A DNA stretch of 64,000 nucleotides, from positions 370,289 to 434,288 of the forward strand of contig JAHJCU010000004.1 in assembly GCA_018812925.1 (NCBI GenBank), read 5' to 3'. Of this stretch, positions 1-64,000 are shown piece after piece (positions within the stretch are counted from its first letter, which is position 1; every line of letters starts with the position of its first letter). Position numbers and translations under genes: made by a program. The notes beneath the pieces are model-generated. The model saw only the letters and a program-made list of their open reading frames with translations. It searched no databases and was not told where the DNA came from. Source of the DNA: Candidatus Omnitrophota bacterium (GTDB lineage Bacteria; CAIJMQ01).

Positions 1-765
1 AGAATAATACCCTGTTTAGACGTAAAAGGCGGACGTGTTGTAAAAGGCATTAAGTTCCGTGAACACCGTGACGCCGGCGATCCTGTAGAACTTGCCTTTT
101 TCTATAATAAAGAGGGTGCTGATGAGCTGGTGTTCTACGACATTACAGCATCCAGTGATGAGCGTTCCATAATGCTTGATGTGGTTCGGCGAACAGCTAA
201 CCAGCTTTTTATACCCCTTACCGTAGGTGGCGGTCTGCGTACTGTGGATGACATGAACCAAATGCTGAAAGCCGGAGCGGACAAAATATCTATTAATACC
301 GCAGCAGTAATGAATCCCAAATTGATATCAGAGGGCGCGCAACGCTTCGGCAATCAATGCATAGTGCTTGGAATGGATGCCAAGCGTATCCCCGGTTCAA
401 ATCCGGTTCGCTGGATTATTCACACTCATACAGGCGCGGACGGCGGGCATTCCGCAGGTCTGGATGCAATAGACTGGGCAAAACAGGCAGTGGAACTGGG
501 AGCGGGCGAGATTGTGGTAAACAGTATTGATACCGATGGCACTAAAAAGGGATATGATCTGGAGTTGCTACGCGCTATTTCAGACAACGTTTCAGTCCCT
601 GTAGTTGCCAGCGGCGGAGCAGGTAATTTAGACCATCTTGTGGAAGCCCTGACTAAAGGCAAGGCCGATGCAGTCCTCGCCGCCTCAATCTTTCATTATG
701 GCGAATATTCAATTAAAGAAGCAAAAGAATATCTTAAGAAAAAAGGAATCGCAGTTAGAACTTAG
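1..765 (+). CDS. hisF: Imidazole glycerol phosphate synthase subunit HisF (5' end outside window)
   Basis: HisF is the cyclase subunit of IGP synthase in histidine biosynthesis. With HisH it turns PRFAR plus ammonia into imidazole glycerol phosphate and AICAR, so it also feeds the purine pathway. The frame is open from base 1 and reads [16 protein letters not shown], which is the HisF N-terminus lacking only a few residues, so the true start lies just upstream of the window. The catalytic Asp of CLDV is present, as are the second Asp region (LGMDAKR) and the phosphate-binding segment [13 protein letters not shown]. About 254 residues are visible against a usual 250-256. A (beta-alpha)8 barrel is expected. 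An internal GTG at 130 is not the start, because conserved sequence precedes it. A heptamer repeat follows the stop at once. Confidence 0.96.
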
Positions 766-842
766 TTGTAAGCTGTAAGCTATAAGCTGTAAGTAATAAA
801 ATTAGTAAACTTAAAGCTTATAGCCTATAGCTTATAACTTTA
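766..842. repeat. Heptamer-array inverted repeat, family R1 (AGCTTATA type)
   Basis: The left arm repeats units such as TAAGCTG/TAAGCTA with a period of 7. An AT-rich spacer (about 794-809) follows, then a right arm of CTTAAAGCTTATAGCC type that is roughly the reverse complement of the left. The RNA could fold into a long imperfect hairpin. The spacer AATTAGTAAACTTA recurs in the copy at 1209-1298. It fills the whole gap between hisF and the next gene. Confidence 0.8.
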
Positions 843-845
843 AAT

Positions 846-1208
846 ATGCCGCATACATTTAAAAATATAAAAGTTTGGCAAAAAGCACATGAAATGGTTT
901 TACAGATATATAAAATTACAGAAGATTTCCCAAGTTCAGAAAAATACGGATTGACATCACAGTTTAGAAGAGCAGCTGTTTCAGTAGCGACTAATATTGT
1001 GGAAGGTTATAAAAAAAAGACTGACAAGGATTTTGCGCATTTTCTTAACCTTGCCGATAGTTCCTTAGAAGAAACTAAATATCATCTTCTTTTAACTCTT
1101 GATTTAAAGTATTTAGACAAAAAATATTACCAGGATTTATCAATACTAGCAGATGAAGTTGGAAGAATGTTATTTGGATTTAGAAGAAGTTTAAAATTTA
1201 AATCTTAA
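846..1208 (+). CDS. Four-helix-bundle protein of the 23S rRNA intervening-sequence (S23/IVP) family
   Basis: This 120-residue protein has the family signature: FKNIKVWQKAHEMV at the start, FPSSEKYGLTSQFRRAAVSV in the middle, then a long helical C-terminus with SSLEETKYHLLL. The family was first described from ORFs inside 23S rRNA intervening sequences and is related to the Avd protein of diversity-generating retroelements. Its molecular role is not settled. Here it is a free-standing gene between hisF and purF, with R1 repeats filling the gaps on both sides. That suggests it arrived as a unit or is maintained with the repeats. The ATG at 846 follows the repeat directly, without a clear Shine-Dalgarno sequence. 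Family assignment is secure and function unknown. Confidence 0.88.
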   Translation: MPHTFKNIKVWQKAHEMVLQIYKITEDFPSSEKYGLTSQFRRAAVSVATNIVEGYKKKTDKDFAHFLNLADSSLEETKYHLLLTLDLKYLDKKYYQDLSILADEVGRMLFGFRRSLKFKS

Positions 1209-1298
1209 AACTTACAGCTTAAAGCTGTTTTTTAAAATAGTAGTAATTTAATTAGTAAACTTATAGCTTAGAGCTTAAAGCCTAAAGCTTTATTTAAC
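1209..1298. repeat. Heptamer-array repeat, family R1, just upstream of purF
   Basis: CTTACAGCTTAAAGCTG, then an AT-rich spacer containing TTTAATTAGTAAACTTA, then CTTATAGCTTAGAGC and related units of about 7 nt. It shares its core with 766-842, so the four-helix-bundle gene lies between two copies. It runs to the purF start codon, leaving no ordinary ribosome binding site. Confidence 0.75.
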
Positions 1299-2675
1299 AT
1301 GTGCGGAATATTTGGAATATACGGTCATAAAGATGCATCTCGGCTCACCTATCTGGGGCTTTATGCTCTCCAGCATCGCGGTGAAGAAAGCGCCGGCATA
1401 GTTGCCGCTAACGGTGGCGGCAAAGTAAAATCCCATAATGGTATGGGGCTTGTATCCGATGTCTTCAATGAAAAAACCATAAAATCTCTTCACGGCAATG
1501 TAGCGGTCGGTCATGTCCGTTATTCAACAACCGGTTCAAGCATTTCCAAAAACATACAGCCGTTTCTTGTAGCTCACCGAAAAGGTCATATAGCAATTGC
1601 TCATAACGGCAATCTCGTAAACACCAGGCAATTGCGACGCGGAATGGAATCCAAGGGATCCATATTCCAAACCTCAATGGATTCGGAGCTTGTAGTCCAC
1701 CTAATTGCGAAATCGGATAAAAAAGATAAGGAACACGTTATTATAGATGCCCTATCACAACTTGAAGGCGCTTATTCGATAATTCTAATGCTTAACAATA
1801 CATTAATCGGAGCAAGAGACCCTTACGGATTCAGACCCCTTTGCATAGGCAAACTTGACGGGGCATATGTACTGGCAAGCGAAACCTGTGCATTAGATTT
1901 AATACAGGCAAAATATGTCCGCGATATAGAACCAGGCGAGATTGTATTTATTGACAACAAAGGACTTCGCTCCATTAAACCTTTCCCGCCCCAAACACAC
2001 GCATCCTGTATATTTGAATATATATATTTCTCAAGACCAGACAGTAATATATTCGAAAAAAACGTTTACTTGACAAGAAAGCGATTAGGCAAACAGCTTG
2101 CAAAAGAACATCCCGTCAAAGCCGATTTAATAATGCCTATCCCCGACTCAGGCAACTACGCAGCGCTCGGTTTCGCAGAAGCATCCAACATACCATACGA
2201 AATAGGAATGATACGAAATCATTATATCGGCAGAACATTTATCCAACCGTCGCAGTTTATACGCGATTTCAAAGTAAAAATTAAGTTAAATCCCATAAAA
2301 GACGTGCTTAAAGGCAAGCGCATAGTAATAATAGAAGATTCTATAGTAAGAGGCACAACAAGCCGCATAAGAGTAAAAACCCTAAGAGAAGCAGGCGCAA
2401 AAGAAATCCATATGCGGGTAAGTTGTCCTCCGCTTATATCGCCCTGTTTCTACGGCATAGATTTCCCCACAAAAAAAGAACTCATTGCTTCAAACCGCAC
2501 AATTGAAAGCATAAAAGATTTTATAGGATTGGACAGCCTAAAATATCTAAGTTTGGAAGGTATGCTCAAATCAATGTTATTGCCGAAAGAAGAATTTTGT
2601 ACGGCATGTTTCACAGGCAATTATCCAACTAAGTTATCTAAAAAAGTTTCTAAAAAAATGCTGGAGAAAAATTAA
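1299..2675 (+). CDS. purF: Amidophosphoribosyltransferase PurF (glutamine-dependent)
   Basis: PurF catalyses the first committed step of purine synthesis: PRPP plus glutamine gives 5-phosphoribosylamine. The protein starts MCGIFGIYG, so Cys2 becomes the N-terminal nucleophile of the class II glutaminase after Met removal, without the propeptide seen in Bacillus. GHVRYSTTG binds glutamine and AHNGNLVN follows. The phosphoribosyltransferase half carries the PRPP loop [13 protein letters not shown] near residue 345. Cysteines in [16 protein letters not shown] and FCTACF match the four Fe-S ligands of the Bacillus-type enzyme. At 458 residues it is of normal length. The pyrG start is 2 nt after the stop, so the two are probably co-transcribed. 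A second, altered PurF lies at 18380-19786. Confidence 0.96.
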
Positions 2676-2676
2676 A

Positions 2677-4278
2677 ATGCCAAAATATATATTTATAACC
2701 GGTGGCGTAGTTTCAAGTCTGGGTAAAGGAATAGCTTCTGCTTCAATAGGTAAACTTTTAGAATCAATGGGCTTAAAAATAACCATTATAAAATGCGACC
2801 CGTATATAAATGTTGACCCCGGCACAATGAACCCGTTCCAGCACGGTGAAGTTTATGTCACTGACGACGGTGCCGAAACAGATTTGGACTTAGGTCATTA
2901 TGAACGCTTCACAAACGCAATCGTCGGCAAAGCCAATAATATAACCAGCGGCAAAATATATTATTCGGTTATCTGTAAAGAAAGAAAAGGCGAATTCCTC
3001 GGCGGAACAGTTCAGGTAATTCCTCATATCACAGACGAGATAAAGTCACAGATAAAAAACGCTTCAAAAGGCAAAAATCTGGATGTAGTAATAGTCGAAA
3101 TCGGCGGAACTGTCGGTGATATAGAAAGCTTACCTTTTATGGAAGCAATCAGACAGATGACTTTGGAACTGGGCAGAAAAAATGCAATAAACATACACCT
3201 TACTCTTGTACCTTATATTAAAAGCGCGCAAGAAATAAAAACAAAACCTACCCAGCATAGTGTAGGAAAACTGCGCGAGATAGGAATACAACCCGATATA
3301 TTACTATGCCGTTCGGAAAAAAAATTAAACAAAGAAATTAAAGCAAAAATCGCGCTCTTCTGTAATGTGCACCCGGATGCAGTCATAGGCGCTTTGGATA
3401 TGGACAATATTTACGAAATACCCCTCACATACGAAAAACAAGGCTTGGATAAACTAATACTGGATTTAATCGGTTTGAAAAAAACAAACGGCGATTTAAA
3501 AGACTGGAAACGCGAAGTAATGGACAGAATGAACAAAGCATCAAAAGTTACCACCATTGCGGTTATAGGAAAATATATAACACTGCAGGATTCTTATAAA
3601 TCAATATACGAAGCATTGGTCCACGGCGGCATCGCAAACGATACAAAACTTGAAATCAAAAGAATAGAATCCGAAGAAATCACCAAACATGGCGCTAATA
3701 AATGTTTAAAAGATGTTCAGGGAATACTCGTACCCGGCGGATTCGGTCATAGAGGAGTAGAAGGCAAAATAAAAGCAATCCAATACGCAAGAAAAAATAA
3801 AATCCCATTTTTGGGTATATGTCTTGGGATGCAGACAGCAGTTATAGAGTTCGCAAGAAACGTATGCGGACTGGCAAACGCCAACTCCACAGAGTTTAAT
3901 AAAAAGACTCCTCATCCCGTAATCAGTTTACTCGAAGAACAGAGAAAGATAAAAAATAAAGGCGGAACAATGCGGCTTGGCGCGTACGACTGCAGTATAA
4001 AGAAACCTACAAAAAGTTTTAGCGCCTACAAACAAGAAAACATATCCGAACGCCACAGACACAGATACGAATTCAATAATCAATATAAAAGAATTATGGC
4101 AAGCAAAGGGCTTGATATCGTAGGTATCAATCCGCAGAAAAATCTGGTAGAGATAATAGAATTAAAAGACCATCCCTGGTTCGTCGCCTGCCAGTTCCAT
4201 CCCGAATTCAAATCCAAACCGGATAGACCTCACCCTCTATTCAGAGATTTTATTAAAGCATCTTCTCATCATTCATAA
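2677..4278 (+). CDS. pyrG: CTP synthase PyrG
   Basis: PyrG makes CTP from UTP, ATP and glutamine. The N-terminal synthetase domain starts with [18 protein letters not shown] (P-loop). HYERF and the [11 protein letters not shown] segment, both typical of the amidoligase site, follow. The C-terminal class I glutaminase has its nucleophile in FLGICLGMQ and the His/Glu pair in QFHPEF. The length of 533 residues is standard. The start is tightly coupled to purF. The glutaminase residues are intact here, in contrast to CarA in the same window. Confidence 0.97.
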
Positions 4279-4289
4279 TCAGTTGAGGG

Positions 4290-4392
4290 TGGTAATTCGT
4301 AAATCGCAAAGCGTAATCCGTAATCTTTTCTGTTGTTAATTATTTTTTATTACTATTTACCATTTACTAATTACCAATTACGGTCTTTTGAG
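4290..4392. repeat. Heptamer-array inverted repeat, family R2 (GTAATTG/GTAAATG type)
   Basis: The left arm has units such as GGTAATTCGTAAATCG and GTAATCCGTAATC. The right arm is ACTATTTACCATTTACTAAT followed by TACCAATTACGG. The arms are roughly complementary with a T-rich spacer. It lies between convergent pyrG and the RecB-like gene. A second R2 copy sits between carA and carB. The rest of the gap to 4462 shows nothing recognisable. Confidence 0.75.
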
Positions 4393-4462
4393 AGGGAGTT
4401 TATAAAAGCGGCGATGAAGAAATAAGCTCCAGGGGATATACGAGCTATGTCTCTGTTTAATT

Positions 4463-5968
4463 TTATTCATACTCCATCAATTCACTATATTCCACTAATT
4501 TATCTTTTAAAATTACCATCGCCTTACAATCATCTTCATTATATTCAATAATCCGTTTTAATATATTCTCATCCTTACTTGCGATATATTCGTTATACCA
4601 CTGAATAGACAATGCTCCCGAAGGATTTTCGTCTCTCCATTTAAATCCCAGATATGTCGCAATATCTTTTATTGAATAACTGGAAAGAGGCCAATCCGTC
4701 TTTGCCTGCACTATTCTATACAAATCAATTGCGTTAGACGATGCAAAAAACTGCGCGACTTCATCCTCTGATATCACATCAAAATACTTCTTACTCATTT
4801 TTTTATAAGTCGTTTTTTCATAAGGCGAATAATAATATATCGCATAATCCCCCTCGCCGAGGGTCCTTATATAATCCCAAAATCTCTGCCACGCATCCTT
4901 TTCTGATTGCCCGGAATTATCCTTAGCCAAAAAATAAATAAACTTTTCTTCATCAGCCCTTCTTTCATAAACGCCGTGCAGATATACCAAATCCTGAGTC
5001 GGGTCAGATTCAATATCAAAAAACAATTCAATAGGCACTTTAGGCAAATCAAGCTTTTCATATAAAACAGGCTTCTTTGTATTAACAACCACATTGGCTC
5101 TGGCTATCAACTTCCTCAACAAACCCTCACCAATACCCTTGAGTATTGTCTTATTCTGCTTCTTCAACTCCATTGCCCTGCCTATATCCAAACCACACAA
5201 GTCTTTCGTTGTTAAAATGTCCAAATCCGCCCTAATAATATCCCTTGTATTCCTTCCCAAATAAAAAAGATTAGTTAAATCCTCCGACTCATTACACCAC
5301 TTCTTGCAACTAACAGACCACGGACACAACTTGCAAACCGCTGAATTAGCAGGATAATTTTGTTTATCGTTTGCAACTAATGCTATCGCTTCGGCTTTTA
5401 CTTCCTCATAATATTCCCACCAGGTCTTATGCGCGCGGGGACCCATCATCCTATCTAACATATAAGGGGTCTCATTCATTTCAATATCAATTATCGCCCC
5501 TATATTCTCCTTAGCAAACCCCAAACTCTTCAAAATCTCCACATACAAACACAACTGTACAGCATAATGTTTCTTCGGCTTGTTCTCTTCCTCTTCGCTG
5601 CCGTTTTGATACGCTTTACCCGCCTTAATCTCAACAGGCATATATTTTTCATCCTCTAATCTCTTTAAAAAATCCGGAATACCAAGAAATTGAGCGTGTT
5701 TTATTACCCCCTGATAAATTAATTCCTTCCCATCCTTCATCGCCTCCATCGTCCGCAGATTTCTATCGCTAAGCTCACCCTTGCTTAAATCTATAAACTC
5801 ACCCGTCTTACTGATTACCTCCTGCTCAAACTGCACACCCTTATCCCAAAGCAATTGAACAAAAGGATTTGGTTCCTGTATCTTTTCTTCTTGTGGCCCG
5901 TAGATATCCCGCCAAACACGATGGGGACATTGAGTATAATTGTAGAGGATTGATGCTGTAATATTCAT
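4463..5968 (-). CDS. TM0106-family RecB-like nuclease with RNase H-like domain
   Basis: This is a 501-residue putative nuclease. The N-terminal half is a RecB/Cas4-like PD-(D/E)XK domain: YTQCPHRVW near the start, then PVEIKAGKAY carrying the catalytic E-x-K. Further on is a cysteine cluster, CKLCPWSVSCKKWC, probably an Fe-S site as in Cas4/AddB. The C-terminal half resembles YprB-type RNase H-like exonucleases. It has a catalytic acid pair in FFDIESDP, a YSPYEKTTY segment, and YNEDDCKAM near the end. A helix-hairpin-helix-like stretch, LKGIGEGLLRKL, lies between. The family's biological role is not established; DNA repair is a reasonable inference. No cas genes are nearby. It is transcribed alone. 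Confidence 0.85.
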   Translation of the reverse strand: MNITASILYNYTQCPHRVWRDIYGPQEEKIQEPNPFVQLLWDKGVQFEQEVISKTGEFIDLSKGELSDRNLRTMEAMKDGKELIYQGVIKHAQFLGIPDFLKRLEDEKYMPVEIKAGKAYQNGSEEEENKPKKHYAVQLCLYVEILKSLGFAKENIGAIIDIEMNETPYMLDRMMGPRAHKTWWEYYEEVKAEAIALVANDKQNYPANSAVCKLCPWSVSCKKWCNESEDLTNLFYLGRNTRDIIRADLDILTTKDLCGLDIGRAMELKKQNKTILKGIGEGLLRKLIARANVVVNTKKPVLYEKLDLPKVPIELFFDIESDPTQDLVYLHGVYERRADEEKFIYFLAKDNSGQSEKDAWQRFWDYIRTLGEGDYAIYYYSPYEKTTYKKMSKKYFDVISEDEVAQFFASSNAIDLYRIVQAKTDWPLSSYSIKDIATYLGFKWRDENPSGALSIQWYNEYIASKDENILKRIIEYNEDDCKAMVILKDKLVEYSELMEYE

Positions 5969-6015
5969 TGATTTTTATTATATTCCCACAATGAATCAAT
6001 CGCAACTACTAAGAA

Positions 6016-6100
6016 CGGTTTGCGGAAAAACAAAAAAACGAATACTTATAACCCATAGCCCCCCTGTTTCATTTCCACAAAATGTAGGGGGATCAAACCG
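6016..6100. other. Nested inverted repeat between the nuclease gene and tRNA-Cys
   Basis: CGGTTTG at 6016-6022 is complementary to CAAACCG at 6094-6100. Inside lies a second pair, CCCCCCT at 6059-6065 with AGGGGG at 6086-6091. The element lies upstream of the minus-strand nuclease gene, and its purpose is unknown. The remaining bases between 5969 and 6158 show nothing else. Confidence 0.45.
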
Positions 6101-6158
6101 TCAATTTATTGAACGTTTTTATATTTATACGAGTTGTTAAAGCGCGGGAACAAACTAA

Positions 6159-6233
6159 TGGAGGCGTGGGTGGGAGTTGCACCCACGCATAACGGTTTTG
6201 CAGACCGCTCCCTTGCTGCTTGGGTACCACGCC
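6159..6233 (-). tRNA. tRNA-Cys (anticodon GCA)
   Basis: On the minus strand the acceptor GGCGTGG pairs with CCACGCC. The discriminator is U, typical of tRNA-Cys, and CCA is encoded. The anticodon arm CGGTCTGCAAAACCG shows loop CTGCAAA with anticodon GCA. The T arm is GTGGGTGCAACTCCCAC, where the T-loop reads GTGCAAC rather than GTTCAAC or GTTCGAA. Length is 75 nt including CCA. Confidence 0.93.
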
Positions 6234-6268
6234 AGGTAATAAAAAAATTTAAGCAAGAGATATAAAAA

Positions 6269-6895
6269 CTACTCTTTATACCGAATTTCCCCTTCTCTTC
6301 CACGCGGGTCGATAAGCAGGTAGATATTATCTGATTTAATAGGGTCATCGTCAGAACGATAAGCATCTGTATGGGCTTTATTAAAATTTCTAATTTCAGT
6401 GTCACTGCTATCTTTATTTTCATTTTTCCCATCCACCCCCACAGAATATACTATGCATGAATCAGCTAAATCCAGCCCCACAAAAGGGCCCATAGGATCA
6501 GGAGTTCCGTCATTATCTGCTGGCGGAGAATTCCCGCTATCTTTATCATCAACACATGAATAATACCGATAGATTTGCCTAAAATCAAAGCCATCGCTTG
6601 GTACTATATCCAAATATTCCCGCACTTGTAATTTTTGCAACCCATTAGAAATTGCAGGATTATCATGCGGCAGTGTATCTAAATTCGTCGGAAACCCGCT
6701 GTATTCCACATAATAATCCATCAGCGCAAGTTGTATGGTTTTCAGTTCTAAAATTGCTTTAGATTTTCGGGCTCTAATTCTCACTTTTCCTAAGTTCGGG
6801 AAAATCATAGCTGCGAGCAAACCGATAATGGCAACAACAGTTAGAACCTCAAGAAGAGTGAACCCCGCCTTTGTCTTATTCATAACTGGATTCAT
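6269..6895 (-). CDS. Type II secretion/type IV pilin-like pseudopilin (GspG-like)
   Basis: This is a 208-residue protein with a prepilin leader and class III signal: KAGFTLLEVLTVVAII, with cleavage expected between Gly and Phe and a Glu at +5. The hydrophobic helix runs to about residue 33. Next is a charged segment, VRIRARKSKAILELKTIQLA, typical of GspG-like pseudopilins. The C-terminal domain is Asp-rich (for example SCVDDKDSGNSPPADNDGT), which could bind calcium as in major pseudopilins. No other secretion gene is adjacent, so this is an orphan. Two starts are possible, Met1 or Met5 (6883), and neither has a clear ribosome binding site. The exact substrate or fibre is unknown. Confidence 0.82.
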   Translation of the reverse strand: MNPVMNKTKAGFTLLEVLTVVAIIGLLAAMIFPNLGKVRIRARKSKAILELKTIQLALMDYYVEYSGFPTNLDTLPHDNPAISNGLQKLQVREYLDIVPSDGFDFRQIYRYYSCVDDKDSGNSPPADNDGTPDPMGPFVGLDLADSCIVYSVGVDGKNENKDSSDTEIRNFNKAHTDAYRSDDDPIKSDNIYLLIDPRGREGEIRYKE

Positions 6896-6967
6896 TTTAA
6901 CATAACAAACAAAAATCTCAAGTTATCGCAGTAACGAAAACCCAGTGCAGCTTTTTTCTTTACGAAA

Positions 6968-7001
6968 ACCGATTTTTTAATTGCGGACAAGACCTGACCC
7001 C
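6968..7001. repeat. Direct repeat copy 1 (GGGTCAGGTCTTG type)
   Basis: ACCGATTTTTTAATTGCGG followed by ACAAGACCTGACCCC matches 8504-8538 with few differences and in the same orientation. The reverse complement, GGGGTCAGGTCTTG, resembles a motif I associate from memory with the edges of small transposon-derived elements; this is not verified here. The two copies bracket 1.5 kb containing the Cys-rich, arsR and CPBP genes. Confidence 0.7.
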
Positions 7002-7015
7002 ATTCCGTTAATTTT

Positions 7016-7060
7016 GAATAATGCGCACCTAATTGGCGCCTAATTAGGCGCGCATTATTC
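7016..7060 (-). terminator. Strong 45-nt hairpin downstream of the Cys-rich gene
   Basis: GAATAATGCGC pairs perfectly with GCGCATTATTC (11 bp). After one mismatch, CCTAATT pairs with AATTAGG around a 7-nt loop. It starts 4 nt beyond the stop of the minus-strand Cys-rich gene and is followed on that strand by AAAATTAACGG rather than a clean U-run. It may stabilise the 3' end or mark an element boundary rather than act as a classical terminator. Confidence 0.5.
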
Positions 7061-7063
7061 AGC

Positions 7064-7234
7064 TTAACAACACTTTGGCCCACAGCATGATTGGAAACAC
7101 TTCTTAATGTTTCCTTCGATACCACAGTTCTCGAAAACGGCTTTGCATTTTTCTTTGATGCCTTCTCCGGTGATGTCAACGCGATAACCATTTTCAACCT
7201 CTGTCACCTTTACATCGCAACAATCCTTTCCCAT
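7064..7234 (-). CDS. Cys-rich small protein (56 aa), metal-binding candidate
   Basis: This small gene encodes a 56-residue protein with 9 cysteines: MGKDCC at the start, single Cys at 30 and 37, and CFQSCCGPKCC at the end. It has a very strong ribosome binding site (AAAGGAGGTGAG) 6 nt before the ATG at 7234. The middle, VENGYRVDITGEGIKEKCK, looks like a short folded segment. It lies 62 nt downstream of an equally Cys-rich ArsR regulator on the same strand, so it is probably in that operon. Binding of a thiophilic metal or metalloid is an inference from Cys content and neighbour. I do not recognise the family. A longer overlapping frame at 6892-7197 lacks these features and was rejected. Confidence 0.8.
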   Translation of the reverse strand: MGKDCCDVKVTEVENGYRVDITGEGIKEKCKAVFENCGIEGNIKKCFQSCCGPKCC

Positions 7235-7262
7235 CTCTACTCACCTCCTTTCTATTCTATTA

Positions 7263-7278
7263 TTCGATAACATTCGAA
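7263..7278. promoter_or_regulatory. Candidate ArsR operator (TTCGA-N6-TCGAA)
   Basis: The inverted repeat TTCGA-TAACAT-TCGAA lies between arsR and the Cys-rich gene. Dyads of this kind are typical of ArsR/SmtB operators. The link to this regulator is inferred from position only. Confidence 0.35.
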
Positions 7279-7296
7279 CTATATAGTTAAAAATTT

Positions 7297-7611
7297 TTAC
7301 TCAAAGAACTTTTTTATAGAATCAACTGCTTCCTCATTTATTCTGCAGCGAAAAGTTTGCCCTTCCCTTTCGCAAGTAATAAGTCCTGCGTTCTGTAATT
7401 CTTTAAAGTGATGCGAAATAGTTGATTTTGAAAGATCCATACATCCACACGTTTTAGTAAAAGCCCCTCGAACGCTTCCCCCACCAGGACAACAAGAGCT
7501 CTCCTTACCACCTTTAGGCACACAGCACTGCTTGTAAACCATCATAAAGATGTTCAGTCTCTGCTCGTTTGACAGTGCCTTAAATATCTTAGAATAGTTC
7601 GATAGTTTCAT
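7297..7611 (-). CDS. ArsR-family transcriptional regulator, Cys-rich
   Basis: This is a 104-residue winged-helix repressor. The start, SNYSKIFKALSNEQRLNIFM, is the usual ArsR N-terminus. The recognition helix region is SKSTISHHFKELQNAGLI, followed by the beta-wing CEREGQTFRC. Between them lies an unusual Cys-rich insert: CCVPKGG, SSCCPGGG and KTCGCMDLSKST. Such Cys pairs could sense arsenite, cadmium or another soft metal, and the CGC just before the recognition helix recalls metal-sensing ArsR proteins. The ATG at 7611 lies only a few bases from the predicted transcription start, so the mRNA may be leaderless. Probable autoregulation and control of the Cys-rich gene downstream are inferred. 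Confidence 0.88.
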   Translation of the reverse strand: MKLSNYSKIFKALSNEQRLNIFMMVYKQCCVPKGGKESSCCPGGGSVRGAFTKTCGCMDLSKSTISHHFKELQNAGLITCEREGQTFRCRINEEAVDSIKKFFE

Positions 7612-7620
7612 TATGATAGA

Positions 7621-7649
7621 ACTTTAACATGCCCTAATAATCTTGTCAA
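7621..7649 (-). promoter_or_regulatory. Sigma-70-type promoter of arsR
   Basis: Reading the minus strand, TTGACA (7649-7644) is followed after exactly 17 nt by TAAAGT (7626-7621). Transcription would start around 7614, almost on the arsR ATG. Confidence 0.6.
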
Positions 7650-7745
7650 GTATTTTTTTATAATTTTTAATTTCCAACAATTAATTATACTGCGAAATGG
7701 GATGAAAAAGAAACAATGGAATAGTTAAGAAAGAAGGAGGATAGC

Positions 7746-8387
7746 TTATTTAAATACAACCGCATAAGCTACCCCTATTATTCCTATGTCAGCAACCAAA
7801 TGTGAGAGAAAAGGAATAATCCCCCCGTTTAATTTCTTATATAGTACAGTCCAAAGATAAGCTACGCCAACCAATACTAAAAAACTTATAATCAGCCAAA
7901 TGCGGCTTAACAAATTTGCCAAAACCAGAATATGATATCCGGCAAATAAAACATACATTATCCACTGCTGGTTTGCATATTCCCTGAATTTCCCCCAATG
8001 AATCTCTTCTAATACCGGATGAACGATACAAAAATACGGAATTAGAATCATAAAACTTTTGCTACTAATCCCATTAGCATATAACCATTCCTTAAAAACC
8101 ACACTATCATTTAGGATATAAGGAAAAAACTTATAAAGGAGTGGGCCGAAAAATAATAAAGGTATTACAAAAGCTAGGAAATATTTTGCAGAAAACCCCT
8201 TAAACAATAACTTCTTAATATCTATTTTAAATAAATATCCATAGAGAATAATCTGCAAATGATACAACAGCAAAGTTAACCAAGCATTTCGAAAATAGCA
8301 TAAACCTATCACAACAGCGATATATGGAGCAGATGCCTGAATTAAATGCTTATATCTTATTTTGTCTAATAATTTATTTATATGCAT
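7746..8387 (-). CDS. CPBP-like intramembrane protease family membrane protein
   Basis: This polytopic protein of about 213 residues has six or more hydrophobic helices. The CPBP/Abi motifs appear in order. A Glu-Glu pair with downstream Arg (HPVLEEIHWGKFRE) is motif 1, FAGYHILVL supplies the second-motif His, and SHLVADIGI the third His. These would form a metal or catalytic site in the membrane. The spacing in motif 1 is looser than the classic EExxxR, so activity is uncertain. I chose the ATG at 8387; a TTG at 8420 would add 11 residues. ATTATACTGCG occurs on both sides of the gene (7684 and 8460). The substrate is unknown. Confidence 0.65.
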   Translation of the reverse strand: MHINKLLDKIRYKHLIQASAPYIAVVIGLCYFRNAWLTLLLYHLQIILYGYLFKIDIKKLLFKGFSAKYFLAFVIPLLFFGPLLYKFFPYILNDSVVFKEWLYANGISSKSFMILIPYFCIVHPVLEEIHWGKFREYANQQWIMYVLFAGYHILVLANLLSRIWLIISFLVLVGVAYLWTVLYKKLNGGIIPFLSHLVADIGIIGVAYAVVFK

Positions 8388-8503
8388 ATCATTTCTGCCC
8401 ACTTTTTCTCTGTTAGACAAGTGTTCCGTCCGGCTTCATATATTTTATCCTAACAAATGATTATACTGCGGGAATTGGGTAAAAGGAAATAATTAGGCAA
8501 AAG

Positions 8504-8538
8504 ACCGAGTTTTTAAATTGCGGGCAAGACCTGACCCT
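8504..8538. repeat. Direct repeat copy 2 (GGGTCAGGTCTTG type)
   Basis: ACCGAGTTTTTAAATTGCGG followed by GCAAGACCTGACCCTG is the partner of 6968-7001. It overlaps the 3' end of the following minus-strand gene and supplies its last residues and stop codon. Confidence 0.7.
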
Positions 8539-8986
8539 GTTTTTTGGCTGGATCTAATCCTCCGTGTAAACACTTGTCCTTGTTATCTTGGGGGTTATTA
8601 AAATCTCTCCAACCCTTATTTTCATTACCTATTTGTTTTAATAACATCAACACAGGGCTTTCTTTAGCCAATCTTTTAGCAGGGTCTAAATCATTCCGTC
8701 CATCATCTGGTGCATCATTGAATGCTGTGTTGTTATTTTTCATCCTACTCATATCTCTATTTTCTCTATAAAGTATTATAATCCTTTCCTTTCCTAAAAA
8801 GGATGCAGCATATTTCATGATTTCATTAAAAGCATTCACATTCCATTCCCAGCCCTCATTATTGTAGAAGGGTTTAAACTCAAAAGAACTTGATATTAAT
8901 TCTGTTATTTGGATTGCTTGTTCAATAGAGGCGAGATAATTCCCTTCAGCATCTCTTCCTAATTCACATAAAACATCATCAATCAT
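8513..8986 (-). CDS. Hypothetical protein with repeat-derived C-terminus
   Basis: This 157-residue soluble protein is of unrecognised family. The N-terminal part is helical (MIDDVLCELGRDAEGNYLAS, then a segment with WEWNVNAFNEIMKYAASFLG). The second half is low-complexity and Asn/Asp-rich (MKNNNTAFNDAPDDGRND). The last residues, KQGQVLPAI, are encoded by the direct repeat at 8504-8538, so the original end was probably lost when the repeat arrived. It is 49 nt downstream of the RES-like gene on the same strand and may share its transcript. It may be a decaying gene. Confidence 0.5.
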   Translation of the reverse strand: MIDDVLCELGRDAEGNYLASIEQAIQITELISSSFEFKPFYNNEGWEWNVNAFNEIMKYAASFLGKERIIILYRENRDMSRMKNNNTAFNDAPDDGRNDLDPAKRLAKESPVLMLLKQIGNENKGWRDFNNPQDNKDKCLHGGLDPAKKQGQVLPAI

Positions 8987-9035
8987 TTTAACAATCGGAG
9001 AGAGTTTTGTGGCTGAAACGGTCTAAAATCCTTTG

Positions 9036-10025
9036 TTATCTTGGAAAATTATGTCTGTCATAAGGCGGCAAACAATCTATTTCTGGGTATTCAAACGTGC
9101 TTTCTCCTTTACAGTACCAAGCACGGCGAATCTTGAGCTTCTTATTTGCAATTGATTCCCTAATCGAGAAATTAGAAGCACAATCGACATTACAACCTTT
9201 TCCCCACCAAACACTAGGATATGCCAGTGCTTCCACTAACCCCTGACCATATCTCCACATAACGCTCGAAATTACAGCTTGAATAAACCGAGAATTTTTT
9301 CTGCTCATGAAATATTTCTGCACGGATTTATATTTCAGCTCCCAAAGCTCCATCTCTTGATCAACGTCCTCGCACTTACTTCCATAAGCTTTAATGACTT
9401 TTTGTGTAACACCGTTTTTAACCCACTTTATAAATTGACCATGTTCAAAGTTATTAAAAACAATCGGTTCATCTAAATCATAGCCAAAATAATTAATCAT
9501 TAAATCCGCGTTACTAGTATTAGAAAATACCGCCTCAATTAAAGAAAATTCACCATTCTTTATCTCGTTCTCAGGAAGTGTTTCTTTCTTTGCCAACTCT
9601 TCGTGTGTTGAAAGATACAATACTGCTTCCGTAGGGTGCCCCGCTCTCCCTGTTTTAGCTTGGACTCTAAAAGGTGGGCACCAAAGATCTTTTGCTGACT
9701 TAAATCGTGTACACAATATTGCATTTCCTCTATTATCCTTTTCTTTGACTTCTTGTAGAGGCTTTGATTCTCCTAGATCTTTTTTATTGTGAAGTCTTAC
9801 TCTGAAAAATTTGTAGGGTTTATCTTGAGGATGATAAGATGGGCCAAAAGGTCTACCACATGTACAATATCCGAATTCCCTGTAGTACAAGAGTAAATCA
9901 GTGCTATTCAATTCAGAAATAAATTTTTTTTGAGTTTCTTCATCTTGAAGAGATTCATCAATTCTTTCAATTCTTCTGAACCAATCATCAAACTTTAATT
10001 CTAAATCTTTAAGGCATGATTCCAT
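9036..10025 (-). CDS. RES-domain-like protein
   Basis: This is a 329-residue protein. The central and C-terminal parts fit the RES layout: an Arg-containing FRVQAKTGRAGHPTEAVLYL with a Glu soon after (STHEELAKKE), and near the end EALAYPSVWWGKGCNVD, which matches the conserved Y-PS...N region. RES proteins of toxin-antitoxin systems degrade NAD, but longer RES proteins with other roles exist. The N-terminus has a Cys/Pro-rich segment, FGYCTCGRPFG. No Xre-like antitoxin is adjacent. The next minus-strand gene is the shortened 157-residue ORF. Assignment rests on motif spacing only. Confidence 0.5.
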   Translation of the reverse strand: MESCLKDLELKFDDWFRRIERIDESLQDEETQKKFISELNSTDLLLYYREFGYCTCGRPFGPSYHPQDKPYKFFRVRLHNKKDLGESKPLQEVKEKDNRGNAILCTRFKSAKDLWCPPFRVQAKTGRAGHPTEAVLYLSTHEELAKKETLPENEIKNGEFSLIEAVFSNTSNADLMINYFGYDLDEPIVFNNFEHGQFIKWVKNGVTQKVIKAYGSKCEDVDQEMELWELKYKSVQKYFMSRKNSRFIQAVISSVMWRYGQGLVEALAYPSVWWGKGCNVDCASNFSIRESIANKKLKIRRAWYCKGESTFEYPEIDCLPPYDRHNFPR

Positions 10026-10079
10026 TTTCTATCTCACATTCTCAAAATTGAACTCCAGCTCCATTCTTCTATTGGGATT

Positions 10080-10241
10080 TTAAAAACCAGCTAATGCCGT
10101 GGTAACACCATTCCATTCCCATTCAGAGAATTTCTTGCGAATTTCTGCAATTGTTTCTTCGCATTTATCTCAATACAAATATGCTCCACTATATCTTAAT
10201 TCTAAAACTACTCTATTTAATTTTAGATCGTTAAAATTCAT
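10080..10241 (-). pseudogene. Gene remnant with in-frame stop codons
   Basis: Reading from ATG 10241, 23 codons (MNFNDLKLNRVVLELRYSG, then AYLY) reach TGA at 10172-10170. The same frame then continues DKCEETIAEIRKKFSEWEWN up to TAA at 10082-10080. It carries on as NPNRRMELEFNFENVR to another stop, still in frame with the RES-like gene that begins at 10025. The pieces read as one coherent protein broken by point mutations (TGA where TGG would give Trp). The family is not recognised. Confidence 0.6.
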
Positions 10242-10312
10242 TTTGGCTCCTTATTGATAAGAGAAATTGTACTCCTATATCTTGAAAAGTGTCAAAAGGG
10301 AAATAGGTTTTT

Positions 10313-10345
10313 ACTTACAGCTTATAGCTTAAAGCTTACCGCTAA
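10313..10345. repeat. R1 heptamer array upstream of mnmG
   Basis: CTTACAGCTTATAGCTTAAA followed by GCTTACCGCTAA is one arm of the R1 type with about 7-nt steps, 17 nt before the mnmG start. It is translated as an in-frame extension if a start at 10254 is used, which argues against that start. Confidence 0.7.
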
Positions 10346-10361
10346 TGTTAAAATATCTCTA

Positions 10362-12182
10362 ATGGTTAAGAATAAATACGACATTATTGTGGTCGGCGGA
10401 GGTCACGCTGGATGTGAAGCGGCGCTGGCATCTGCGCGGATGGGTTCTAAAACTCTCCTCATCACTCTGCATAAGAATATGTTGGGATTTTTGTCGTGCA
10501 ATCCTGCAATCGGCGGTGTCGGCAAAGGACAACTCGTCAAAGAAATTGATGCTCTTGGCGGTGAGATGGCTAAGGCGACCGATGCAACAGGAATACAGTT
10601 TAAAACCTTGAATACTTCCAAAGGTCCTGCGGTTTGGTCATCACGGGCGCAGGTTGATATGGCGAAATATTCTTTATATATGCAGGATGTATTAAGCAAA
10701 CAAGACAATCTTGAAATACTTGAGGGTGAAGTTAAGAAATTAATCGTTAAGGACGGAACTATTAAAGGAGTTGAAACCGACAAGGACGAAAAAATATCCG
10801 CAAAAGCGGTTGTGATTACTCCCGGAACATTTTTAAACGGATTGATGCATATCGGGATGGAAAGTTTCGCAGGCGGAAGAATTGAAGAGAAACAATCAAG
10901 TAAAGAACTTTCCGATTCGTTAAAGAAATTGGGATTTAAACTTCTCAGGTTTAAGACGGGCACTTGCGCAAGATTAGACGGAAAAACAATTGATTATTCT
11001 AATTTAAGAATTCAGGAAGGCGATGAACCGCCCGTGCCGTTCTCTTTCAGTACTTGTAGGCTTAAGCTTAAGCAAGTTCCTTGTTACATAACACATACGA
11101 GCGAAAAGACGCACGATATCATCAGAAAAAATCTAGACCGCTCGCCTCTTTTCAGCGGAAAGATTCTGGGAACGGGCGTGAGATACTGTCCGTCGCTGGA
11201 AGATAAGGTTGTGAAATTTGCGGAACATACCAAACATCAGATATTTCTTGAACCCGAAGGATTGGAAACGGATGAGATTTATCCCAACGGTCTTTCTACG
11301 AGTCTGCCTACGGATGTGCAGGAGGAATTTATTCGTTCGGTCGAGGGCTTAGAGAATGTAAAAATAAACCGTTTCGGTTACGGAATAGAACACGATGTTG
11401 TTGACTCTACCCAGCTTCTTCCAACGCTTGAGACGAAGCCGGTGCAAAATTTATACCTTGCCGGACAGATTAACGGGACAACGGGATATGAAGAAGCAGC
11501 GGCTCAAGGACTTATTGCAGGGATCAATGCATCGCTCAAAGTAAAAGGAAAACCGCCTTTAATTTTAGACCGTTCAACGAGTTATATCGGAGTATTGATT
11601 GATGATTTGATAACCAAAGGCACGAACGAGCCGTATAGAATGTTTACTTCGCGCGTGGAATACCGCCTTATATTAAGAGAAGATAATGCAGATTTACGCC
11701 TTAGAAAAATAGGGTTTGATGTCGGGTTGGTTGATAAGAAGACATTTGAACAGGTACAGGAAAAACAGAAATTGATTGATGAGGGGATAAAGGAATTGAA
11801 GAAACGCAGTACTGTTATTAAGAATGAGAAGATTAAGCTTTATCAATTTATCAAGAAACCTCACAACAAAATAGAGACGATAAAGGATGAGCTTCCCGAT
11901 TATCCTGCAGAGGTATTGCGCGAGATGGAAATTGAAGTTAAATATGAAGGATATATCAAGAGAGAATTTTCAGAAGTGAATAAATTTAAGCATTTGGAAA
12001 AAATTAAGATATCGCCCGATTTGGATTACAGCAAGGTGCCAGGGCTGTCTTTTGAGATTAAAGAAAAACTTTCCAAATTTAAACCGCTTAATCTGGGGCA
12101 GGCAAGCAGGATATCAGGCATTACGCCCGTGGCAATCAGTATTTTGATTGTGTATTTGAGGGAATATGGAAAAAGGAGGTAA
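10362..12182 (+). CDS. mnmG: tRNA uridine-5-carboxymethylaminomethyl modification enzyme MnmG (GidA)
   Basis: MnmG acts with MnmE to install the cmnm5 group at U34 of several tRNAs, using FAD, NADH and methylene-THF. The N-terminus is VKNKYDIIVVGGGHAGCEAA (Rossmann FAD site). The family signature SCNPAIGGVGKGQLVKEIDA follows, then the conserved KTGTCARLDG and the active-site region with VPCYITHT, and later GQINGTTGYEEAAAQG. The C-terminal helical domain contains EYRLILREDNADLRL. It is about 606 residues, a little under the usual 620-630. I placed the start at ATG 10362. A longer reading from 10254 would add residues translated from an R1 repeat. The stop overlaps the strong ribosome binding site of the next gene. 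Confidence 0.95.
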   Translation: MVKNKYDIIVVGGGHAGCEAALASARMGSKTLLITLHKNMLGFLSCNPAIGGVGKGQLVKEIDALGGEMAKATDATGIQFKTLNTSKGPAVWSSRAQVDMAKYSLYMQDVLSKQDNLEILEGEVKKLIVKDGTIKGVETDKDEKISAKAVVITPGTFLNGLMHIGMESFAGGRIEEKQSSKELSDSLKKLGFKLLRFKTGTCARLDGKTIDYSNLRIQEGDEPPVPFSFSTCRLKLKQVPCYITHTSEKTHDIIRKNLDRSPLFSGKILGTGVRYCPSLEDKVVKFAEHTKHQIFLEPEGLETDEIYPNGLSTSLPTDVQEEFIRSVEGLENVKINRFGYGIEHDVVDSTQLLPTLETKPVQNLYLAGQINGTTGYEEAAAQGLIAGINASLKVKGKPPLILDRSTSYIGVLIDDLITKGTNEPYRMFTSRVEYRLILREDNADLRLRKIGFDVGLVDKKTFEQVQEKQKLIDEGIKELKKRSTVIKNEKIKLYQFIKKPHNKIETIKDELPDYPAEVLREMEIEVKYEGYIKREFSEVNKFKHLEKIKISPDLDYSKVPGLSFEIKEKLSKFKPLNLGQASRISGITPVAISILIVYLREYGKRR

Positions 12183-12185
12183 ATT

Positions 12186-12671
12186 ATGGAAGATAAAGTG
12201 CAAGAAACTAATAAACAATCCGAATGTATACCGAGTTTTACTATATATACTATGTTTGCAGGGATTATATGGATTGTTCTAGGAAGTTTCAGTCTATTGG
12301 CAATGTTTTATCTAACTAAGTTTTTTCTTACTAGCTCAAAAGAGATGTTTTCAGGCAGTTCTTTATTTATTTTCCTCCGTACTGCAGTTATTTTTACTTT
12401 CTTGGGGATAGGTTTTACATATATTGGTGTGCAGACCATTATGGGAAAAGCTCGTGACGTGATAGTGCCCAGTATATGTTCCATATTAATGGGGTTATTC
12501 ATATTATTAAAAAGTGTTCAAAATGGTGATTGGACAATCTTCGATTTAGCAGTTGTTCTTGTAATAGCAGGTATCTTGGCGCTAATAGGACGAAGCCAAT
12601 ATAAAGCCTGGCGGAACGCGCGGATAAAAAAGACAGATGATAGCAAGGTAGTGGAAAAATTGAAAGAATGA
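12186..12671 (+). CDS. Small integral membrane protein, unknown function
   Basis: This 161-residue protein has four hydrophobic segments: about residues 17-47 (TMFAGIIWIVLGSFSLLAMF), 58-82 (FLRTAVIFTFLGIGFTYIGV), 91-105, and 115-133 (FDLAVVLVIAGILALIG). A basic C-terminal tail follows. The start has a textbook ribosome binding site (AAAAGGAGGT, 5-6 nt) that overlaps the mnmG stop. Its stop overlaps the next start by 4 nt (ATGA), so the three genes are translationally coupled. The family is not recognised. Confidence 0.75.
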   Translation: MEDKVQETNKQSECIPSFTIYTMFAGIIWIVLGSFSLLAMFYLTKFFLTSSKEMFSGSSLFIFLRTAVIFTFLGIGFTYIGVQTIMGKARDVIVPSICSILMGLFILLKSVQNGDWTIFDLAVVLVIAGILALIGRSQYKAWRNARIKKTDDSKVVEKLKE

Positions 12672-13588
12672 AAAACGACCAAAAATATTATAAATTCTTC
12701 GAATATTTAAAAGAAAGGTTTGGATGTAGAGTTTATAAAGTCAGCATAGATGCGGGATTTTCCTGCCCGAATAAAGACGGGAAACTCAGCAAAGACGGAT
12801 GTATTTATTGCGATAACAAAGCATTCAGTTTAAATAGTAGAATTCCCGCTCAACCAATAGAGAGCCAGATTGAAAATGGGATAGCGTTTGGCAGACAAAG
12901 ATATGGCGCGGAGAAATTCATAGTATATTTTCAGGCATATACAAATACCTTTGCACCATTAAATATCTTAAAAGAAAGATACGATGTCGTCAGAAAGTTT
13001 CAGGACATTGTCGGGATATCTATCGGAACACGCCCCGACTGTGTAAATGAAGAAATACTGGATTTGATTAATAGTTATTCTAAGGATTACGAAGTGTGGC
13101 TTGAATACGGTCTTCAGAGTATCCACGATAAGACTTTAAAATTAATAAACAGGCATCATACATACAAAGATTTTTTTAAAGCGGTTGAGTTAACGAAAAA
13201 AAGAAATATAAAAATATGCGCTCATATAATTATCGGACTGCCTAACGAAACTAAAGAAGAAATACTGGAAACGGCAAAAACTTTGGCGAAATTAAAAATA
13301 GACGGGGTAAAAATCCATCCTTTGCATATCGTTAAGGGAACTAAGTTAGAAGAATTTTATAACAAAGACAAATATAAACCGCTGGAATTGGATGAGTATG
13401 TAAATATAGTAACTGAATTTTTGGGATATATTCCACCGACAACTGTTATTCAACGCATAACAGCCGACTGCCCAAAGGAATTTCTCGTTGCGCCGTTGTG
13501 GATTCTTAATAAAAACGCCGTTTTAAACCTGATAGAAAAAAAGTTGGAAGAAAATAATACATATCAAGGGAAAACCGAAACTACATGA
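12668..13588 (+). CDS. TIGR01212/YhcC-family radical SAM protein
   Basis: This 306-residue radical SAM protein has its 4Fe-4S ligands in the spaced form C-x7-C-x2-C: FSCPNKDGKLSKDGCIYC. The motif QAYTNTFAPL is followed by IGTRPDCVNEEILDL, LEYGLQSIHD and IIGLPNETKEE, all typical of the YhcC group. YhcC-type proteins are related to the Elp3-like radical SAM enzymes and their substrate is not firmly known. The start overlaps the preceding membrane protein gene by 4 nt. The length is usual for the family. Confidence 0.88.
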   Translation: MKNDQKYYKFFEYLKERFGCRVYKVSIDAGFSCPNKDGKLSKDGCIYCDNKAFSLNSRIPAQPIESQIENGIAFGRQRYGAEKFIVYFQAYTNTFAPLNILKERYDVVRKFQDIVGISIGTRPDCVNEEILDLINSYSKDYEVWLEYGLQSIHDKTLKLINRHHTYKDFFKAVELTKKRNIKICAHIIIGLPNETKEEILETAKTLAKLKIDGVKIHPLHIVKGTKLEEFYNKDKYKPLELDEYVNIVTEFLGYIPPTTVIQRITADCPKEFLVAPLWILNKNAVLNLIEKKLEENNTYQGKTETT

Positions 13589-13675
13589 TTCTAGATGCTA
13601 CCTGCCCGCAAAGATTGGCAGGCGGGGATTCTTGTTGTTTTTACTAGTATCTAGCATCAAGTATCCAGTATTTAT
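13589..13675. repeat. Heptamer-array inverted repeat R3 with embedded GC palindrome (Pal-A)
   Basis: The left arm GATTCTAGATGCTA and the right arm ACTAGTATCTAGCATCAAGT plus ATCCAGTAT have 7-nt steps (TCTAGTA/TCTAGCA/TCAAGTA). Nested at 13601-13627 is CCTGCCCGC, a 7-8 nt loop, then GCAGGCGGGG. This is a Pal-A element in the opposite orientation to the copy at 14921. The array precedes carA. The bases 13676-13731 show no clear promoter. Confidence 0.75.
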
Positions 13676-13731
13676 TTTGCGTTTTTGCCAAACATTGATT
13701 TTTTTGATAAACTTTTCCTAAAATTTAACCG

Positions 13732-14820
13732 ATGAAAGCGAAATTAGTATTAGAAGACGGTAGTTGTTTTGAAGGTATTTCCATCGGCGTCCCCGGCGAA
13801 AAAATCGGCGAAGTCATCCTCAATACCACAGTTGTAGGTTATCAGGAAATGATGACAGACCCTGCGAATGCGGGCAAAATTTTAGTCCTCACATATCCTC
13901 TTATCGGCAATTATGGTATAGCCGAAAAATTTAACGAATCAAAAAAATGTTGGCTGGAAGGTCTGATTATAAAAGAAAGCAGCAAGATGTATTCCAACTG
14001 GCAGGCGGAAGATAGTTTCGAAAATTTCCTAAGCAAAGAAAAAACCGTTGCAATAAGCGAGATTGATACAAGGACATTGGCTGTTAAAATCAGAGACAAT
14101 GGCGAGATGCTGGGAATAATTTCCACCCAAGATACAAATGAAAAGAAATTGCTACAGAAGTTACAAAAAGCCGCAAAGAATATAAAGAAAAATTTTATAA
14201 AAGAAATTTCCGTAAAAGAAGTCACAAAAATAAAACCCAACTCTTCCGGTTCCAAAATAGCGATATTGGACTTGGGAATTACTAACGGATTTATTAAACA
14301 ATTAAAAACTCTGGGATGTAATATAACTTTATTACCATACGATACAGATGCGGATAAAATATTGAAATCGGGATTTGATGCTGTAGTTATTTCCAATGGT
14401 CCCGAAGCTGACGAAGCAATCCCTATAATCACACAAACTACGAAAAAACTGCTCGGTAAAATTCCTGTTTTAGGAATATCCACGGGACATGAAATCATCG
14501 CTCTTGCGCTAGGTGGGAAACTGAAAAAAATGGCAATGGGACACCGCGGTGTAAACTATCCGGTTAAATCGCCTGATTCGTTTAAAGGGGAAATTACCGT
14601 TCAAAACCATTCATTTATTGTGGATGAAGATTCTATAAAGAATCGAAAAGACACCCGCGTAACTTTGCGCAATGTAAACGATAATTCTATAGAAGAGATG
14701 GAAAGCAAGTCCCTAAAATTTATTTCAACGCAATATTATCCACTCAGTCCGGGGTTTGATGAAGTAAATGAAGTATTTAAAAGATTTTTGAAAATGATGG
14801 AGAAGACCCGTAAATCGTAA
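13732..14820 (+). CDS. carA: Carbamoyl phosphate synthase small subunit CarA, glutaminase residues lost
   Basis: CarA normally hydrolyses glutamine and channels ammonia to CarB. The protein is 362 residues. The N-terminal domain is typical (LVLEDGSCFEGISIG, VVGYQEMMTDP, LTYPLIGNYGI, ISEIDTRTLAVKIRDNG). The C-terminal class I amidotransferase domain keeps its fold markers (ISNGPEADE, MAMGHRGVNYPV, QNHSF) but not its catalytic triad. The nucleophile motif GICLGHQ reads GISTGHE, with Ser250 in place of Cys, and the HPE motif reads QYYPLSP, losing both His and Glu. Vertebrate CPS1, which uses free ammonia, also has Ser at the Cys position. The partner CarB follows. I infer an ammonia-dependent enzyme; moonlighting or a missing glutaminase partner are alternatives. 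Confidence 0.93.
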   Translation: MKAKLVLEDGSCFEGISIGVPGEKIGEVILNTTVVGYQEMMTDPANAGKILVLTYPLIGNYGIAEKFNESKKCWLEGLIIKESSKMYSNWQAEDSFENFLSKEKTVAISEIDTRTLAVKIRDNGEMLGIISTQDTNEKKLLQKLQKAAKNIKKNFIKEISVKEVTKIKPNSSGSKIAILDLGITNGFIKQLKTLGCNITLLPYDTDADKILKSGFDAVVISNGPEADEAIPIITQTTKKLLGKIPVLGISTGHEIIALALGGKLKKMAMGHRGVNYPVKSPDSFKGEITVQNHSFIVDEDSIKNRKDTRVTLRNVNDNSIEEMESKSLKFISTQYYPLSPGFDEVNEVFKRFLKMMEKTRKS

Positions 14821-14975
14821 ATGGTAAATAGTAATTGGTAATCTACAATCCGTAAGGCGTAATCAGTAATTGGTAAATGGTAATTAAATAATAAAGACAA
14901 CTTAAAAGGTTACGAATTACGCCCGCCTGCTTGCGAAGCGGGCAGGCTTTATGAGTTACTAATTACGGTAATTTA
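14812..14975. repeat. Heptamer-array inverted repeat R2 with embedded Pal-A between carA and carB
   Basis: The left arm CGTAAATGGTAAATAGTAAT and following TGGTAAT units step by 7 nt. The right arm is TGAGTTACTAATTACGG. At 14921-14947 sits the GC-rich GCCCGCCTGC-TTGCGAA-GCGGGCAGGC. In this element GCCCGC can pair with GCGGGC, or the adjacent GCCTGC with GCAGGC, giving two mutually exclusive hairpins. The array begins inside the carA stop region and ends at the carB start, with no standard ribosome binding site. Confidence 0.75.
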
Positions 14976-14977
14976 AT

Positions 14978-17900
14978 ATGCCTAAAAGAACAGATATACA
15001 TAAAATTTTGATTATAGGGTCGGGGCCGATAATTATAGGTCAGGCCTGTGAATTCGACTATTCCGGTTCTCAAGCGTGTAAAGCGCTACGAGAAGAGGGA
15101 TATCATACCGTTCTTATTAATAGTAATCCGGCTACAATCATGACAGACCCGGGAATGGCGGATAAAACTTATATCGAACCGCTTACTGTGGATATAGTAA
15201 CGGAGATAATAAAGAAAGAAAGACCTGATGCAATTCTTCCCACGCTGGGGGGACAAACAGGTTTGAATCTCGCATATTTCTTAATGAAAGAAGGGATACT
15301 TAAAAAATACGGTGTTGAATCAATAGGCGCAAACATAGAAGCGATATCAAGAGCCGAAGACAGGGATTTATTCAAAAAAGCGATGCAGGAAATAGGAATT
15401 AGCATGCCAAAAAGCGGTATTGCAACAAGCGTTGAAGAAGGGTTGAAAATCGGGCTTAAAATAGGATTCCCGTTGATTTTAAGACTGGCTTATTGCATGG
15501 GCGGAAGCGGCAGTTCTATCGCTTATAACAAAGAAGAATTGGAAGTATTCCTGGCAAAAGGGCTTGAAATAAGTCCTGTAGGACAGGTGCTTGTCGAGCA
15601 ATCGGTTGTGGGGTGGAAAGAAATAGAATTTGAAGTGATGAGAGACAGTGTTGATAATGTGATTATGATTACTTCAATGGAAAATATAGACCCCATGGGA
15701 GTGCATACGGGAGACAGTATTGTAGTCGCCCCTTCTCAAAGTTTAACCAAAGAGGAATACGCGCAATTTGTAAATTTATCCAAGAAGATTATAAGAAAAG
15801 TTGACATAACCGGCGGCGGGGCAAATATTCAGTTTGCCCAAAATCCCGAGAATGGAGATATCGTTATAATAGAAGTAAACCCGCGGCTATCAAGAAGTTC
15901 CGCGCTGGCTTCCAAAGCTACGGGATTTCCTATTGCAAGAGTAGCTACCAAACTTGCCATAGGGCTTACGCTTCCTGAAGTTTTAAACCAAATTACAGGC
16001 AAAACCACTTCGTTCTTTGAACCGACTGTTGATTATTGCGTATTTAAAATATGCAGGTTCACGTTTGAGAAATTTCCTCAAGCCGAAAAAACTTTAAACA
16101 CATCAATGAAAGCCGTAGGCGAAGCAATGTCCATAGGCAGAAATTTCAAGGAAGCGTTTCAAAAGGGAATAAGGTCTACTGAAACGGGAAGGTTCGGATT
16201 TGGGGCTGACGGAAAAGACAAAATATCGGATGAAATGTTAAAATCACCTTCAACAGATTTAATCGAATCAATAAAAGAAAAAATAAGAACCCCTAACGAC
16301 GAGCGGTTATTTAATATCAGATATGGGTTCAAAATGGGGCTTTCAATTGATGAGATATATGAACTTTCAAAAATCGACAAATGGTTTTTAGATAATATGA
16401 AACAACTTATAGGAATAGAAGAAGAGATGAAGCAATTCAGAGGACAGAAGTCAGAATCCAGAGGGCAGAAAACAGAAAACAAAAGACAGAAATCCGAAAT
16501 TACAATTCCTGTAAAACTACTTAAAAAAGCGAAGATGGATGGCTTTTCTGATATACAGATTGCACATCTTATTAATTCCACCGAGCAAAAAGTAAGAGCA
16601 TACAGAAAGAAAAATAACATAAAGGCGGTTTATAAATTGTTAGATACATGCGCGGGAGAATTTAAAGCAGAGCGACCGTATTATTATTCAACCTATGAAA
16701 CAAAAGACGAGAGTATTCCTACGGGGAAAAAGAAAGTCCTTATTTTGGGAGGAGGTCCCAATAGAATAGGTCAAGGCATAGAATTTGATTATTGCTGTGT
16801 TCATGCTTCATATGCTCTGCAGGAAGAAAATGTTGAAAGCATTATGGTCAACTGTAATCCTGAAACCGTTTCCACAGATTATGATACCTCAGACAAATTA
16901 TATTTTGAGCCCTTAACCGTTGAAGATGTATTAAATATTATTGATTTGGAAAAACCTGTGGGAATAATAGTCCAGTTTGGAGGACAGACGCCTCTTAATA
17001 TGTCGGTTCCGCTTTGGAAATTAGGAATTAATATTCTGGGGACAAGCCCTGATTCTATAGATAAAGCCGAAGACAGAAAAAGATTCCAACAGATAATCAA
17101 GAAGCTTAAAATTATCCAACCTGATAACGGAACAGCTAACAGCCTGGAAGAAGCCCAAAAAGTAGCAAATAAAATAGGTTATCCCGTAATTGTAAGACCA
17201 TCCTATGTACTCGGCGGTAGAGCGATGGAAATTGTTTATGATGATGAAGGGTTGGCTGATTTTATGGCAAAAGCCATAGAAGTATCTCCGGGACATCCAA
17301 TACTTGTTGATAAATTCCTTGAAGATGCGATAGAAGTGGATGTGGACGCGATAGCTGACGGGGAAAGATGCGTTATAGGCGGCATTATGGAACATATCGA
17401 GGAAGCGGGTATACATTCAGGTGACAGCGCAATGGTTATCCCGACTTATACGCTATCCAAAGAAATACTAAAAACAATAAAAGAAAATACGTATGCTCTG
17501 GCAAAGGAGTTGGAAGTAAAAGGATTATTAAATATTCAATACGCGGTGAAAGATAATGTTGTATATATTCTTGAAGTAAATCCGAGAGCTAGCAGGACCA
17601 TACCGTTTATAAGTAAAGTTATAGGAGTGCCTCTTGCTAATCTTGCAACAAAAATAATGTTGGGTAAAACGCTTAAAGATTTGGGATTCACCAAGGAAAA
17701 AGAAATCAACTGTGTTGCAGTAAAAGAATCAGTCTTCCCGTTTATACGCTTCCCGGGCGTAGATGCGGTGCTTGGTCCGGAAATGAGATCCACGGGAGAA
17801 GTTATGGGAATAGACTCAACATTCGGCGTTGCATACGCAAAAAGCCAGATAGCGGCAGGACAGAAATTACCTGTAAAGGGAAATGTGTTTATCAGCGTAA

Positions 17901-18289
17901 AAGATGCTGACAAGAAACGAATAGTCCCAATTGCTAAAAAACTTTATGAACTTGGGTTTAAAATCTTTGCAACTTCCGGAACAGCGGATATTATCAAGAA
18001 CAATGGCATAGAAGCCCAAACTCTTCCAAAGCTTCAGGAAGGTATAAGACCAAACATAATTGACCTCATCAAAGACAGCAAAATAGACCTGATGATAAAC
18101 ACTCCCGCAGGCAAAGCAACCAAAGAAGATGAGACAAAAATAAGGTCACACTCAATACTTTATAATGTGCCACTAATAACTACCATTGCCGGCGCACAAG
18201 CGTCCGTAAATGGGATAGAAAACCTGATTAAGAAACCTAAGTTAGACGTAAAATCTCTACAAGAATACCAGAAAGATATAAAAAGTTAA
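14978..18289 (+). CDS. carB: Carbamoyl phosphate synthase large subunit CarB with repeat-derived insert
   Basis: CarB makes carbamoyl phosphate from bicarbonate, ammonia and two ATP for pyrimidines and arginine. It is 1103 residues against about 1070 usually. Both ATP-grasp halves are present: [20 protein letters not shown] with NPATIMTDP at the N-terminus, and [20 protein letters not shown] with [10 protein letters not shown] from about residue 588. The C-terminal MGS-like domain (about 960-1090) contains [18 protein letters not shown]. The excess length is a tract near residues 487-508, [20 protein letters not shown], between the helix ending IEEEMK and the conserved [16 protein letters not shown]. 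It is encoded by a 7-nt repeat array. The insert lies in the oligomerisation domain, where length change may be tolerated. No frameshift was seen. Confidence 0.96.
16438..16500. repeat. R4 heptamer array inserted in frame in carB
   Basis: Nine 7-nt units of CAGAAGT/CAGAATC/CAGAGGG/CAGAAAA type run in the coding strand. The same unit family occurs between genes at 23299-23336 and 55999-56095. Because 63 nt is divisible by both 7 and 3, the array is frame-neutral. Confidence 0.85.
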
Positions 18290-18295
18290 CTCTAG

Positions 18296-18371
18296 CTGTA
18301 AGTTTTAAGCTATAAGCTGTAATAAATAAAATCAATGCGCTTAAAGCTTATGACTTATAGCTTAAAGCTAA
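18296..18371. repeat. R1 heptamer inverted repeat between carB and the second purF
   Basis: The left arm is AGCTGTAAGTTTTAAGCTAT and AAGCTGTAA. The spacer is AATAAAATCAATGCG. The right arm is CTTAAAGCTTATGACTTATA followed by GCTTAAAGCTAAGG. The last bases, AAGG, fall 9-12 nt before the next ATG and can serve as its ribosome binding site, so the repeat seems to be built into the 5' leader. Confidence 0.8.
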
Positions 18372-18379
18372 GGTAAACT

Positions 18380-19786
18380 ATGAGCGGAATTTTTGGTGTA
18401 ATTTCTAAAAAAAGCGATTGTGCCCAGGATTTATTTTATGGAACAGATTATCATTCCCATTTAGGCACACAATATGGCGGCATGGCAGTTCTCGGAAAAA
18501 AATTCACACGTCAAATACACGATTTAAGTCAAACCCAATTCAAATCTAAATTCTACGAAGATTACAAGAGAATAAAAGGGAATAAAGGAATCGGGGTTAT
18601 AAGTGACTTTGACGAACAGCCAATTTATTTGGAATCAAAATTCGGTCCTTTCTGCATAGTTACAAACGGACTTGTAGGAAACGCTAAAGCACTTATGAAG
18701 AAGTTTCTTAAAGAAGGCGGCTCTTTCAGTGAAGTAAGCAAGGGAGCAGTAAACATTAGCGAACTTGCGGCTAAGTTGATAAGTAAAGGAAATAATTTTG
18801 TGGACGGAATAGAAAAGATGTTTGATGTAATAGACGGTTCCTGTTCACTATTATTACTGAATAAAGAAGGTATCTACGCAGCAAGAGACCGACTCGGATA
18901 TACGCCTCTTGTAATAGGGAAAAAACAAGACGCTTGGGCAGTTACTACTGAAACAAGCGCTTTCCCTAATCTCGGATTTGAAATAACAAAACACTTAGAA
19001 CCGGGAGAAATAGTTCTAATCAATGAAAAGGGGATACTGAATAAAAAACCCGGGGGGAAGACAAACCAGATATGTTCTTTCTTGTGGATATATACGGGGT
19101 TTCCCGCATCAAGTTACGAAGGAATAAATGCAGAAATTACAAGGGAAAGATGCGGAAGAGCTTTAGCAAAAACTGATAAAGATATAGAGGTTGATATAGT
19201 TGCGGGAGTTCCGGATTCGGGCACTGCGCACGCAATAGGATATGCTATGGAATCGGGAAAACCGTACAGACGACCACTTGTTAAATATACCCCGGGATAT
19301 GGGCGAAGTTATACTCCTCCCTCACAACAGACCCGTGATTTAATAGCAAAAATGAAACTCGTTCCCATTAAAGAAATAATTAACGGCAATCGAATTGCAG
19401 TTTGCGAAGATTCTATAGTCAGAGGAACACAGCTTAAAAACTTTACCGTAAAAAAGCTTTGGGAGGGTGGGGCTAAAGAAATTCATGTAAGACCTGCATG
19501 CCCACCACTTATGTTCCCATGTAGATTTAATCTTTCTACACGCAGCATCAATGAACTTGCTGCCCGCAAAGCAATTAGAGCCATTGAAGGTAAAGATATC
19601 AATGATGTTTCGAAATATATGGACCACACTTCTAAAGAGTATAAAAAAATGATTGAATGGATAGCTAAGGATTTAGAAGTTACTACTTTAAGATATCAGA
19701 CTATAGAAAATATGGTAAAAGCTATCGGGCTTGATAAGGAAAAACTCTGCCTCTATTGCTGGACAGGGAAGGAAGCGAAAAAGTAA
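18380..19786 (+). CDS. PurF paralog lacking the glutaminase Cys
   Basis: This 468-residue protein is homologous to amidophosphoribosyltransferase over its full length. The N-terminus is MSGIFGVISKK, so Ser replaces the catalytic Cys2. The glutamine-binding GHxRYST motif is absent, and the GFGNG-type region reads FCIVTNGLVGNA. The family-specific stretch is DLFYGTDYHSHLGTQYGG. The phosphoribosyltransferase half looks intact: VAGVPDSGTAHAIGY, then [13 protein letters not shown] (PRPP loop), then PACPPLMFPC. Cys in ICSFLWIY, PCRFN and LCLYCWTG retain the Fe-S ligand pattern. It may use free ammonia with PRPP, or act as a regulatory or assembly partner of PurF1 at 1299. It follows carB and precedes glmS. 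Confidence 0.88.
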   Translation: MSGIFGVISKKSDCAQDLFYGTDYHSHLGTQYGGMAVLGKKFTRQIHDLSQTQFKSKFYEDYKRIKGNKGIGVISDFDEQPIYLESKFGPFCIVTNGLVGNAKALMKKFLKEGGSFSEVSKGAVNISELAAKLISKGNNFVDGIEKMFDVIDGSCSLLLLNKEGIYAARDRLGYTPLVIGKKQDAWAVTTETSAFPNLGFEITKHLEPGEIVLINEKGILNKKPGGKTNQICSFLWIYTGFPASSYEGINAEITRERCGRALAKTDKDIEVDIVAGVPDSGTAHAIGYAMESGKPYRRPLVKYTPGYGRSYTPPSQQTRDLIAKMKLVPIKEIINGNRIAVCEDSIVRGTQLKNFTVKKLWEGGAKEIHVRPACPPLMFPCRFNLSTRSINELAARKAIRAIEGKDINDVSKYMDHTSKEYKKMIEWIAKDLEVTTLRYQTIENMVKAIGLDKEKLCLYCWTGKEAKK

Positions 19787-19798
19787 ACAGAATTGAAA

Positions 19799-19880
19799 AG
19801 GGCTATAAGCTTTAAGCTATAAGTTGTAAGTAAACACTAATTTTAGAAATTTTAAACTTAAAGCTTAAGGCTTATAGCTG
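19799..19880. repeat. R1 heptamer inverted repeat upstream of glmS
   Basis: The left arm is AGGGCTATAAGCTTTAAGCT and ATAAGTTGTAAG. The spacer is AAACACTAATTTTAG. The right arm is CTTAAAGCTTAAGGCTTATA and GCTGAGG. The terminal GAGG lies 7-8 nt before the glmS ATG and serves as its ribosome binding site. No glmS ribozyme core was recognised in this leader. Confidence 0.8.
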
Positions 19881-19888
19881 AGGTAATT

Positions 19889-21766
19889 ATGTGCGGAATA
19901 GTAGGTTATATCGGTAAGAAAAATGTTGTACCGGTTATTTTAGAGGGATTAAAAAAACTTGAATATCGCGGCTACGATTCATCCGGCATAGCTGTAATAG
20001 ATAAGGGAAAAATTTCTGTTACAAAGTGCAAGGGAAGAATCGCCAATTTAGATAATATAGTCAAAAAGAAAAATCTCTTCGGCAATATCGGTTTGGGGCA
20101 TACCCGCTGGGCTACACACGGTGACCCGTCAGACAGAAATGCTCATCCACATACAGATGGTTCCGGAAAAATTGCGGTAGTTCACAACGGCATCGTAGAA
20201 AATTACGCATCTTTAAAAAAATTATTAATAGACGAAGGTCATAAATTCAAATCCGATACCGATACAGAGATATTCGCTCATCTAATACAAAAGTTCTATA
20301 AAGGGGATATTCTAAAAGCCGTTCAGGAAGCGCTTGTTTTAACAGAAGGGGCTTATGCTTTTGCTGTTATATGCGAAGACGAGCCGGATAAAATTGTAGC
20401 TGCCCGTTTGGGAAGCCCCTTAGTTATAGGAATAGGCAAGAAGGGTGAATATATCGTAGCCTCCGACCCGATTGCCATAGTTAAACACACAAGGAAAGTA
20501 ATATATTTAGATGACGAGGAAGTCGTATTGCTTCAACCTTCAGGTTACAGGATTACCGATAGACACAATGCCGAGGTGGAAAAAGAAACCGAAGAGATAA
20601 CCTGGTCCCTGGACAGAATCACAAAAGGCGGATTTCCTCATTATATGTTCAAGGAAATATTAGAACAGAGCCAGACCGTATATGATGCTATGCGCGGACG
20701 CATACTAAAAGAAGAAGCAAAAATTAAACTCGGCGGACTGGAATCTCATCTGAAATGGATCGATAAAAAAGACGGGAAAATAACGGGGTTAAAATGTCTT
20801 CTGAATGCAAAGAGAATAATAATACTTGGATGCGGAACATCCTGGCACGCGGCTCTTATCGGCGAATATATGTTTGAAAATATTATCGGCGTACCGGTAG
20901 AGGTGGAATATGCTTCAGAGGCAAGATACAGAAATTTTATAGTTGATAAAAATACCGTTGTTATAGGTATAAGTCAATCAGGAGAAACTCTTGACACACT
21001 GGCTGCACTGCGAGAAGCAAAAAAAAGAGGAGCTATTACCTTAGGGCTTGTTAACTCGGTAGGTTCAACAATTGCACGGGAAACTCACGGGGGAGTATAT
21101 CTACACGCAGGCCCTGAAATAGGAGTAGCTTCAACCAAAGCCTTTACCAGTCAGGTATGTGTATTGGCATTAATGGTGCTTTTGATGGGACAGGAGAAAA
21201 AGATAATAAACAAGAAAACTTCACATACTATCGTACACGCCCTTTTAAAAATTCCCGAACAGATAAAAGAAATACTGGAGCAAAGCGATGCTATCCTGAA
21301 CACAGCAAAACAATATGTCAATTTTAATAATTTTCTTTATTTAGGAAGAGGTTATAATTTCCCCATTGCCCTAGAAGGTGCGCTTAAATTGAAAGAAATC
21401 TCTTATATTCATGCCGAAGGCTATCCTGCGGCAGAAATGAAACACGGACCCATAGCGCTTATCGATAAAAATATGCCTGTAGTATTTGTTGCTACCGATA
21501 CCGAAGATCAGATATACCAAAAGATAATTTCCAATATCCAAGAGGTTAAATCCCGTAAAGGGCAAGTTATCGCCATCGCAAGTAAAGGTAATAAATCAAT
21601 AGGGGAAATTGCCGATTCGGTAATTACTGTTCCCAAAACTCTCGATTTTTTAACATCTCTTCTTACCGTTATACCTCTTCAACTATTTGCTTATCATATG
21701 GCAGTTTTGAGAGGATGCGATGTTGATAAACCCCGCAATCTTGCCAAAAGTGTAACTGTGGAGTAA
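19889..21766 (+). CDS. glmS: Glutamine--fructose-6-phosphate aminotransferase GlmS
   Basis: GlmS makes glucosamine-6-phosphate for peptidoglycan and lipid A. It is 625 residues. The class II glutaminase begins MCGIVGYIGKK with Cys as residue 2 and keeps EYRGYDSSGIA, GHTRWATHG and HNGIVENY. The two SIS isomerase domains follow: ILGCGTSWHAALIGEY, then GISQSGETLDTLAALREAK, with the second half around YLGRGYNFPIALEGALKLKE. The C-terminus DKPRNLAKSVTVE matches the conserved end that closes the active site. Unlike CarA and the PurF paralog next to it, its glutaminase is intact. The DUF1846 gene starts 4 nt after the stop. Confidence 0.97.
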   Translation: MCGIVGYIGKKNVVPVILEGLKKLEYRGYDSSGIAVIDKGKISVTKCKGRIANLDNIVKKKNLFGNIGLGHTRWATHGDPSDRNAHPHTDGSGKIAVVHNGIVENYASLKKLLIDEGHKFKSDTDTEIFAHLIQKFYKGDILKAVQEALVLTEGAYAFAVICEDEPDKIVAARLGSPLVIGIGKKGEYIVASDPIAIVKHTRKVIYLDDEEVVLLQPSGYRITDRHNAEVEKETEEITWSLDRITKGGFPHYMFKEILEQSQTVYDAMRGRILKEEAKIKLGGLESHLKWIDKKDGKITGLKCLLNAKRIIILGCGTSWHAALIGEYMFENIIGVPVEVEYASEARYRNFIVDKNTVVIGISQSGETLDTLAALREAKKRGAITLGLVNSVGSTIARETHGGVYLHAGPEIGVASTKAFTSQVCVLALMVLLMGQEKKIINKKTSHTIVHALLKIPEQIKEILEQSDAILNTAKQYVNFNNFLYLGRGYNFPIALEGALKLKEISYIHAEGYPAAEMKHGPIALIDKNMPVVFVATDTEDQIYQKIISNIQEVKSRKGQVIAIASKGNKSIGEIADSVITVPKTLDFLTSLLTVIPLQLFAYHMAVLRGCDVDKPRNLAKSVTVE

Positions 21767-21770
21767 ACCA

Positions 21771-23297
21771 ATGACAAAAATTATAAAAAAAGTTGGTTTT
21801 GACAATAACAAATATCTCCAAGAACAGAGTGAAGCCATTTTAGAGAGAATCAATATGTTTGAAGGCAAACTTTACTTGGAATTCGGCGGGAAACTTCTAT
21901 ATGATTATCATGCCGCCAGAGTCCTGCCGGGCTATGATCCCAATATTAAGGTGAAGCTTCTGAAAAAATTAAAAAACAAGATTGATATCATCTTATGCAT
22001 ATACGCCGGAGACATTGAAAAAGGTAGAATAAGAGGAGATTTCGGGATAACTTATGATGTAGATGCCTTAAAACTTATCGACGATTTAAGAAGTTACGGT
22101 CTGGATGTCATGGCGGTTGTGATAACGCGTTTTAACAACCAGCCCCAGGTAATTAATTTTAAAAAAAAATTAGAAGCACGCAATATAAAAGTTTATCTTC
22201 ATTCTGCCACTAAAGGATATCCTACAGATGTAGATACAATTGTAAGTGAAGAAGGATACGGCAAGAATTCCTATATAAAAACAAAGAATAGAATTATCGT
22301 GGTTACAGGTCCCGGTCCCGGCAGTGGCAAACTCGCAACTTGTCTTTCGCAGTTTTATCATGATTATAAAAAAGGGATAGAATCGGGATATGCAAAGTTT
22401 GAAACTTTTCCTATCTGGAACATACCTTTAAAACATCCTGTAAATCTTGCTTATGAAGCAGCTACAGCAGACCTCGGAGATATTAACTTAATTGACCCTT
22501 TTCACTTAAAAGCTTACAAAAAAACTGCTGTGAATTATAATCGTGATATAGAGGTTTTTCCCGTGCTTAGAAGCATACTTTCAAAAATAACAGAAGGACA
22601 TCTGCCGTATAAATCCCCGACTGATATGGGCGTAAGTCGAGCTGGGTTTGCCATAGTTGACGACAAGATAGTAAAAGAAGCTTCCAAACAGGAAGTAATA
22701 AGAAGATATTTCAGGCACAAATATGAGAATATTTTAGGCATATCCGACGAGAAGCCCGTAGAAAAAATAATGTTGCTTATGGAAGAGTTGGATATTAAGC
22801 CGGAAGATAGAAAAGCAGTTATTCCCGCAAGGCATGCCGTCTCGGGAGTAAGAAGAAAAACAAAAACAGTTCCCCAAATTAGTTGCGGCGCGGCAATAGA
22901 ATTAAAGAACGGCAAAATAATAACAGGGAAAAATTCTTCACTTATGAGTGCATCCGCAAGTTTAGTTCTTAATACTATAAAAGTGCTAGCTAGAATACCG
23001 GATAAAATTCATCTCTTATCTCCTAATGTATTAAAAAACATTGCGAATTTAAAGAAAGATATCCTAGGATTGAAACTAGATAATCTTGATCTGCAGGAAA
23101 CACTAATTACTTTGAGTATATCAGCGGCAACAAACCCAACGGCTGAAACAGCTATGGAAAAATTAAAAGAACTTTCCGGCTGCGAAGTTCATTTAACTCA
23201 TATTCCTCGACCGGGAGACGAAATGGGGCTTAGAAGGTTGAAAGTTAACCTTACCACTGACAGCATTTTCCCCACCAATAATTTGTATATGCTGTAA
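21771..23297 (+). CDS. DUF1846 domain protein
   Basis: This is a 508-residue protein of the DUF1846 family, conserved in anaerobes and Firmicutes and of unassigned function. It starts KKVGFDNNKYLQEQSEAILE, and the family segments LYLEFGGKLLYDYHAARVLP and RGDFGITYDVD follow. A glycine-rich loop, VVTGPGPGSGKLATCLSQF, resembles a nucleotide-binding site. APARHAVS-type IPARHAVSGVRRKTK comes later. The C-terminus has the conserved HLTHIPRPGDEMGLRRLKVN. It lies 4 nt downstream of glmS, so it is probably co-transcribed, possibly linking it to amino sugar metabolism. That link is positional only. Confidence 0.9.
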   Translation: MTKIIKKVGFDNNKYLQEQSEAILERINMFEGKLYLEFGGKLLYDYHAARVLPGYDPNIKVKLLKKLKNKIDIILCIYAGDIEKGRIRGDFGITYDVDALKLIDDLRSYGLDVMAVVITRFNNQPQVINFKKKLEARNIKVYLHSATKGYPTDVDTIVSEEGYGKNSYIKTKNRIIVVTGPGPGSGKLATCLSQFYHDYKKGIESGYAKFETFPIWNIPLKHPVNLAYEAATADLGDINLIDPFHLKAYKKTAVNYNRDIEVFPVLRSILSKITEGHLPYKSPTDMGVSRAGFAIVDDKIVKEASKQEVIRRYFRHKYENILGISDEKPVEKIMLLMEELDIKPEDRKAVIPARHAVSGVRRKTKTVPQISCGAAIELKNGKIITGKNSSLMSASASLVLNTIKVLARIPDKIHLLSPNVLKNIANLKKDILGLKLDNLDLQETLITLSISAATNPTAETAMEKLKELSGCEVHLTHIPRPGDEMGLRRLKVNLTTDSIFPTNNLYML

Positions 23298-23298
23298 T

Positions 23299-23472
23299 TT
23301 CCTAACCAGAAGACAGAGAACAGAAAAATACAAACTGGAAATACAATAGAAATATATTGCATCACTACAATGTATTTCTATCATATTTCTACGTATATCT
23401 ATATATATCCATTATATTTCGGTTATATTTCTATCTTATTTTTTAATTTTTCTGTTGTCTGTTGTCTGTCTT
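23299..23472. repeat. Composite R4/R6 heptamer inverted repeat
   Basis: The outer pair is R4: CCAGAAGACAGAGAACAG on the left (23304-23322) and TTTTTCTGTTGTCTGTTGTC on the right (to about 23472). The inner pair is R6: GGAAATACAATAGAAATATA on the left, and ATTTCTATCATATTTCTACG with further TATTTCGGTTATATTTCTAT on the right. The right outer arm is inside the 3' end of the GAF-ANTAR gene. Two repeat families are thus nested in one convergent junction. Confidence 0.75.
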
Positions 23473-24160
23473 TCACTTCATAACTGACAATAAGAGATTC
23501 TGCAATTTCTTTCATTTGTTTTCTTGTTTTCATCGAGTATTTTCTCATTAAATTGTATGCCGCATCCTCGCTTAAACCTTGTTCCTTCATAAGGATTCCT
23601 TTTGCCTTTTCAACTTTCTTGCGTGTTTGAAGCTCTTCTTTCATAACCTGAGTTTCAAATACAAGCCGTAGGTTATCTATTACAATAGCTGCCTGATTTG
23701 CTATCGATTCTAAAATGTTGATTTCCGATGGCGTAAACTCATGTTTTTGGGAAGTGTAAAAATTCAAGACACCGATTAGGGAACCCGTTGCATTAAGCGG
23801 CAAAGAAAGAAGCGAGCACAGTCCTTCAGCTTTTGCGATATCCTGGTTGATATAAAGAGGGTCTTTTCTTACGTCAGCAGAAATATACAGCTTATTTTCT
23901 TTGGCTACTTTCCCGGCTATGCCTTCGCCTAGTTTGATTGGGAGTTTTTTCAGATATTGTTTGCTGACCGATTGAGTCGCCTTGATGGAAAGTTCGCGTT
24001 TTTCGGCATCAAGAAGCATAAGAGAACAAATTTTAAATCCCATAGCCTCTGCAGTAAGCGTAACTATCAATTTTAAAATATCTTCCGTATATCTCTGCGA
24101 GGTTATAGCATAAGATATGCGGGAAAGAGCTTCTAACTGTTTTTCTAATTCTTTAGCCAT
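23423..24160 (-). CDS. GAF-ANTAR domain response protein
   Basis: This 245-residue protein has a GAF sensor domain (about 10-165: ISYAITSQRYTEDIL, KLGEGIAGKVAKENK, PLNATGSLIGVLNFY) and a C-terminal ANTAR domain (about 175-228: RKKVEKAKGILMKEQGLSED, then AYNLMRKYSMKTRKQMKEIA). ANTAR domains bind two-hexaloop RNA hairpins and act as antiterminators. A small ligand or redox signal on GAF probably controls this. The last 17 residues or so (VKDRQQTTEKLKNKIEI) are translated from repeat arrays. No obvious two-loop ANTAR target was found beside the gene. It is convergent with the DUF1846 gene. Confidence 0.9.
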   Translation of the reverse strand: MAKELEKQLEALSRISYAITSQRYTEDILKLIVTLTAEAMGFKICSLMLLDAEKRELSIKATQSVSKQYLKKLPIKLGEGIAGKVAKENKLYISADVRKDPLYINQDIAKAEGLCSLLSLPLNATGSLIGVLNFYTSQKHEFTPSEINILESIANQAAIVIDNLRLVFETQVMKEELQTRKKVEKAKGILMKEQGLSEDAAYNLMRKYSMKTRKQMKEIAESLIVSYEVKDRQQTTEKLKNKIEI

Positions 24161-24254
24161 AATTTAACGGTAATCTTATCATAGCGAAGGATTGCGTGTC
24201 TAAAATTAATCCTGATTTACGGTCACCATAAGACAACGGCGACCTATCTTTTAT

Positions 24255-24280
24255 CCCGTTAGAGAAAATTCTCTAACGGG
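24255..24280. repeat. Perfect palindrome CCCGTTAGAG-N6-CTCTAACGGG
   Basis: A 10-bp perfect stem around AAAATT lies in the 180-nt gap between the divergent GAF-ANTAR and nth genes. GTGAGCGGAGTTTGACGG follows directly. It is too far from either gene end to be a terminator and looks like another small palindromic element. Nothing else is recognised in the gap. Confidence 0.7.
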
Positions 24281-24340
24281 GTGAGCGGAGTTTGACGGTT
24301 TATATTTTAACCTATAAAATAGCTTGGGGAGTTTAAAAAA

Positions 24341-24979
24341 ATGAGTCTAAAAACAGAAAGAATAGAGGAAATAATAAGAATTCTAAGGGCAAGTTATCCC
24401 AACCTAAAAACTTCTTTAAAATATAAAAAGCCTTTTGAACTTTTAGTCGCAACTATCCTCTCAGCGCAATGCACCGATGTGAGAGTTAATCAATTAACAC
24501 CCTCGCTTTTTAAAAAATATCCAAATATTAAAAACTTTGCAACCATAAAACATGAAGAATTGGAAAAGGATATTTATTCAACAGGATTTTATAGAAATAA
24601 AGCCAAAAGCATTATTGGAACAGCCAAAAAGCTATTAAAAGATTTTAACGGTAATGTTCCGGACAATATGGCTGATCTAATTACTTTGCCGGGAGTGGCG
24701 AGAAAGACTGCAAATGTCGTTCTGTCATCGGCTTTCAAAAAAGTTGAGGGGATAACGGTAGACGTGCATGTAAAGAGATTATCCGAGCGATTGGGTTTGA
24801 GCAAAGAAAAAAACGCGGAAAAAACAGAAAAAGACTTAATGCGTATTATCCATAAGAAAGACTGGTTGGAAATAAGTTATTTTCTTATAGACCACGGCAG
24901 AGCAATTTGCAAAGCAAGGAAACCGTTATGTTTACAATGTCAAATAAAACATCTTTGTCCGTCAGCAGGTAAAATATAA
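24341..24979 (+). CDS. nth: Endonuclease III (Nth)
   Basis: This DNA glycosylase/AP lyase removes oxidised pyrimidines in base excision repair. It is 212 residues. LLVATILSAQCTDVRVN is the family signature. The helix-hairpin-helix LPGVARKTANVVLSSAF contains the catalytic Lys, and VDVHVKRLSERLGLS supplies the catalytic Asp. The C-terminal 4Fe-4S ligands are in CKARKPLCLQCQIKHLC (C-x6-C-x2-C-x5-C). The start at 24341 has GGGGAG upstream. A normal, complete enzyme. Confidence 0.96.
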   Translation: MSLKTERIEEIIRILRASYPNLKTSLKYKKPFELLVATILSAQCTDVRVNQLTPSLFKKYPNIKNFATIKHEELEKDIYSTGFYRNKAKSIIGTAKKLLKDFNGNVPDNMADLITLPGVARKTANVVLSSAFKKVEGITVDVHVKRLSERLGLSKEKNAEKTEKDLMRIIHKKDWLEISYFLIDHGRAICKARKPLCLQCQIKHLCPSAGKI

Positions 24980-24987
24980 AAAAAGAA

Positions 24988-25087
24988 ATGCCATAGAAAT
25001 ATAATTGATATACAGTGGAAATAAATAGAAGCATGTAAATCAGCAACATATTTCAACGTATTTCCATATATTTCGATTTATATCAAA
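24988..25087. repeat. R6 array inverted repeat between nth and addB-like gene
   Basis: The left arm is AAATGCCATAGAAATATAAT and CAGTGGAAATAAATAGAAG. The right arm is ATATTTCAACGTATTTCCAT and ATATTTCGATTTATATC. The arms are complementary in outline and the same family is at 23337-23432. It ends 5 nt before the next start codon. Confidence 0.65.
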
Positions 25088-25092
25088 AGAGT

Positions 25093-27945
25093 ATGCAAAT
25101 AAAAACTATCCCTTTTAATTTGCCCTTTCTTCCTGTATTGGCCAAATACATAATCAAAAAACATTCTTCTATTTCCCCGGATTTTGGTTCCATTTTAATA
25201 GTGTTTCCTTCCGAAAGAAATAAAGTTTATTTTCGCGAATATCTATTGCAAGAGACAGGGAAAGAAGGAATCATTTCTCCCTCTCTTCTCACTATTGAGC
25301 AGCTCTATGACCATGTTTTTGAAAAAACAGGTGGCGAAAAATCCACCTTAACCAACGAAATAGAACGCAACGTTTTATTAAAAGAAGCTGTCGGGAAAAT
25401 TAAATTTAAAAACTTCGGACAACTGCCGTTTATAAAATTCATATCAATAGGCAGAAAATTGTTAGGATTTTTCGATGAGCTTGCAAGCTGGAATCTTGCA
25501 ATAAAAGACATAGATAATGTAAAAGAAAAACTGCATTTTCCATCACAATATGTAGACGAAGAACTTCCGATTTTGGGGAAAATACACAAACGATACGAAA
25601 AAATTCTAAACGATAAAGGACTTATTGATAAAACTTCGGCTTATCTTGCAATAGCAAAGAGTTTTAAAACCAAATACTTGAAAGATTTTGAATTTGTTTA
25701 TATCGCAGGTTGCCTTGCCCTGCCATTTACCGACATTTTACTTATAAAAAAGATTCTAACTGATTTGCAATCCAAGCTCATAATTCACTGTGATAAGAAA
25801 AATCTGGCAGATAATTCTTTGGACAATATTTTTTATCATCACAATAAGATATTAAGAATGCTTGATGCAGATATTCAAAACATCCAAACTATTTGTTCGG
25901 AGAATTCAAATGATAATTCTAAAACTACAGTTTATATTCAAAAGTGCAAAAGCGCTTTAGACGAGGTTGGCTTTATTATGAAAACCATTTCCGAACTTTC
26001 CCCCAGATACCCGCTTCATCGTATAGGAGTAATGCTGCCAGAGGAATCTTTCTACTTACCGCTAAAAGATGCCTTAGATAAATTTAGCATTCCTTACAAT
26101 CTTTCGATGGGAATACCTTTTAAGCATACGCCTTTGTATTCGTTTCTTAAAGACGCTTACGATTTTATTGACTCGAATTTTTCATCAAGCCGATTTCTGA
26201 GGCTATTAAAAAATCCTATTATCAAGGGAATAATCAAAGACGGGATATTGTTTAAAGAATTCGCATATAAACTCGACATCAGAATCAGAAAAGAAAATTT
26301 ATCCTGTATTAATCGCAAAATTAAATCCGCCCATCTATCGCCTGAAGACAAGGGTTCAGAGCAGATACTAACAGACTTTGTTTTCGACATAACAGACAAA
26401 TTAAGTAAAGATTGTTCTTTCGGCGAATATGTAAAAAGTATACGCGAAATCATTCAAGAAACAGTTGAATTAAATGAGGAGTTTTACAAGAAAACTTTTG
26501 TTGTTTTAAATAACTTAATGGAAAAACTTATACAGATAGAAAATTGCGAAGTGCCCGACGAATTCTGCCAAAAAGGTAAAGACAAGTTGAAATTTATAAT
26601 AAATGTCTTGGAGACAATGAGCTTCCCTATTTCAGGAGACTTCTTAAACGGCGTGCAGGTTATAGGCGTTCTTGAAGCGCGCAACATAGATTTTGATTGC
26701 ATTATAATCCCCTCATGCAATGAAGGCATCTTTCCGCAAAAAAGTGAAAAAGACCTTTTTCTGCCGGCAAATTTAAGAAAAGAATTGAATATTCCTTTTT
26801 ATAAGGAAAGAGATGCCCTTTACTGTTATTATTTCCATCAATTAATCACAGGCAAAAAAGAAGTATATCTTTCTTACAGAAATGAGGAAAAGACGCAACT
26901 GGGACTAAAAAATAGGTGGATAGAAAAACTTGCAGAAGGAGAAGAAAAAAACTTCATAGTGAAAGAAAACAAAGAGGTTAATTCTGCAACATTAAGCCAG
27001 CTTTATGTTCAAAACAACAAAGATAATTTTTATGGAAAAAAATCTAAAAAAAATAAACAAACTCCCAGCGCATACAAAAATGACAGAACTCTGAATTTTT
27101 TAGAGTCTCTTACTTTTTCACCGTCTATTTTAAAAACATACAAACAATGTCCGTATAAATTTTATCTTTCATATATATTAAATATGAAAGAACCCAAATC
27201 CATAAAAGAGGGCTATGCCGCTTCCATATGGGGAACAATTTTACATAACACTCTGGCACGGTTATACAACGAGGTTTATCCCGAAGGATACACCGAGGAT
27301 ATAAAAAAGCAGGTGATAAGCGCAATGTCCCAAATCGGCGAAGAAGAATTTAAGAAAGCTTATCCTCATCCCAAGGGCTCGCTTTGTTTTGATTGGGAAC
27401 AAAATAAGAAAAAGTTTATAACTCTTATAGATAATGAAATCAGCCATTTCAAAGACAGCTTTAAGTCCGTTAAGATGGATAAAAAACTTACACCTTACAT
27501 AATCGATATAGGTAATAATATTAAAGTTAAGGTCGGGGGGATACCTGACAGAATAGATACAAAAGACAAAAAGTTTTATATTATTGATTACAAAATGAGC
27601 AAAAAGCCGTCACCCAAAACATATCAAATTCCGAACTGTCTAGCAGATAAGGATAACGATTTCACCGAATTCCAATTACCTTTGTACGGACTAGTTTCTA
27701 CAAAAGGCAAAATAGATTTAATCGGAGGACTTATCTATTATCATTTAGATGAAAACCGTCAAAACTTTCTTACTTTGGATATACTGGAAAAAGAAGGAAA
27801 AGACTATATCAAAAAATTTAAAGAAAAAATGCTTTTACCCATTCTAAAAGATATATTTAATAAAAAAATATCATTCCAATTAAACAAAAATCTGGATATC
27901 TGCCAAAGATGTATTTTTGTAGACCATTGCGGAAGAAGGGTGTAA
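25093..27945 (+). CDS. AddB-like PD-(D/E)XK nuclease/helicase-type protein
   Basis: This 950-residue protein resembles AddB/RexB of the AddAB recombination nuclease. The N-terminal two-thirds is an inactivated UvrD-like helicase. PSERNKVYFREYLLQ stands where a P-loop would be, with HRIGVMLPEESFYLPL, GVLEARNIDFDCIIIPSCNE and FPQKSEKDLFLPANLRKEL further on. The C-terminal nuclease (about 680-945) has FSPSILKTYKQCPYKFYLSY, then GGIPDRIDTKDKKFYIIDYK with the catalytic D...DYK. The Fe-S cysteines are Cys in KQCPY plus CQRCIFVDHC at the end. No AddA/RecB-type helicase gene follows; the next gene is a convergent transporter. The helicase partner is probably elsewhere. Confidence 0.85.
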   Translation: MQIKTIPFNLPFLPVLAKYIIKKHSSISPDFGSILIVFPSERNKVYFREYLLQETGKEGIISPSLLTIEQLYDHVFEKTGGEKSTLTNEIERNVLLKEAVGKIKFKNFGQLPFIKFISIGRKLLGFFDELASWNLAIKDIDNVKEKLHFPSQYVDEELPILGKIHKRYEKILNDKGLIDKTSAYLAIAKSFKTKYLKDFEFVYIAGCLALPFTDILLIKKILTDLQSKLIIHCDKKNLADNSLDNIFYHHNKILRMLDADIQNIQTICSENSNDNSKTTVYIQKCKSALDEVGFIMKTISELSPRYPLHRIGVMLPEESFYLPLKDALDKFSIPYNLSMGIPFKHTPLYSFLKDAYDFIDSNFSSSRFLRLLKNPIIKGIIKDGILFKEFAYKLDIRIRKENLSCINRKIKSAHLSPEDKGSEQILTDFVFDITDKLSKDCSFGEYVKSIREIIQETVELNEEFYKKTFVVLNNLMEKLIQIENCEVPDEFCQKGKDKLKFIINVLETMSFPISGDFLNGVQVIGVLEARNIDFDCIIIPSCNEGIFPQKSEKDLFLPANLRKELNIPFYKERDALYCYYFHQLITGKKEVYLSYRNEEKTQLGLKNRWIEKLAEGEEKNFIVKENKEVNSATLSQLYVQNNKDNFYGKKSKKNKQTPSAYKNDRTLNFLESLTFSPSILKTYKQCPYKFYLSYILNMKEPKSIKEGYAASIWGTILHNTLARLYNEVYPEGYTEDIKKQVISAMSQIGEEEFKKAYPHPKGSLCFDWEQNKKKFITLIDNEISHFKDSFKSVKMDKKLTPYIIDIGNNIKVKVGGIPDRIDTKDKKFYIIDYKMSKKPSPKTYQIPNCLADKDNDFTEFQLPLYGLVSTKGKIDLIGGLIYYHLDENRQNFLTLDILEKEGKDYIKKFKEKMLLPILKDIFNKKISFQLNKNLDICQRCIFVDHCGRRV

Positions 27946-27952
27946 AGTTTTA

Positions 27953-28022
27953 TTCAAGATTTAAGATTGAAAATTGAAGATTATTTTAGTGAATTTTAAA
28001 TCTTTAATTTGGAATTTTTAAT
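27953..28022. repeat. Heptamer-array inverted repeat, family R5 (AAGATTT/AAGATTG)
   Basis: The left arm is TTCAAGATTTAAGATTGAAA and ATTGAAGAT. The right arm is AAATCTTTAATTTGGAATTT. The 7-nt steps are clear and the arms are complementary. It fills the gap between the convergent addB-like and MFS genes and could terminate both transcripts. Confidence 0.75.
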
Positions 28023-28031
28023 AAAGAAGTG

Positions 28032-29189
28032 TTACTTTGTCTTTATTGTTGAGAATATTGAAAATGAAGCTAATACCAATAAAGAGATAATAGCACCAAA
28101 GACAAACGCGTAAGTTACGTTCAAATCCCACAAGTATCCTGCAATAAGACCGCCTGGTAAAGCCACCAAGCTAATCGACATATGGAAAGTTCCCAAAGCA
28201 GTACCTCTAATCTGCTCCGGCGCCAAGTCTGATACAAGTGCCCTCTGGTTAGAGTCAACTAAGGCGTAATTCACGCCGAATAATAAAAACAATATTATAA
28301 AAAACCATAACGACTGCGCGAAAATAAAACCCAGACAGACCAAACCAAATAGGCCGTATCCCATAAATAGAACTGTCTTTCTGCCTATCTTATCCGATAA
28401 CATACCTGAAGGAATAGCAAATAAAGCATATGAAGTGTTATAAATAATATATAAGATTATCGGGACTGCACCCCCCAATCTACCCGTAAAATACGGTTGG
28501 CTTTTCAAAACAAAAAACATATAGCTAAAATTACCCAATGCAAATAAAGTAGCAATTACTATAAAAAACTTAAGAGACATCGGTAAACTTTTAAGCCCAA
28601 CCCTAAGAGTCATTGTCTTTGGTTCTAAATGTTTTTCTTTTACAAACAAAAGGGGGATTAAGGAAATGAAACTTATAAGACCGGCTATTAAGAATATATT
28701 TCTGAAACTGACTTGAAAAGACCAGAACAGAACAAATGCTAAAATGGCACCAAACACGGAACCACTGCTATCCATCGCCCTGTGAATACCGAACCATTTA
28801 CCTCTGGTTTTCTTGTCCGTTGAAGCGGCGAGAATCGCATCCCTTGGAGCCGACCTCATACCTTTGCCTAATCTTTCAAAGGAACGTAGGACCAAAACCT
28901 GTGGCCAGATTGTTACAAAAGTGAAGAGAAATTTACAAAAAGAAGACAGTCCATATCCAAAGAACACAAACGGTTTTCTCCTGCCTAATTTATCCGACCA
29001 AAATCCCGCGAACATCTTAAACAAACTGGCTATACTTTCGCCTAAACCGGAGATTATTCCTATGGCAATACCCGCTCCGCCTATATCTTTTATGAATAGC
29101 GGTAAAATGGCAAGTATCATATCGCTGGCAGTATCGTTAATGAAACTGACCAGCCCTAACCACCAAACGTTCTTATTGTTTTGGTCCAT
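28032..29189 (-). CDS. Major facilitator superfamily transporter
   Basis: This 385-residue protein has about 12 predicted membrane helices. The N-terminal half has VWWLGLVSFINDTASDMILA and the loop 2-3 MFS signature GFWSDKLGRRKPFVFFGYGL. The second half repeats it as GMLSDKIGRRKTVLFMGYGL. A conserved stretch near helix 4 is RSFERLGKGMRSAPRDAILA, typical of a common bacterial MFS group of unknown substrate. No substrate gene is adjacent. It is separated from the upstream sigma gene by a terminator. Confidence 0.88.
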   Translation of the reverse strand: MDQNNKNVWWLGLVSFINDTASDMILAILPLFIKDIGGAGIAIGIISGLGESIASLFKMFAGFWSDKLGRRKPFVFFGYGLSSFCKFLFTFVTIWPQVLVLRSFERLGKGMRSAPRDAILAASTDKKTRGKWFGIHRAMDSSGSVFGAILAFVLFWSFQVSFRNIFLIAGLISFISLIPLLFVKEKHLEPKTMTLRVGLKSLPMSLKFFIVIATLFALGNFSYMFFVLKSQPYFTGRLGGAVPIILYIIYNTSYALFAIPSGMLSDKIGRKTVLFMGYGLFGLVCLGFIFAQSLWFFIILFLLFGVNYALVDSNQRALVSDLAPEQIRGTALGTFHMSISLVALPGGLIAGYLWDLNVTYAFVFGAIISLLVLASFSIFSTIKTK

Positions 29190-29201
29190 TGAGGGGGTAT
29201 T

Positions 29202-29372
29202 CTAACTAATATGGATTCCTATGTAAATTCTGGGAAATGCCAAAAGACAAGGGAGATGCCGGGAGAAAAAACAGCAATAAAACAAATCTTGGGCAGAGTT
29301 CAATTTAAAACCCTGCCCAAGATTCCTAATTAAATAATACGATAGCAATTTTTCTGCTTTATTACATTTCAT
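29202..29372 (-). pseudogene. Remnant of an anti-sigma factor gene
   Basis: Directly downstream of the ECF sigma gene, a frame starts at 29372 behind AAAAGGGGGGTG. It reads MKCNKAEKLLSYYL, which resembles the start of zinc-finger (zf-HC2) anti-sigma factors. The HxxxCxxC part is missing. After about 14 codons the reading runs into a terminator-like hairpin, and the rest (to the stop at 29202) is not protein-like. I read it as a gene deleted after its start codon region. The alternative is chance similarity. Confidence 0.35.
29285..29324 (-). terminator. Rho-independent terminator after the ECF sigma gene
   Basis: On the minus strand AATCTTGGGCAG pairs perfectly with CTGCCCAAGATT (12 bp, 16-nt loop), followed by TTGTTTTATT. 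It stands between the sigma gene and the MFS gene. Confidence 0.75.
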
Positions 29373-29399
29373 TGTTTCTGTTTCACCCCCCTTTTTATA

Positions 29400-29948
29400 T
29401 TAGACAAATGAATTCAATTTTCCTTTAAGTGTTTTCCGTGCTTGGAATAGGCGCCAAGATACGGTTTTTTCGGGGCAACCTAAAATCCCTGCTATTTCCC
29501 TATGAGGCAACCTTTGCAAAAGCGCCAATTCAACTACCACTTTTTGTTTTAAAGGTAATGAACTAATGGCTCTTGTTATTTGTTCGTGTAACCAGCGCTG
29601 TTGTTCAATTTTTTCGGGGGAAGCGGAATTATCTTCAATATGGATATTGTCATCTAATGTAAAAATCTGTTTTCTTCCTATTTTATTCAGGTGATTTATA
29701 GTTAAATTTACAACGATTCTATAAAGCCATGTTGAAAAAGAAGATTTTGCCTTGAAATTATTAATTTGTTCATATGCTTTAATAAAAGCTTCTTGAGACA
29801 GGTCGTCTGCATCGGCATGGTTATTAGTCATCCTGTAAGCTACAAAGTAAATTCGTTGCTTATACTTTTCCACCAATTTGCCAAAAGCATTATTATCCCC
29901 TGCTTTAACTTGATTAATTAAGCCAATATCTTCTTCTATTGCCACCAT
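29400..29948 (-). CDS. ECF-type RNA polymerase sigma factor (SigW/RpoE-like)
   Basis: This is a 182-residue sigma factor. Region 2 is present (NAFGKLVEKYKQRIYFVAYR, then ADDLSQEAFIKAYEQINNF and SFSTWLYRIVVNLTINHL). Region 4 has SLPLKQKVVVELALLQRLPH with the helix-turn-helix REIAGILGCPEKTVSWRLFQ. It belongs to the extracytoplasmic function class. Such genes are usually followed by an anti-sigma gene; here only a short remnant (29202-29372) is seen. The sigma factor might therefore be unrestrained, regulated elsewhere, or controlled transcriptionally. Confidence 0.92.
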   Translation of the reverse strand: MVAIEEDIGLINQVKAGDNNAFGKLVEKYKQRIYFVAYRMTNNHADADDLSQEAFIKAYEQINNFKAKSSFSTWLYRIVVNLTINHLNKIGRKQIFTLDDNIHIEDNSASPEKIEQQRWLHEQITRAISSLPLKQKVVVELALLQRLPHREIAGILGCPEKTVSWRLFQARKTLKGKLNSFV

Positions 29949-30025
29949 ATACCTTTTGTATTGGACAATTTCTCGACTAAATTCTTTGATTCACCAAAAA
30001 ATATGGATGGAAGGAGTAATCTAGT

Positions 30026-31309
30026 TTATTGAATATATTCTATTTTCCCGCCCACTATTGTACAAATAGTTTTTCCTTTAAAATTCCAGCCGATAAAGGG
30101 GGAGTTTTGGGAGAGGGACTTGATATCTTCTAATTTAAACTGCCACTGTTTTTTAGTGTTGATAATTGTAAGGTCTGCGTCTTCGCCAACTTTGATTTTG
30201 CCTTTCTTCAAGTTAAGTATTTTGGCTGGATTGCTCGTCAGTTTTTCAACTGCTTCGGATAAGGTGAGTATTTTTCTATCAACCAACTGCTTCATAATAA
30301 GTGGAAGTGTGGTCTGAAGCCCGAGCATTCCAAACGGAGCATTTTCATATTCAAACTCTTTCTCTGTGGAAAGATGCGGAGCATGGTCGGAAGCAATTAC
30401 ATCAATTGTCCCGTCTTTTAAACCTTTTTCTATCGCTTTTATGTCTTCCTTTGTTCTTAAGGGGGGATTAACTTTTGTATTGGTATCAAATGTTCTGACC
30501 GCTTCTTCGGTTAGTGTAAAGTGATGCGGTGTTACTTCGCAGGTAACTTTCACGCCTCTTTTCTTTGCTTCGCGGATAAGTTCCACCGAGCGTTTTGTTG
30601 ATACGTGACAGATATGTAGACGCGCTCCCGTTAATTCTGCAAGCAATAAATCTCTTGCAACCATTATTTCTTCTGATTCTTTAGGTATTCCCGAAAGTCC
30701 TAAGACTGTGGAAGTATAACCTTCGTTCATACTTCCGCCCAACGATAAACTTCCGTCTTCGCAGTGGCCTATTATCGCAACATCAAGCATAAGCGAATAT
30801 TCCATCGCCCGACGCATTAACAGTGAATCTCCAACGCCATTGCCGTCGTCAGAAAAACCAATCGCGCCCATACTGGCAAGTTCAGCCATCTCAGAAAGCG
30901 TTGCACCTTTTCGCCCCTTTGTTATTGCAGCTATCGGATACACATTACAATGAGCTTTTTTTGCTTTTTCCAATACAAAATTCAGTGTGGATGCATCATC
31001 TATGGCGGGAGTCGTATTGGGCATACAACATATACTTGTAAACCCGCCGTGAACTGCGGCTATACTGCCAGAGGCAATAGTCTCCACATTTTCCCTTCCG
31101 GGTTCGCGAAGATGTGTATGCATATCAATTAACCCTGGCAAAACTATCTTGCCTTTTGCATCCAAAATTTTTGCGCCGTCTGATTTCAGATTTTTCCCTA
31201 TTTTGGAAAACTTTCCGCCTTCAATGTAAATATCTAAAACTTTATCCGTTTTGGAAGATGGGTCAATTACCCTGCCATTTTTAATTAGAATTGCGCCTCT
31301 TTTTGCCAT
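30026..31309 (-). CDS. pyrC: Dihydroorotase PyrC (class I)
   Basis: Dihydroorotase cyclises carbamoyl aspartate to dihydroorotate. About 427 residues fits the large zinc class I type. The metal site begins LPGLIDMHTHLREPGREN (H-x-H). ATTRGRKGATLSEMAE-like AAITKGRKGATLSEMAEL is followed by the His-bearing IIGHCEDGSL and HICHVSTKRSVELI, and by VIASDHAPHLSTEKE with the catalytic Asp. The start ATG at 31309 overlaps the TGA of pyrB (TGATG), showing translational coupling. A GTG one codon upstream is the other possibility. It is the last gene of a pyrR-pyrB-pyrC operon. Confidence 0.96.
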   Translation of the reverse strand: MAKRGAILIKNGRVIDPSSKTDKVLDIYIEGGKFSKIGKNLKSDGAKILDAKGKIVLPGLIDMHTHLREPGRENVETIASGSIAAVHGGFTSICCMPNTTPAIDDASTLNFVLEKAKKAHCNVYPIAAITKGRKGATLSEMAELASMGAIGFSDDGNGVGDSLLMRRAMEYSLMLDVAIIGHCEDGSLSLGGSMNEGYTSTVLGLSGIPKESEEIMVARDLLLAELTGARLHICHVSTKRSVELIREAKKRGVKVTCEVTPHHFTLTEEAVRTFDTNTKVNPPLRTKEDIKAIEKGLKDGTIDVIASDHAPHLSTEKEFEYENAPFGMLGLQTTLPLIMKQLVDRKILTLSEAVEKLTSNPAKILNLKKGKIKVGEDADLTIINTKKQWQFKLEDIKSLSQNSPFIGWNFKGKTICTIVGGKIEYIQ

Positions 31310-32340
31310 CACGGTTTCTTTCCTCCGGTTCTGCGCCCCACAGCCTTGCCTCGCCTTACAGACGAAGCTGACTGCGAGGCAGAGGTTGGCGCCCCTCCGA
31401 GTAAAATATAAAGCACAGCCATCCTAACAGCTACGCCATTTGTAACTTGAGCCAAGATAACAGAATTCTTGCTGTCAGCAACTTCAGGGTCTATTTCTAC
31501 ACCTCTATTTATAGGACCGGGGTGCATAATAAGAACATCTTTCTTTGCTTTACTCAATCTTTCCATCGTGACTCCAAAGCGCTGCCTATATTCTCTTAGC
31601 GATGGGAAAAAACTGCCTTTTCCCGCCTCGCCGGAGACGGCAAGTCGGGGCTGGTGTCTTTCTGTCTGGATACGCAGAGCCATCAGCACATCCATATCTT
31701 CTATTACTTCATCAAGTGAGTTAAATATCTTTACAGGCATATTCTCAAGATACGCAGGTATGAATGTCGGAGGAGCTACTATGAAAACCTCCGCTCCCAT
31801 TTTATTAAGTCCCCAGATATTTGAGCGAGCAACTCTGGAAAAGCGAATATCGCCTATTATTGCAACTTTAAGACCTTTAAGTTTTCTTTTCTTTTCGCGT
31901 ATCGTGAACATATCAAGAAGTGCCTGCGTAGGATGTTCATGCGCACCGTCTCCTGCGTTAATTACGGGAACTGATAATTTTTTTGCCAAAAGATGCGGGA
32001 TCCCGGCACCGCTGTGTCGGACTACAACGGCATCTATTTTCATTGCTTCAATGTTTAGCGCAGTATCAAGAAGAGTTTCATTTTTAAGAACTGAAGAACC
32101 TGGTGTGGAAAAATTTACCGTATCAGCAGAAAGTCGTTTCTCTGCCAGCTCGAAAGATATGCGTGTGCGTGTTGATGGTTCAAAAAAGAGATTAACTATT
32201 GTTTTTCCTCGTAATGTCGGAACTTTTTTGATAGGACGTTCGGAGATTTCCTTGAAAGAAATCGAAGTGTCTAGAATATGAATGATTTCATCTGGATTTA
32301 GTTCTTCAATACCAAGAAGGTCTTTTCTATTCCAGTTCAT
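31309..32340 (-). CDS. pyrB: Aspartate carbamoyltransferase catalytic subunit PyrB with two palindrome inserts
   Basis: PyrB condenses carbamoyl phosphate with aspartate. It is 343 residues against the usual 305-315. The carbamoyl phosphate loop is [15 protein letters not shown]. The 80s-loop region has [16 protein letters not shown], then [18 protein letters not shown] and [13 protein letters not shown]. The extra length comes from two palindromic inserts. One (31622-31650, residues about 231-240) adds [12 protein letters not shown] before FFPSLREY. The other (31346-31382, residues about 320-331) forms part of a tail after the normal end, YILLGGAP. Neither disrupts known active-site motifs. 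No PyrI regulatory subunit is adjacent. The start overlaps the pyrR stop by one base. Confidence 0.95.
31346..31382. repeat. Pal-B palindromic element in the pyrB C-terminus
   Basis: TGCCTCGC at 31347-31354 pairs with GCGAGGCA at 31374-31381. The reverse complement carries CGTCTGTAAGGCGAGGCAAG, related to the copies at 57421 and 31622. It encodes part of the non-conserved tail [14 protein letters not shown]. Confidence 0.7.
31622..31650. repeat. Pal-B element inside pyrB
   Basis: On the coding strand GACTTGCC-GTCTCC-GGCGAGGCGGG matches the element at 57421-57451 (GACTTGACTCGCC-GTCTTT-GGCGAGGCAGG) with a 4-nt difference in the first arm. It is in frame and encodes residues of a segment absent from ordinary PyrB. 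Confidence 0.7.
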
Positions 32341-32885
32341 CAGGGTTTAGCTATTTCTTCTTTATCTAACTTCTGTTTTATTGCTATTACTCCCTCTTTC
32401 CCGTCTATCTCTTTAAGTTTTACTTCCACAATCTCGCCTGCATTTACAGTCATTTTCTTTGACACATAATCGGGCTGGATAGGTAATTCTCTCTCTCCTC
32501 TGTCGATCAAAACAGCAAGGCGGATAGAGGAAGGTCTACCGAAATCTATTAAAGCGTCCATTGCCGCTCTTATGGTTCTGCCCGTAAAGAGAACATCGTC
32601 GACAAGTATAACATTTTTCCCGGTAATATCGAAATCTATTTCGGTTTCACGCACTATTGGATCAGGTCCCACAGAAGTAAAATCATCACGATAAAGAGTA
32701 ATATCAAGAATCCCTAAGGGAATCTCTATACCAGTTTCCTTTTTTATTCCTTTCACCATCCTGGAAGCAAGTATGTTTCCCCTTGACCTGATACCAACAA
32801 TCACAAGTTCTGAAAGGGAAGGGAAATCTCTGATAACCTGATTAGTTATAATCTTCCAAGCTTCTGCCAATTCTTTCTCTTCCAT
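32340..32885 (-). CDS. pyrR: PyrR: bifunctional pyr operon regulator / uracil phosphoribosyltransferase
   Basis: PyrR binds UMP and pyr mRNA to promote attenuation in many bacteria, and has weak uracil phosphoribosyltransferase activity. From the ATG at 32885 the protein is about 181 residues, the usual size, starting [20 protein letters not shown]. Signature parts are [29 protein letters not shown] and the PRPP loop [20 protein letters not shown]. Longer starts (33026 or 32903) would run through or onto the predicted promoter. No PyrR-binding anti-antiterminator consensus was recognised upstream, so control may be at an unseen site or lost. It is the first gene of pyrR-pyrB-pyrC, with overlapping stops and starts. 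Confidence 0.93.
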
Positions 32886-32910
32886 CACGTTTTTGCCAAT
32901 CATTCGGTAA

Positions 32911-32939
32911 AAATTATCAGAATCGAGGCTAATAGTCAA
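32911..32939 (-). promoter_or_regulatory. Sigma-70-type promoter of the pyrRBC operon
   Basis: On the minus strand TTGACT (32939-32934), a spacer of exactly 17 nt, then TAATTT (32916-32911). Transcription would begin near 32904, about 20 nt before the ATG at 32885. This favours the short PyrR start. Confidence 0.55.
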
Positions 32940-33027
32940 ATGGGAATGCCTTGGGTGCTGTTTTGTTTGACTGGGAAAAAGGAAAATGTTATGCTTTCGC
33001 CAGTAAATCGTTTTTGATTTACTCATT

Positions 33028-33100
33028 TCCCTGGTAGCTCAACCGGTAGAGCGGGTGGCTGTTAACCACTAGGTCGGGGGTTCGAATCCCTCCCAGGGAG
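33028..33100 (+). tRNA. tRNA-Asn (anticodon GTT)
   Basis: The acceptor TCCCTGG pairs with CCAGGGA and the discriminator is G. The D arm is GCTCAACCGGTAGAGC. The anticodon arm GGTGG-CTGTTAA-CCACT gives anticodon GTT. The T arm is GGGGGTTCGAATCCCTC. CCA is not encoded (CTA follows). Confidence 0.95.
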
Positions 33101-33228
33101 CTAATTTTGAGTGAAAATCCCCCTTCCTCAATTTCAAAGGCAAGGAGAGGGGATAATTTTTTAGTATAAGCCAATGCTAAATTTCGAAAATTAGTTAACA
33201 ATTATCAAAATTTAGGAAGGGGCGAAAA

Positions 33229-34302
33229 ATGAAAATAGGACTTATAGGCCTGCCGCAGGCAGGGAAGAAAACGCTTTTCAGATTGCTTACGCGATACACA
33301 TTTTCAGAAAAAGATTTGGCTGCCAATAAAAACATAAAAAGTTTTTTCCAAATCAAAGACCCTAGATTTGACCATCTTGTTTCAGCATATAAACCTAAAA
33401 AAGAAGCCCGCGGGGGAGTAGACATTGAATTACTTCCTGATTTGGGACAGGATGCGATGGAGAAAGGCGATATATTTAAAGATATTGCCGAATTCGATGC
33501 TGTTTGTCATGTAGTTCGGGCTTTCGGCGATGATTCTATTTATCACATAAATGGTTCAGTAGATTTTAAGCGCGATATAGACAATATTAATTCCGAATTT
33601 ATACTACATGACCTTCTTTTTATTGAAAAAAGATTGGAGCGCATAGAAACTAATTTAAAAAAAGCTAACGCAGGAGAAGAATTAAAAGAAAAAGAACTTT
33701 TACTCAAACTAAAAACGCAATTGGACAAGGAACTGCCACTGCGGTTAATTGACTTAACTGCACAGGAAACAAAGATTATAGCCAGTTATCCGTTTATTAC
33801 GGCAAAAAAATTAATCATCGTATTGAATGTTTCAGAAAACGAACTTGGTGATGTTGAAAATCTTAAAAAACTGGAACAGGAATATCAAGTTCTGGATATT
33901 TATATATTGCAAATTTGCGCAAAAGTAGAATCAGAAATTTCCGAATTAGATACCAAACAGGAGAAAGAAGAATTCCTCACAGCGCTTGGGATTAAAGAAC
34001 CGGCAATAGATGCTCTTACACGCACCTGCATAAAAGCTGTCGACTTGATATCTTTTTTCACGGTCGGTTCCGATGAGGTCCGACAATGGCTGATAAAGGC
34101 AAATTCATCCGCTCCTGAAGCAGCAGGGGTTATACATAGCGATTTACAAAAAGGATTTATCCGCGCCGAAGTTATGAAATATACCGATTTTTTAGCGCTG
34201 GGACACGAAGACAAGTTAAGGCAGGAAGGTAAAGTTTCCTTGAAAGGTAAAGACTATATCGTTGAAGACGGTGATATAATAAATATCAAATTTAATGTTT
34301 AG
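33229..34302 (+). CDS. YchF/OLA1-like GTPase-fold protein with degenerate G motifs
   Basis: This 357-residue protein has the YchF layout: N-terminal P-loop domain, helical insertion (about 110-180) and C-terminal TGS-like domain. The TGS region is recognisable as FIRAEVMKYTDFLALGHEDK, then KGKDYIVEDGDIINIKFNV, as in YchF. The P-loop is changed (GLPQAGKKTLF, not GLPNVGKSTLF). The switch II DIAGL motif, after which YchF has ASKGEGLGN, is replaced by IELLPDLGQDAMEKGD. ASYPFITAKKLIIVLNVSEN stands in for the NVDE part. YchF is an ATPase linked to translation and stress. This one may bind but not hydrolyse nucleotide. A standard YchF could exist elsewhere. An AAGGGG ribosome binding site is 6-7 nt upstream. 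Confidence 0.75.
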   Translation: MKIGLIGLPQAGKKTLFRLLTRYTFSEKDLAANKNIKSFFQIKDPRFDHLVSAYKPKKEARGGVDIELLPDLGQDAMEKGDIFKDIAEFDAVCHVVRAFGDDSIYHINGSVDFKRDIDNINSEFILHDLLFIEKRLERIETNLKKANAGEELKEKELLLKLKTQLDKELPLRLIDLTAQETKIIASYPFITAKKLIIVLNVSENELGDVENLKKLEQEYQVLDIYILQICAKVESEISELDTKQEKEEFLTALGIKEPAIDALTRTCIKAVDLISFFTVGSDEVRQWLIKANSSAPEAAGVIHSDLQKGFIRAEVMKYTDFLALGHEDKLRQEGKVSLKGKDYIVEDGDIINIKFNV

Positions 34303-34345
34303 AAGATTTTGTTTGAGATATAAAAAAATAAGGGGAGAGATTTAG

Positions 34346-34699
34346 ATGTCCATTTTAAAAGAGTTTAAAGAATTCGCTATTAAGGGCAATGCAATAAATA
34401 TGGCAATAGGTATAATCATCGGCGCATCTTTCGGTAAAATTGTCACTTCTTTGGTAAACGATATAATCATGCCGCCTTTGGGAGTGCTAATCGGAGGTGT
34501 CGATTTTAAAAATCTGAAGATAATTTTAAAAAAAGCATATGCAGACATCCCTGCCGTTACTCTCAATTACGGGCAATTCATAAATACAGTGCTTGATTTT
34601 TTAATCGTAGCTTTCACTATTTTCCTGATGATAAAAGTCATTAATAGGCTGAATAGACAGGCAGAAAGCAAAAAATTACAGCAAAAGAAGTCCCAATAA
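34346..34699 (+). CDS. mscL: Large-conductance mechanosensitive channel MscL
   Basis: MscL opens under membrane tension to release solutes on osmotic downshock. It is 117 residues, slightly short. It begins with an amphipathic helix and TM1: [20 protein letters not shown], then [33 protein letters not shown] leads into the periplasmic loop. TM2 is [20 protein letters not shown], with a basic C-terminal helix. An AGGGGAGAGA ribosome binding site precedes the ATG. It forms a pentamer in the inner membrane. Confidence 0.95.
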
Positions 34700-34714
34700 T
34701 AATCAAGAAATAGT

Positions 34715-34743
34715 TTGAAATACTTTTTCCGTTTTGATAGTAT
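34715..34743 (+). promoter_or_regulatory. Promoter of the pfl riboswitch-pflBA transcript
   Basis: TTGAAA, a 17-nt spacer, then TAGTAT (an overlapping TATACT lies 3 nt later). Transcription would start near 34750, just 5' of the riboswitch. Confidence 0.55.
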
Positions 34744-34756
34744 ACTGTTGACATCT

Positions 34757-34840
34757 TGAAACTGGCGGGATAACCTGTTGTGCATGGAATAACCATGGGG
34801 AATTGAGATGTCATGATTCACGTCGTCCGCCTGGGCAAAC
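34757..34840 (+). ncRNA. ZTP riboswitch (pfl motif) upstream of pflB
   Basis: The leader has the order and conserved pieces of the pfl motif. ACTGGCGGGA opens P1, a GCATGGAATAACCATGGGG hairpin with its invariant flank follows, and CCGCCTGGGC (34827-34836) closes the pseudoknotted 3' half. GGCGG pairs with CCGCC. After it GGGCAAACA can pair with TGTTTACC and ACCTT with AAGGT, possible expression-platform stems before the pflB ATG at 34902. The pfl motif senses ZTP/ZMP, a sign of 10-formyl-THF shortage, and usually turns genes on. Position before a pyruvate formate-lyase gene matches the motif's namesake. No score could be computed here. Confidence 0.85.
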
Positions 34841-34901
34841 ACGAGTTGTTTACCGGGATGGGCAAAACCTTCCAAAGGTCAATAACTCCGGGAATTAAAA
34901 A

Positions 34902-37133
34902 ATGAAAAAAAATGCCTGGAGAAATTTCAAAGGTCGTATCTGGCGAAATGATATAAATGTCAGGGACTTTATTCAAAATAATTACACTCCTTATGATAAG
35001 GATTCGTCATTTTTAGAAGGTCCGACTCAAAGAACCAAAAAACTCAGGAAGAAACTCGCAAAACTATTAGCGCTTGAGAGAAAGAAAGGCGGGGTTCTTG
35101 ATATAGACACAAAAACCGTCTCTTCTCTTCTAACTTACACTCCCGGCTATATAGACCGAAAACAAGAAATAATCGTAGGTCTTCAAACAGAACACGTTCT
35201 AAAAAGAGGAGTCAATCCTTTCGGCGGGATAAAAATGGTTAAAAAATCCTGCGAAGCTTACGATTATAAACTACACAAAAAGATTGAAGAATATTTTCAT
35301 TTCAGAACCACACATAACGACGGAGTATTCAGGGTTTACACGGATGAAATGAAAAAAGCCCGAAAGAGCGGAGTAATAACAGGACTTCCCGACGCTTACG
35401 GAAGAGGAAGAATCATAGGTGATTACCGCCGGGTTGCTTTATACGGGGTTGATTACCTTATAGAAAAAAAGCGCGCTGACAGAGATGTGATTAACAAAAA
35501 CCTTATGAACGAAAAAAACATAAAACTGTCAGAAGAACTTTATAAACAGGTTGATTTTTTGGATAAACTCAAAAAAATGGCAAAAATGTATGGGTTTAAC
35601 ATTTCAAAACCCGCTTCAAATGCCATTGAGGCAACACAGTGGCTCTATTTTGCATATCTGGGCGCAATAAAAGAACAAAACGGCGCCGCGATGTCTTTGG
35701 GAAGAGTGAGCACTTTTCTGGATATTTACTTCCAGCGCGACTTAAAGAAAGGTTTATTGACTGAAGAAAAGGTTCAGGAAATAATAGATGACTTAGTGTT
35801 AAAACTTAGAATGGCAAGACATTTGAGAACCCCCGAATATAACGAACTTTTTGCGGGAGACCCCTTATGGATAACAGAATCCTTAGGAGGCATAGGTAAA
35901 AACGGCAGGACCCTTGTAACAAAAAGTTCTTTCAGATTTTTGAATACGCTTTATAATCTCGGTTCTTCCCCTGAACCAAACCTAACTGTCCTATGGTCTA
36001 AAAAATTACCTTTAAAATTCAAGCAGTTTTGCGCAAAACTATCTATTGATACTAACTCTATTCAATATGAAAACGACGATATGATGAGACCTCTTTACGG
36101 GGACGATTATGGTATGTCGTGTTGTGTTTCCGCAATGAAAATAGGCAAACAATCTCAGTATTTCGGCGCGCGTTGTAATCTTCCCAAAGTTCTGCTTATG
36201 GCTCTAAACGGCGGCAGAGATGAGAAAGACGGCAAACAAATCGGGCCTAAAATGCCTATTTATAAAACCAAGAAACTTGATTATAAGCAAGTCCTAAAAA
36301 GATACAATGTTTATCAAAAATGGCTCTGCAAACTATATGTAAATACAATGAATATAATTCATTTTATGCACGATAAATATGCCTACGAGAAATTACAGAT
36401 GGCATTACACGACACAAATGTAGAAAGATTTATGGCTTTTGGAATAGCGGGTCTATCCGTAATTGCAGATTCCCTAAGCGCAATTAAATACGCGAAAGTT
36501 AAACCTGTTTACGGCAAAAACAAACTTATAGTGGATTTTAAGGTTAAAGGCGATTTTCCTAAATATGGAAATGATGATGACAGGGTAGATAACATATCAA
36601 AAAAAATAGTGACGGATTTTTATAATAATCTGAAGGAAACTCCCGCGTATAGAAATTCAAAACATACGCTTTCAATTCTGACTATAACTTCAAATGTAGT
36701 TTACGGTAAAAAAACAGGCGCTACTCCTGACGGCAGGAAAAAGGGCGAACCATTTGCGCCGGGCGCAAACCCCATGCATAAGAGAGATTCCACAGGTGCG
36801 CTTGCCTCACTCAATTCTGTCGCCAAGATACCATATAAATGTTGCAGAGACGGCATTTCTAATACTTTCAGTGTTATTCCCGGCGTTATAGGCAAGAAAA
36901 CATCGGAACAAATAGACAACCTTGTGACAATGATAGACGGCTACTTCATAAAAAACGGTCATCATCTAAACGTAAATGTATTAAACCGGGAACAACTTAT
37001 TGATGCGATGAAAAATCCGCATAAATACCCAAATCTCACAATCAGGGTTTCAGGTTATGCGGTCAACTTCCATAGACTTAGCAAAGAACAACAAAAAGAA
37101 GTTATTTCAAGAACGTTTCACTGCAGTATCTGA
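34902..37133 (+). CDS. pflB: Pyruvate formate-lyase PflB
   Basis: This glycyl-radical enzyme converts pyruvate and CoA into acetyl-CoA and formate. It is 743 residues. The catalytic Cys-Cys is in [15 protein letters not shown], within the PFL-specific context [14 protein letters not shown]. The radical Gly is in [12 protein letters not shown] near the end, followed by [18 protein letters not shown] as in Escherichia coli PflB. This distinguishes it from diol dehydratases. The ZTP riboswitch upstream suggests that its formate is needed for 10-formyl-THF and purine synthesis as well as fermentation. The activating enzyme gene starts 4 nt after the stop. Confidence 0.96.
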
Positions 37134-37137
37134 TGAA

Positions 37138-37860
37138 ATGAAAGGATACATCCATTCTATTGAAACACTCGGCGCACTTGACGGGCCGGGCTTAAGAGTT
37201 GTCGTTTTCTTCCAAGGTTGTCCGATGCGATGCAAGTATTGCCAAAATCCCGACACATGGCTCATGAAAGACGGGATTCTAACAGATACAAAAACACTCA
37301 TCAAAAAGATAGAAAACTACAAGCCTTATTTCGGATTGCTTGGCGGGGTTACTGTCTCCGGCGGGGAGCCATTTATGCAGACAAAGTTTCTTATGTCCCT
37401 GCTCAAAAGTCTGGAAAAAAGAAAAATAAAAACCGTAATCGATACCTGCGGATATTACTTATCGCTTACCGTAAAAAATTGCCTGAAATATACTGACCTT
37501 GTGCTTCTTGATATAAAACACACCGTTGACGCCAAACACAAAAAACTGACAGGTAAACCTCTCTCAAACATGCTTAAATTTTTCAACTATTGCTGCAGTC
37601 AAAGAAAAAAAATATGGATAAGACAAGTAATTATCCCCGGCATTAACGACACGAAAAAAGATATGCAACAGCTTGCATCCTTTGTAAAAAATTGTAAAAC
37701 TGTCCAAAAGGTTGAACTTCTTCCTTATCACTCAATGGGCAAGTGGAAATGGAAAAAGTTAGGCAAAAAATATTCTTTCCGTGGGAAAAAGGAACCTACT
37801 CCTGAAAAAATCCGCGAACTTCAAGCTTTTCTCTCGGGAGAATTAAAATACTTAAATTAA
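37138..37860 (+). CDS. pflA: Pyruvate formate-lyase activating enzyme PflA
   Basis: This radical SAM enzyme generates the glycyl radical on PflB. From the ATG at 37138 it is 240 residues, starting MKGYIHSIETLGALDGPGLR. The 4Fe-4S motif is CPMRCKYC (C-x3-C-x2-C), followed by GGVTVSGGEPFMQTKFL. VIDTCGYY, VLLDIKHT and RQVIIPGINDT are typical PflA segments. An earlier in-frame ATG at 37057 would lie inside pflB and add residues foreign to the family. The gene is coupled to pflB by a 4-nt gap. Confidence 0.95.
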   Translation: MKGYIHSIETLGALDGPGLRVVVFFQGCPMRCKYCQNPDTWLMKDGILTDTKTLIKKIENYKPYFGLLGGVTVSGGEPFMQTKFLMSLLKSLEKRKIKTVIDTCGYYLSLTVKNCLKYTDLVLLDIKHTVDAKHKKLTGKPLSNMLKFFNYCCSQRKKIWIRQVIIPGINDTKKDMQQLASFVKNCKTVQKVELLPYHSMGKWKWKKLGKKYSFRGKKEPTPEKIRELQAFLSGELKYLN

Positions 37861-37902
37861 AGTTCAGTAAAATAAAAATTTTTTATTCTTTTCTATTTGA
37901 AT

Positions 37903-37908
37903 TATAAT
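37903..37908 (+). promoter_or_regulatory. Candidate -10 element of the beta-CASP gene
   Basis: TATAAT in TTGAATTATAATATAAA, 18 nt before the ATG at 37927, in a very AT-rich gap. No good -35 hexamer is visible, so this is weak. Confidence 0.3.
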
Positions 37909-37926
37909 ATAAACACTTAAACTACG

Positions 37927-39324
37927 ATGAAAATTAAATTCCTTGGTGCGGTCGGAGATGTAACAGGTTCGAGATTTCTTCTTGAAGGCGATAAATCGCA
38001 AGTCTTGATAGATTGCGGTTTGTATCAGGGCAGAGGTTCTCGCGCACGCAACTGGGAAAAATTTCCGGCGGAGCCGACAAAAATAGATAGCGTAATCCTC
38101 ACACACGCGCATCTTGACCATTGCGGTTATCTTCCTAAACTCGTGAAAGAAGGTTTCAAAGGGAAAATATTCTGCACTGAACCTACTGCGGAAATTGTGA
38201 AAATCACTCTTTTGGACTCTGCAAAAATACAAGTAGAAGATGCGGAACGCAAACAGAGAAGACATGAAAAGGAAGGAAGAAAGGGGCCGTATCCGGAGGT
38301 TCCGCTTTATACAGTGGAAGATGCTGAAAGTGTTTTTCCTCTTATTCAAGCTATATCATATAAGAACCAGACTCAAATTACTGACGAAGTAAAAGCGACT
38401 TTTTATGACGCGGGGCACGTACTTGGTTCATCAATGATTGAGTTGGTATTCGATAGTAACGGCAAGAAAATTAAAGCTATATTTTCAGGGGATATAGGCA
38501 GATGGGACAAACCCATTCTTAACAACCCGACCACTTTTGATGAAGCCGATTATGTCTTTATGGAAACAACCTACGGCGATAGGCTTCACGAAGAAAAAGG
38601 CCCGTCGGTAGAAAAATTACAGAAAATCATTGTTGAGACCGTTGAGAAAGGTGGAAACATCATCATTCCGACATTTGCCATAGAAAGAACACAGGAACTT
38701 CTTTTTCATTTGAGCCAACTGTTAAGAGAAAAGAAAATTCCGGCTCTGCCTGTTTTCGTAGATAGCCCCATGGCTATAAATGTTACCGAGGTTTTTAAAA
38801 ATCATGTCGATTATTTCGACGAGGAAACACGGAACCTTATTAATAACGGCAATTCGCCTTTTGATTTCCCATCGCTAAAGACAACAAGGTCAAGCGAGGA
38901 CTCTAGGAAAATTAACGATGTGAAAGAGCCCTCCATCATTATGGCAGGTTCGGGTATGTGTACCGGAGGCAGGATAAAATATCATCTTTTAAGTAATATT
39001 ACCCGACCTGAAAGCACTATATTATTCGTGGGATATCAGGCGAGAGGGACTTTGGGAAGAGAAATACTGGAGCGACCCGAAACAGTGAGAATTTTGGGCG
39101 CAATGCATGAAGTCAAAGCGAGAATAGAAAAAATAAACGGATTTTCAGCTCATGCGGACAGGGAGGAGCTTTTGAAATGGATTTCAGGATTTAAGAAAGC
39201 CCCCAGTAAAATATTTTTAATACACGGTGAAGAAGAAGTGACCGCAAGTTTCGCATCATTTTTAAAAGAAAAAATTACCAGCGAGATTATAATTCCGGAA
39301 TATTCGAAAGAATATATTCTTTAA
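37927..39324 (+). CDS. Beta-CASP metallo-beta-lactamase RNase
   Basis: This 465-residue protein belongs to the CPSF73-like/beta-CASP nucleases. The zinc site motifs are ILTHAHLDHCGYLP (HxHxDH), AGHVLGSSMIEL and SGDIGRWDKPIL. The beta-CASP part has PTFAIERTQELLFHL, VDSPMAINVTEVF, IIMAGSGMCTGGRIKYHL and VGYQARGTLG. The final His is in NGFSAHADREELLKWI. Bacterial members such as TTHA0252 cut RNA. A role in mRNA or rRNA processing is likely. The gene stands after pflA with its own start region and before recX. Confidence 0.92.
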   Translation: MKIKFLGAVGDVTGSRFLLEGDKSQVLIDCGLYQGRGSRARNWEKFPAEPTKIDSVILTHAHLDHCGYLPKLVKEGFKGKIFCTEPTAEIVKITLLDSAKIQVEDAERKQRRHEKEGRKGPYPEVPLYTVEDAESVFPLIQAISYKNQTQITDEVKATFYDAGHVLGSSMIELVFDSNGKKIKAIFSGDIGRWDKPILNNPTTFDEADYVFMETTYGDRLHEEKGPSVEKLQKIIVETVEKGGNIIIPTFAIERTQELLFHLSQLLREKKIPALPVFVDSPMAINVTEVFKNHVDYFDEETRNLINNGNSPFDFPSLKTTRSSEDSRKINDVKEPSIIMAGSGMCTGGRIKYHLLSNITRPESTILFVGYQARGTLGREILERPETVRILGAMHEVKARIEKINGFSAHADREELLKWISGFKKAPSKIFLIHGEEEVTASFASFLKEKITSEIIIPEYSKEYIL

Positions 39325-39353
39325 AAAATCCTTAAGTAAAATAAAAAACTAAG

Positions 39354-39818
39354 TTGCAAGAAAAAATAGAAAAAGCAAAAGCAGCTGCACTACGACTCCT
39401 TTCCTACCGCATGAGGTCTTGCAAGGAAATATCAGATAAACTTCAAGACAAGGGTTTTACCCAAAATATTATCCAAGCCGTAATACAAGATTTAAAAAGA
39501 ATAAATTATCTTAACGACTACGAATTTGCAAAAGCATTCATAGAAAGCCGTCTTATACATAATCCTAAAGGTAAAACACTTCTCCTATATGAATTATTGA
39601 AAAAAGGCGTGGATAAAGACACCGTAAATAAGGTATTAGATGAAATTATATCCCGCGAAAAAGAAGAGAATATAGTTAAAGTTTTGGCGCAAAAGCTCTG
39701 GCAGAAAAAAAGAAATTTGGACAAAGCAAAAAGAAAGGCTCAAACTTATAATTATTTAGCAAGAAGGGGTTTCCCGGCTTCTCTTATAATAAAAATACTG
39801 GAAGAATTAGGAAATTAA
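39354..39818 (+). CDS. recX: Regulatory protein RecX
   Basis: RecX binds RecA filaments and modulates recombination. It is 154 residues. It contains three-helix repeats: KAAALRLLSYRMRSCKEISD, QAVIQDLKRINYLNDYEFAK, then RLIHNPKGKTLLLYELLKKG and RKAQTYNYLARRGFPASLII. All are recognisable RecX blocks. The start appears to be TTG at 39354, with no earlier ATG. recA is not in this window. Confidence 0.88.
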   Translation: MQEKIEKAKAAALRLLSYRMRSCKEISDKLQDKGFTQNIIQAVIQDLKRINYLNDYEFAKAFIESRLIHNPKGKTLLLYELLKKGVDKDTVNKVLDEIISREKEENIVKVLAQKLWQKKRNLDKAKRKAQTYNYLARRGFPASLIIKILEELGN

Positions 39819-39834
39819 AAATTCTTGTAAATAT

Positions 39835-40776
39835 TTAAGATAAAAACAGTGATGCTGCGGAAACTATACCTGCATCTTTACCCAACTTTGCAGGCACTAC
39901 TTTTACTTCTTTTGCAAGGAGCGAGAAACTCCTTTCGTCTATAACTTTCTTTATTGTGGAAAACAGAATCTCTCCGACTTGTGCGACTCCTCCGCCTATA
40001 ATAATAACCTGAGGATTAAGTAAGTTTACAAGCCCGCTAAAAAATGCCCCAAGATAGGTTCCAACCTCGACCCAAACCGCTTCAGCTACTTTATCTCCTT
40101 TATGATAAGCTTCTGATATTATCTTTGGTATTATGTTAGTAATATCTCCACCGACCATATCTTTTATTAGAGAATCTTGTTTTTTTAATTTTTCCTGTGT
40201 AGCCCTGACAATATACTTAGCCCCAACATAACTTTCTATGCAACCCAAGTTCCCGCAACCGCACTTGGGACCTTTATAACAAATCGGGATATGCCCCATC
40301 TCAACTGCCGAGTATTTAGTCCCCCTAAGGAGCTTGCCATTTAATACAACTCCTCCTCCTAAGCCTGTGCCGAGCGTGATACAAATGATATTATCGTAAC
40401 CTTTCCCTGCACCGAATTTATATTCGCCCCAGGTAATAGCGTTTGCATCATTCTCGACTTTTACAGGAATAGAGAACTTTTCTTCAAATATTTTCTTTAG
40501 ATTCAAATTATTCCAATCGGGAAGATTAGGAGCCAAAAAAACTTTACCGTCTTCATCTACCAAACCGGGTGTCCCGATGCCTATCCCCAGAAATTTTCCC
40601 CTGGAGGAGTCATTGAGACAATTATTTATACTTTCAGACATCACTTTAATAACCTGCGCTCTGCCTTGTCCTTGAGGAGTAGGAAGTTCTGTCTTTTCCA
40701 AAATTTCGCCATTCTCATCAACAACACCAATCTTAATAAATGTGCCGCCCAAATCCAGGCCTATAATTTTTTTCAT
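39835..40776 (-). CDS. ROK-family sugar kinase (glucokinase-like)
   Basis: This 313-residue protein starts KKIIGLDLGGTFIKIGVVDE, an ATP phosphate-1 motif. Sugar-binding and catalytic parts are VENDANAITWGEYKFGAGKG and ICITLGTGLGGGVVL. The ROK zinc motif is GHIPICYKGPKCGCGNLGCI (H...C-x-C-x4-C). These fit glucokinase-type ROK kinases. The preceding same-strand gene is an hxlB-like isomerase, 3 nt away, suggesting a shared role in sugar phosphate metabolism. The exact sugar cannot be told. Confidence 0.88.
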   Translation of the reverse strand: MKKIIGLDLGGTFIKIGVVDENGEILEKTELPTPQGQGRAQVIKVMSESINNCLNDSSRGKFLGIGIGTPGLVDEDGKVFLAPNLPDWNNLNLKKIFEEKFSIPVKVENDANAITWGEYKFGAGKGYDNIICITLGTGLGGGVVLNGKLLRGTKYSAVEMGHIPICYKGPKCGCGNLGCIESYVGAKYIVRATQEKLKKQDSLIKDMVGGDITNIIPKIISEAYHKGDKVAEAVWVEVGTYLGAFFSGLVNLLNPQVIIIGGGVAQVGEILFSTIKKVIDERSFSLLAKEVKVVPAKLGKDAGIVSAASLFLS

Positions 40777-40779
40777 GGT

Positions 40780-41331
40780 TTATTCCAGATTAGTATGATA
40801 TTTCAGAAGGTCTTTATCCTGCAACCCTTTTTTCTTCTGAATAAGAATTGTTATTATATCGCAAAATATTAAAAGACTTTGTTCAAATAGATTGTTAAGC
40901 GGTTGAAAGGACAGTTTTTCCGTAGGAGAATCCGACTTAATGGATGCCGGTATATAAACCGTCAAATCCGAAATCTTTGAGATTTCAGACTCTTTTCTAG
41001 CAGTAATCAAGGCAATCCTCATATCTATTTCTTTTGCTTTTTTAGCGATACTTAAAGGAAAAAGACTCTTTCCCGAACCGGAGGCAATAATGAGAAGATT
41101 GTCTTTGGATGCTGTAGGTTGAACAATCGCTCCCACAACATGCACATCCACGCCAAGATGGCCTAACCTCTTGGCAAAAGCTTCTATCATTAATTTAGTT
41201 CTGCCTGAGCCAACTACAAACACCTTACTTGCAGAAACAATTTCCTCTACCAATTCGTTTACTTCTTCTACTTTATCTAACGTAGAACTAATCTCTTTTA
41301 TTACCCGTTCTTTAATTTCTAGAAAATCCAT
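40780..41331 (-). CDS. SIS-domain protein, 6-phospho-3-hexuloisomerase-like
   Basis: This 183-residue SIS protein resembles HxlB/PHI, which converts hexulose-6-phosphate to fructose-6-phosphate in formaldehyde fixation or its reverse for pentose supply. Motifs are KVFVVGSGRTKLMIEAFAKR, GSGKSLFPLSIAKKAKE and FEQSLLIFCDIITILI. PHI has a characteristic GxGRS; here it reads GSGRT. The HxlA partner (3-hexulose-6-phosphate synthase) is not adjacent, so a different phosphosugar isomerase is possible. Its stop is 3 nt from the ROK kinase start. Confidence 0.75.
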   Translation of the reverse strand: MDFLEIKERVIKEISSTLDKVEEVNELVEEIVSASKVFVVGSGRTKLMIEAFAKRLGHLGVDVHVVGAIVQPTASKDNLLIIASGSGKSLFPLSIAKKAKEIDMRIALITARKESEISKISDLTVYIPASIKSDSPTEKLSFQPLNNLFEQSLLIFCDIITILIQKKKGLQDKDLLKYHTNLE

Positions 41332-41380
41332 TTTAATCGTTGCTATTTTAGCATACTTTTTTATTCGGCAAAATCACCAG

Positions 41381-41409
41381 TTGACAAGTTCTCATTCCGC
41401 TGGTATGCT
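41381..41409 (+). promoter_or_regulatory. Strong sigma-70 promoter of the PAS-GGDEF gene
   Basis: TTGACA (consensus), a 17-nt spacer, then TATGCT. Transcription would start near 41416. A GAAGGAG ribosome binding site at 41421-41427 follows, but it serves only the four-codon frame ATG-TAT-TTT-TAT-TAA at 41436-41450. Confidence 0.7.
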
Positions 41410-41435
41410 CGTATTCTTTCGAAGGAGAAAGACAT

Positions 41436-41450
41436 ATGTATTTTTATTAA
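41436..41450 (+). other. Four-codon leader ORF (MYFY) behind a strong ribosome binding site
   Basis: GAAGGAG lies 8 nt before this ATG, whereas the main start at 41486 has no such site. Translation of the PAS-GGDEF gene may be coupled to or limited by this leader. Confidence 0.35.
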
Positions 41451-41485
41451 ATCCTACCCAAGAAGTTCTTAAATAGAGTCCAAAA

Positions 41486-43657
41486 ATGACAGATAAAAAT
41501 AAGATAAAAAAGAAGCTATCCTCTCAAATAATGGGGTTGCTGGACGGGGACATTAAATATAAAACGCTACTTGAAAATATCCCACAGAAGATATTTCTTA
41601 AGGATATAAATTCAGTTTATGTGTCTTGCAACAGAAATCTTGCCCGGGGCTTGAAGATTAAACCTGAGGAGATTGTTGGAAAGACAGATTATGATTTTTA
41701 CCCTAAAGATTTGTCTGACCAATACAGAAAAGACGATAGAAATATTATGCAGTCCGGGCAGATAAAAGAGATAGAAGAGAAGTATACATTAGACGGGCAA
41801 GAAAGGTTTGCGCACACTGTTAAGGCACCGGTCAAGGATAAAGAAGGAAACGTTGTTGGCATAATAGGTATTTTCCGGGATATCACCGAGCGCAAAAAAA
41901 CAGAGCGGGAATTAGAGGAAACCAAAAAGCAGATTGAACTTATACTCAGCCATACAAAAACGGGGTTGGATATCATAGATTCTAAATTCAATATCAGATA
42001 CATAAACTCGGGATGGCAGAAAGTTTACGGTGATCCAAAAGATAAAAAATGCTATGAATACTTTATGGAACGAAAAAAAGTTTGCTCCAACTGCGGCATA
42101 CAAAAAGCACTCGAAACAAAAAAACCTATTGTAACAGAAGAGATTCTTGTTAAAGAAAATAATCGCCCCATTCAGGTTACTACCATACCTTTTCAAGACC
42201 ATACCGGTGAATGGCTGGTAGCAGAGATTAATGTAGATATCACCGAGCGTAAAAAAATAGATGAAAAATTAAAACTATACCAAGAACATCTGGAGGAATT
42301 AGTTGAAAAGCGTACCTATGAATTGGAAATGGTTAATAAAAAATTTCAGCAAGATGTCATTACCTGCAATAGAATGAGCGATGAACTGCAGAAAAGTGAA
42401 AAACGCTACAGAAACCTGTGGGATGATGCGCCGGTTGCTTATCACACATTGGATACACAAGGCATTATTACGAATGCAAATAAAACCGAGGCCAAAATGC
42501 TCGGATATAAGTTAAAAGATATAATTGGAAAATCCATTTTTAATTTCATATTGCCGGAACAACGCGAAGAAGCCCAAAGAAGGTTTCAGGAAAAATTAAC
42601 CGGTAAGCATCTTTCCAAGGCAGAGCGCAGAATATATGTTAAAAACGATGGCTCAGAACTTTATATGTCAATTGACGATATGTTGGAATATGACAATAGC
42701 GATAAAATTACCGGAATCAAAACGACAATGGTGAATGTTACCGAAAGTAAAGAAATGGAAAAAGCCTTACGAGAATCAGAACTGCAATATAAAACGACCA
42801 TTAACTCCATGAGAGATGCAATTCATGTTGTTGATGCCGACCTGAGAATTATTTTATGTAATAATGCTCTGCAAAAATGGTTAGAGGACATGGGATTCAA
42901 AGCAGAACTTTCGGGGAAAATATTATTTGACGTTATTCCGTTTCTTTCCGACAAAGTCCGCAACGAATACAGCCAAGTATTTGAATCCGGAGAAATACTC
43001 ACAACGGAAGAACATATCAACTTTATAGGAAAGGAATGGGTTACAGAAGTTCGCAAGATACCGATTGAGGAAAACAACAAAATAGTTAGAGTCCTTACAA
43101 TCATAAGAGATATTACCAAACGCAGGAAAACAGAAGAGACTATCAGACATTTGGCTTATCACGATATCCTAACAGATTTGCCCAACAGAACGCTTTTTAA
43201 CAATCGTCTCGCCTTAGAATTAAACCGTGCGCAAAGAAATAAACAAAAGGTTTCCGTTATGCTTATGGACCTTGACAGATTCAAGAAGATTAATGATACA
43301 TTGGGACACAGTTTAGGAGACCAATTGTTAAAAGAAGTCGGAAAACGATTATTGGACATTGTGCGTTCAAGCGATACCGTAGCCCGAATGGGAGGAGATG
43401 AATTTATCCTGTTATTACCCGAAACTCCCCTCATTCAGGATATTACCAAAATAGCAAAAAAAATTCTGAAAGAGATTAAAAAACCTTTTTTTATAAGTGG
43501 CAAAGAGTTAAAAATTACTACCAGCATTGGAATAAGCGTTTATCCAACCCACGGCATGGACGCCGAAGCACTCATTAAAAACGCCGACATTGCAATGTAT
43601 CAGGCCAAAAAAGCAGGTCGAAATAAATTCTTCAAATATAAATTAAATCCAAAATAA
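41486..43657 (+). CDS. Multi-PAS diguanylate cyclase
   Basis: This 723-residue signalling protein has no membrane segment. PAS domains follow in order: about 25-140 (NIPQKIFLKDINSVYVSCNR), 145-255 (LILSHTKTGLDIIDSKFNIR, with CYEYFMERKKVCSNCGIQKA, a Cys-rich part), 305-425 and 430-550 (VVDADLRIILCN). A coiled coil at about 258-305 links two of them. The C-terminal GGDEF domain (about 560-720) has HDILTDLPNRTLFNNR and the intact active site ARMGGDEFILLL near residue 636. The inhibitory site RSSD lies five residues upstream. It should make cyclic di-GMP with product inhibition. PAS ligands are unknown. No EAL partner is nearby. Confidence 0.93.
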   Translation: MTDKNKIKKKLSSQIMGLLDGDIKYKTLLENIPQKIFLKDINSVYVSCNRNLARGLKIKPEEIVGKTDYDFYPKDLSDQYRKDDRNIMQSGQIKEIEEKYTLDGQERFAHTVKAPVKDKEGNVVGIIGIFRDITERKKTERELEETKKQIELILSHTKTGLDIIDSKFNIRYINSGWQKVYGDPKDKKCYEYFMERKKVCSNCGIQKALETKKPIVTEEILVKENNRPIQVTTIPFQDHTGEWLVAEINVDITERKKIDEKLKLYQEHLEELVEKRTYELEMVNKKFQQDVITCNRMSDELQKSEKRYRNLWDDAPVAYHTLDTQGIITNANKTEAKMLGYKLKDIIGKSIFNFILPEQREEAQRRFQEKLTGKHLSKAERRIYVKNDGSELYMSIDDMLEYDNSDKITGIKTTMVNVTESKEMEKALRESELQYKTTINSMRDAIHVVDADLRIILCNNALQKWLEDMGFKAELSGKILFDVIPFLSDKVRNEYSQVFESGEILTTEEHINFIGKEWVTEVRKIPIEENNKIVRVLTIIRDITKRRKTEETIRHLAYHDILTDLPNRTLFNNRLALELNRAQRNKQKVSVMLMDLDRFKKINDTLGHSLGDQLLKEVGKRLLDIVRSSDTVARMGGDEFILLLPETPLIQDITKIAKKILKEIKKPFFISGKELKITTSIGISVYPTHGMDAEALIKNADIAMYQAKKAGRNKFFKYKLNPK

Positions 43658-43776
43658 ATAACGGGGAATATTTAGCCCGATTTAGATTTGGAGTAACCCG
43701 AAGTTTTAATAACCGCCTTTTTGCGGATTATGATAAAACCGTATCTTGGCTAAAAAAGCAGTAAAGATGGGGTTTT

Positions 43777-44466
43777 TCAATCTACAGACCTATATTTGAA
43801 AAGACAAAATAAAGCGATTAAACCGTCTTTTGGTTTTATTTTTTTACCTTCTGCATATCCGCGTCCGGAGTAACTGATAGGCACTTCCCAGAGCCTGTAT
43901 CGGTTTTTTAAAACTTTGGCAGTAACTTCTACCTCAAACTCAAATCCGCAAGATTTAAGATCAAAAGATTTTAAGATTTCGGACTTAAATAATTTAAAAC
44001 ATGTTTCGAAATCGGAAAGGTTAACGTTGTAAAGAAAATTAGCAACAAAATTCAACAGTAAGTTTCCCATGAAATGCCAAAATAAAAGAACTTTATGCGC
44101 GCCCAAAAATCGCGTGCCGTAAACCACATCTGCCTTGCCATCAAGAATCGGCTTTAAAAGAGAAGGGTATTCCTGAGGATTGTATTCCAAATCTGCATCC
44201 TGAATTACAACAAGCCCGCCCGTAACATGAGGAAGTGCAGTTCTAATTGCGGAACCCTTGCCAAGATTTGAGTTATGGTGCAATAATTTGAATTCTTTTT
44301 TCTCTTTAATGTCTCTTAAAATTTTTTCTGTTCCATCGTTAGAGCCATCATCGACTACAATTAATTCCTTTTCAATGTTGTTTAAATCTACACTAAAGAC
44401 CTCATCTATGGCTTTACAAACAGTATTCTTTTCATTGTAGACCGGCATTATTATTGAAAGTTTCAT
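43777..44466 (-). CDS. Family 2 glycosyltransferase (dolichol-phosphate mannose synthase-like)
   Basis: This 229-residue protein has a GT-A fold. It starts MKLSIIMPVYNEKNTVCKAI, then ELIVVDDGSNDGT and the metal motif VIQDADLEYNPQEYPSLLKP, with VVYGTRFLGA further on. The end EVPISYSGRGYAEGKKIKPK resembles polyprenyl-phosphate glycosyltransferases. There is no clear C-terminal membrane helix pair. The likely product is a lipid-linked sugar for the envelope. It lies 1 nt downstream of the coiled-coil gene. Confidence 0.88.
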   Translation of the reverse strand: MKLSIIMPVYNEKNTVCKAIDEVFSVDLNNIEKELIVVDDGSNDGTEKILRDIKEKKEFKLLHHNSNLGKGSAIRTALPHVTGGLVVIQDADLEYNPQEYPSLLKPILDGKADVVYGTRFLGAHKVLLFWHFMGNLLLNFVANFLYNVNLSDFETCFKLFKSEILKSFDLKSCGFEFEVEVTAKVLKNRYRLWEVPISYSGRGYAEGKKIKPKDGLIALFCLFKYRSVD

Positions 44467-44467
44467 A

Positions 44468-44749
44468 TTATTCGGTTGTTGATGTTAAATTATTGAAGAG
44501 ATGTTTTTCTTTTAAGATTTTTATAAGTGTCTTTACTTTTTCTCTAACGATTTGCTTGTCTTTCTCTAAAACTTTTATTCTTTCTTTAAGCAACATTTCT
44601 TCTTTGCTTGTCCGCACTAATTTAGTGGTCTGTTTTTGGAGTTCTTCGATTTCTTTTTTGAAATCGTCCCTCTCCTTTTTTATTTTTTTATACTCAGAGA
44701 CAAGATGTTCTGTTTTTTGTGAAAGCTCCACCCATTTTTGTTCAGACAT
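44468..44749 (-). CDS. Coiled-coil protein, ZapB-like candidate
   Basis: From the ATG at 44749 this is a 93-residue, highly charged protein, almost wholly coiled coil (YKKIKKERDDFKKEIEELQK, then LKERIKVLEKDKQIVREKVK). A small coiled-coil gene after pheT is often a cell-division ZapB/ZapA-type gene, so a division role is inferred from position and shape. A TTG at 44755 is an alternative start. There is no other domain. Confidence 0.6.
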   Translation of the reverse strand: MSEQKWVELSQKTEHLVSEYKKIKKERDDFKKEIEELQKQTTKLVRTSKEEMLLKERIKVLEKDKQIVREKVKTLIKILKEKHLFNNLTSTTE

Positions 44750-44765
44750 GGTCAATAAATAATAA

Positions 44766-44851
44766 TTGATGCTAGATACCGGGTACTAGATTCTAGTTTA
44801 ATAGGTTTTTCTTGTCTGTTTCTACGAGTATCAAGCATCTAGTATCAGATT
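44766..44851. repeat. R3 heptamer-array inverted repeat downstream of pheT
   Basis: The left arm has TGATGCTAGATACCGGGTAC and TAGATTCTAGT. The right arm has CTACGAGTATCAAGCATCTA and GTATCAG. The steps are 7 nt and the arms are complementary (GATGCTAGATAC against GTATCAAGCATC). The T-rich spacer runs through 44800-44822. Confidence 0.75.
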
Positions 44852-44860
44852 CCTTTTGTT

Positions 44861-47299
44861 TTAAAATCGGCTTCTTAACTTTAGACCTAATTCTTCTAAT
44901 TTTTTGATGATTTTATCTTGCAACTGATTAATTTCTTCATCAGTTAATGTTTTTTTATTTGAACGGAAACACAAAGAATAGGACATGCTTTTAAAACCGC
45001 CCGGAACTTGTTTGCCTTTATAATAATCAAACAGTTTTATATTCTCCAGCAGCTCTTTGGTCTCTTCCGACATTATATTTTCAATCCGAGCTGAAGAGAT
45101 ATCATCCGGAACTATAAAAGAAACATCTCTTACAACGGGTGGATATTTAGGCACGGCCTCTATTTTTTTCTTTAGCCGAACAAACGGCAATAGTAATTCC
45201 ATATCAATCTCAGCAATGTAGGTTTTTTCTTTTAACAAAAAATTATCCATTAACACAGAATTCGCTTCCCCCATTACTCCGACTTTAACATTATCTTTCA
45301 AAAGTGAAAACGTATATGTTTCGCCAAAAACAGAATGTTTATCTTTATTGTAGTCAAGTTTTATTCCAAGCTCTTTAAAAAACGTTTCAATCACACCCTT
45401 TAACATATAAAAAGACGATTTTACGCCGCTATTAATCCAATTCGGCTGTTGCCAATCACCGGTCAATAAAATTCCCAAACGGATATTTTCTTCGGGTAAC
45501 TTATTTTTCCCATATTTATATATGCTGCGAAGCTCAAAAACTTTTATGTTTTTCTCACCTCTTGAGATATTTTCTTGTGCTACCTGAAGAAGTGAAGGAA
45601 TTAAAGAATATCTTAAAATTTCAAATTCTTCCGAAATGGGATTATCTATTTTGATAGTCTCGTCCATCATGCCCATTGCGGCTTTTTTAAGCAAATCAAC
45701 GCTTATAAAAGAATAATTTACGACTTCGTTTAGGGAAAGTCTGTTTAATATGCTACGGCATTTCTTAACAATTTTTTCTTTGTTGTCTTCCTTGAGAGAA
45801 GGCCCGCCTGCTCCGAAGCGGGCAGGCATTCTGCCTAAAGGAAGAGATAATGGGATAAGGTCATAATTGTTTATTCGCGCTATTTCCTCTATTAAATCAA
45901 TTTCTTCTTCAATGTCATTTCTCCAACTCGGAACTTGTACTTTCAAACAACTACCGTCTTTTTTTGTCTCAAATCCTAATCCTTGAAGGATTTTATTATA
46001 GGAAGGAATCTCTATTCCAAGCACTCGTTTAATTTCAGAGGGATTGAAAGAAATCGTTTTTTTCGCTATTGTTTTCTTTTTATCGACAATTCCTGAAACA
46101 ATTTCTGCGCCTGATAATTCCTGTATAAGAGAACAGACACGGTTTACTGCAAACTCAGTGCCTTCCAAATCCACCCCTCTTTCAAAACGATAAGAACTTT
46201 CACTTGCAATATTTAAAGATTTCGATGTTTTTCTTATAAGTGTCGACGAAAAATTTGCGCTTTCAAGTAGAATATTTTTTGTGTTTTTATTGACTCCCGC
46301 TTCTTCCCCGCCCATTATGCCTGCAAGAGCAATAGGTTTTTTGCTATCGGCTATAACGAGAACCTGCCCTAAATCGAGCCTGCTCCGGTTCGAGGCATTA
46401 AAAGAGAGAGCTCTTTGTATCCCGTCTAAACATAAAATCTTTTCGTTCTTTTGGGCTTTTCTTACTATTATCTTTTTGTCTGTTATTTTTTCGTAATCAA
46501 AAGCATGTAAAGGTTGTCCTGTTTCAAGCATTACATAGTTGGTTATATCAACTATATTATTTATGGGACGAACTCCGGAAAGAATAAGCCGACGCCTCAT
46601 CCAATGCGGAGATTCTTTGATGTGGACTCCCTCAGCCATTCTGGCAGTATATCTGGGACATAGTCCGGAGTCTTCAACTTTAACCTCTATCTTGTCTTTT
46701 ATATTTTCTTTTGTTTCTTTAATTACAATCTTCGGCAGTTTTAATTTTTGAGAAGTTAATGCGGCAAATTCCCTGGCAATGCCCATTATAGATAAGCAAT
46801 CTCCTCTGTTAGGCGTTATCTTGATATCAACCACAGCATCATCCGTTTGGATTTCATCTGTCAATTCATTGCCTGCTTTGCATTTATCAGGCAAAATCCA
46901 TATTCCTTGAGAATTATCTTCAAGCTCTAATTCTGCTTTAGAACAAATCATTCCCTCAGACTCTACTCCTCTCAGTGCTCTCTTTTCTATTTTAAATCCG
47001 TTTGGAAGAGTGTTCCCGGGCAAAATTACAGGGACCTTTATTGCTTCTTTTACGTTGGAAGCGCCACAAATAATCTGTTTGATAGAATCTTCGCCGACAT
47101 CAACCATACAAATAGTCAGTTTATCGGCAGATGGATGTTTTTTTACAGAAAGGACTTCGCCTATTTTTATCCCGCGAAGAGTTGCAGATTGCTCAATTCT
47201 TTCTACTTCAATCCCCAACTGTAATAATTTTTCGGCAAGTTCTTGGGAAGAAAAAGGAATTTCTATAAACTCTTTAAGCCAATTAATCGGAACTTTCAT
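44861..47299 (-). CDS. pheT: Phenylalanyl-tRNA synthetase beta subunit PheT with palindrome insert
   Basis: PheT is the large subunit of the alpha2-beta2 PheRS. It is 812 residues. The N-terminus is MKVPINWLKEFIEIPFSS. The EMAP/tRNA-binding domain follows (IGEVLSVKKHPSADKLTICM, VDVGEDSIKQIICGASNV), then the B3/B4 editing domain (NPNRGDCLS-like ITPNRGDCLSIMGIAREFAA), B5 and the inactive catalytic core. The C-terminal FDX-ACB anticodon domain includes KYPPVVRDVSFIV. A Pal-A element at 45802-45827 encodes MPARFGAGGP near residues 491-500, in a loop before LKEDNKEKIVKKCR. pheS is not upstream in this window; the sufB-like gene is. Confidence 0.96.
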   Translation of the reverse strand: MKVPINWLKEFIEIPFSSQELAEKLLQLGIEVERIEQSATLRGIKIGEVLSVKKHPSADKLTICMVDVGEDSIKQIICGASNVKEAIKVPVILPGNTLPNGFKIEKRALRGVESEGMICSKAELELEDNSQGIWILPDKCKAGNELTDEIQTDDAVVDIKITPNRGDCLSIMGIAREFAALTSQKLKLPKIVIKETKENIKDKIEVKVEDSGLCPRYTARMAEGVHIKESPHWMRRRLILSGVRPINNIVDITNYVMLETGQPLHAFDYEKITDKKIIVRKAQKNEKILCLDGIQRALSFNASNRSRLDLGQVLVIADSKKPIALAGIMGGEEAGVNKNTKNILLESANFSSTLIRKTSKSLNIASESSYRFERGVDLEGTEFAVNRVCSLIQELSGAEIVSGIVDKKKTIAKKTISFNPSEIKRVLGIEIPSYNKILQGLGFETKKDGSCLKVQVPSWRNDIEEEIDLIEEIARINNYDLIPLSLPLGRMPARFGAGGPSLKEDNKEKIVKKCRSILNRLSLNEVVNYSFISVDLLKKAAMGMMDETIKIDNPISEEFEILRYSLIPSLLQVAQENISRGEKNIKVFELRSIYKYGKNKLPEENIRLGILLTGDWQQPNWINSGVKSSFYMLKGVIETFFKELGIKLDYNKDKHSVFGETYTFSLLKDNVKVGVMGEANSVLMDNFLLKEKTYIAEIDMELLLPFVRLKKKIEAVPKYPPVVRDVSFIVPDDISSARIENIMSEETKELLENIKLFDYYKGKQVPGGFKSMSYSLCFRSNKKTLTDEEINQLQDKIIKKLEELGLKLRSRF
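45802..45827. repeat. Pal-A element inside pheT
   Basis: GCCCGCCTGC-TCCGAA-GCGGGCAGGC is nearly identical to the intergenic copy at 14921-14947. Translated in frame on the minus strand it gives part of MPARFGAGGP, a stretch with no counterpart in ordinary PheT. Confidence 0.8.
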
Positions 47300-47380
47300 T
47301 TTCGGGTAAATTATACCCTAAAACTTAAAAATTCAAAAATTATGATGTGCAAGAACTCATCTTGAAATTTAAAGGTGGAA

Positions 47381-48547
47381 TTACATCGTTTCTTCTTGGC
47401 AGGACTTGACCAAATCATCAATGCCTTTCTGAAGTTCGGGCGGAAGACCTAAAATAGCAGTATCCATAAAACCTCTTACTATGACAGCTTGTGCTTCTTC
47501 GGAGTTTAAGCCCCTTGTCATAAGATATTCAATTTCTTCTTTTGCAATTTTACCGACTGCCGCTTCATGCGACATATCTAAATCTTTATTTTTCCCCTCA
47601 AGTTCGGGAATGGCATGTATAACTCCTCCGGAAGAAAGAATAAGTCCCCTGCATTCCAAATGCGCTTTTACAAAAGGGGCTTCGCCCTTCAAGTGTCCTC
47701 TTGCGATAATCGTTCCCCCGTTCGTTACCGCGCGCGATATTATCTCCGCTTTTGTATTGGGCTTACTTAAAATCACACGAGAACCGACATCTATATGCGA
47801 GTTGGGGTGGGCATACAGGATTGAATTAAACCGCGCCGTTGCGCCTTCGCCTATTAAAGTTGCCGTAGGATACATCTGAAGAGATTTAACTGGTTTAAGG
47901 CAAATATAATTAGATAAAAACATGCCACCTTCCTCCACAACTGCTTTTGATCGAGGGCGAACGACAACCTCTTCAGCCCAATTATGAATCATTGTAAATT
48001 TTACTGTCGCATTTTTCTTTATATAGAATTCGGATATGCCGACATGCGCGCCTTTTTTTACATAAGAAGCCGTCGTGCATCCGGTTATTATGTTCAACTC
48101 TGAGCCCTCTTCGGCAATAATAAGATTATGGACATTCTGTAGCAGATTTTCTTTCTTCAAAAAAAGACAGGATTGAATGGGATGCGACACTTTGACACCT
48201 CTTAACGCTCTTATAAAATAGCCGTTACGCGAATCTTTTTTCGCTAGAGCTGTATATTCATCTCCATCTTTAGAAACAGCATTCCACCAATATTTCTTTA
48301 GCCAATCGTATTTCTTTAAAGCATCGCTTATATTCATTACCTCTAAACCCTTTTGTAAGCTCTTGGCATGAATAACGCTATGGTCTGCCTGTATAAATGT
48401 CCCTGAACGACCTTTTTCGGAAACATCTACCCCTGTTTCAATGAGATTCTTTCTATCTGCAACAGAAATCTTAGAAAGGTCTTTTTGATAAGAATGTTCT
48501 TTTGTTTCTCTGTCAAATTTATGAATTTTTATTTCTTTATCTAACAT
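47381..48547 (-). CDS. SufB/SufD-family Fe-S scaffold protein (SmsB-like)
   Basis: This 388-residue member of the SufBD family is shorter than classical SufB (about 470). The beta-helix core and conserved C-terminus are present: ECRGLILSSGGVIHAIPELE with Cys, then DMSHEAAVGKIAKEEIEYLM and TRGLNSEEAQAVIVRGFMDT. This matches SufB's C-terminal scaffold region with its conserved Cys, His and Glu. Only SufC accompanies it; SufD, SufS, SufU and SufE are absent. Two-gene SufC-SufB systems are known from archaea and anaerobes and are regarded as ancestral. It starts 6 nt after the ATPase gene. Confidence 0.9.
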   Translation of the reverse strand: MLDKEIKIHKFDRETKEHSYQKDLSKISVADRKNLIETGVDVSEKGRSGTFIQADHSVIHAKSLQKGLEVMNISDALKKYDWLKKYWWNAVSKDGDEYTALAKKDSRNGYFIRALRGVKVSHPIQSCLFLKKENLLQNVHNLIIAEEGSELNIITGCTTASYVKKGAHVGISEFYIKKNATVKFTMIHNWAEEVVVRPRSKAVVEEGGMFLSNYICLKPVKSLQMYPTATLIGEGATARFNSILYAHPNSHIDVGSRVILSKPNTKAEIISRAVTNGGTIIARGHLKGEAPFVKAHLECRGLILSSGGVIHAIPELEGKNKDLDMSHEAAVGKIAKEEIEYLMTRGLNSEEAQAVIVRGFMDTAILGLPPELQKGIDDLVKSCQEETM

Positions 48548-48553
48548 ATTTTT

Positions 48554-49294
48554 TTAACCCTCTTTAATAACTTCGGGTTTCTTCCTGTGACATCTTACGC
48601 ATTCCTGATAACCATGTTTTCGAATCCTGCTTAAAATATCATGTGGGTCACCTACGCATTGAATTTTCTTGTTAGATAAAACACATCCTCTATTAGCATT
48701 TACATAATTAAGGATATGTCCCGTGTGAGTAATAATCAGAGCAGATTTATCTTTTCCCAATAATTTACTTATAACTTCGCCTATCAAGACGATATTTTCC
48801 AAATCCACGCCTGATTCCGGCTCATCTAGGAGCAAAAGGTCGGGCGATTGGGTTGTAAGCTGTAAAAACTCCGAACGCTTCATCTCGCCGCCGGAAAAAC
48901 CCAAATTCAGGTCCCTATCCAAAAAATCTTTCATGTTTAATTTGTCAGCCATTTTTTCAATATCTATTTTCTTTTTGGCAATATGACTGATAAGTTCAAC
49001 CATCTGCCTCATCTTTACACCTCTTACAGTGGGCGGTCTTTGAAGTAAAATACTAATTCCAAGTCGTGCGCGCTGGTCTATGGATAGTTTATTTATGACT
49101 TTGCCTTTGAAGATTATTTTACCTTTGGTTATTTTATACTGCGGAAAACCCATTATAGCCATAACAAGTGATGTTTTTCCGGAACCGTTTTGTCCGAACA
49201 TCACAGAGGTTTGTCCTTTTTCTATACTAAAATTCACTCCGGTGAGAATTTTCTTGCCGGAAATTTCAACATGTAAGTTTTCTATTGACAGCAT
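48554..49294 (-). CDS. SufC-like ABC ATPase (SmsC-like)
   Basis: This 246-residue ATPase partners the SufB-like scaffold. Walker A is MFGQNGSGKTSLVMAIMG, the signature LGFSGGEMKRSEFLQL, Walker B DLLLLDEPESGVDLENI, and the switch His is in LIITHTGHIL. The ordering and spacing fit SufC. The C-terminus carries an unusual extra Cys-rich tail, GCVLSNKKIQC and YQECVRCHRKKPEV, which could hold a metal or cluster. First gene of the two-gene operon. Confidence 0.92.
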   Translation of the reverse strand: MLSIENLHVEISGKKILTGVNFSIEKGQTSVMFGQNGSGKTSLVMAIMGFPQYKITKGKIIFKGKVINKLSIDQRARLGISILLQRPPTVRGVKMRQMVELISHIAKKKIDIEKMADKLNMKDFLDRDLNLGFSGGEMKRSEFLQLTTQSPDLLLLDEPESGVDLENIVLIGEVISKLLGKDKSALIITHTGHILNYVNANRGCVLSNKKIQCVGDPHDILSRIRKHGYQECVRCHRKKPEVIKEG

Positions 49295-49375
49295 AGTAGT
49301 ACCTTTAATAATAAATTAAACTACAAAGGATAGCACACCAAAAAACGAGTAGCAAGTAGATACGGATTTCAACAA

Positions 49376-50440
49376 TTAAATTTTATATTTCTTGAGTTGT
49401 TCTAATGCCGTTTTAACAAATTTCCCGAATTTTCGGTCTTTTCTTCTTTTTTCAAGTTTCGTCATTTGGTAATAATCGACTTCTTTTTTTAATTTAAGAT
49501 AATTTGAATATTTATTCTCATCTAACTTGTTGTATTTTATAGCGTCTAAAACGGCGCATCCGGGTTCACTTATATGGGTACAGTCGCTGAATCCACATTT
49601 TTTAGCCAAAGCGGATATTTCATTAAAAACATTTTTTAGCCCCAATTTTGAGTCTACCATTCCTATTTCTCTCATTCCCGGATTATCTATTACAATCCCT
49701 CCGTTTTTTAGGAAATACATTCCTCTGCCGGAAGTGGTATGTTTGCCTCTGCCGGTATGTTCACTTATTGTGTTGGTTTTTATATTATCCGTTCCAAGCA
49801 GTTTGTTTATTAAAGATGACTTCCCCACCCCTGATGAACCAAGGAAGCAATATGTTTTTCCTTTTTTTATATATGATGTCAATTTATCTAATCCCTTGTC
49901 AGCAATGGTGCTTGTAGGAATAACGACTATACTCTTGAACCTGTTGTTTATCTGGGTTATTTTAATATTTAACTCCGCGGGGGGAATTAAATCGATTTTA
50001 TTCAATACGATAGCAGGCTTTATATTCCCGTCTTTTGCTATGGCAAGACATCTTTCCAATCGATTCAGATTATAATCTCTGTCAACCGACTCTACGGCAA
50101 AGGTAACATCGATATTTGCGGCAATAACTTGAGTTTTTGTTTCATTGCTGTATTTTCTCTTCAACATTGTCTTCCTCGGCAATATTCCGCAAATTACGGC
50201 CCGCTCGTAGTCAGGTTCGGTAATGGACACCCAATCTCCGACGGCAGGATAATCTGCTCTTGATGAAGCATTAAACATTTGTCTGCCGGTTATTTTAGCC
50301 AAGTATTCATTGGTAGTATTTTTTACTATATAAGCCTCTTTGTGTCCGGCGATAACACGCGCAACTGAATAGGCACCCAATCCTAACAGTTTGCGGTTAG
50401 ATTCAAAAAAAGCGCGATAACCCAAATCTTTTAGTTTCAT
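49376..50440 (-). CDS. rsgA: Ribosome small subunit-dependent GTPase RsgA
   Basis: RsgA checks late 30S maturation. It is 354 residues with the circularly permuted G domain: G4 NKIDLIPPAE first, then G1 FLGSSGVGKSSLINKLLG, then G3 VIDNPGMREIG. The N-terminal OB fold contains DYPAVGDWVSI. The C-terminal zinc site is CGFSDCTHISEPGCAV (C-x4-C-x-H-x5-C). Basic residues form the C-terminal tail. It is transcribed alone. Complete and typical. Confidence 0.95.
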   Translation of the reverse strand: MKLKDLGYRAFFESNRKLLGLGAYSVARVIAGHKEAYIVKNTTNEYLAKITGRQMFNASSRADYPAVGDWVSITEPDYERAVICGILPRKTMLKRKYSNETKTQVIAANIDVTFAVESVDRDYNLNRLERCLAIAKDGNIKPAIVLNKIDLIPPAELNIKITQINNRFKSIVVIPTSTIADKGLDKLTSYIKKGKTYCFLGSSGVGKSSLINKLLGTDNIKTNTISEHTGRGKHTTSGRGMYFLKNGGIVIDNPGMREIGMVDSKLGLKNVFNEISALAKKCGFSDCTHISEPGCAVLDAIKYNKLDENKYSNYLKLKKEVDYYQMTKLEKRRKDRKFGKFVKTALEQLKKYKI

Positions 50441-50530
50441 TTTATGATTGCGTAATTTCTAAAAGATGAGACATTTTCATCTATTTAAAATATCCGAAGC
50501 AATTTTATACAAGAATAACAGATAACACAA

Positions 50531-51988
50531 TCATCGTCTTGGTCTATTATTTCCTGACCGACCCGAGGTTGGCGATGATGAGCGCTTGCGTTTATGGGAG
50601 AATCGGCCGGGGCGCGAACCACCTGAATGTGGACTGCTTGAATGTAAACCACCCGAACGTGAACTACCTGAACGAGGACTATTTGAACGTGAGTTACCTG
50701 AGCGGGAACCGCCAGAAGAAGAACGACCTGAGCGGGAACCGCCTGAATAAGAACGGTTGCGAGAACGTGATGAACCTTGTTGTCTGCCCCCTTCGGGAGA
50801 AAATTTATGAGCGCTGGATTGTGGAAGGTCTGCCGGAAGCGGTGAAATCGGAAGGGTTTTTCTTATCAGCCTTTCAATACGCTGCACATCGCGCCGCTGG
50901 TCTGAAGTAACAAAGGAAATTGCGTGTCCATTAGCGCCGGCACGGGCTGTTCGCCCGATACGATGTACATAATCTTCAGAATTGTCAGGAAGGTCATAGT
51001 TAATTACCAGTTCAATGCCGATTACATCAATGCCTCTTGAGGCAACATCAGTAGCAACTAATATTCGATATTTTCCAGATTTGAATCCTTGAAGAGCCGC
51101 ACGACGTTGAAAAAGGGAACGATTAGAATGAATTTCGGCAGCTTTATGACCAATACTACAAAGCATCTTTGTAAGTTTACTCGCTCCGTGTTTTGTCCTT
51201 GTAAAAATAAGCGTCTGCCCGGGATATTGTTTTAAAAGATTTTCCACCAGACGGGATTTTAAATTTTTTGAAATAATAAAAATTTCCTGAGTTACCTGTT
51301 CAACTGTTGTCCCTGTAGGGGCAACTTCTATTCTAATCGGAACTTTCATATATTTCGTAGCCATATTCATAATCGCGTGCGGTATTGTCGCCGAGAAAAG
51401 CATAGTTTGTCTTTCACGCGGAAGCGCGTTGAAAATTATTCTAATCTGGGGCTCGAATCCCATGTCCAACATACGGTCTGCTTCATCAAGCACAACAATA
51501 AAAACATTTTCAAGTCGCAAGGTTCTTTGCTGTAAATGATCATTAAAACGACCCGGGGTTGCTATAATAACGTGCGGATTTCTGTGAAGCGCTTGTATTT
51601 GAGGGCGTATTGCCGTACCGCCGATAATAACTGCCGTTCTTAAGCCCATATCTGCGCCGACTTGGTGTAAGGCTTCGTCAACTTGTATTGCAAGCTCACG
51701 CGTGGGAACTACTACCAAACCGCGCCCTCCCGCCTGCTTGCTTCCGCAAGAAGCGGGCAGGTTTGTTTGACTCAATCGCTGGATCATCGGAATACCAAAA
51801 GCAATAGTTTTACCGGTACCCGTTTGCGCAATACCAACCACATCCTTACCTTCGATTGCGATTGGTATGGCTTGGCGTTGAATCGGAGTAGGTTCTTTAT
51901 AATTTAACTTTTCCAGCGTTTTCAAAAAACCGGGCATAATGCCCAACCCCGAAAAACCGGTATTTTTTTGTTGACTGTTTGGACTCAT
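50531..51988 (-). CDS. DEAD-box RNA helicase with Ser/Arg/Gly tail and palindrome insert
   Basis: This 485-residue ATP-dependent RNA helicase is probably RhlE- or CsdA-like. The Q motif region is FLKTLEKLNYKEPTPIQRQA and motif I VGIAQTGTGKTIAFG. PTRELA, then VLDEADRMLDMGFEP, LFSATIP and HRIGRTARAG follow. The insert TNLPASCGSKQAGG (about residues 76-87) is encoded by a Pal-A element between motifs I and Ia. From about residue 405 a low-complexity Ser/Arg/Gly tail (SRSGRSSSGGSRSG and similar) probably binds RNA. It is encoded by a 15-nt minisatellite. Likely role: ribosome assembly or RNA decay. Confidence 0.93.
   Translation of the reverse strand: MSPNSQQKNTGFSGLGIMPGFLKTLEKLNYKEPTPIQRQAIPIAIEGKDVVGIAQTGTGKTIAFGIPMIQRLSQTNLPASCGSKQAGGRGLVVVPTRELAIQVDEALHQVGADMGLRTAVIIGGTAIRPQIQALHRNPHVIIATPGRFNDHLQQRTLRLENVFIVVLDEADRMLDMGFEPQIRIIFNALPRERQTMLFSATIPHAIMNMATKYMKVPIRIEVAPTGTTVEQVTQEIFIISKNLKSRLVENLLKQYPGQTLIFTRTKHGASKLTKMLCSIGHKAAEIHSNRSLFQRRAALQGFKSGKYRILVATDVASRGIDVIGIELVINYDLPDNSEDYVHRIGRTARAGANGHAISFVTSDQRRDVQRIERLIRKTLPISPLPADLPQSSAHKFSPEGGRQQGSSRSRNRSYSGGSRSGRSSSGGSRSGNSRSNSPRSGSSRSGGLHSSSPHSGGSRPGRFSHKRKRSSSPTSGRSGNNRPRR
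50616..50765. repeat. 15-bp minisatellite encoding the helicase tail
   Basis: About ten tandem copies of a 15-nt unit of GAACCACCTGAATGT / GAACTACCTGAACGA type run along the 3' end of the DEAD-box gene. Each adds five residues (SG-containing pentads). Copy number is free to vary without frameshift. Confidence 0.75.
51729..51761. repeat. Pal-A element inside the DEAD-box gene
   Basis: CCCGCCTGCTTGC-TTCC-GCAAGAAGCGGGCAGG shares the outer arms of the copies at 14921 and 45802, with a longer centre that forms its own CTTGC/GCAAG stem. It is in frame and codes for NLPASCGSKQAGG. Confidence 0.8.
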
Positions 51989-51998
51989 GATTCGCCTA

Positions 51999-52253
51999 TT
52001 ATAACGCTTTTAGATATAAAAATCTTAAAATAAATAATGCGAATAGTAGATATACCAGCCATGATACCTTGCGGCCCTGGCCAGTAAATAGTTTTAAGGC
52101 GGAGTAACTGATAAAACCCACGGCAATACCTGTTGCGATACTGAAGGTAAGCGGCATAACCAGAATGACCAGAAATACAGGAATAGAATCACTGTAATCT
52201 TTCCAATCAATTTTTGAAACAGAATGGAGCATCATGCTCCCGACGATAATCAA
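51999..52253 (-). pseudogene. C-terminal fragment of an NCS2/AzgA-type purine permease
   Basis: The frame reads VGSMMLHSVSKIDWKDYSDS, then VFLVILVMPLTFSIATGIAV and GFISYSALKLFTGQGRK. This matches the last membrane helices of AzgA-like nucleobase permeases (usually over 400 residues). Only about 84 residues remain. The upstream sequence is a terminator of the neighbouring gene, so the 5' part is deleted. A non-functional remnant is the best reading. Confidence 0.8.
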
Positions 52254-52261
52254 TATAACAA

Positions 52262-52282
52262 AGGTGTTTTATCAAAACACCT
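52262..52282 (-). terminator. Terminator hairpin
   Basis: AGGTGTTTT-ATC-AAAACACCT, a 9-bp perfect stem with a T-rich downstream side on the minus strand. It follows the membrane protein gene at 52294 and borders the permease remnant. Confidence 0.6.
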
Positions 52283-52293
52283 GACAAAATCCG

Positions 52294-52767
52294 CTATTCG
52301 CCATATATAGTAGCGATTATCATCCCTTCTAAAGGAGTCTTGATTAATCCAAGAATTGTCCAATAAATAACAACAGTCGTAGAGACAGTCATAAAAGCGT
52401 ATGTGGCAAACATACCCGGCAACATTCCGACAGCCCATACACATAACCCAAAGACAATTCCTTTCGTAAATTTATTGCCACCGGGAATGCCCTTATTGAT
52501 TAACGTATAAACAAAAGAAAGTACTATGCTTAATATAAGGCTGCCTATCATAAACATTGCGCCGGGACCACTGCTTCCCATCGGCTTCCATATATTGATT
52601 GGCTCCAATTTATATACCCAGCTAAAAATACCTCCGCAAGTTAACATACCCACGATCGCATTAAAAACAGTTACCACTACTCCAGCTATTACTATTTTCC
52701 CTATCTTCATTGCACTATCTCCTTTCTTTGGTCTACCCTTTGCAATCTTCACACTCACTATTGGCAT
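52294..52767 (-). CDS. Small membrane protein with tautomerase-like N-terminal leader
   Basis: From ATG 52710 this is a 138-residue protein with about four hydrophobic helices (MKIGKIVIAGVVVTVFNAIV, MFMIGSLILSIVLSFVYTLI, VFGLCVWAVGMLPGMFATYA, VSTTVVIYWTILGLI). Two good ribosome binding sites exist: AAGGAGATAGCAA before 52767 and AAAGGAGATAGTGCA before 52710. The extra 19 residues from 52767, MPIVSVKIAKGRPKKGDSA, look like the N-terminus of a 4-oxalocrotonate tautomerase (catalytic Pro2), apparently a gene cut off and read through. The inner start is preferred for the membrane protein. Function unknown. Confidence 0.65.
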   Translation of the reverse strand: MPIVSVKIAKGRPKKGDSAMKIGKIVIAGVVVTVFNAIVGMLTCGGIFSWVYKLEPINIWKPMGSSGPGAMFMIGSLILSIVLSFVYTLINKGIPGGNKFTKGIVFGLCVWAVGMLPGMFATYAFMTVSTTVVIYWTILGLIKTPLEGMIIATIYGE

Positions 52768-52830
52768 TTGCTATCTCCTTAAAAACTCGCGAATCAAGTT
52801 ATGTGTCCTCACTTCAGTGGTTTTTACAAA

Positions 52831-53712
52831 CTAATAGTACAAGTTGATGGGTTTATAGATAAGACGACTTTCGAGTTCCGGCGCAGAATTTTTAATAAGA
52901 TTACGTACCTTTTCATAATGTGATTTAGGTGCGTCGGGGTCAACATGAACCTCTTCGATGAAATCCAAATTTGAAAGCTTATAACTAATCCCCCAACTTT
53001 TTTCCCTATCCCCCTTGACTGCTCTTTCCCAGATTGTTTCTGGCCTTCCAGCGGGATCGTCGAAAACGGGATCTAAACCAGGATCTGGCTTGTTCACATA
53101 ATATCTATCCCAAGATGCTCTTTTCCTGTCTTGCCCTCTATTCCGCCCAACCCTGAAAAGATTATCTCCTTCTTCATCGCCCCTTTCCGCGAAATAGTTG
53201 ACGTCTTCGTATACTGTTTTCACTACGCGATACTCTTTTTCGTAATAGAATTGTTCACGCTTATGAACCAACGGCGTATGAGGATTTTTGGGGAACATAA
53301 ATTTAAAACTCTCTTTCTCATAATCCAGATAAACGACATGACTCAGATAGCACCAATCGTCTTCTAAGGGTGTTTGAGACCTTAATCGAGGGATAGAACT
53401 TTTGATTGCTATACCCCATTTTTTGCAATACTCTCTGCGAAGCCTGTGGTCATACGGGTCATAATTACACCAGCAACTAACAAAACAAGCTTTACGAAGT
53501 TTTTTCCTGAGCCAGCGTAAGAAATCATCCCCGCCTTCTTCATTGAGCTTCGGCACAGTGCCTTCTATAGGATCGCCAAAGATGTCCATTCTCGATAAGA
53601 AAAATTTCTTGTCTTTTATTAACGACTCAAATTTGCAGAGATCCAGGTAGCGCCACAACGTATCACTTCCGATTCGCCTTATAACAACTGGCTCGCTTAA
53701 TGGCCTATTCAT
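52831..53712 (-). CDS. DUF2971 domain protein
   Basis: This 293-residue protein has DUF2971 features: LWRYLDLCKFESLIKDKKFF, SRMDIFGDPIEGT, FVSCWCNYDP, WGIAIKSSIPRL, VVYLDYEK and FYYEKEYRVVK, in order. The family is widespread in accessory and phage-related DNA, with no established activity. The length is typical. It stands beside tRNA-Ser with no obvious operon partner and could be part of an acquired segment. Confidence 0.82.
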   Translation of the reverse strand: MNRPLSEPVVIRRIGSDTLWRYLDLCKFESLIKDKKFFLSRMDIFGDPIEGTVPKLNEEGGDDFLRWLRKKLRKACFVSCWCNYDPYDHRLRREYCKKWGIAIKSSIPRLRSQTPLEDDWCYLSHVVYLDYEKESFKFMFPKNPHTPLVHKREQFYYEKEYRVVKTVYEDVNYFAERGDEEGDNLFRVGRNRGQDRKRASWDRYYVNKPDPGLDPVFDDPAGRPETIWERAVKGDREKSWGISYKLSNLDFIEEVHVDPDAPKSHYEKVRNLIKNSAPELESRLIYKPINLYY

Positions 53713-53831
53713 TGTCCTTATTCCTTCAGTATTTTATTTACGTTTGTTTATGAGATGCCATACCAAAGGGACCCGTATGAATTCTAACTGTATGACCCAA
53801 AAAGAATCCCCTCGGTTCGAATTGGTATCAC

Positions 53832-53919
53832 TGGCGGAGAGGCAGGGATTCGAACCCTGGAACCCTTGCGAGTCACACGCTTTCCAAGCGTGCGCTTTCA
53901 GCCACTCAGCCACCTCTCC
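53832..53919 (-). tRNA. tRNA-Ser (anticodon GGA)
   Basis: On the minus strand the acceptor GGAGAGG pairs with CCTCTCC. The discriminator is G and CCA is encoded. The D arm has GGCTGAGTGGCTGAAAGC, the anticodon arm GCTTGGAAAGC (anticodon GGA). A long class II variable arm (TGTGACTCGCAAGGGTTCC) is followed by the T arm CAGGGTTCGAATCCCTG. Length is 88 nt. Confidence 0.95.
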
Positions 53920-53938
53920 AGTAAGATTATCTACTGAC

Positions 53939-54049
53939 GGTTATCGTTCAAGATAAAACGGTGTTCGGTTTGCCCCGAGAAATCTGAAAGATTTCCGGGA
54001 CTTTGGTCCTTGAAATCGCTTGCGATTTCTAAGGGCGAAAACCGATAAC
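53939..54049. repeat. Compound palindrome upstream of tRNA-Ser
   Basis: Outer arms GGTTATCG (53939-53946) and CGATAACC (54042-54049) enclose two consecutive hairpins. The first is CCCGAGAAATC-TGAAA-GATTTCCGGG (53974-53999), the second GAAATCGC-TT-GCGATTTC (54012-54029). GGTTTGCCCC and GGGCGAAAACC form a further partial pair. The whole could fold as a three-way cruciform. No gene is inside. Confidence 0.6.
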
Positions 54050-54075
54050 CATTAGTTTATTTAACGTCTTTATTG

Positions 54076-54100
54076 TCTTTACTAGTATCTAGTATCCTAA
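54076..54100. repeat. Single-arm R3 array
   Basis: TTTACTAGTATCTAGTATCC and TAATC carry 7-nt steps of the R3 type, at the 3' end of the oxidoreductase gene. No matching left arm was found nearby. Confidence 0.55.
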
Positions 54101-54104
54101 TCTT

Positions 54105-55022
54105 CTATTTTCCTAACTTCTCGCATATCAAATTAGCTAATTGCAGTGCTTTTAAGCCGTCTTCTCCGCTTACTTTAGGTTGTCTATTATACTGTACGCA
54201 GTCAAGAAAATCTTTTAATTCTTCTTTTAAAGGCTCTTTCTTATCTATTGGAACAGGCGTTTTTTTGATGGTATTGCCTTCGCCTTTTTCGAGCATATCT
54301 ATCGTTTGATTAAAATAATCAAGCGAAATATAAGAATTTTTCTGAAAAATTCTAATTTTCCTTAAAGCTTTTTCACTTACTCTAGATGCCGTAACATTCG
54401 CGACGCAACCGGATGCAAAATGTATTCGAGCATTCACAATATCAGCCGTTTTTGAAAGCACCTCTGCGCCAACAGCATCTATTGATTTAACAGGAGAATT
54501 GACAAGCTGTAAAATTATATCCAAATCATGGATCATAACTTCCTTAACGACATTTGTTTCCGTGCCTCTGCCTGGGTAAGGACCTACACGATGGCATTCT
54601 ATAAAGAGAGGACTAGAAACGATTTCGCCTAATTTTATAACGGCCGAGTTATATCTTTCCACATGCCCAACCTGAAGAACCAGTTTGTTTTTTATCGATA
54701 ATTCAATAAGTTCTAAGGCCTCTTTTTCAGATGAGGTAATTACTTTTTCTACCAGAACGTGTATTCCGTTTTCCAAAAAATATTTAGCTATTAAATAGTG
54801 AAATTTAGTAGGAGTAGCGATGCTCACACCATCTACTTTGCCTATAAGTTGTCTGTAATCGGAATATGGCGTTGTGTCAAAATTTGAAGCTATTTTATCC
54901 CTTTGTTCGTCTGATGAATCACATACTCCTACAAGAGAAGCATTTTCTATTTCAGAAAAAATCCGCGCATGCCTTTGGCCCATATAACCTACGCCGATAA
55001 CTGCAACTCGTATCCTTTTCAT
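54105..55022 (-). CDS. Gfo/Idh/MocA-family oxidoreductase
   Basis: This 305-residue NAD(P)-dependent dehydrogenase begins RIRVAVIGVGYMGQRHARIF with the Rossmann GxGxxG. SIATPTKFHYLIAKYFLENG and HVLVEKVITSSEKEA follow; the usual EKP reads EKV. HVERYNSAVIKL and VVKEVMIHDLDIILQLVNSP supply the catalytic-type motif (HDLD). It lies in the lipid A block after lpxI, where similar genes often sit, and may modify a UDP-sugar. Substrate unknown. The loss of Pro in EKP is mild and occurs in some members. Confidence 0.85.
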   Translation of the reverse strand: MKRIRVAVIGVGYMGQRHARIFSEIENASLVGVCDSSDEQRDKIASNFDTTPYSDYRQLIGKVDGVSIATPTKFHYLIAKYFLENGIHVLVEKVITSSEKEALELIELSIKNKLVLQVGHVERYNSAVIKLGEIVSSPLFIECHRVGPYPGRGTETNVVKEVMIHDLDIILQLVNSPVKSIDAVGAEVLSKTADIVNARIHFASGCVANVTASRVSEKALRKIRIFQKNSYISLDYFNQTIDMLEKGEGNTIKKTPVPIDKKEPLKEELKDFLDCVQYNRQPKVSGEDGLKALQLANLICEKLGK

Positions 55023-55035
55023 AATAAAACTCTAA

Positions 55036-55135
55036 AAGAAGAACTACGGATTCTCGATACCAAATACTGGATTCTCGTTAAAGAATTCTTTTTTTTTGCT
55101 TCTACTAGTATCAAGCATCTAACATCAAGTATCAA
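55036..55135. repeat. R3 heptamer-array inverted repeat
   Basis: The left arm has GGATTCTCGATACCAAATAC and TGGATTCTCG. The right arm has CTTCTACTAGTATCAAGCAT and CTAACATCAAGTATCA. The 7-nt period is clear. The spacer is T-rich (AAGAATTCTTTTTTTTTGC). Confidence 0.75.
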
Positions 55136-55184
55136 AGAGATTATCCTCTCCATACTGTTTAAGAACTTTGGTTTCTTAATTTCA

Positions 55185-55988
55185 CTAAAGTCCTGTCAAC
55201 GCAATGCCATAATCATTGCATGCTTTTATAAGAAATCGTTTTTCTAATACTATGGTTTTCTCCGCTTCAAAAGCTATGACAGAAATACCTGCCTTACGTG
55301 CAACATCTAAAGTATTCAAACCTATAACAGGTGGGTGGTCGAAACGGGAATCTTGATTTGGTCTTGCCACTTTTACAGCAACAGCTCCTTCGCCTGCCAA
55401 TTTTCCCCCGCGCAATATAGCCGCATCCGTTCCCTCCATGGATTCTACGGCAAATACCATTCCTTCTTTCACCACTACAGTGTGACCTATATCAAGATGA
55501 GCAATATTCTTTGCGATATTCCATCCCAAACTTATATCAAGGTTCTCCCTGGAAGTGGGTTTTCTCTTACTTAAAACTCTTTTACCAACCAGATTTGACT
55601 TCAGATACTCATAGGGACTGATTAATTCAATGTCTTCTTTTTCTAAAATATTTGCTACATGCCACAAGAGAGAAAAATCGCCTTTATCTTCCATTTTATC
55701 GAGAAATTGTTTGACTTTGTTGTCAAAATGACGGTTATCAAGTAACAGTTTTTTGTCGATTTTCCCCGAAAAAATGAGTTTATTTACGCCTGATTCTTTT
55801 AGGATAGTGATAAGTTTTTCAACCTCGCCGAGATGTAACCAATAAACTTTTCCGCTTAACTTCGCAACTTCTTTTTTGGTTATGCCTTTTAGCGCCAATA
55901 TTGAAGCATTTTCACGTCTTTTTTTTATTTTATCGATAATCAAAAAAGGTAACTCGCCACCCCCCGCTAATACAGCTATTTTTTCCAT
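55185..55988 (-). CDS. lpxI: UDP-2,3-diacylglucosamine pyrophosphatase LpxI
   Basis: LpxI hydrolyses UDP-2,3-diacylglucosamine to lipid X and UMP in lipid A synthesis, in bacteria without LpxH. It is 267 residues. The N-terminus is EKIAVLAGGGELPFLIIDKI. VYWLHLGEVEKLITILKESG and SGKIDKKLLL follow. The C-terminal catalytic part has TVVVKEGMVFAVESMEGTDA, GGKLAGEGAVAVKVARPNQD, DHPPVIGLNTL and GISVIAFEAEKTI. The conserved Asp of the DUF1009 family falls in MEGTDA. It lies between lpxA and the oxidoreductase gene. Confidence 0.93.
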   Translation of the reverse strand: MEKIAVLAGGGELPFLIIDKIKKRRENASILALKGITKKEVAKLSGKVYWLHLGEVEKLITILKESGVNKLIFSGKIDKKLLLDNRHFDNKVKQFLDKMEDKGDFSLLWHVANILEKEDIELISPYEYLKSNLVGKRVLSKRKPTSRENLDISLGWNIAKNIAHLDIGHTVVVKEGMVFAVESMEGTDAAILRGGKLAGEGAVAVKVARPNQDSRFDHPPVIGLNTLDVARKAGISVIAFEAEKTIVLEKRFLIKACNDYGIALTGL

Positions 55989-55998
55989 TTTTCTATCA

Positions 55999-56095
55999 AA
56001 AATCAGAAGTCAGATTGCAGATGTCAAAAGTTAGTATAGATAGCCAGGGTTTTTAAACTATTTTTTCTGTCTTCTATCATCTGTTTTCTGTGTCC
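55999..56095. repeat. R4 heptamer-array inverted repeat between lpxI and lpxA
   Basis: The left arm has AATCAGAAGTCAGATTGCAG and ATGTCAAAAG. The right arm has TTTTTTCTGTCTTCTATCAT and CTGTTTTCTGTG. These are the same units found inside carB (CAGAAGT and similar), here as both strands around a spacer. Confidence 0.8.
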
Positions 56096-56098
56096 CGA

Positions 56099-56911
56099 TT
56101 ATTTTGTTATTCCTCTTTTTGATTTCTCTATAAATATGATTATATTTTTTATTTCTTCTTGATTGGGAAATTGTTCTTTTAATTTGTTCAAAGCTTGAGA
56201 TGTGTTAAGCCCGGTTCTGAATATGATTTTAAAGACTTCCTTCAGAAGGTTAATGGTTTCTTCCGAAAAATTGTTTCTCCTCAATCCTACCGAATTTAGG
56301 TTATATATTTTTAACGGGTGGCCGTCTGCCTTCGCATAAGGAAGAACGTCTTTTACGACTTTGGAACAACCGCCTATAATGGAGAGTTTGCCTATGTTTA
56401 CAAATTGATGAACTCCCACCAACCCGCCCAAAATAGCGTTATCCTCTATGTTTACATGACCACCAAGAGCCGCTGCATTTGCCATTACAATGCCGTTTCC
56501 AAGATGGCAGTTATGCGCCACATGCGAGTAAGCCATCAGATAATTATTATCCCCCAAAATAGTCGCCTTACCTTCTTCTGTTGACCTGTTTATAGTTACG
56601 TATTCTCTGATTACGTTATTATTACCTATTTTAAGATATGTTTGTTCGCCTTTATATTTAAAATCCTGTGGCGGAGTCCCCAAAATAACACCTTTGGAAA
56701 TATTGCAATTTCTACCTATAGTAGTTCCTTCATCAATAAAAACATTGGGCTCAATTTTTGTGTTTTCACCAATAATTACATTTTTTGCAATAGTGCTATA
56801 TGGTCCTATTTCCACTCCTTCGCCCAAACATGCTTCTTCATCAATCACAGACGTGGGATGAATTTTTATCTTTTCTTTTTTAGATTTATTGTTTATATCT
56901 ATATCAGCCAT
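56099..56911 (-). CDS. lpxA: UDP-N-acetylglucosamine acyltransferase LpxA
   Basis: LpxA adds the first hydroxyacyl chain in lipid A synthesis. It is 270 residues. A left-handed beta-helix of hexapeptide repeats runs from IHPTSVIDEEACLGEGVEIG onward. The catalytic His is in YLMAYSHVAHNCHLGNGIVM. GGHVNIEDNAILGGLVGVHQ and the C-terminal helical part follow (SVGLRRNNFSEETINLLKEV), as in LpxA. It is 57 nt after the lpxC-fabZ gene. Confidence 0.95.
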   Translation of the reverse strand: MADIDINNKSKKEKIKIHPTSVIDEEACLGEGVEIGPYSTIAKNVIIGENTKIEPNVFIDEGTTIGRNCNISKGVILGTPPQDFKYKGEQTYLKIGNNNVIREYVTINRSTEEGKATILGDNNYLMAYSHVAHNCHLGNGIVMANAAALGGHVNIEDNAILGGLVGVHQFVNIGKLSIIGGCSKVVKDVLPYAKADGHPLKIYNLNSVGLRRNNFSEETINLLKEVFKIIFRTGLNTSQALNKLKEQFPNQEEIKNIIIFIEKSKRGITK

Positions 56912-56968
56912 TTATCTTATTTCCCTTCTCGCACTTAAATATCTGCCCATATTGGCAGATATTGCAAT

Positions 56969-58306
56969 TTATGTTTTGTCAACCAAAGAGAATATGAAAT
57001 CCGCTTCTGCGACAACCTTATCTGCTACCGTAGCAGAGGCGTGAACTTTACCCGTTCTTTGTTTAAGTTTTGTTATCTCGACCTCTACAAGCAACTGATC
57101 CCCCGGCAAAACCGGTTTTCTAAATTTGGCGTTTTCTATTACCGCAAAAAACGGCAATTTGTCTCTTCTTTCGGATTTGCTTAACAGCAAAACACCGGCC
57201 ACTTGAGCCATTGTCTCTAATGTCAAAACGGCCGGCATTACGGGAAAATCAGGGAAATGTCCCTGAAAGAATTCCTCTCCTCCCGTAATCGATTTAATGC
57301 CTACTGCGCGCTTTTTACCAAGTGAAAGAATCCTATCCACAAATAGGAAAGGATATCTATGCGGTAGTATTTTTTTGATTTCTGTTAAATCCATTACTTT
57401 CCCCATATCTCCTCCTTCTCGACTTGACTCGCCGTCTTTGGCGAGGCAGGCTTTAATTATTTTCTTTGCCATTTTTATATTTAAATCGTGCCCGCTTTTC
57501 ATCCCGATTATATGAGTGTTTTTCAAATGTTTTCCGCTTAAATAAAGGTCGCCGATTATATCTAATGCTTTATGTCGCGCAATTTCATTTGGGAATCGCA
57601 AATCATCGTTTAAAACTTTATCCTTGCCTATTACAACGGCGTTCTCTAAACTACCCCCTTTTATTAAGCCGTTTTTCTTCAACGCATTTACTTCTTCGAG
57701 CAGACAAAACGTTCTTGCGGGAGCAATTTGTTTCGCAAACATTTCCCCGTCTTCAAAAAATACCGAACAGGTATTTCCGACCAGATTCGCTCTTTTGCAT
57801 CCCGCAAAATTTTCAGGAAATTCAAAAGTATACGTAACATTTCTTGAATTAGAGGGTAGCAGAACAAGATACGAGTCATTTTCGGGGTTTGAAACTATAT
57901 AAGGACATGGAGGAGTGAAAGTTTCTTTCTTTTTATTGTAAAACTTTTTCTCCGTTTTAAGCAGAATATCTGTCCAAACCTTTGCGCTACCGTCTAAAAC
58001 AGGGGGTTCGCAATTATCTATCTCTATTAATAGATTATCTACTCCAACTCCTGCAATTGCCGCCATTACGTGCTCAATTATGTAAACCTTGACGCCGTCT
58101 TTTTCTAAAGTAGTAGACCGTTCGCTATGATTCGCATAATCAATTTTTGCTGGAATTCGAGGAGACCCAGAAAGGTCTTTTCTGATAAAAACTATCCCGG
58201 AATCTTCAGGCGCTGTCTTAAACGTAAGGTTTGTTATTTTACCAGTGTGAAGACCTATCCCTTTAACAGAGACTTTCTTATTGATGCTACATTGAAATTC
58301 TTCCAT
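56969..58306 (-). CDS. LpxC-FabZ fusion protein
   Basis: This 445-residue bifunctional enzyme joins UDP-3-O-acyl-GlcNAc deacetylase (LpxC, about 1-285) to (3R)-hydroxyacyl-ACP dehydratase (FabZ, about 300-445). LpxC zinc and active-site parts are YIIEHVMAAIAGVGVDNLLI, EIARHKALDIIGDLYL and GMKSGHDLN. FabZ begins MDLTEIKKILPHRYPFLFVD, with GGEEFFQGHFPDFPVMPAVL and LETMAQVAG supplying the catalytic His and Glu. This fusion is known from several phyla. The linker LAKDGESSREGGDMG contains a Pal-B element (57421-57451). It is the head of the lipid A gene order lpxC-fabZ, lpxA, lpxI. Confidence 0.94.
   Translation of the reverse strand: MEEFQCSINKKVSVKGIGLHTGKITNLTFKTAPEDSGIVFIRKDLSGSPRIPAKIDYANHSERSTTLEKDGVKVYIIEHVMAAIAGVGVDNLLIEIDNCEPPVLDGSAKVWTDILLKTEKKFYNKKKETFTPPCPYIVSNPENDSYLVLLPSNSRNVTYTFEFPENFAGCKRANLVGNTCSVFFEDGEMFAKQIAPARTFCLLEEVNALKKNGLIKGGSLENAVVIGKDKVLNDDLRFPNEIARHKALDIIGDLYLSGKHLKNTHIIGMKSGHDLNIKMAKKIIKACLAKDGESSREGGDMGKVMDLTEIKKILPHRYPFLFVDRILSLGKKRAVGIKSITGGEEFFQGHFPDFPVMPAVLTLETMAQVAGVLLLSKSERRDKLPFFAVIENAKFRKPVLPGDQLLVEVEITKLKQRTGKVHASATVADKVVAEADFIFSLVDKT
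57421..57451. repeat. Pal-B element in the LpxC-FabZ linker
   Basis: GACTTGA-CTCGCC-GTCTTT-GGCGAG-GCAGGC, with a 6-bp stem at its core. It codes for residues about 286-296, exactly at the domain junction, where conserved sequence is absent. Confidence 0.7.
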
Positions 58307-58338
58307 TGTTGTAAATAAGTAGAAAAAGAGTTTAAAAT

Positions 58339-59019
58339 TTATTCATTCTTGTTTTTGTTTATATAATCAATTATTTCTTGTGTAATATCAAGCCTTGTGT
58401 CTGAAAATATAAGTTCGTTCTTGTCAAAAATCATAGCATAACCTTGTTCTTTCCCGTAGTTGGAAAGTTTCACCTTTAAATCCTCTATCAATTTATCTAT
58501 TGTCTGCCTTCTATCGCTGTCTATTTTTAGGTTAAATTTTTGAATATTTTCGGTTATTTGCGTTTTTAGCTCTTCAACTTCTTTGCTTAAATTCCCCATC
58601 TCTTTTTCGGAAAGAATCCCCGAATTCATTCTTTTTTCAAGTTCAATAATTTTATTCCTATCCGTATCGATTTTTTCCTGCAATTCGCTCCCTGCTTCTT
58701 TTAGTCGTTCGTCTTCTATCTTTGTCTGAGAATAAGAATGATAAATCGTCAAAAAATCAGCAAAGCCCATTTTCTTTTCTGCATCTGCTTGCGCAGAATT
58801 CTCTTCGTTTAAGACAGGATATTGCGTAAGACTCTTCTCCTGACTGAATACCGCAATTGCTACTGAAAAAAATATCAACAACACTATCGCAGAAAGCAAG
58901 AATTTCGCCTGCCTATTCCGACGTAACATCAAAGTAAGCAGGGGAGTTTGAGTCCCAGTCACACATTGACAAGCTAACTTTGATTTTATGAAAGGGGGAA
59001 ATTTATTTTTAATGCCCAT
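58339..59019 (-). CDS. OmpH/Skp-family periplasmic chaperone with displaced signal peptide
   Basis: OmpH/Skp proteins carry unfolded outer-membrane proteins to BamA. This 226-residue protein has a signal-like hydrophobic stretch FLLSAIVLLIFFSVAIAVFS, then a helical coiled-coil arm (TKIEDERLKEAGSELQEKID, EVEELKTQITENIQKFNLKI) and a C-terminal head with YAMIFDKNELIFSDTRLDIT. The only good ribosome binding site (AAAGGAGGC) precedes the ATG at 59019, which gives a 38-residue region before the hydrophobic core. Within it VTGTQTPLLTLMLRRNRQ may be an insert with short complementary ends (CCTGC/GCAGG). An alternative ATG at 58929 would give a normal signal peptide but has no such site. It lies immediately after bamA. 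Confidence 0.85.
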   Translation of the reverse strand: MGIKNKFPPFIKSKLACQCVTGTQTPLLTLMLRRNRQAKFLLSAIVLLIFFSVAIAVFSQEKSLTQYPVLNEENSAQADAEKKMGFADFLTIYHSYSQTKIEDERLKEAGSELQEKIDTDRNKIIELEKRMNSGILSEKEMGNLSKEVEELKTQITENIQKFNLKIDSDRRQTIDKLIEDLKVKLSNYGKEQGYAMIFDKNELIFSDTRLDITQEIIDYINKNKNE

Positions 59020-59054
59020 CCTTAATTGCCTCCTTTGTTTTATTAAGCAGAGAA

Positions 59055-61472
59055 TTAGAAAGAATAACCCATTGAAAAATGGAGCCTGCCTTTATTTTCT
59101 TCTATGCCATAACCATAATCTAAGTTAACAGGTCCTATGGGAGTTTGCATTCTTAATCCGATTCCAACGCCTGGGATGAGATCATTAAAATCCATCCCGT
59201 CAGGTTCTTGCCATGTATTTCCGATATCATAAAACAATGCGCCGCGTATTGTTTGTTTCCAGATTGGGAAAGTGTATTCTGCGTTGGCTATCAGAAAAGA
59301 TTTCCCTCCAATTGGGTTATCATCTTCATCTTTAGGTCCTATGCTTCTTTCAGGATATCCCCTTATCGTATCACTACCACCAAGAAAGAAACGTTCATTT
59401 ATTGGAACATTATCCGAATCTGCAAATTCCTTGGCTATACCAGCTCTTAAACGAAAAGATATTACATGCTCAAGCTCTTCTTTTTTAATGACAGGGAAAA
59501 ACCAGGTGGCATCTCCTACATTTTTGGTAAAGTTTCTGTCTCCCCCCAAGAAACCACCCGCATATTCAGTTGATATGCTACCCATAAAACCTTGAGTCGG
59601 AATAAAGACGTTATCTCTGGTGTCTTTAATAAGATCAACTGTCAGGCTGGAAGTGGTGAATCTGCCCTCTTCGTCCTTTATGGCCTCACTAGCATCTGAA
59701 GAGACATCAGAAATCTCGACCCCTTCATGTTTATAAGTCGTATGCAACCTAACATAATCGGTAAGTCTTTTACCCACTCTTATGTTCCCGCCCTGATTTC
59801 TTTGGTCATAAATAGGCCACTGGCGCGTTTTGTCATAAATATCAAAACCCAAAGACAAGGGATAGCCTAAGAAATATGGCTCCGTGAAACTCAACATATA
59901 TTCTCCCGATAACGAACCAAATCTTGCCTTGGCTTTGATTTTTTGCCCAGCTCCTGTAAAGTAAGGCGGATTTCCTATATCAAAATTATTCTGCTCAAGT
60001 TGAACAAATCCGACAAGGTCTTCAATACTGGAATAGCCTAATCCAAAACTAAGCGCACCTGTTTTTGTCTCTTCTACTTCAAAAACGAGATCCCTTAACT
60101 CCAGCTTATCTGTCGCTTCTGTATACGCTTTTACATCGCTAAAATAGCCTAAATTAAAAAGTTTTTCTCTTGACCTTTTTATCTGTTTTCCGTCAAACGC
60201 CTCTCCAGGTTTGATTGTCAGTTCTCGGCGTATTACATTATCTTTGGTTTTAGTATTGCCTGCGATTTTTATAAGACGCACATAAGTTTTTGGTCCTTCA
60301 TTGATATGATATGTCGTTCTAATTTCCAGTTTCTCTTTATCTATGAGTGGTTCATCCCATATCTGCGTAATAATATAACCCTTTTGCGCATAAAAATTTT
60401 TGAGGATTCCGATATCTTCCGGCACGCTGTATGGATTATATGGTTCGCCTTCTTTAATACGGAGTTTATTTAATAATACTTCGGTTTCAAACAATGTGTT
60501 CCCCGTAATACTGACTTCCCTAACCGTATAAAGCTCTCCTTCGGCAATCTCTATGGTAATAAAAAGAAGCCTGCCTTCATGTGTATAGTTTAAATCATAA
60601 TTTACTATTTCCGCATCTAAATAACCAAAGGACCGGCAAACGGCAGCTATCATTTGAATATCTCTCTCAAACTCTTCTTTGCCAAAAATACCTCTTCTAA
60701 AAAATTGGGCTGTTTTCGTTTCCATTCTCGCCCGTATTTGCTTTTCTGGAACATTTTTATTGCCCAATATTTTAATTTCTTTTACCCGAGTTCTTGGACC
60801 TTCTTCAATATTAAGAACAATATCAACTCTTGTCTCTTCTTCTCTTATTTTTATCTCAGGCGTAATCTGGGTTTTATAGTATCCCTTCTTTTCGTATAAT
60901 TCTATTATTCTTTTGATATCTTCGTCTAAGTTCTTTTCCCCAAAGATATCACCAGCCGAAATAGCCATAACTCTCCCTATTTCTTCCTCTTTAATCTCAC
61001 GATTTCCTGTAAGTTCAATTTTCTCCACATAAGGTTTCTCTACAACTGTGTATATAACCTTAATGCCTCCCTCAAAAGGAGTAGATGCAACCGATATATT
61101 AGAAAAATAACCAAGCGCATAAATATTCTTTATATCTTCAGATATGATTTTGTCGGAAAGAACTTCTTCTTCTCTTGTCTGTATCCTGGAAATAATTATC
61201 ATTGTGGAAATTCTTTTGTTTCCCGAAACTTCTATTCCTTTTACTGTGGGAACAATTTCTTTTTCCGGCAAACCAACCTGCTCTGACTGGGTAGGAGCAG
61301 GCGAGGATGAATTTTCAATTCCCGTCTCAAGATTATCCTGTTCCAAGACAAAAGGTAATTCATCTGAATTTTCGGCTGCTATTGGAAAAGAAGAAAAAAT
61401 TGTTAGTAATAGTACGAGTATCAAAATAGTAGGGCTGTAAAAAAGCGATTTTTTAACGATTTTATTTTTCAT
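59055..61472 (-). CDS. bamA: Outer membrane assembly factor BamA
   Basis: BamA inserts beta-barrel proteins in the outer membrane. It is 805 residues. A signal peptide (SPTILILVLLLTIFSSFPIA) is followed by a Pro/Glu-rich spacer. Five POTRA domains run from about 75 to 440 (VKGIEVSGNKRISTMIIISR, VEKIELTGNREIKEEEIGRV, VKEIKILGNKNVPEKQIRAR, VREVSITGNTLFETEVLLNK, VRLIKIAGNTKTKDNVIRRE). The C-terminal barrel ends LDYGYGIEENKGRLHFSMGY with Phe last. RGYPERSIGPKD is the conserved lid-lock motif. It is coupled to ompH, supporting an envelope biogenesis block. Confidence 0.96.
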   Translation of the reverse strand: MKNKIVKKSLFYSPTILILVLLLTIFSSFPIAAENSDELPFVLEQDNLETGIENSSSPAPTQSEQVGLPEKEIVPTVKGIEVSGNKRISTMIIISRIQTREEEVLSDKIISEDIKNIYALGYFSNISVASTPFEGGIKVIYTVVEKPYVEKIELTGNREIKEEEIGRVMAISAGDIFGEKNLDEDIKRIIELYEKKGYYKTQITPEIKIREEETRVDIVLNIEEGPRTRVKEIKILGNKNVPEKQIRARMETKTAQFFRRGIFGKEEFERDIQMIAAVCRSFGYLDAEIVNYDLNYTHEGRLLFITIEIAEGELYTVREVSITGNTLFETEVLLNKLRIKEGEPYNPYSVPEDIGILKNFYAQKGYIITQIWDEPLIDKEKLEIRTTYHINEGPKTYVRLIKIAGNTKTKDNVIRRELTIKPGEAFDGKQIKRSREKLFNLGYFSDVKAYTEATDKLELRDLVFEVEETKTGALSFGLGYSSIEDLVGFVQLEQNNFDIGNPPYFTGAGQKIKAKARFGSLSGEYMLSFTEPYFLGYPLSLGFDIYDKTRQWPIYDQRNQGGNIRVGKRLTDYVRLHTTYKHEGVEISDVSSDASEAIKDEEGRFTTSSLTVDLIKDTRDNVFIPTQGFMGSISTEYAGGFLGGDRNFTKNVGDATWFFPVIKKEELEHVISFRLRAGIAKEFADSDNVPINERFFLGGSDTIRGYPERSIGPKDEDDNPIGGKSFLIANAEYTFPIWKQTIRGALFYDIGNTWQEPDGMDFNDLIPGVGIGLRMQTPIGPVNLDYGYGIEENKGRLHFSMGYSF

Positions 61473-61480
61473 TTGCGATT

Positions 61481-62392
61481 TTAACCTTTATTTGTATTAG
61501 AATTTTTTCGTTCAACCCCTACTACCGGATCCTGGCGAATAGAACTGACGGATTTAATATAGAACAACTTAAAAATTTTGAGCAAGACCTGTTTTAAATT
61601 CTTTCTGTGAACCACCATATCTACCATTCCGTGTTCCAGTAAAAACTCCGCTTTTTGAAACTTATCCGGTAATTTTTGTTTAACGGTTTGTTCAATTACT
61701 CTTGGGCCCGCAAAACCTATTAAAGCTCCCTGTTCGGCAATAATTATGTCCGCTAAAAAAGCAAAAGAAGCAGAAACACCTCCCGTAGTAGGGTCGGTTA
61801 AAACAGAGATATAGGGTAATGCCTTTTTACTATAAAAACTAAGTGCTGCGGACGTTTTTGCCATTTGCATAAGAGATAAAATTCCCTCCTGCATTCTTGC
61901 GCCTCCGGATGCAGAAACAATTACCAATGGGAGTTTCTTTTCTCCTGCCGCTTCTATTAAACGACAGATTTTTTCGCCGACGACAGAAGCCATACTCCCA
62001 CCCAAAAACGGGAAGTCGAAAAACCCGACAGCCACTTTATATGTCCCTATTACCCCCTCCCCCGTGATGACAGCTTCTTTTAGACCTGTCTTTTCTTGCG
62101 CTTCTTTAATTCTCTGTGGATATTTTTTGCTGTCTTCAAACTTTAGGGGGTCAACCGATTCAAGATTGGCATCCATTTCCTCAAAGGTGTCGTCTTCTAA
62201 TAATTGAGATAATCTTTCTTTTGCAGATAATCGAAAATGGTAGCCGCATTTTGGACAAACCTTAAAGTTTTTTATCAATTGCTCCGTATAAAGAATTCTT
62301 GAGCAAGCAAGACATTTTGACCAAAGCCCTTCAGGTATGCCTTTTCTCTTTTTAGGTTTTAATATATATTCTACGCTTCTCTTCCATGCCAT
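61481..62392 (-). CDS. accD: Acetyl-CoA carboxylase carboxyltransferase subunit beta AccD
   Basis: AccD forms the carboxyltransferase with AccA for malonyl-CoA synthesis. From the ATG at 62392 (ribosome binding site GAGGGA) it is about 303 residues. A C4 zinc ribbon opens the protein: WSKCLACSRILYTEQLIKNF and VCPKCGYHFRL. The crotonase-type core has VAVGFFDFPFLGGSMASVVG, SASGGARMQEGILSLMQMAK, VLTDPTTGGVSASFAFLADI and GFAGPRVIEQT. A longer reading from 62431 adds unconserved residues. accA is not adjacent. It stands 8 nt ahead of bamA. Confidence 0.96.
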   Translation of the reverse strand: MAWKRSVEYILKPKKRKGIPEGLWSKCLACSRILYTEQLIKNFKVCPKCGYHFRLSAKERLSQLLEDDTFEEMDANLESVDPLKFEDSKKYPQRIKEAQEKTGLKEAVITGEGVIGTYKVAVGFFDFPFLGGSMASVVGEKICRLIEAAGEKKLPLVIVSASGGARMQEGILSLMQMAKTSAALSFYSKKALPYISVLTDPTTGGVSASFAFLADIIIAEQGALIGFAGPRVIEQTVKQKLPDKFQKAEFLLEHGMVDMVVHRKNLKQVLLKIFKLFYIKSVSSIRQDPVVGVERKNSNTNKG

Positions 62393-62551
62393 ATTATTCC
62401 CTCGCTTACGCCCGATAGCAACGAGTAGCAAGAGAGTAGAGAAAAGATTTCCCTATACCTGCCTGTCCCGTTGTGAACAAAAGAACCTTATATGACCACT
62501 TTCTATTCTCTGCTTATTTGACAAAGCAGTTTACTAAAGGACGAAAGCTAT

Positions 62552-62557
62552 TGTCAA
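62552..62557 (-). promoter_or_regulatory. Candidate accD promoter region
   Basis: In the 255-nt gap ahead of accD the minus strand has TTGACA (62557-62552) and, about 18 nt later, TAAACT. TTTGACA (62517-62523) and TGTCAAA (62552-62558) also form an inverted pair. The rest of the gap shows nothing recognisable. Weak call. Confidence 0.3.
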
Positions 62558-62647
62558 ATACCTTGAGCTAACATCCGCACACGGCAACCATTTATTTTCT
62601 TTTTCAAAAATATTAAATACCGACGATTTTATTCTAAAATTTTAGCG

Positions 62648-62974
62648 TTAAAAGCCCACTGCTTCTTTTATTATCTTTTTTACCGTATTTTTCGCGAAAT
62701 TGCTTCTTGTTTTGTGTTGAGGTAAAACTAAAATAGCAAGCGGGAAGCTTTTAATAATTTTTAAGAACAACTTCTGATTTGTCTGGGCTATATTTTCGGC
62801 AATAATAACCATCTCATAGCCTTGGGCACTTAAATTTTTAATTAAATCCTCAGCTTCTTCCAAGTTTTTGCAGTCAAAGAGCCTAAATCCAAGTGATATT
62901 AACGGCAAAAGTTCTTTTTTATTCCCCAAAGCCGCTAGTTTTTTGTCTTCCATATCGATTTTAGCCATTTTCAT
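62648..62974 (-). CDS. A/V-type ATP synthase subunit F
   Basis: This 108-residue protein has the subunit F fold: AALGNKKELLPLISLGFRLF, then an internal QGYEMVIIAENIAQTNQ, and the C-terminal ILVLPQHKTRSNFAKNTVKK where archaeal and bacterial subunits end. It sits in the central stalk and regulates rotation. Its ATG overlaps the stop of subunit C (ATGA), as in A/V-ATPase operons. The usual next genes A, B and D do not follow; there is a gap and then accD. Confidence 0.85.
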   Translation of the reverse strand: MKMAKIDMEDKKLAALGNKKELLPLISLGFRLFDCKNLEEAEDLIKNLSAQGYEMVIIAENIAQTNQKLFLKIIKSFPLAILVLPQHKTRSNFAKNTVKKIIKEAVGF

Positions 62975-63969
62975 GCGTCAAATGGTCCTATCCTCGCCTT
63001 AATTTCTTCTGAGGAAAGATTATGCAGCTTACCAACAAAGATTGTTCTAAGATTTCTAATCTCATTGTTTTTTGAGAAAACATATCTCAAAATAGGCTCA
63101 TATCCAAAAGCAGTGTATTTTGCACATGACAGATATTTCAAAAGCACAAGACAACACCTCTTTTCTATCTCGTAATCAAAGCTCTTAGAATCCTCTGTTC
63201 CTATGCCAGCTAAGATATCATAAGGTGTAAATTTTAAGCGCTGTGACAATTTATCTATTTGCTCTTTATTATAAGTTTCAATGAAAAATGTCTTATCCAG
63301 GAACCCCCCATCTATAAATAATTGACTGAATAAATCGGCTTGGGCATTATTGTTTCTGCACCTTATAAGAGTTTTAATATTAATTAAATCGATTTCTGTT
63401 TTAAAAAACCTGTTTGCAAACGAAACTTCTTTTGTAACATTCAATATCTGCTCATATAATTTCTTATCCAGAAACGTATCGAAAATCTGCCAATTGTCAG
63501 TTTTCTCATACATATTCCATATCTGACTTATAAAATCCCGATATATCTTGGGAAGAGAAGTCAAATCCTGTTCGGCAATTACCTTAATTGCAATCTCTTT
63601 TGAGATAAAACCTTCTTTTAACCAGTCTGCTTCTACATTTGTATATTTTGATTTTGCAATTAGTTTCAAATTATGGAAATCTCTTTTATAGAAAAAAGGC
63701 ATAATAAATTTATAATCTTTAAGAAAGCTTTTAAGTTCTTTCAATGTAGCAAACTCTTCTGAGTCTATCGAATCATCGAAATCGGGCAATGCTATCTTGC
63801 TGGCATATGCCGTAGGATTTAATATAGACTGCAATTGCGGCAAATCTTTGGAATCTGCCAATTGATAAAACATTGAGGTTGTGAGAAGTTTTGATTCCCA
63901 GAACCTTATTTTTGCCACAGCAAATGTAAACCCGGGGCTTTTTTTAATGCTTACTTTAGGAGATATCAT
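62971..63969 (-). CDS. A/V-type ATP synthase subunit C (AC39/d)
   Basis: This is a 332-residue subunit linking the central stalk to the membrane ring. The sequence has AKIRFWESKLLTTSMFYQLA near the start, NIKTLIRCRNNNAQADLFSQ in the middle and KYTAFGYEPILRYVFSKNNE at the end, the last being the conserved Y-GxEP-hxY-hhxKExE-like motif of AC39 (here FGYEPILRYVFSKNNEIRNL). I use ATG 63969; TTG 63975 is an alternative. Other stalk and ring genes (I, K, E) would lie outside the window. Confidence 0.9.
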   Translation of the reverse strand: MISPKVSIKKSPGFTFAVAKIRFWESKLLTTSMFYQLADSKDLPQLQSILNPTAYASKIALPDFDDSIDSEEFATLKELKSFLKDYKFIMPFFYKRDFHNLKLIAKSKYTNVEADWLKEGFISKEIAIKVIAEQDLTSLPKIYRDFISQIWNMYEKTDNWQIFDTFLDKKLYEQILNVTKEVSFANRFFKTEIDLINIKTLIRCRNNNAQADLFSQLFIDGGFLDKTFFIETYNKEQIDKLSQRLKFTPYDILAGIGTEDSKSFDYEIEKRCCLVLLKYLSCAKYTAFGYEPILRYVFSKNNEIRNLRTIFVGKLHNLSSEEIKARIGPFDA

Positions 63970-64000
63970 TTCCAAATAATATTCGGCTTATTTTAACCTT

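Follow-up and report, generated by a model that had tools for sequence, protein, structure and literature searches.

All bacterial carbamoyl phosphate synthases (CPSs) are taken to draw their nitrogen physiologically from glutamine (PMC6245113). Vertebrate CPS I (CPS1), a single polypeptide, keeps an inactive class I glutaminase domain beside a competent synthetase, with Ser at the position of the catalytic Cys (PMC4655335), and in the split CPS of Aquifex aeolicus the glutaminase and the two synthetase halves are separate genes, GLN, CPS.A and CPS.B (PMC6022934). A literature search turned up neither a bacterial CarA described as glutaminase-dead nor any work on CPS in Omnitrophota.

We have analysed a window of 64,000 nucleotides from a 1.47 Mb Ca. 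Ratteibacteria MAG (contig 11); it carries a gene pair, carA2-carB2, with features of these systems. The pair resembles bacterial CarAB (CPS II; TIGR01368 and TIGR01369) in sequence, fold, gene pairing and the catalytic residues of both CarB halves, but CarA2 is without the glutaminase triad, its glutamine pocket is altered, and Glu takes the place of Gly243. With vertebrate CPS1 it shares the inactive class I glutaminase domain, the Ser at the Cys position and, by sequence, the combination that marks a CPS I-type enzyme, an inactivated glutaminase with intact synthetase halves; the CarA2 model superposes on CPS1 with a TM of 0.86–0.87. Unlike CPS1, CarA2 has also lost the His and the Glu, CarA2 and CarB2 are separate ORFs rather than one polypeptide, the system is bacterial, and the same genome holds a second, live CarA with a half-length CarB. 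The three-gene make-up of Aquifex recurs in 23 Omnitrophota that encode carA1, a carB N-half and a lone carB C-half as separate genes. It differs from the state of the window's genome, where the sole C-half is joined to a second N-half in one protein and accompanied by a dead CarA; moreover, unlike in Aquifex, the lone C-halves of Omnitrophota group with CarB2 rather than with the CarB whose C-half was lost. Conserved through a candidate phylum, a glutaminase-dead CarA beside a competent CarB would be a bacterial equivalent of vertebrate CPS I.

The small subunit CarA2 and its clade

The carA2 ORF (13732–14820, plus strand) encodes 362 residues, scores 363.7 bits against the CarA family TIGR01368 (curated cut-off 307.35), contains both Pfam CarA domains, PF00988 and the class I GATase domain PF00117, and lies next to carB2; all three residues of the Cys-His-Glu triad of that family are lost. 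Against the PDB sequence of E. coli CarA, whose numbering is used here for the reference residues, Cys269 is replaced by Ser250 (codon TCC, 14479–14481, plus strand) and His353 by Tyr336 (codon TAT), while Glu355 falls on a one-residue gap beside Leu338, the His-Pro-Glu motif being replaced by Tyr-Pro-Leu (14737–14745, plus strand). The glutamine pocket is changed at Ser47 (Ala45), Gly243 (Glu225) and Gln273 (Glu254), and Pro360 corresponds to Phe342. The best sequence match in the PDB is the C269S mutant of E. coli CarA (1c30), to which the AlphaFold model of CarA2 (pLDDT 92.7) aligns with a TM of 0.94. The dN/dS of carA2 within its family is 0.06–0.23. CarA2 cannot act as a Cys-His-Glu glutaminase. 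As the source genome is a MAG, a pseudogene or an assembly or sequencing error was considered; we hold this to be of negligible probability, because all four family genomes and a whole clade of 50 sequences are without the triad, the ORFs are intact with dN/dS well below 1, and the fold is predicted with high confidence.

The dead CarA2 is present in all four genomes of the family, the triad being absent also from G001, G002 and G003 (82–91% identity). A genome scan recovered 46 loci at ≥48% identity, mostly from Omnitrophota, none of which has the triad; one (L126) keeps the Cys alone. CarA2 forms one clade of 50 sequences (SH-aLRT 99), mostly from Omnitrophota and beside a full CarB2, in which Cys269 is lost in 49, and His353 and the HPE motif are lost and Gly243 is replaced by Glu in all 50. 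It was found in 24 of 237 Omnitrophota species sampled with a strict cut-off of 1e-98, which diverged dead CarAs escape (G378, for example).

These results bear out the triad loss read by the earlier note from the DNA (Ser250, Tyr336 and Leu338, in an otherwise well-kept domain), and they establish the conservation across the clade for which it had suggested a check. Its proposal of convergent loss stands when vertebrate CPS I is the comparison; among bacteria, the loss seen here belongs to a single old clade common to Ratteibacteria and many Omnitrophota, and there are a few further losses elsewhere. Other Cys-less CarA homologues occur in Goldbacteria, Margulisbacteria and other lineages (L021/L101, L068/L092, L154, L155, L156/L171, L162/L181 and L297:3935–4933), and their Cys losses are at least partly independent. 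The CarA2-CarB2 of five MAGs titled Clostridia, Pseudomonadota or Proteobacteria (L110, L111, L112, L114, L123) group with those of Ratteibacteria/Omnitrophota, reflecting either transfer or wrong labels.

Two CarB proteins and the lone C-halves

The full-length large subunit carB2 (14978–18289, plus strand; PRK05294, 1610 bits) has both synthetase halves and the MGS domain. Its N-half retains R129, R169, E215, H243, N283, Q285, E299, N301, R303 and R306, and the C-half, with the carbamate-phosphorylating and allosteric domains (16700–18286, plus strand), retains the residues matching this catalytic set. The N-half residues are kept in 45/45 CarB2 sequences; a degenerate N-half was considered and found unsupported, the changes being confined to the second shell.

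The same genome also contains, 5.2–2.3 kb before the start of the window, an intact carA1 and with it a carB1 of half length. The former has the motifs GICFGQQ and FHPEA and adjoins gdh; the latter (573 residues) consists only of the carboxyphosphate and oligomerisation domains, the N-half of CarB, and is directly followed by guaA. With the whole of CarB2 as query, no separate CarB C-half was found in the window's genome. In the family, carA1 was found in three of the four genomes, and those three carry the half CarB1, which is present in about 48 genomes examined and common in the sample of 237 Omnitrophota species. Most of the 45 genomes searched for a degenerate CarA have a second CarA, whose carB, where readable, is usually an N-half with the terminus ...TPYYYSTYE. 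The CarA1 that accompanies the half CarB1 retains the triad and the pocket, including Gly243, in 25/25 sequences, and the half CarB1 retains the N-half catalytic set in 22/22. The half CarB1 ends at the same point in 22 sequences, which rules out an assembly error; this point corresponds to about residue 552 of E. coli CarB, where the region in contact with the small subunit ends (PMC6245113). All genes of both sets are under purifying selection (dN/dS 0.04–0.23); for CarA1-CarB1N the values (0.04–0.18), with the intact triads, rule out a decaying remnant.

The C-half of CarB2 was used as query in 50 genomes, almost all picked for the half CarB1. A full CarB2 or equivalent with a dead CarA was present in 23, and in another 23 the C-half stood alone as an ORF of about 525 residues; one was without a C-half, and three fit neither state (G492, with the half CarB1 and a full CarB of another type, and G475 and G534, both fragmented). 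Overall, 49/50 retain a C-half somewhere. G378, with a full CarB2-like protein and no CarA2 hit, was rejected as a counter-example: it has a diverged CarA without GICLGHQ or HPE, in a pyr operon. CarA2 was found in 0/23 genomes with a lone C-half, as against 15/15 of the full-CarB2 genomes that were read in this sample. Lone C-halves turn up at scattered points of the CarB2 clade (a tree of 74 rows shows 12 changes, at least 9 of them forced by supported branches), and most of those in the 20 retrieved loci occupy the position of carA2-carB2 with the same neighbours, either following pyrR-pyrB-pyrC and a shared PHP-like ORF or preceding purF-guaA. From this scatter and this position it follows that carA2 and the N-half of CarB2 were most likely lost jointly, in place and many times, with retention of the C-half; the data are mostly MAGs, in which the absence of a gene can reflect incompleteness. 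Their repeated joint absence alongside the half CarB1 suggests that CPS evolves by exchange of front-end modules.

The reverse state is also seen: in 16 of 40 CarA2 genomes no other CarA was detected, and 5 of these 16 show one CarB only. In a set of 41 genomes overlapping those 40, ATC is present in 41 and OTC in 37.

A proposed shared back end for two front ends

The earlier note gave a second, intact carA in the genome as what would refute its reading, and carA1 is such a gene: CarA2 is not the only CarA of the organism, and the view of it as the CPS subunit of a bacterium that has no working glutaminase is not supported. The ammonia-using CPS that the note proposed fares better: it is still the likeliest function of CarA2-CarB2, because the triad is dead, the catalytic residues of CarB2 are kept, and some Omnitrophota show no other CarA. 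The simple reading of two complete CPSs is doubtful as well, since CarA1 is paired only with an N-half of CarB.

Our preferred interpretation, to which we assign somewhat better than an even chance, is that CarA2-CarB2, as a CPS, does not hydrolyse glutamine but is most probably supplied with ammonia, while CarA1-CarB1N probably borrows the C-half of CarB2, giving two front ends on a shared back end. CarA2 would be retained as the structural partner of the CarB2 N-half, which would make carbamate from bicarbonate, ATP and free ammonia, to be phosphorylated by the C-half. CarA1, a live glutaminase, and CarB1N, the part of CarB touched by CarA, would form a glutamine-fed front end that also delivers carbamate and, having no C-half of its own, most likely uses that of CarB2; the window's genome would thus carry both front ends. 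Ammonia as substrate and a working complex of CarB1N with the CarB2 C-half are both what we infer from the sequences. It counts against a shared back end that in genomes such as this one the CarB2 C-half is already fused to its own N-half, with no evident way for CarB1N to reach it. The broader proposal that CPS is modular in Ratteibacteria and Omnitrophota, with glutamine-fed CarA1-CarB1N and ammonia-fed CarA2-CarB2N as interchangeable front ends of a CarB2C back end in a mixed complex, of which a lineage may retain both or give up one or the other, seems to us to fall a little short of an even chance.

Two other arrangements of the same proteins were weighed. CarA2-CarB2 might be an ammonia CPS wholly independent of a half-size glutamine CPS, in which a homodimer of CarB1N would carry out both phosphorylations; in its favour are the retention of all N-half catalytic residues in CarB1N and the ability of the isolated halves of Aquifex CPS each to perform both partial reactions (PMC6022934). 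We regard this as unlikely, given that 49/50 genomes have a C-half somewhere and that the C-half stays where CarA2-CarB2N is missing; the precedent of a half-size CPS in M. smithii is disputed (PMC11915815). Less likely still is a scaffold role without catalysis for CarA2 and the N-half of CarB2, in which CarB2 would act only as the carbamate kinase of CarA1-CarB1N: the dead CarA2 and its joint absence with the N-half from 23 genomes would agree with this, but not the N-half catalytic residues conserved in 45/45 CarB2, nor the genomes with CarA2-CarB2 and without CarA1 or CarB1.

With regard to ammonia itself, the very high concentration needed by E. coli CPS (PMC6245113) counts against the ammonia reading. 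There is, on the other hand, precedent for ammonia entering other than by the glutaminase route: E. coli CPS whose tunnel has been blocked or perforated works normally with external ammonia, and CPS1 may possess another tunnel (PMC4655335); that the changes at Pro360 and His361 in CarA2 open a path for ammonia is a guess. Glutamine synthetase is present in 12/15 genomes that have CarA2-CarB2 only, which rules out a shortage of glutamine as the reason for using ammonia. An ammonium transporter was found in 2/15 of the CarA2-only genomes, versus 15/19 with both front ends and 10/12 with a lone C-half; the CarA2-CarB2-only genomes of this count fall within G307-G326, G336, G340 and G517. The half-enzymes found here are natural material with which to probe how the homologous halves of CarB divide their work.

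Neighbours of carA2-carB2

The pyrimidine genes pyrC, pyrB and pyrR, which use carbamoyl phosphate, are found in the window at 30026–33026 on the minus strand; in many Omnitrophota carA2-carB2 lies directly behind them. Beside carB2 is a second dead glutaminase, purX (18380–19786, plus strand), a PurF paralogue with Ser for the N-terminal Cys and the PRPP loop kept. The proximity of some carA2-carB2 loci to purF and guaA, both genes of glutamine enzymes, raises the possibility that another glutaminase, bound in trans, feeds ammonia to CarA2-CarB2; this we consider quite improbable, as purX is itself glutaminase-dead and the neighbours of carA2-carB2 vary between lineages.

Paralogues of the purX type occur in about 23 of the 262 genera sampled and often adjoin carA2-carB2 (besides the window, L048-L067, L107, L121, L135 and L183); most have lost Cys1 (to Ser, Gly, Asp or Ala) and the Arg73 region, and retain the PRPP loop EDSIVRGTQ. 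A DUF1846 protein (21771–23297 in the window) recurs beside clusters of carA1 with the half carB or of carA2-carB2 (L115, L225-L227, L233, L235, L238, L278 and L279). Finally, a CAGAAAACAGAAGACAG-like repeat lies in frame within the oligomerisation domain of carB2 (16440–16495); such a repeat is also present in a hisH-like gene (L007:17958–17984), and a similar stretch in carB1.

Follow-up and report, generated by a model that had tools for sequence, protein, structure and literature searches.

The genome of Candidatus Omnitrophota bacterium analysed here carries a dispersed family of short hairpins that we read, with a probability of about 0.7, as non-autonomous mobile DNA of 24-39 nt, inserted as a folded single strand with the help of a putative trans-acting enzyme. 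Each unit has the form CCCGCCTGC-N6..21-GCGGGCAGG, in which the two 9-nt arms are fixed and the loop is variable. Four copies lie in the window, by which we mean the whole stretch of 64,000 nt that was analysed (Table 1). An earlier sequence-only reading had placed a unit of 26-33 nt at 13601, 14921, 45802 and 51729, and all four copies are present there, between genes or in frame within them; the exact length range is 24-39 nt, and the G/C bordering the copies at 14921 and 45802, which had been taken into the element, is host sequence. The peptides MPARFGAGGP (pheT) and NLPASCGSKQAGG (DEAD-box gene) are encoded as claimed; the copies themselves supply PARFGAGG, which separates the B5 domain from the catalytic-like domain, and NLPASCGSKQAG, immediately ahead of the PTRELA motif. 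The copy at 13601-13626 sits between units of a 7-bp-period array of TAGCATC/TAGTATC type, and that at 14922-14946 stands within an ATTACGA-type array.

Table 1. Hairpin copies in the window and the genes that host two of them (feature, position, strand, loop, context).
26-nt copy	13601..13626	-	CAATCTTT	intergenic, upstream of carA
25-nt copy	14922..14946	+	TTGCGAA	intergenic, carA/carB
24-nt copy	45803..45826	+	TCCGAA	in frame in pheT, antisense to pheT
33-nt copy	51729..51761	+	TTGCTTCCGCAAGAA	in frame in DEAD-box gene, antisense to gene
pheT, 812 aa	44861..47299	-		hosts copy 45803
DEAD-box RNA helicase gene, 485 aa	50531..51988	-		hosts copy 51729

Separately, tandem repeats at the 3' end of the DEAD-box gene (window 50617-50691) code for a Ser/Gly/Arg-rich tail, the length of which differs among relatives.

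To find further copies, we searched the whole host genome (G000, a 92% complete MAG of 1,470,419 bases, or 1.47 Mb, at 37% GC). The near-exact pattern CCGCCTGC-N0..25-GCGGGCAGG occurs 47 times, while the reversed pattern does not occur at all, and the element is therefore real and not a product of chance. A stricter pattern still gives 46 copies; these numbers count exact arms, and decayed copies would add to them. As had been noticed from the window, the element is GC-rich in AT-rich surroundings, at 72% GC against 37% in its flanks. Its termini read CCCG and CAGG, all six frames are open in 36 of the 47 copies, and the loops fall into families (TTGCGAA, n = 9; TGCGAA, n = 8; CTTGCGGAA and CTATCGGTT, n = 3 each), next to a group of 15-mers beginning with TTGCTT and others. 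Every exact CCGCCTGC and GCGGGCAGG in the window belongs to a paired element, and of the 74 right arms in the genome, 47 have a partner and many of the remainder are decayed copies; we rejected a DNA uptake signal on these grounds. Around 20 unpaired right arms (a non-exhaustive set), we saw decayed or chance copies only, and no longer autonomous element with the same terminal arms.

The arms CCCGTTAGA/TCTAACGGG define a second palindrome, which forms a 66-bp in-frame insertion in the pheT gene of the congener G001 (L220/L237) that is absent from G000, and a perfect 26-nt copy of it lies between divergent genes at window 24255-24280. Some hairpin copies seem to be nested in decayed second palindromes (L004, L005 and L031). 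The arms of the two differ, and we rejected the second palindrome as a member of the hairpin family.

The element is mobile, and its presence or absence varies between congeners. In a comparison of about 575 kb with G001, limited to the ten sites of G000 that could be aligned and made, like all others here, between MAGs, six sites were empty and four occupied, which supports the earlier impression that insertion has been recent. The pheT and DEAD-box sites, which are among the six, are empty in all three nearest relatives (G001, G002 and G003): their orthologs lack the peptide exactly at the insertion point, and all three read straight through the pheT site. The pheT junction is GAGA-AGGCATT in G001 and GAGA-AGG[CCCGCCTGCTCCGAAGCGGGCAGG]CATT in G000, and the DEAD-box junction is CGCGCCCT-TTCG when empty and CGCGCCCT[33 nt]TTTG in G000. 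At each of the six empty sites the net gap is 0. A further line of evidence comes from position 141789 of contig C10 in G000, where a 27-nt copy lies within an inverted 24-nt copy; excising the inner copy restores the perfect 24-mer CCTGCCCGCTTCGCAGCAGGCGGG. A check for target-site duplications, as proposed from the window, found neither duplication nor deletion at the six empty sites or at the nested copy. Since the empty sites and the nested copy are independent lines that agree on the same ends and on the absence of duplication, insertion is precise and leaves the target neither duplicated nor shortened. In two other genes, G000 and G001 share one insertion point and carry different loops there (RsmD-like, L007 versus L213, 33 versus 24 nt; transketolase, L034 versus L197, 33 versus 36 nt), with length differences that are multiples of 3. 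Loops must therefore be exchanged in place, or elements re-inserted at the same spot.

Within genes, the element is found only where its length is a multiple of three. A total of 26 of the 47 copies lie in ORFs (about four of them close to one end of the protein, where the gene boundary may be mis-set), and about 21 are intergenic; all 26 copy-bearing ORFs have Pfam matches. The length is divisible by 3 in 26/26 of the ORF copies versus 11/21 elsewhere (Fisher p = 7e-5), and all ten copies that measure 25 or 26 nt lie outside the copy-bearing genes. These genes encode PheT, a ValS-type synthetase, the NAD-dependent DNA ligase LigA, PGK, PFK, transketolase, UvrC, ParB, HypF, a V/A-type ATP synthase subunit, a GatA-type amidase, CoaBC, pyruvate:ferredoxin oxidoreductase, an RsmD-like methyltransferase, fumarase, IspF (YgbB), RseC, Lnt, RACo, the DEAD-box helicase and others. 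When compared with solved homologs, the inserts in LigA, PGK, PheT and the DEAD-box helicase fall in gapped or variable stretches (the OB/zinc-finger junction, a loop, the B5 linker and a variable loop, respectively), and those of CoaBC and ParB fall in inter-domain linkers. Selection would purge insertions that break the frame of a gene, and short in-frame ones in surface loops or domain linkers would be tolerated; the element itself is probably selfish DNA with no benefit to its host.

The arms consist of two overlapping 6-mers in a non-nested order (GCCCGC, GCCTGC ... GCGGGC, GCAGGC; that is, A-B...A'-B'). They can pair as CCCGC/GCGGG, as CCTGC/GCAGG, or over their full length with one C.A mispair and one T.G wobble, and this last fold is the RNA minimum for short copies. 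The two competing hairpins proposed earlier are therefore real, but the term palindrome holds only in part, since the arms keep strictly to their swapped order: a search of all sixteen CCYGCCYGC...GCRGGCRGG combinations in G000 recovered it at essentially every site, with one variant site and overlaps of the nested site as the exceptions, and found no perfectly self-complementary version of the arms. The C.A and T.G irregularity, which gives the stem its strand polarity, is kept at essentially all sites. Enzymes that act on folded single-stranded DNA (TnpA_REP, IS200/IS605 transposases and integron integrases) recognise stem irregularities, and by analogy a fixed irregularity is what a strand-specific enzyme of this kind would read. 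TnpA_REP of E. coli requires such irregularities, and its activity is lost or falls severely once the bulge of the REP is corrected (PMC8266576). We propose that folding of one strand would juxtapose both ends of the element, that a putative trans-acting enzyme would recognise the stem through the fixed C.A mispair and T.G wobble, and that the folded hairpin would be joined into a nick or single-stranded gap; the next replication would then make it double-stranded, so that no duplication would be left.

The element has no strong target sequence. There is a weak leaning towards AT-rich sites (A at -3 in 27/47, T at -2 in 29/47, T at +3 in 27/47), and no fixed target tetranucleotide was found at the left end of the 47 copies. 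Known Y1 enzymes rely on a fixed guide or cleavage motif, whereas here even the best target positions are conserved in only 27-29 of 47 copies. Orientation is biased in G000 (C-rich strand, 33/47; p = 0.008), which may be confounded with gene strand, and not in the Bacteroidia copies described below (13 versus 8); with a bias that is significant in G000 only, we rejected replication-strand insertion as a general rule. Many intergenic copies break degenerate 7-bp-period arrays in phase: once the element is removed, self-match at lag 7 is 8.2 SD above shuffles in G000 and 16.7 SD in Bacteroidia, and viral copies give 5.8 SD at lag 9.

Such degenerate heptad arrays form several families in the window (TAAGCTN, GGTAATT, CAGAAGT and CTAGTAT types), are mostly intergenic (763-839, 1191-1289, 10301-10351, 14800-14970, 16445-16511, 18293-18369, 19801-19879, 44806-44847, 54070-54127 and 56004-56090), and commonly surround intergenic hairpin copies. 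They resemble the heptanucleotide arrays of cyanobacteria. In the amidase gene (L043), a CTGTCCT-type array containing a hairpin appears to fall within the coding sequence, and these arrays too may therefore enter genes.

Unrelated lineages share identical arms, as do contigs classified as viral. The stricter pattern, surveyed across 386 genomes, was present in 26, against one control hit overall. Two genomes of the same genus as G000 have 17 and 3 copies, the genome of the same family (G003) has none, and two of the same class have 7 and 12 copies with another loop (TCCCGGAGG type). There are 9 copies in G007, the lone representative of another phylum among the genomes compared, and 13 in G222 (95% complete). 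Two MAGs of groundwater Bacteroidia together contain 19 occurrences of the exact 24-25-mer, and a Desulfotomaculum MAG contains one. Many IMG/VR contigs contain the element, some in multiple copies, though single matches in GC-rich contigs may be due to chance. In the viral contigs L092, L089, L104 and L118, several copies are seen, often amid 9-bp arrays (GGACACAGA) and with the loop CTCGCGTTGCGAAGCATT, which suggests phages as possible carriers between hosts. A broader reading, which we offer tentatively and regard as somewhat doubtful, is that the 18 shared arm bases mark one hairpin family moving among many bacterial phyla and phages, into intergenic heptad arrays and essential genes and without target duplication, by a route that no bacterial transposon is known to take; an example would be a folded single-stranded hairpin being ligated into nicks.

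The alternative that survives best, although we consider it unlikely, is that the element is a REP and owes its spread to a RAYT (Y1 TnpA_REP) transposase, which the genome would later have lost or which would be encoded in the 8% that the assembly lacks. With 47 copies of 24-39 nt, the element is a multi-copy, imperfect palindrome in the 20-40 nt range of REPs, and it also shares with REPs a hairpin with fixed mispairs, variable loops, occurrence across species and a partly intragenic location. Moreover, Y1 genes are present in G001, G002, G005, G007 and both Bacteroidia, and one RAYT of G001 has decayed copies 0.5-1.2 kb off. Against this, Y1_Tnp is absent from G000 and from G222 despite their 47 and 13 copies, and is not commoner with the element across genomes (10/15 multi-copy genomes versus 26/40 without it). 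No RAYT was directly flanked by copies at any locus examined, the target tetranucleotide is not fixed, and the 8-nt flanks of the 47 copies hold a GTAG/CGTC tag in a single case (GTAG 0, CTAC 0, CGTC 1, GACG 0). Given its absence from these two genomes, the lack of adjacency and the lack of cross-genome association, we rejected Y1/RAYT as a resident mobiliser.

It is also conceivable, but in our view improbable, that no transposase is involved and that host replication or repair enzymes ligate nuclease-resistant hairpin oligonucleotides, derived from degraded DNA and possibly from neighbours, into nicks. Such capture would fit the absence of target duplication, the weak target preference, the ends juxtaposed by the fold, the sharing across phyla and the lack of a common Y1 transposase, but it leaves unexplained why it is this one arm pair, mispairs included, that is retained, and why one loop type appears in local bursts (TTGCGAA, n = 9). 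That the element is an ordinary functional hairpin (a terminator, mRNA stabiliser or protein-binding site) kept by host selection is very improbable, for despite a stable RNA hairpin and about 21 intergenic copies, it is already disfavoured by the empty sites, with 26 copies in ORFs, several missing in close relatives, one nested in another, and no consistent T-run in the flanks listed.

Rickettsia provides the best-known case of palindromes inserted in frame. The mobile hairpin that we favour is a shorter, untagged element that inserts in frame in some twenty-five genes, including many conserved and essential ones, in a host lineage that is poorly sampled and known here from assembled genomes alone, where clean empty sites fix its ends to the base. 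It amounts to a natural experiment on the places at which an essential protein can accommodate 8-13 additional residues, and it cautions against taking peptides of this kind in MAG proteins for functional motifs, when they are mobile DNA. As its arms recur across phyla, comparison could reveal the mobiliser. A search of open-access texts with the arm 9-mers found no description of the element, and the papers listed were all unrelated.

Among known systems, the nearest kinds are RPEs and REPs, although the element carries no tag, is linked to no transposase and makes no MITE-like duplication. Like RPEs, it is a palindromic repeat tolerated in frame within housekeeping proteins, and no dedicated transposase is known for RPEs of the CGTC type (PMC2229807, PMC3733652); CGTC repeats apparently have none of their own (PMC3733652). 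The likeness to RPEs drawn in the sequence-only reading thus holds as a functional analogy and not as family membership, since size, sequence and host differ: RPEs are found in Rickettsia and are either longer (105-146 bp, PMC2229807) or CGTC-tagged (RPE-4, RPE-6), whereas the element measures 24-39 nt, is untagged, and has arms recurring across phyla. REPs of the GTAG and CGTC families are likewise hairpins of 20-40 nt with fixed stems, variable loops and stem irregularities; their loops vary, they are shared by distant species, and some of their copies lie within genes, including those for RNA helicases and tRNA synthetases (PMC3733652). Unlike them, the element has no GTAG/CGTC tag and no RAYT link, is intragenic in more than half of its copies, and usually occurs as a monomer. 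With MITEs (Correia, RUP, ERIC), it shares non-autonomy, imperfect terminal inverted repeats and possible in-frame read-through, but it is much shorter, GC-rich and free of target-site duplication, and no parent insertion sequence was found around the 20 unpaired right arms. Finally, it has no cassette, insertion sequence or fixed target as attC sites and IS200/IS605 elements do, but by analogy (PMC8266576 and general knowledge) it resembles both as a folded single strand that would be read by its stem irregularities and inserted without target duplication.
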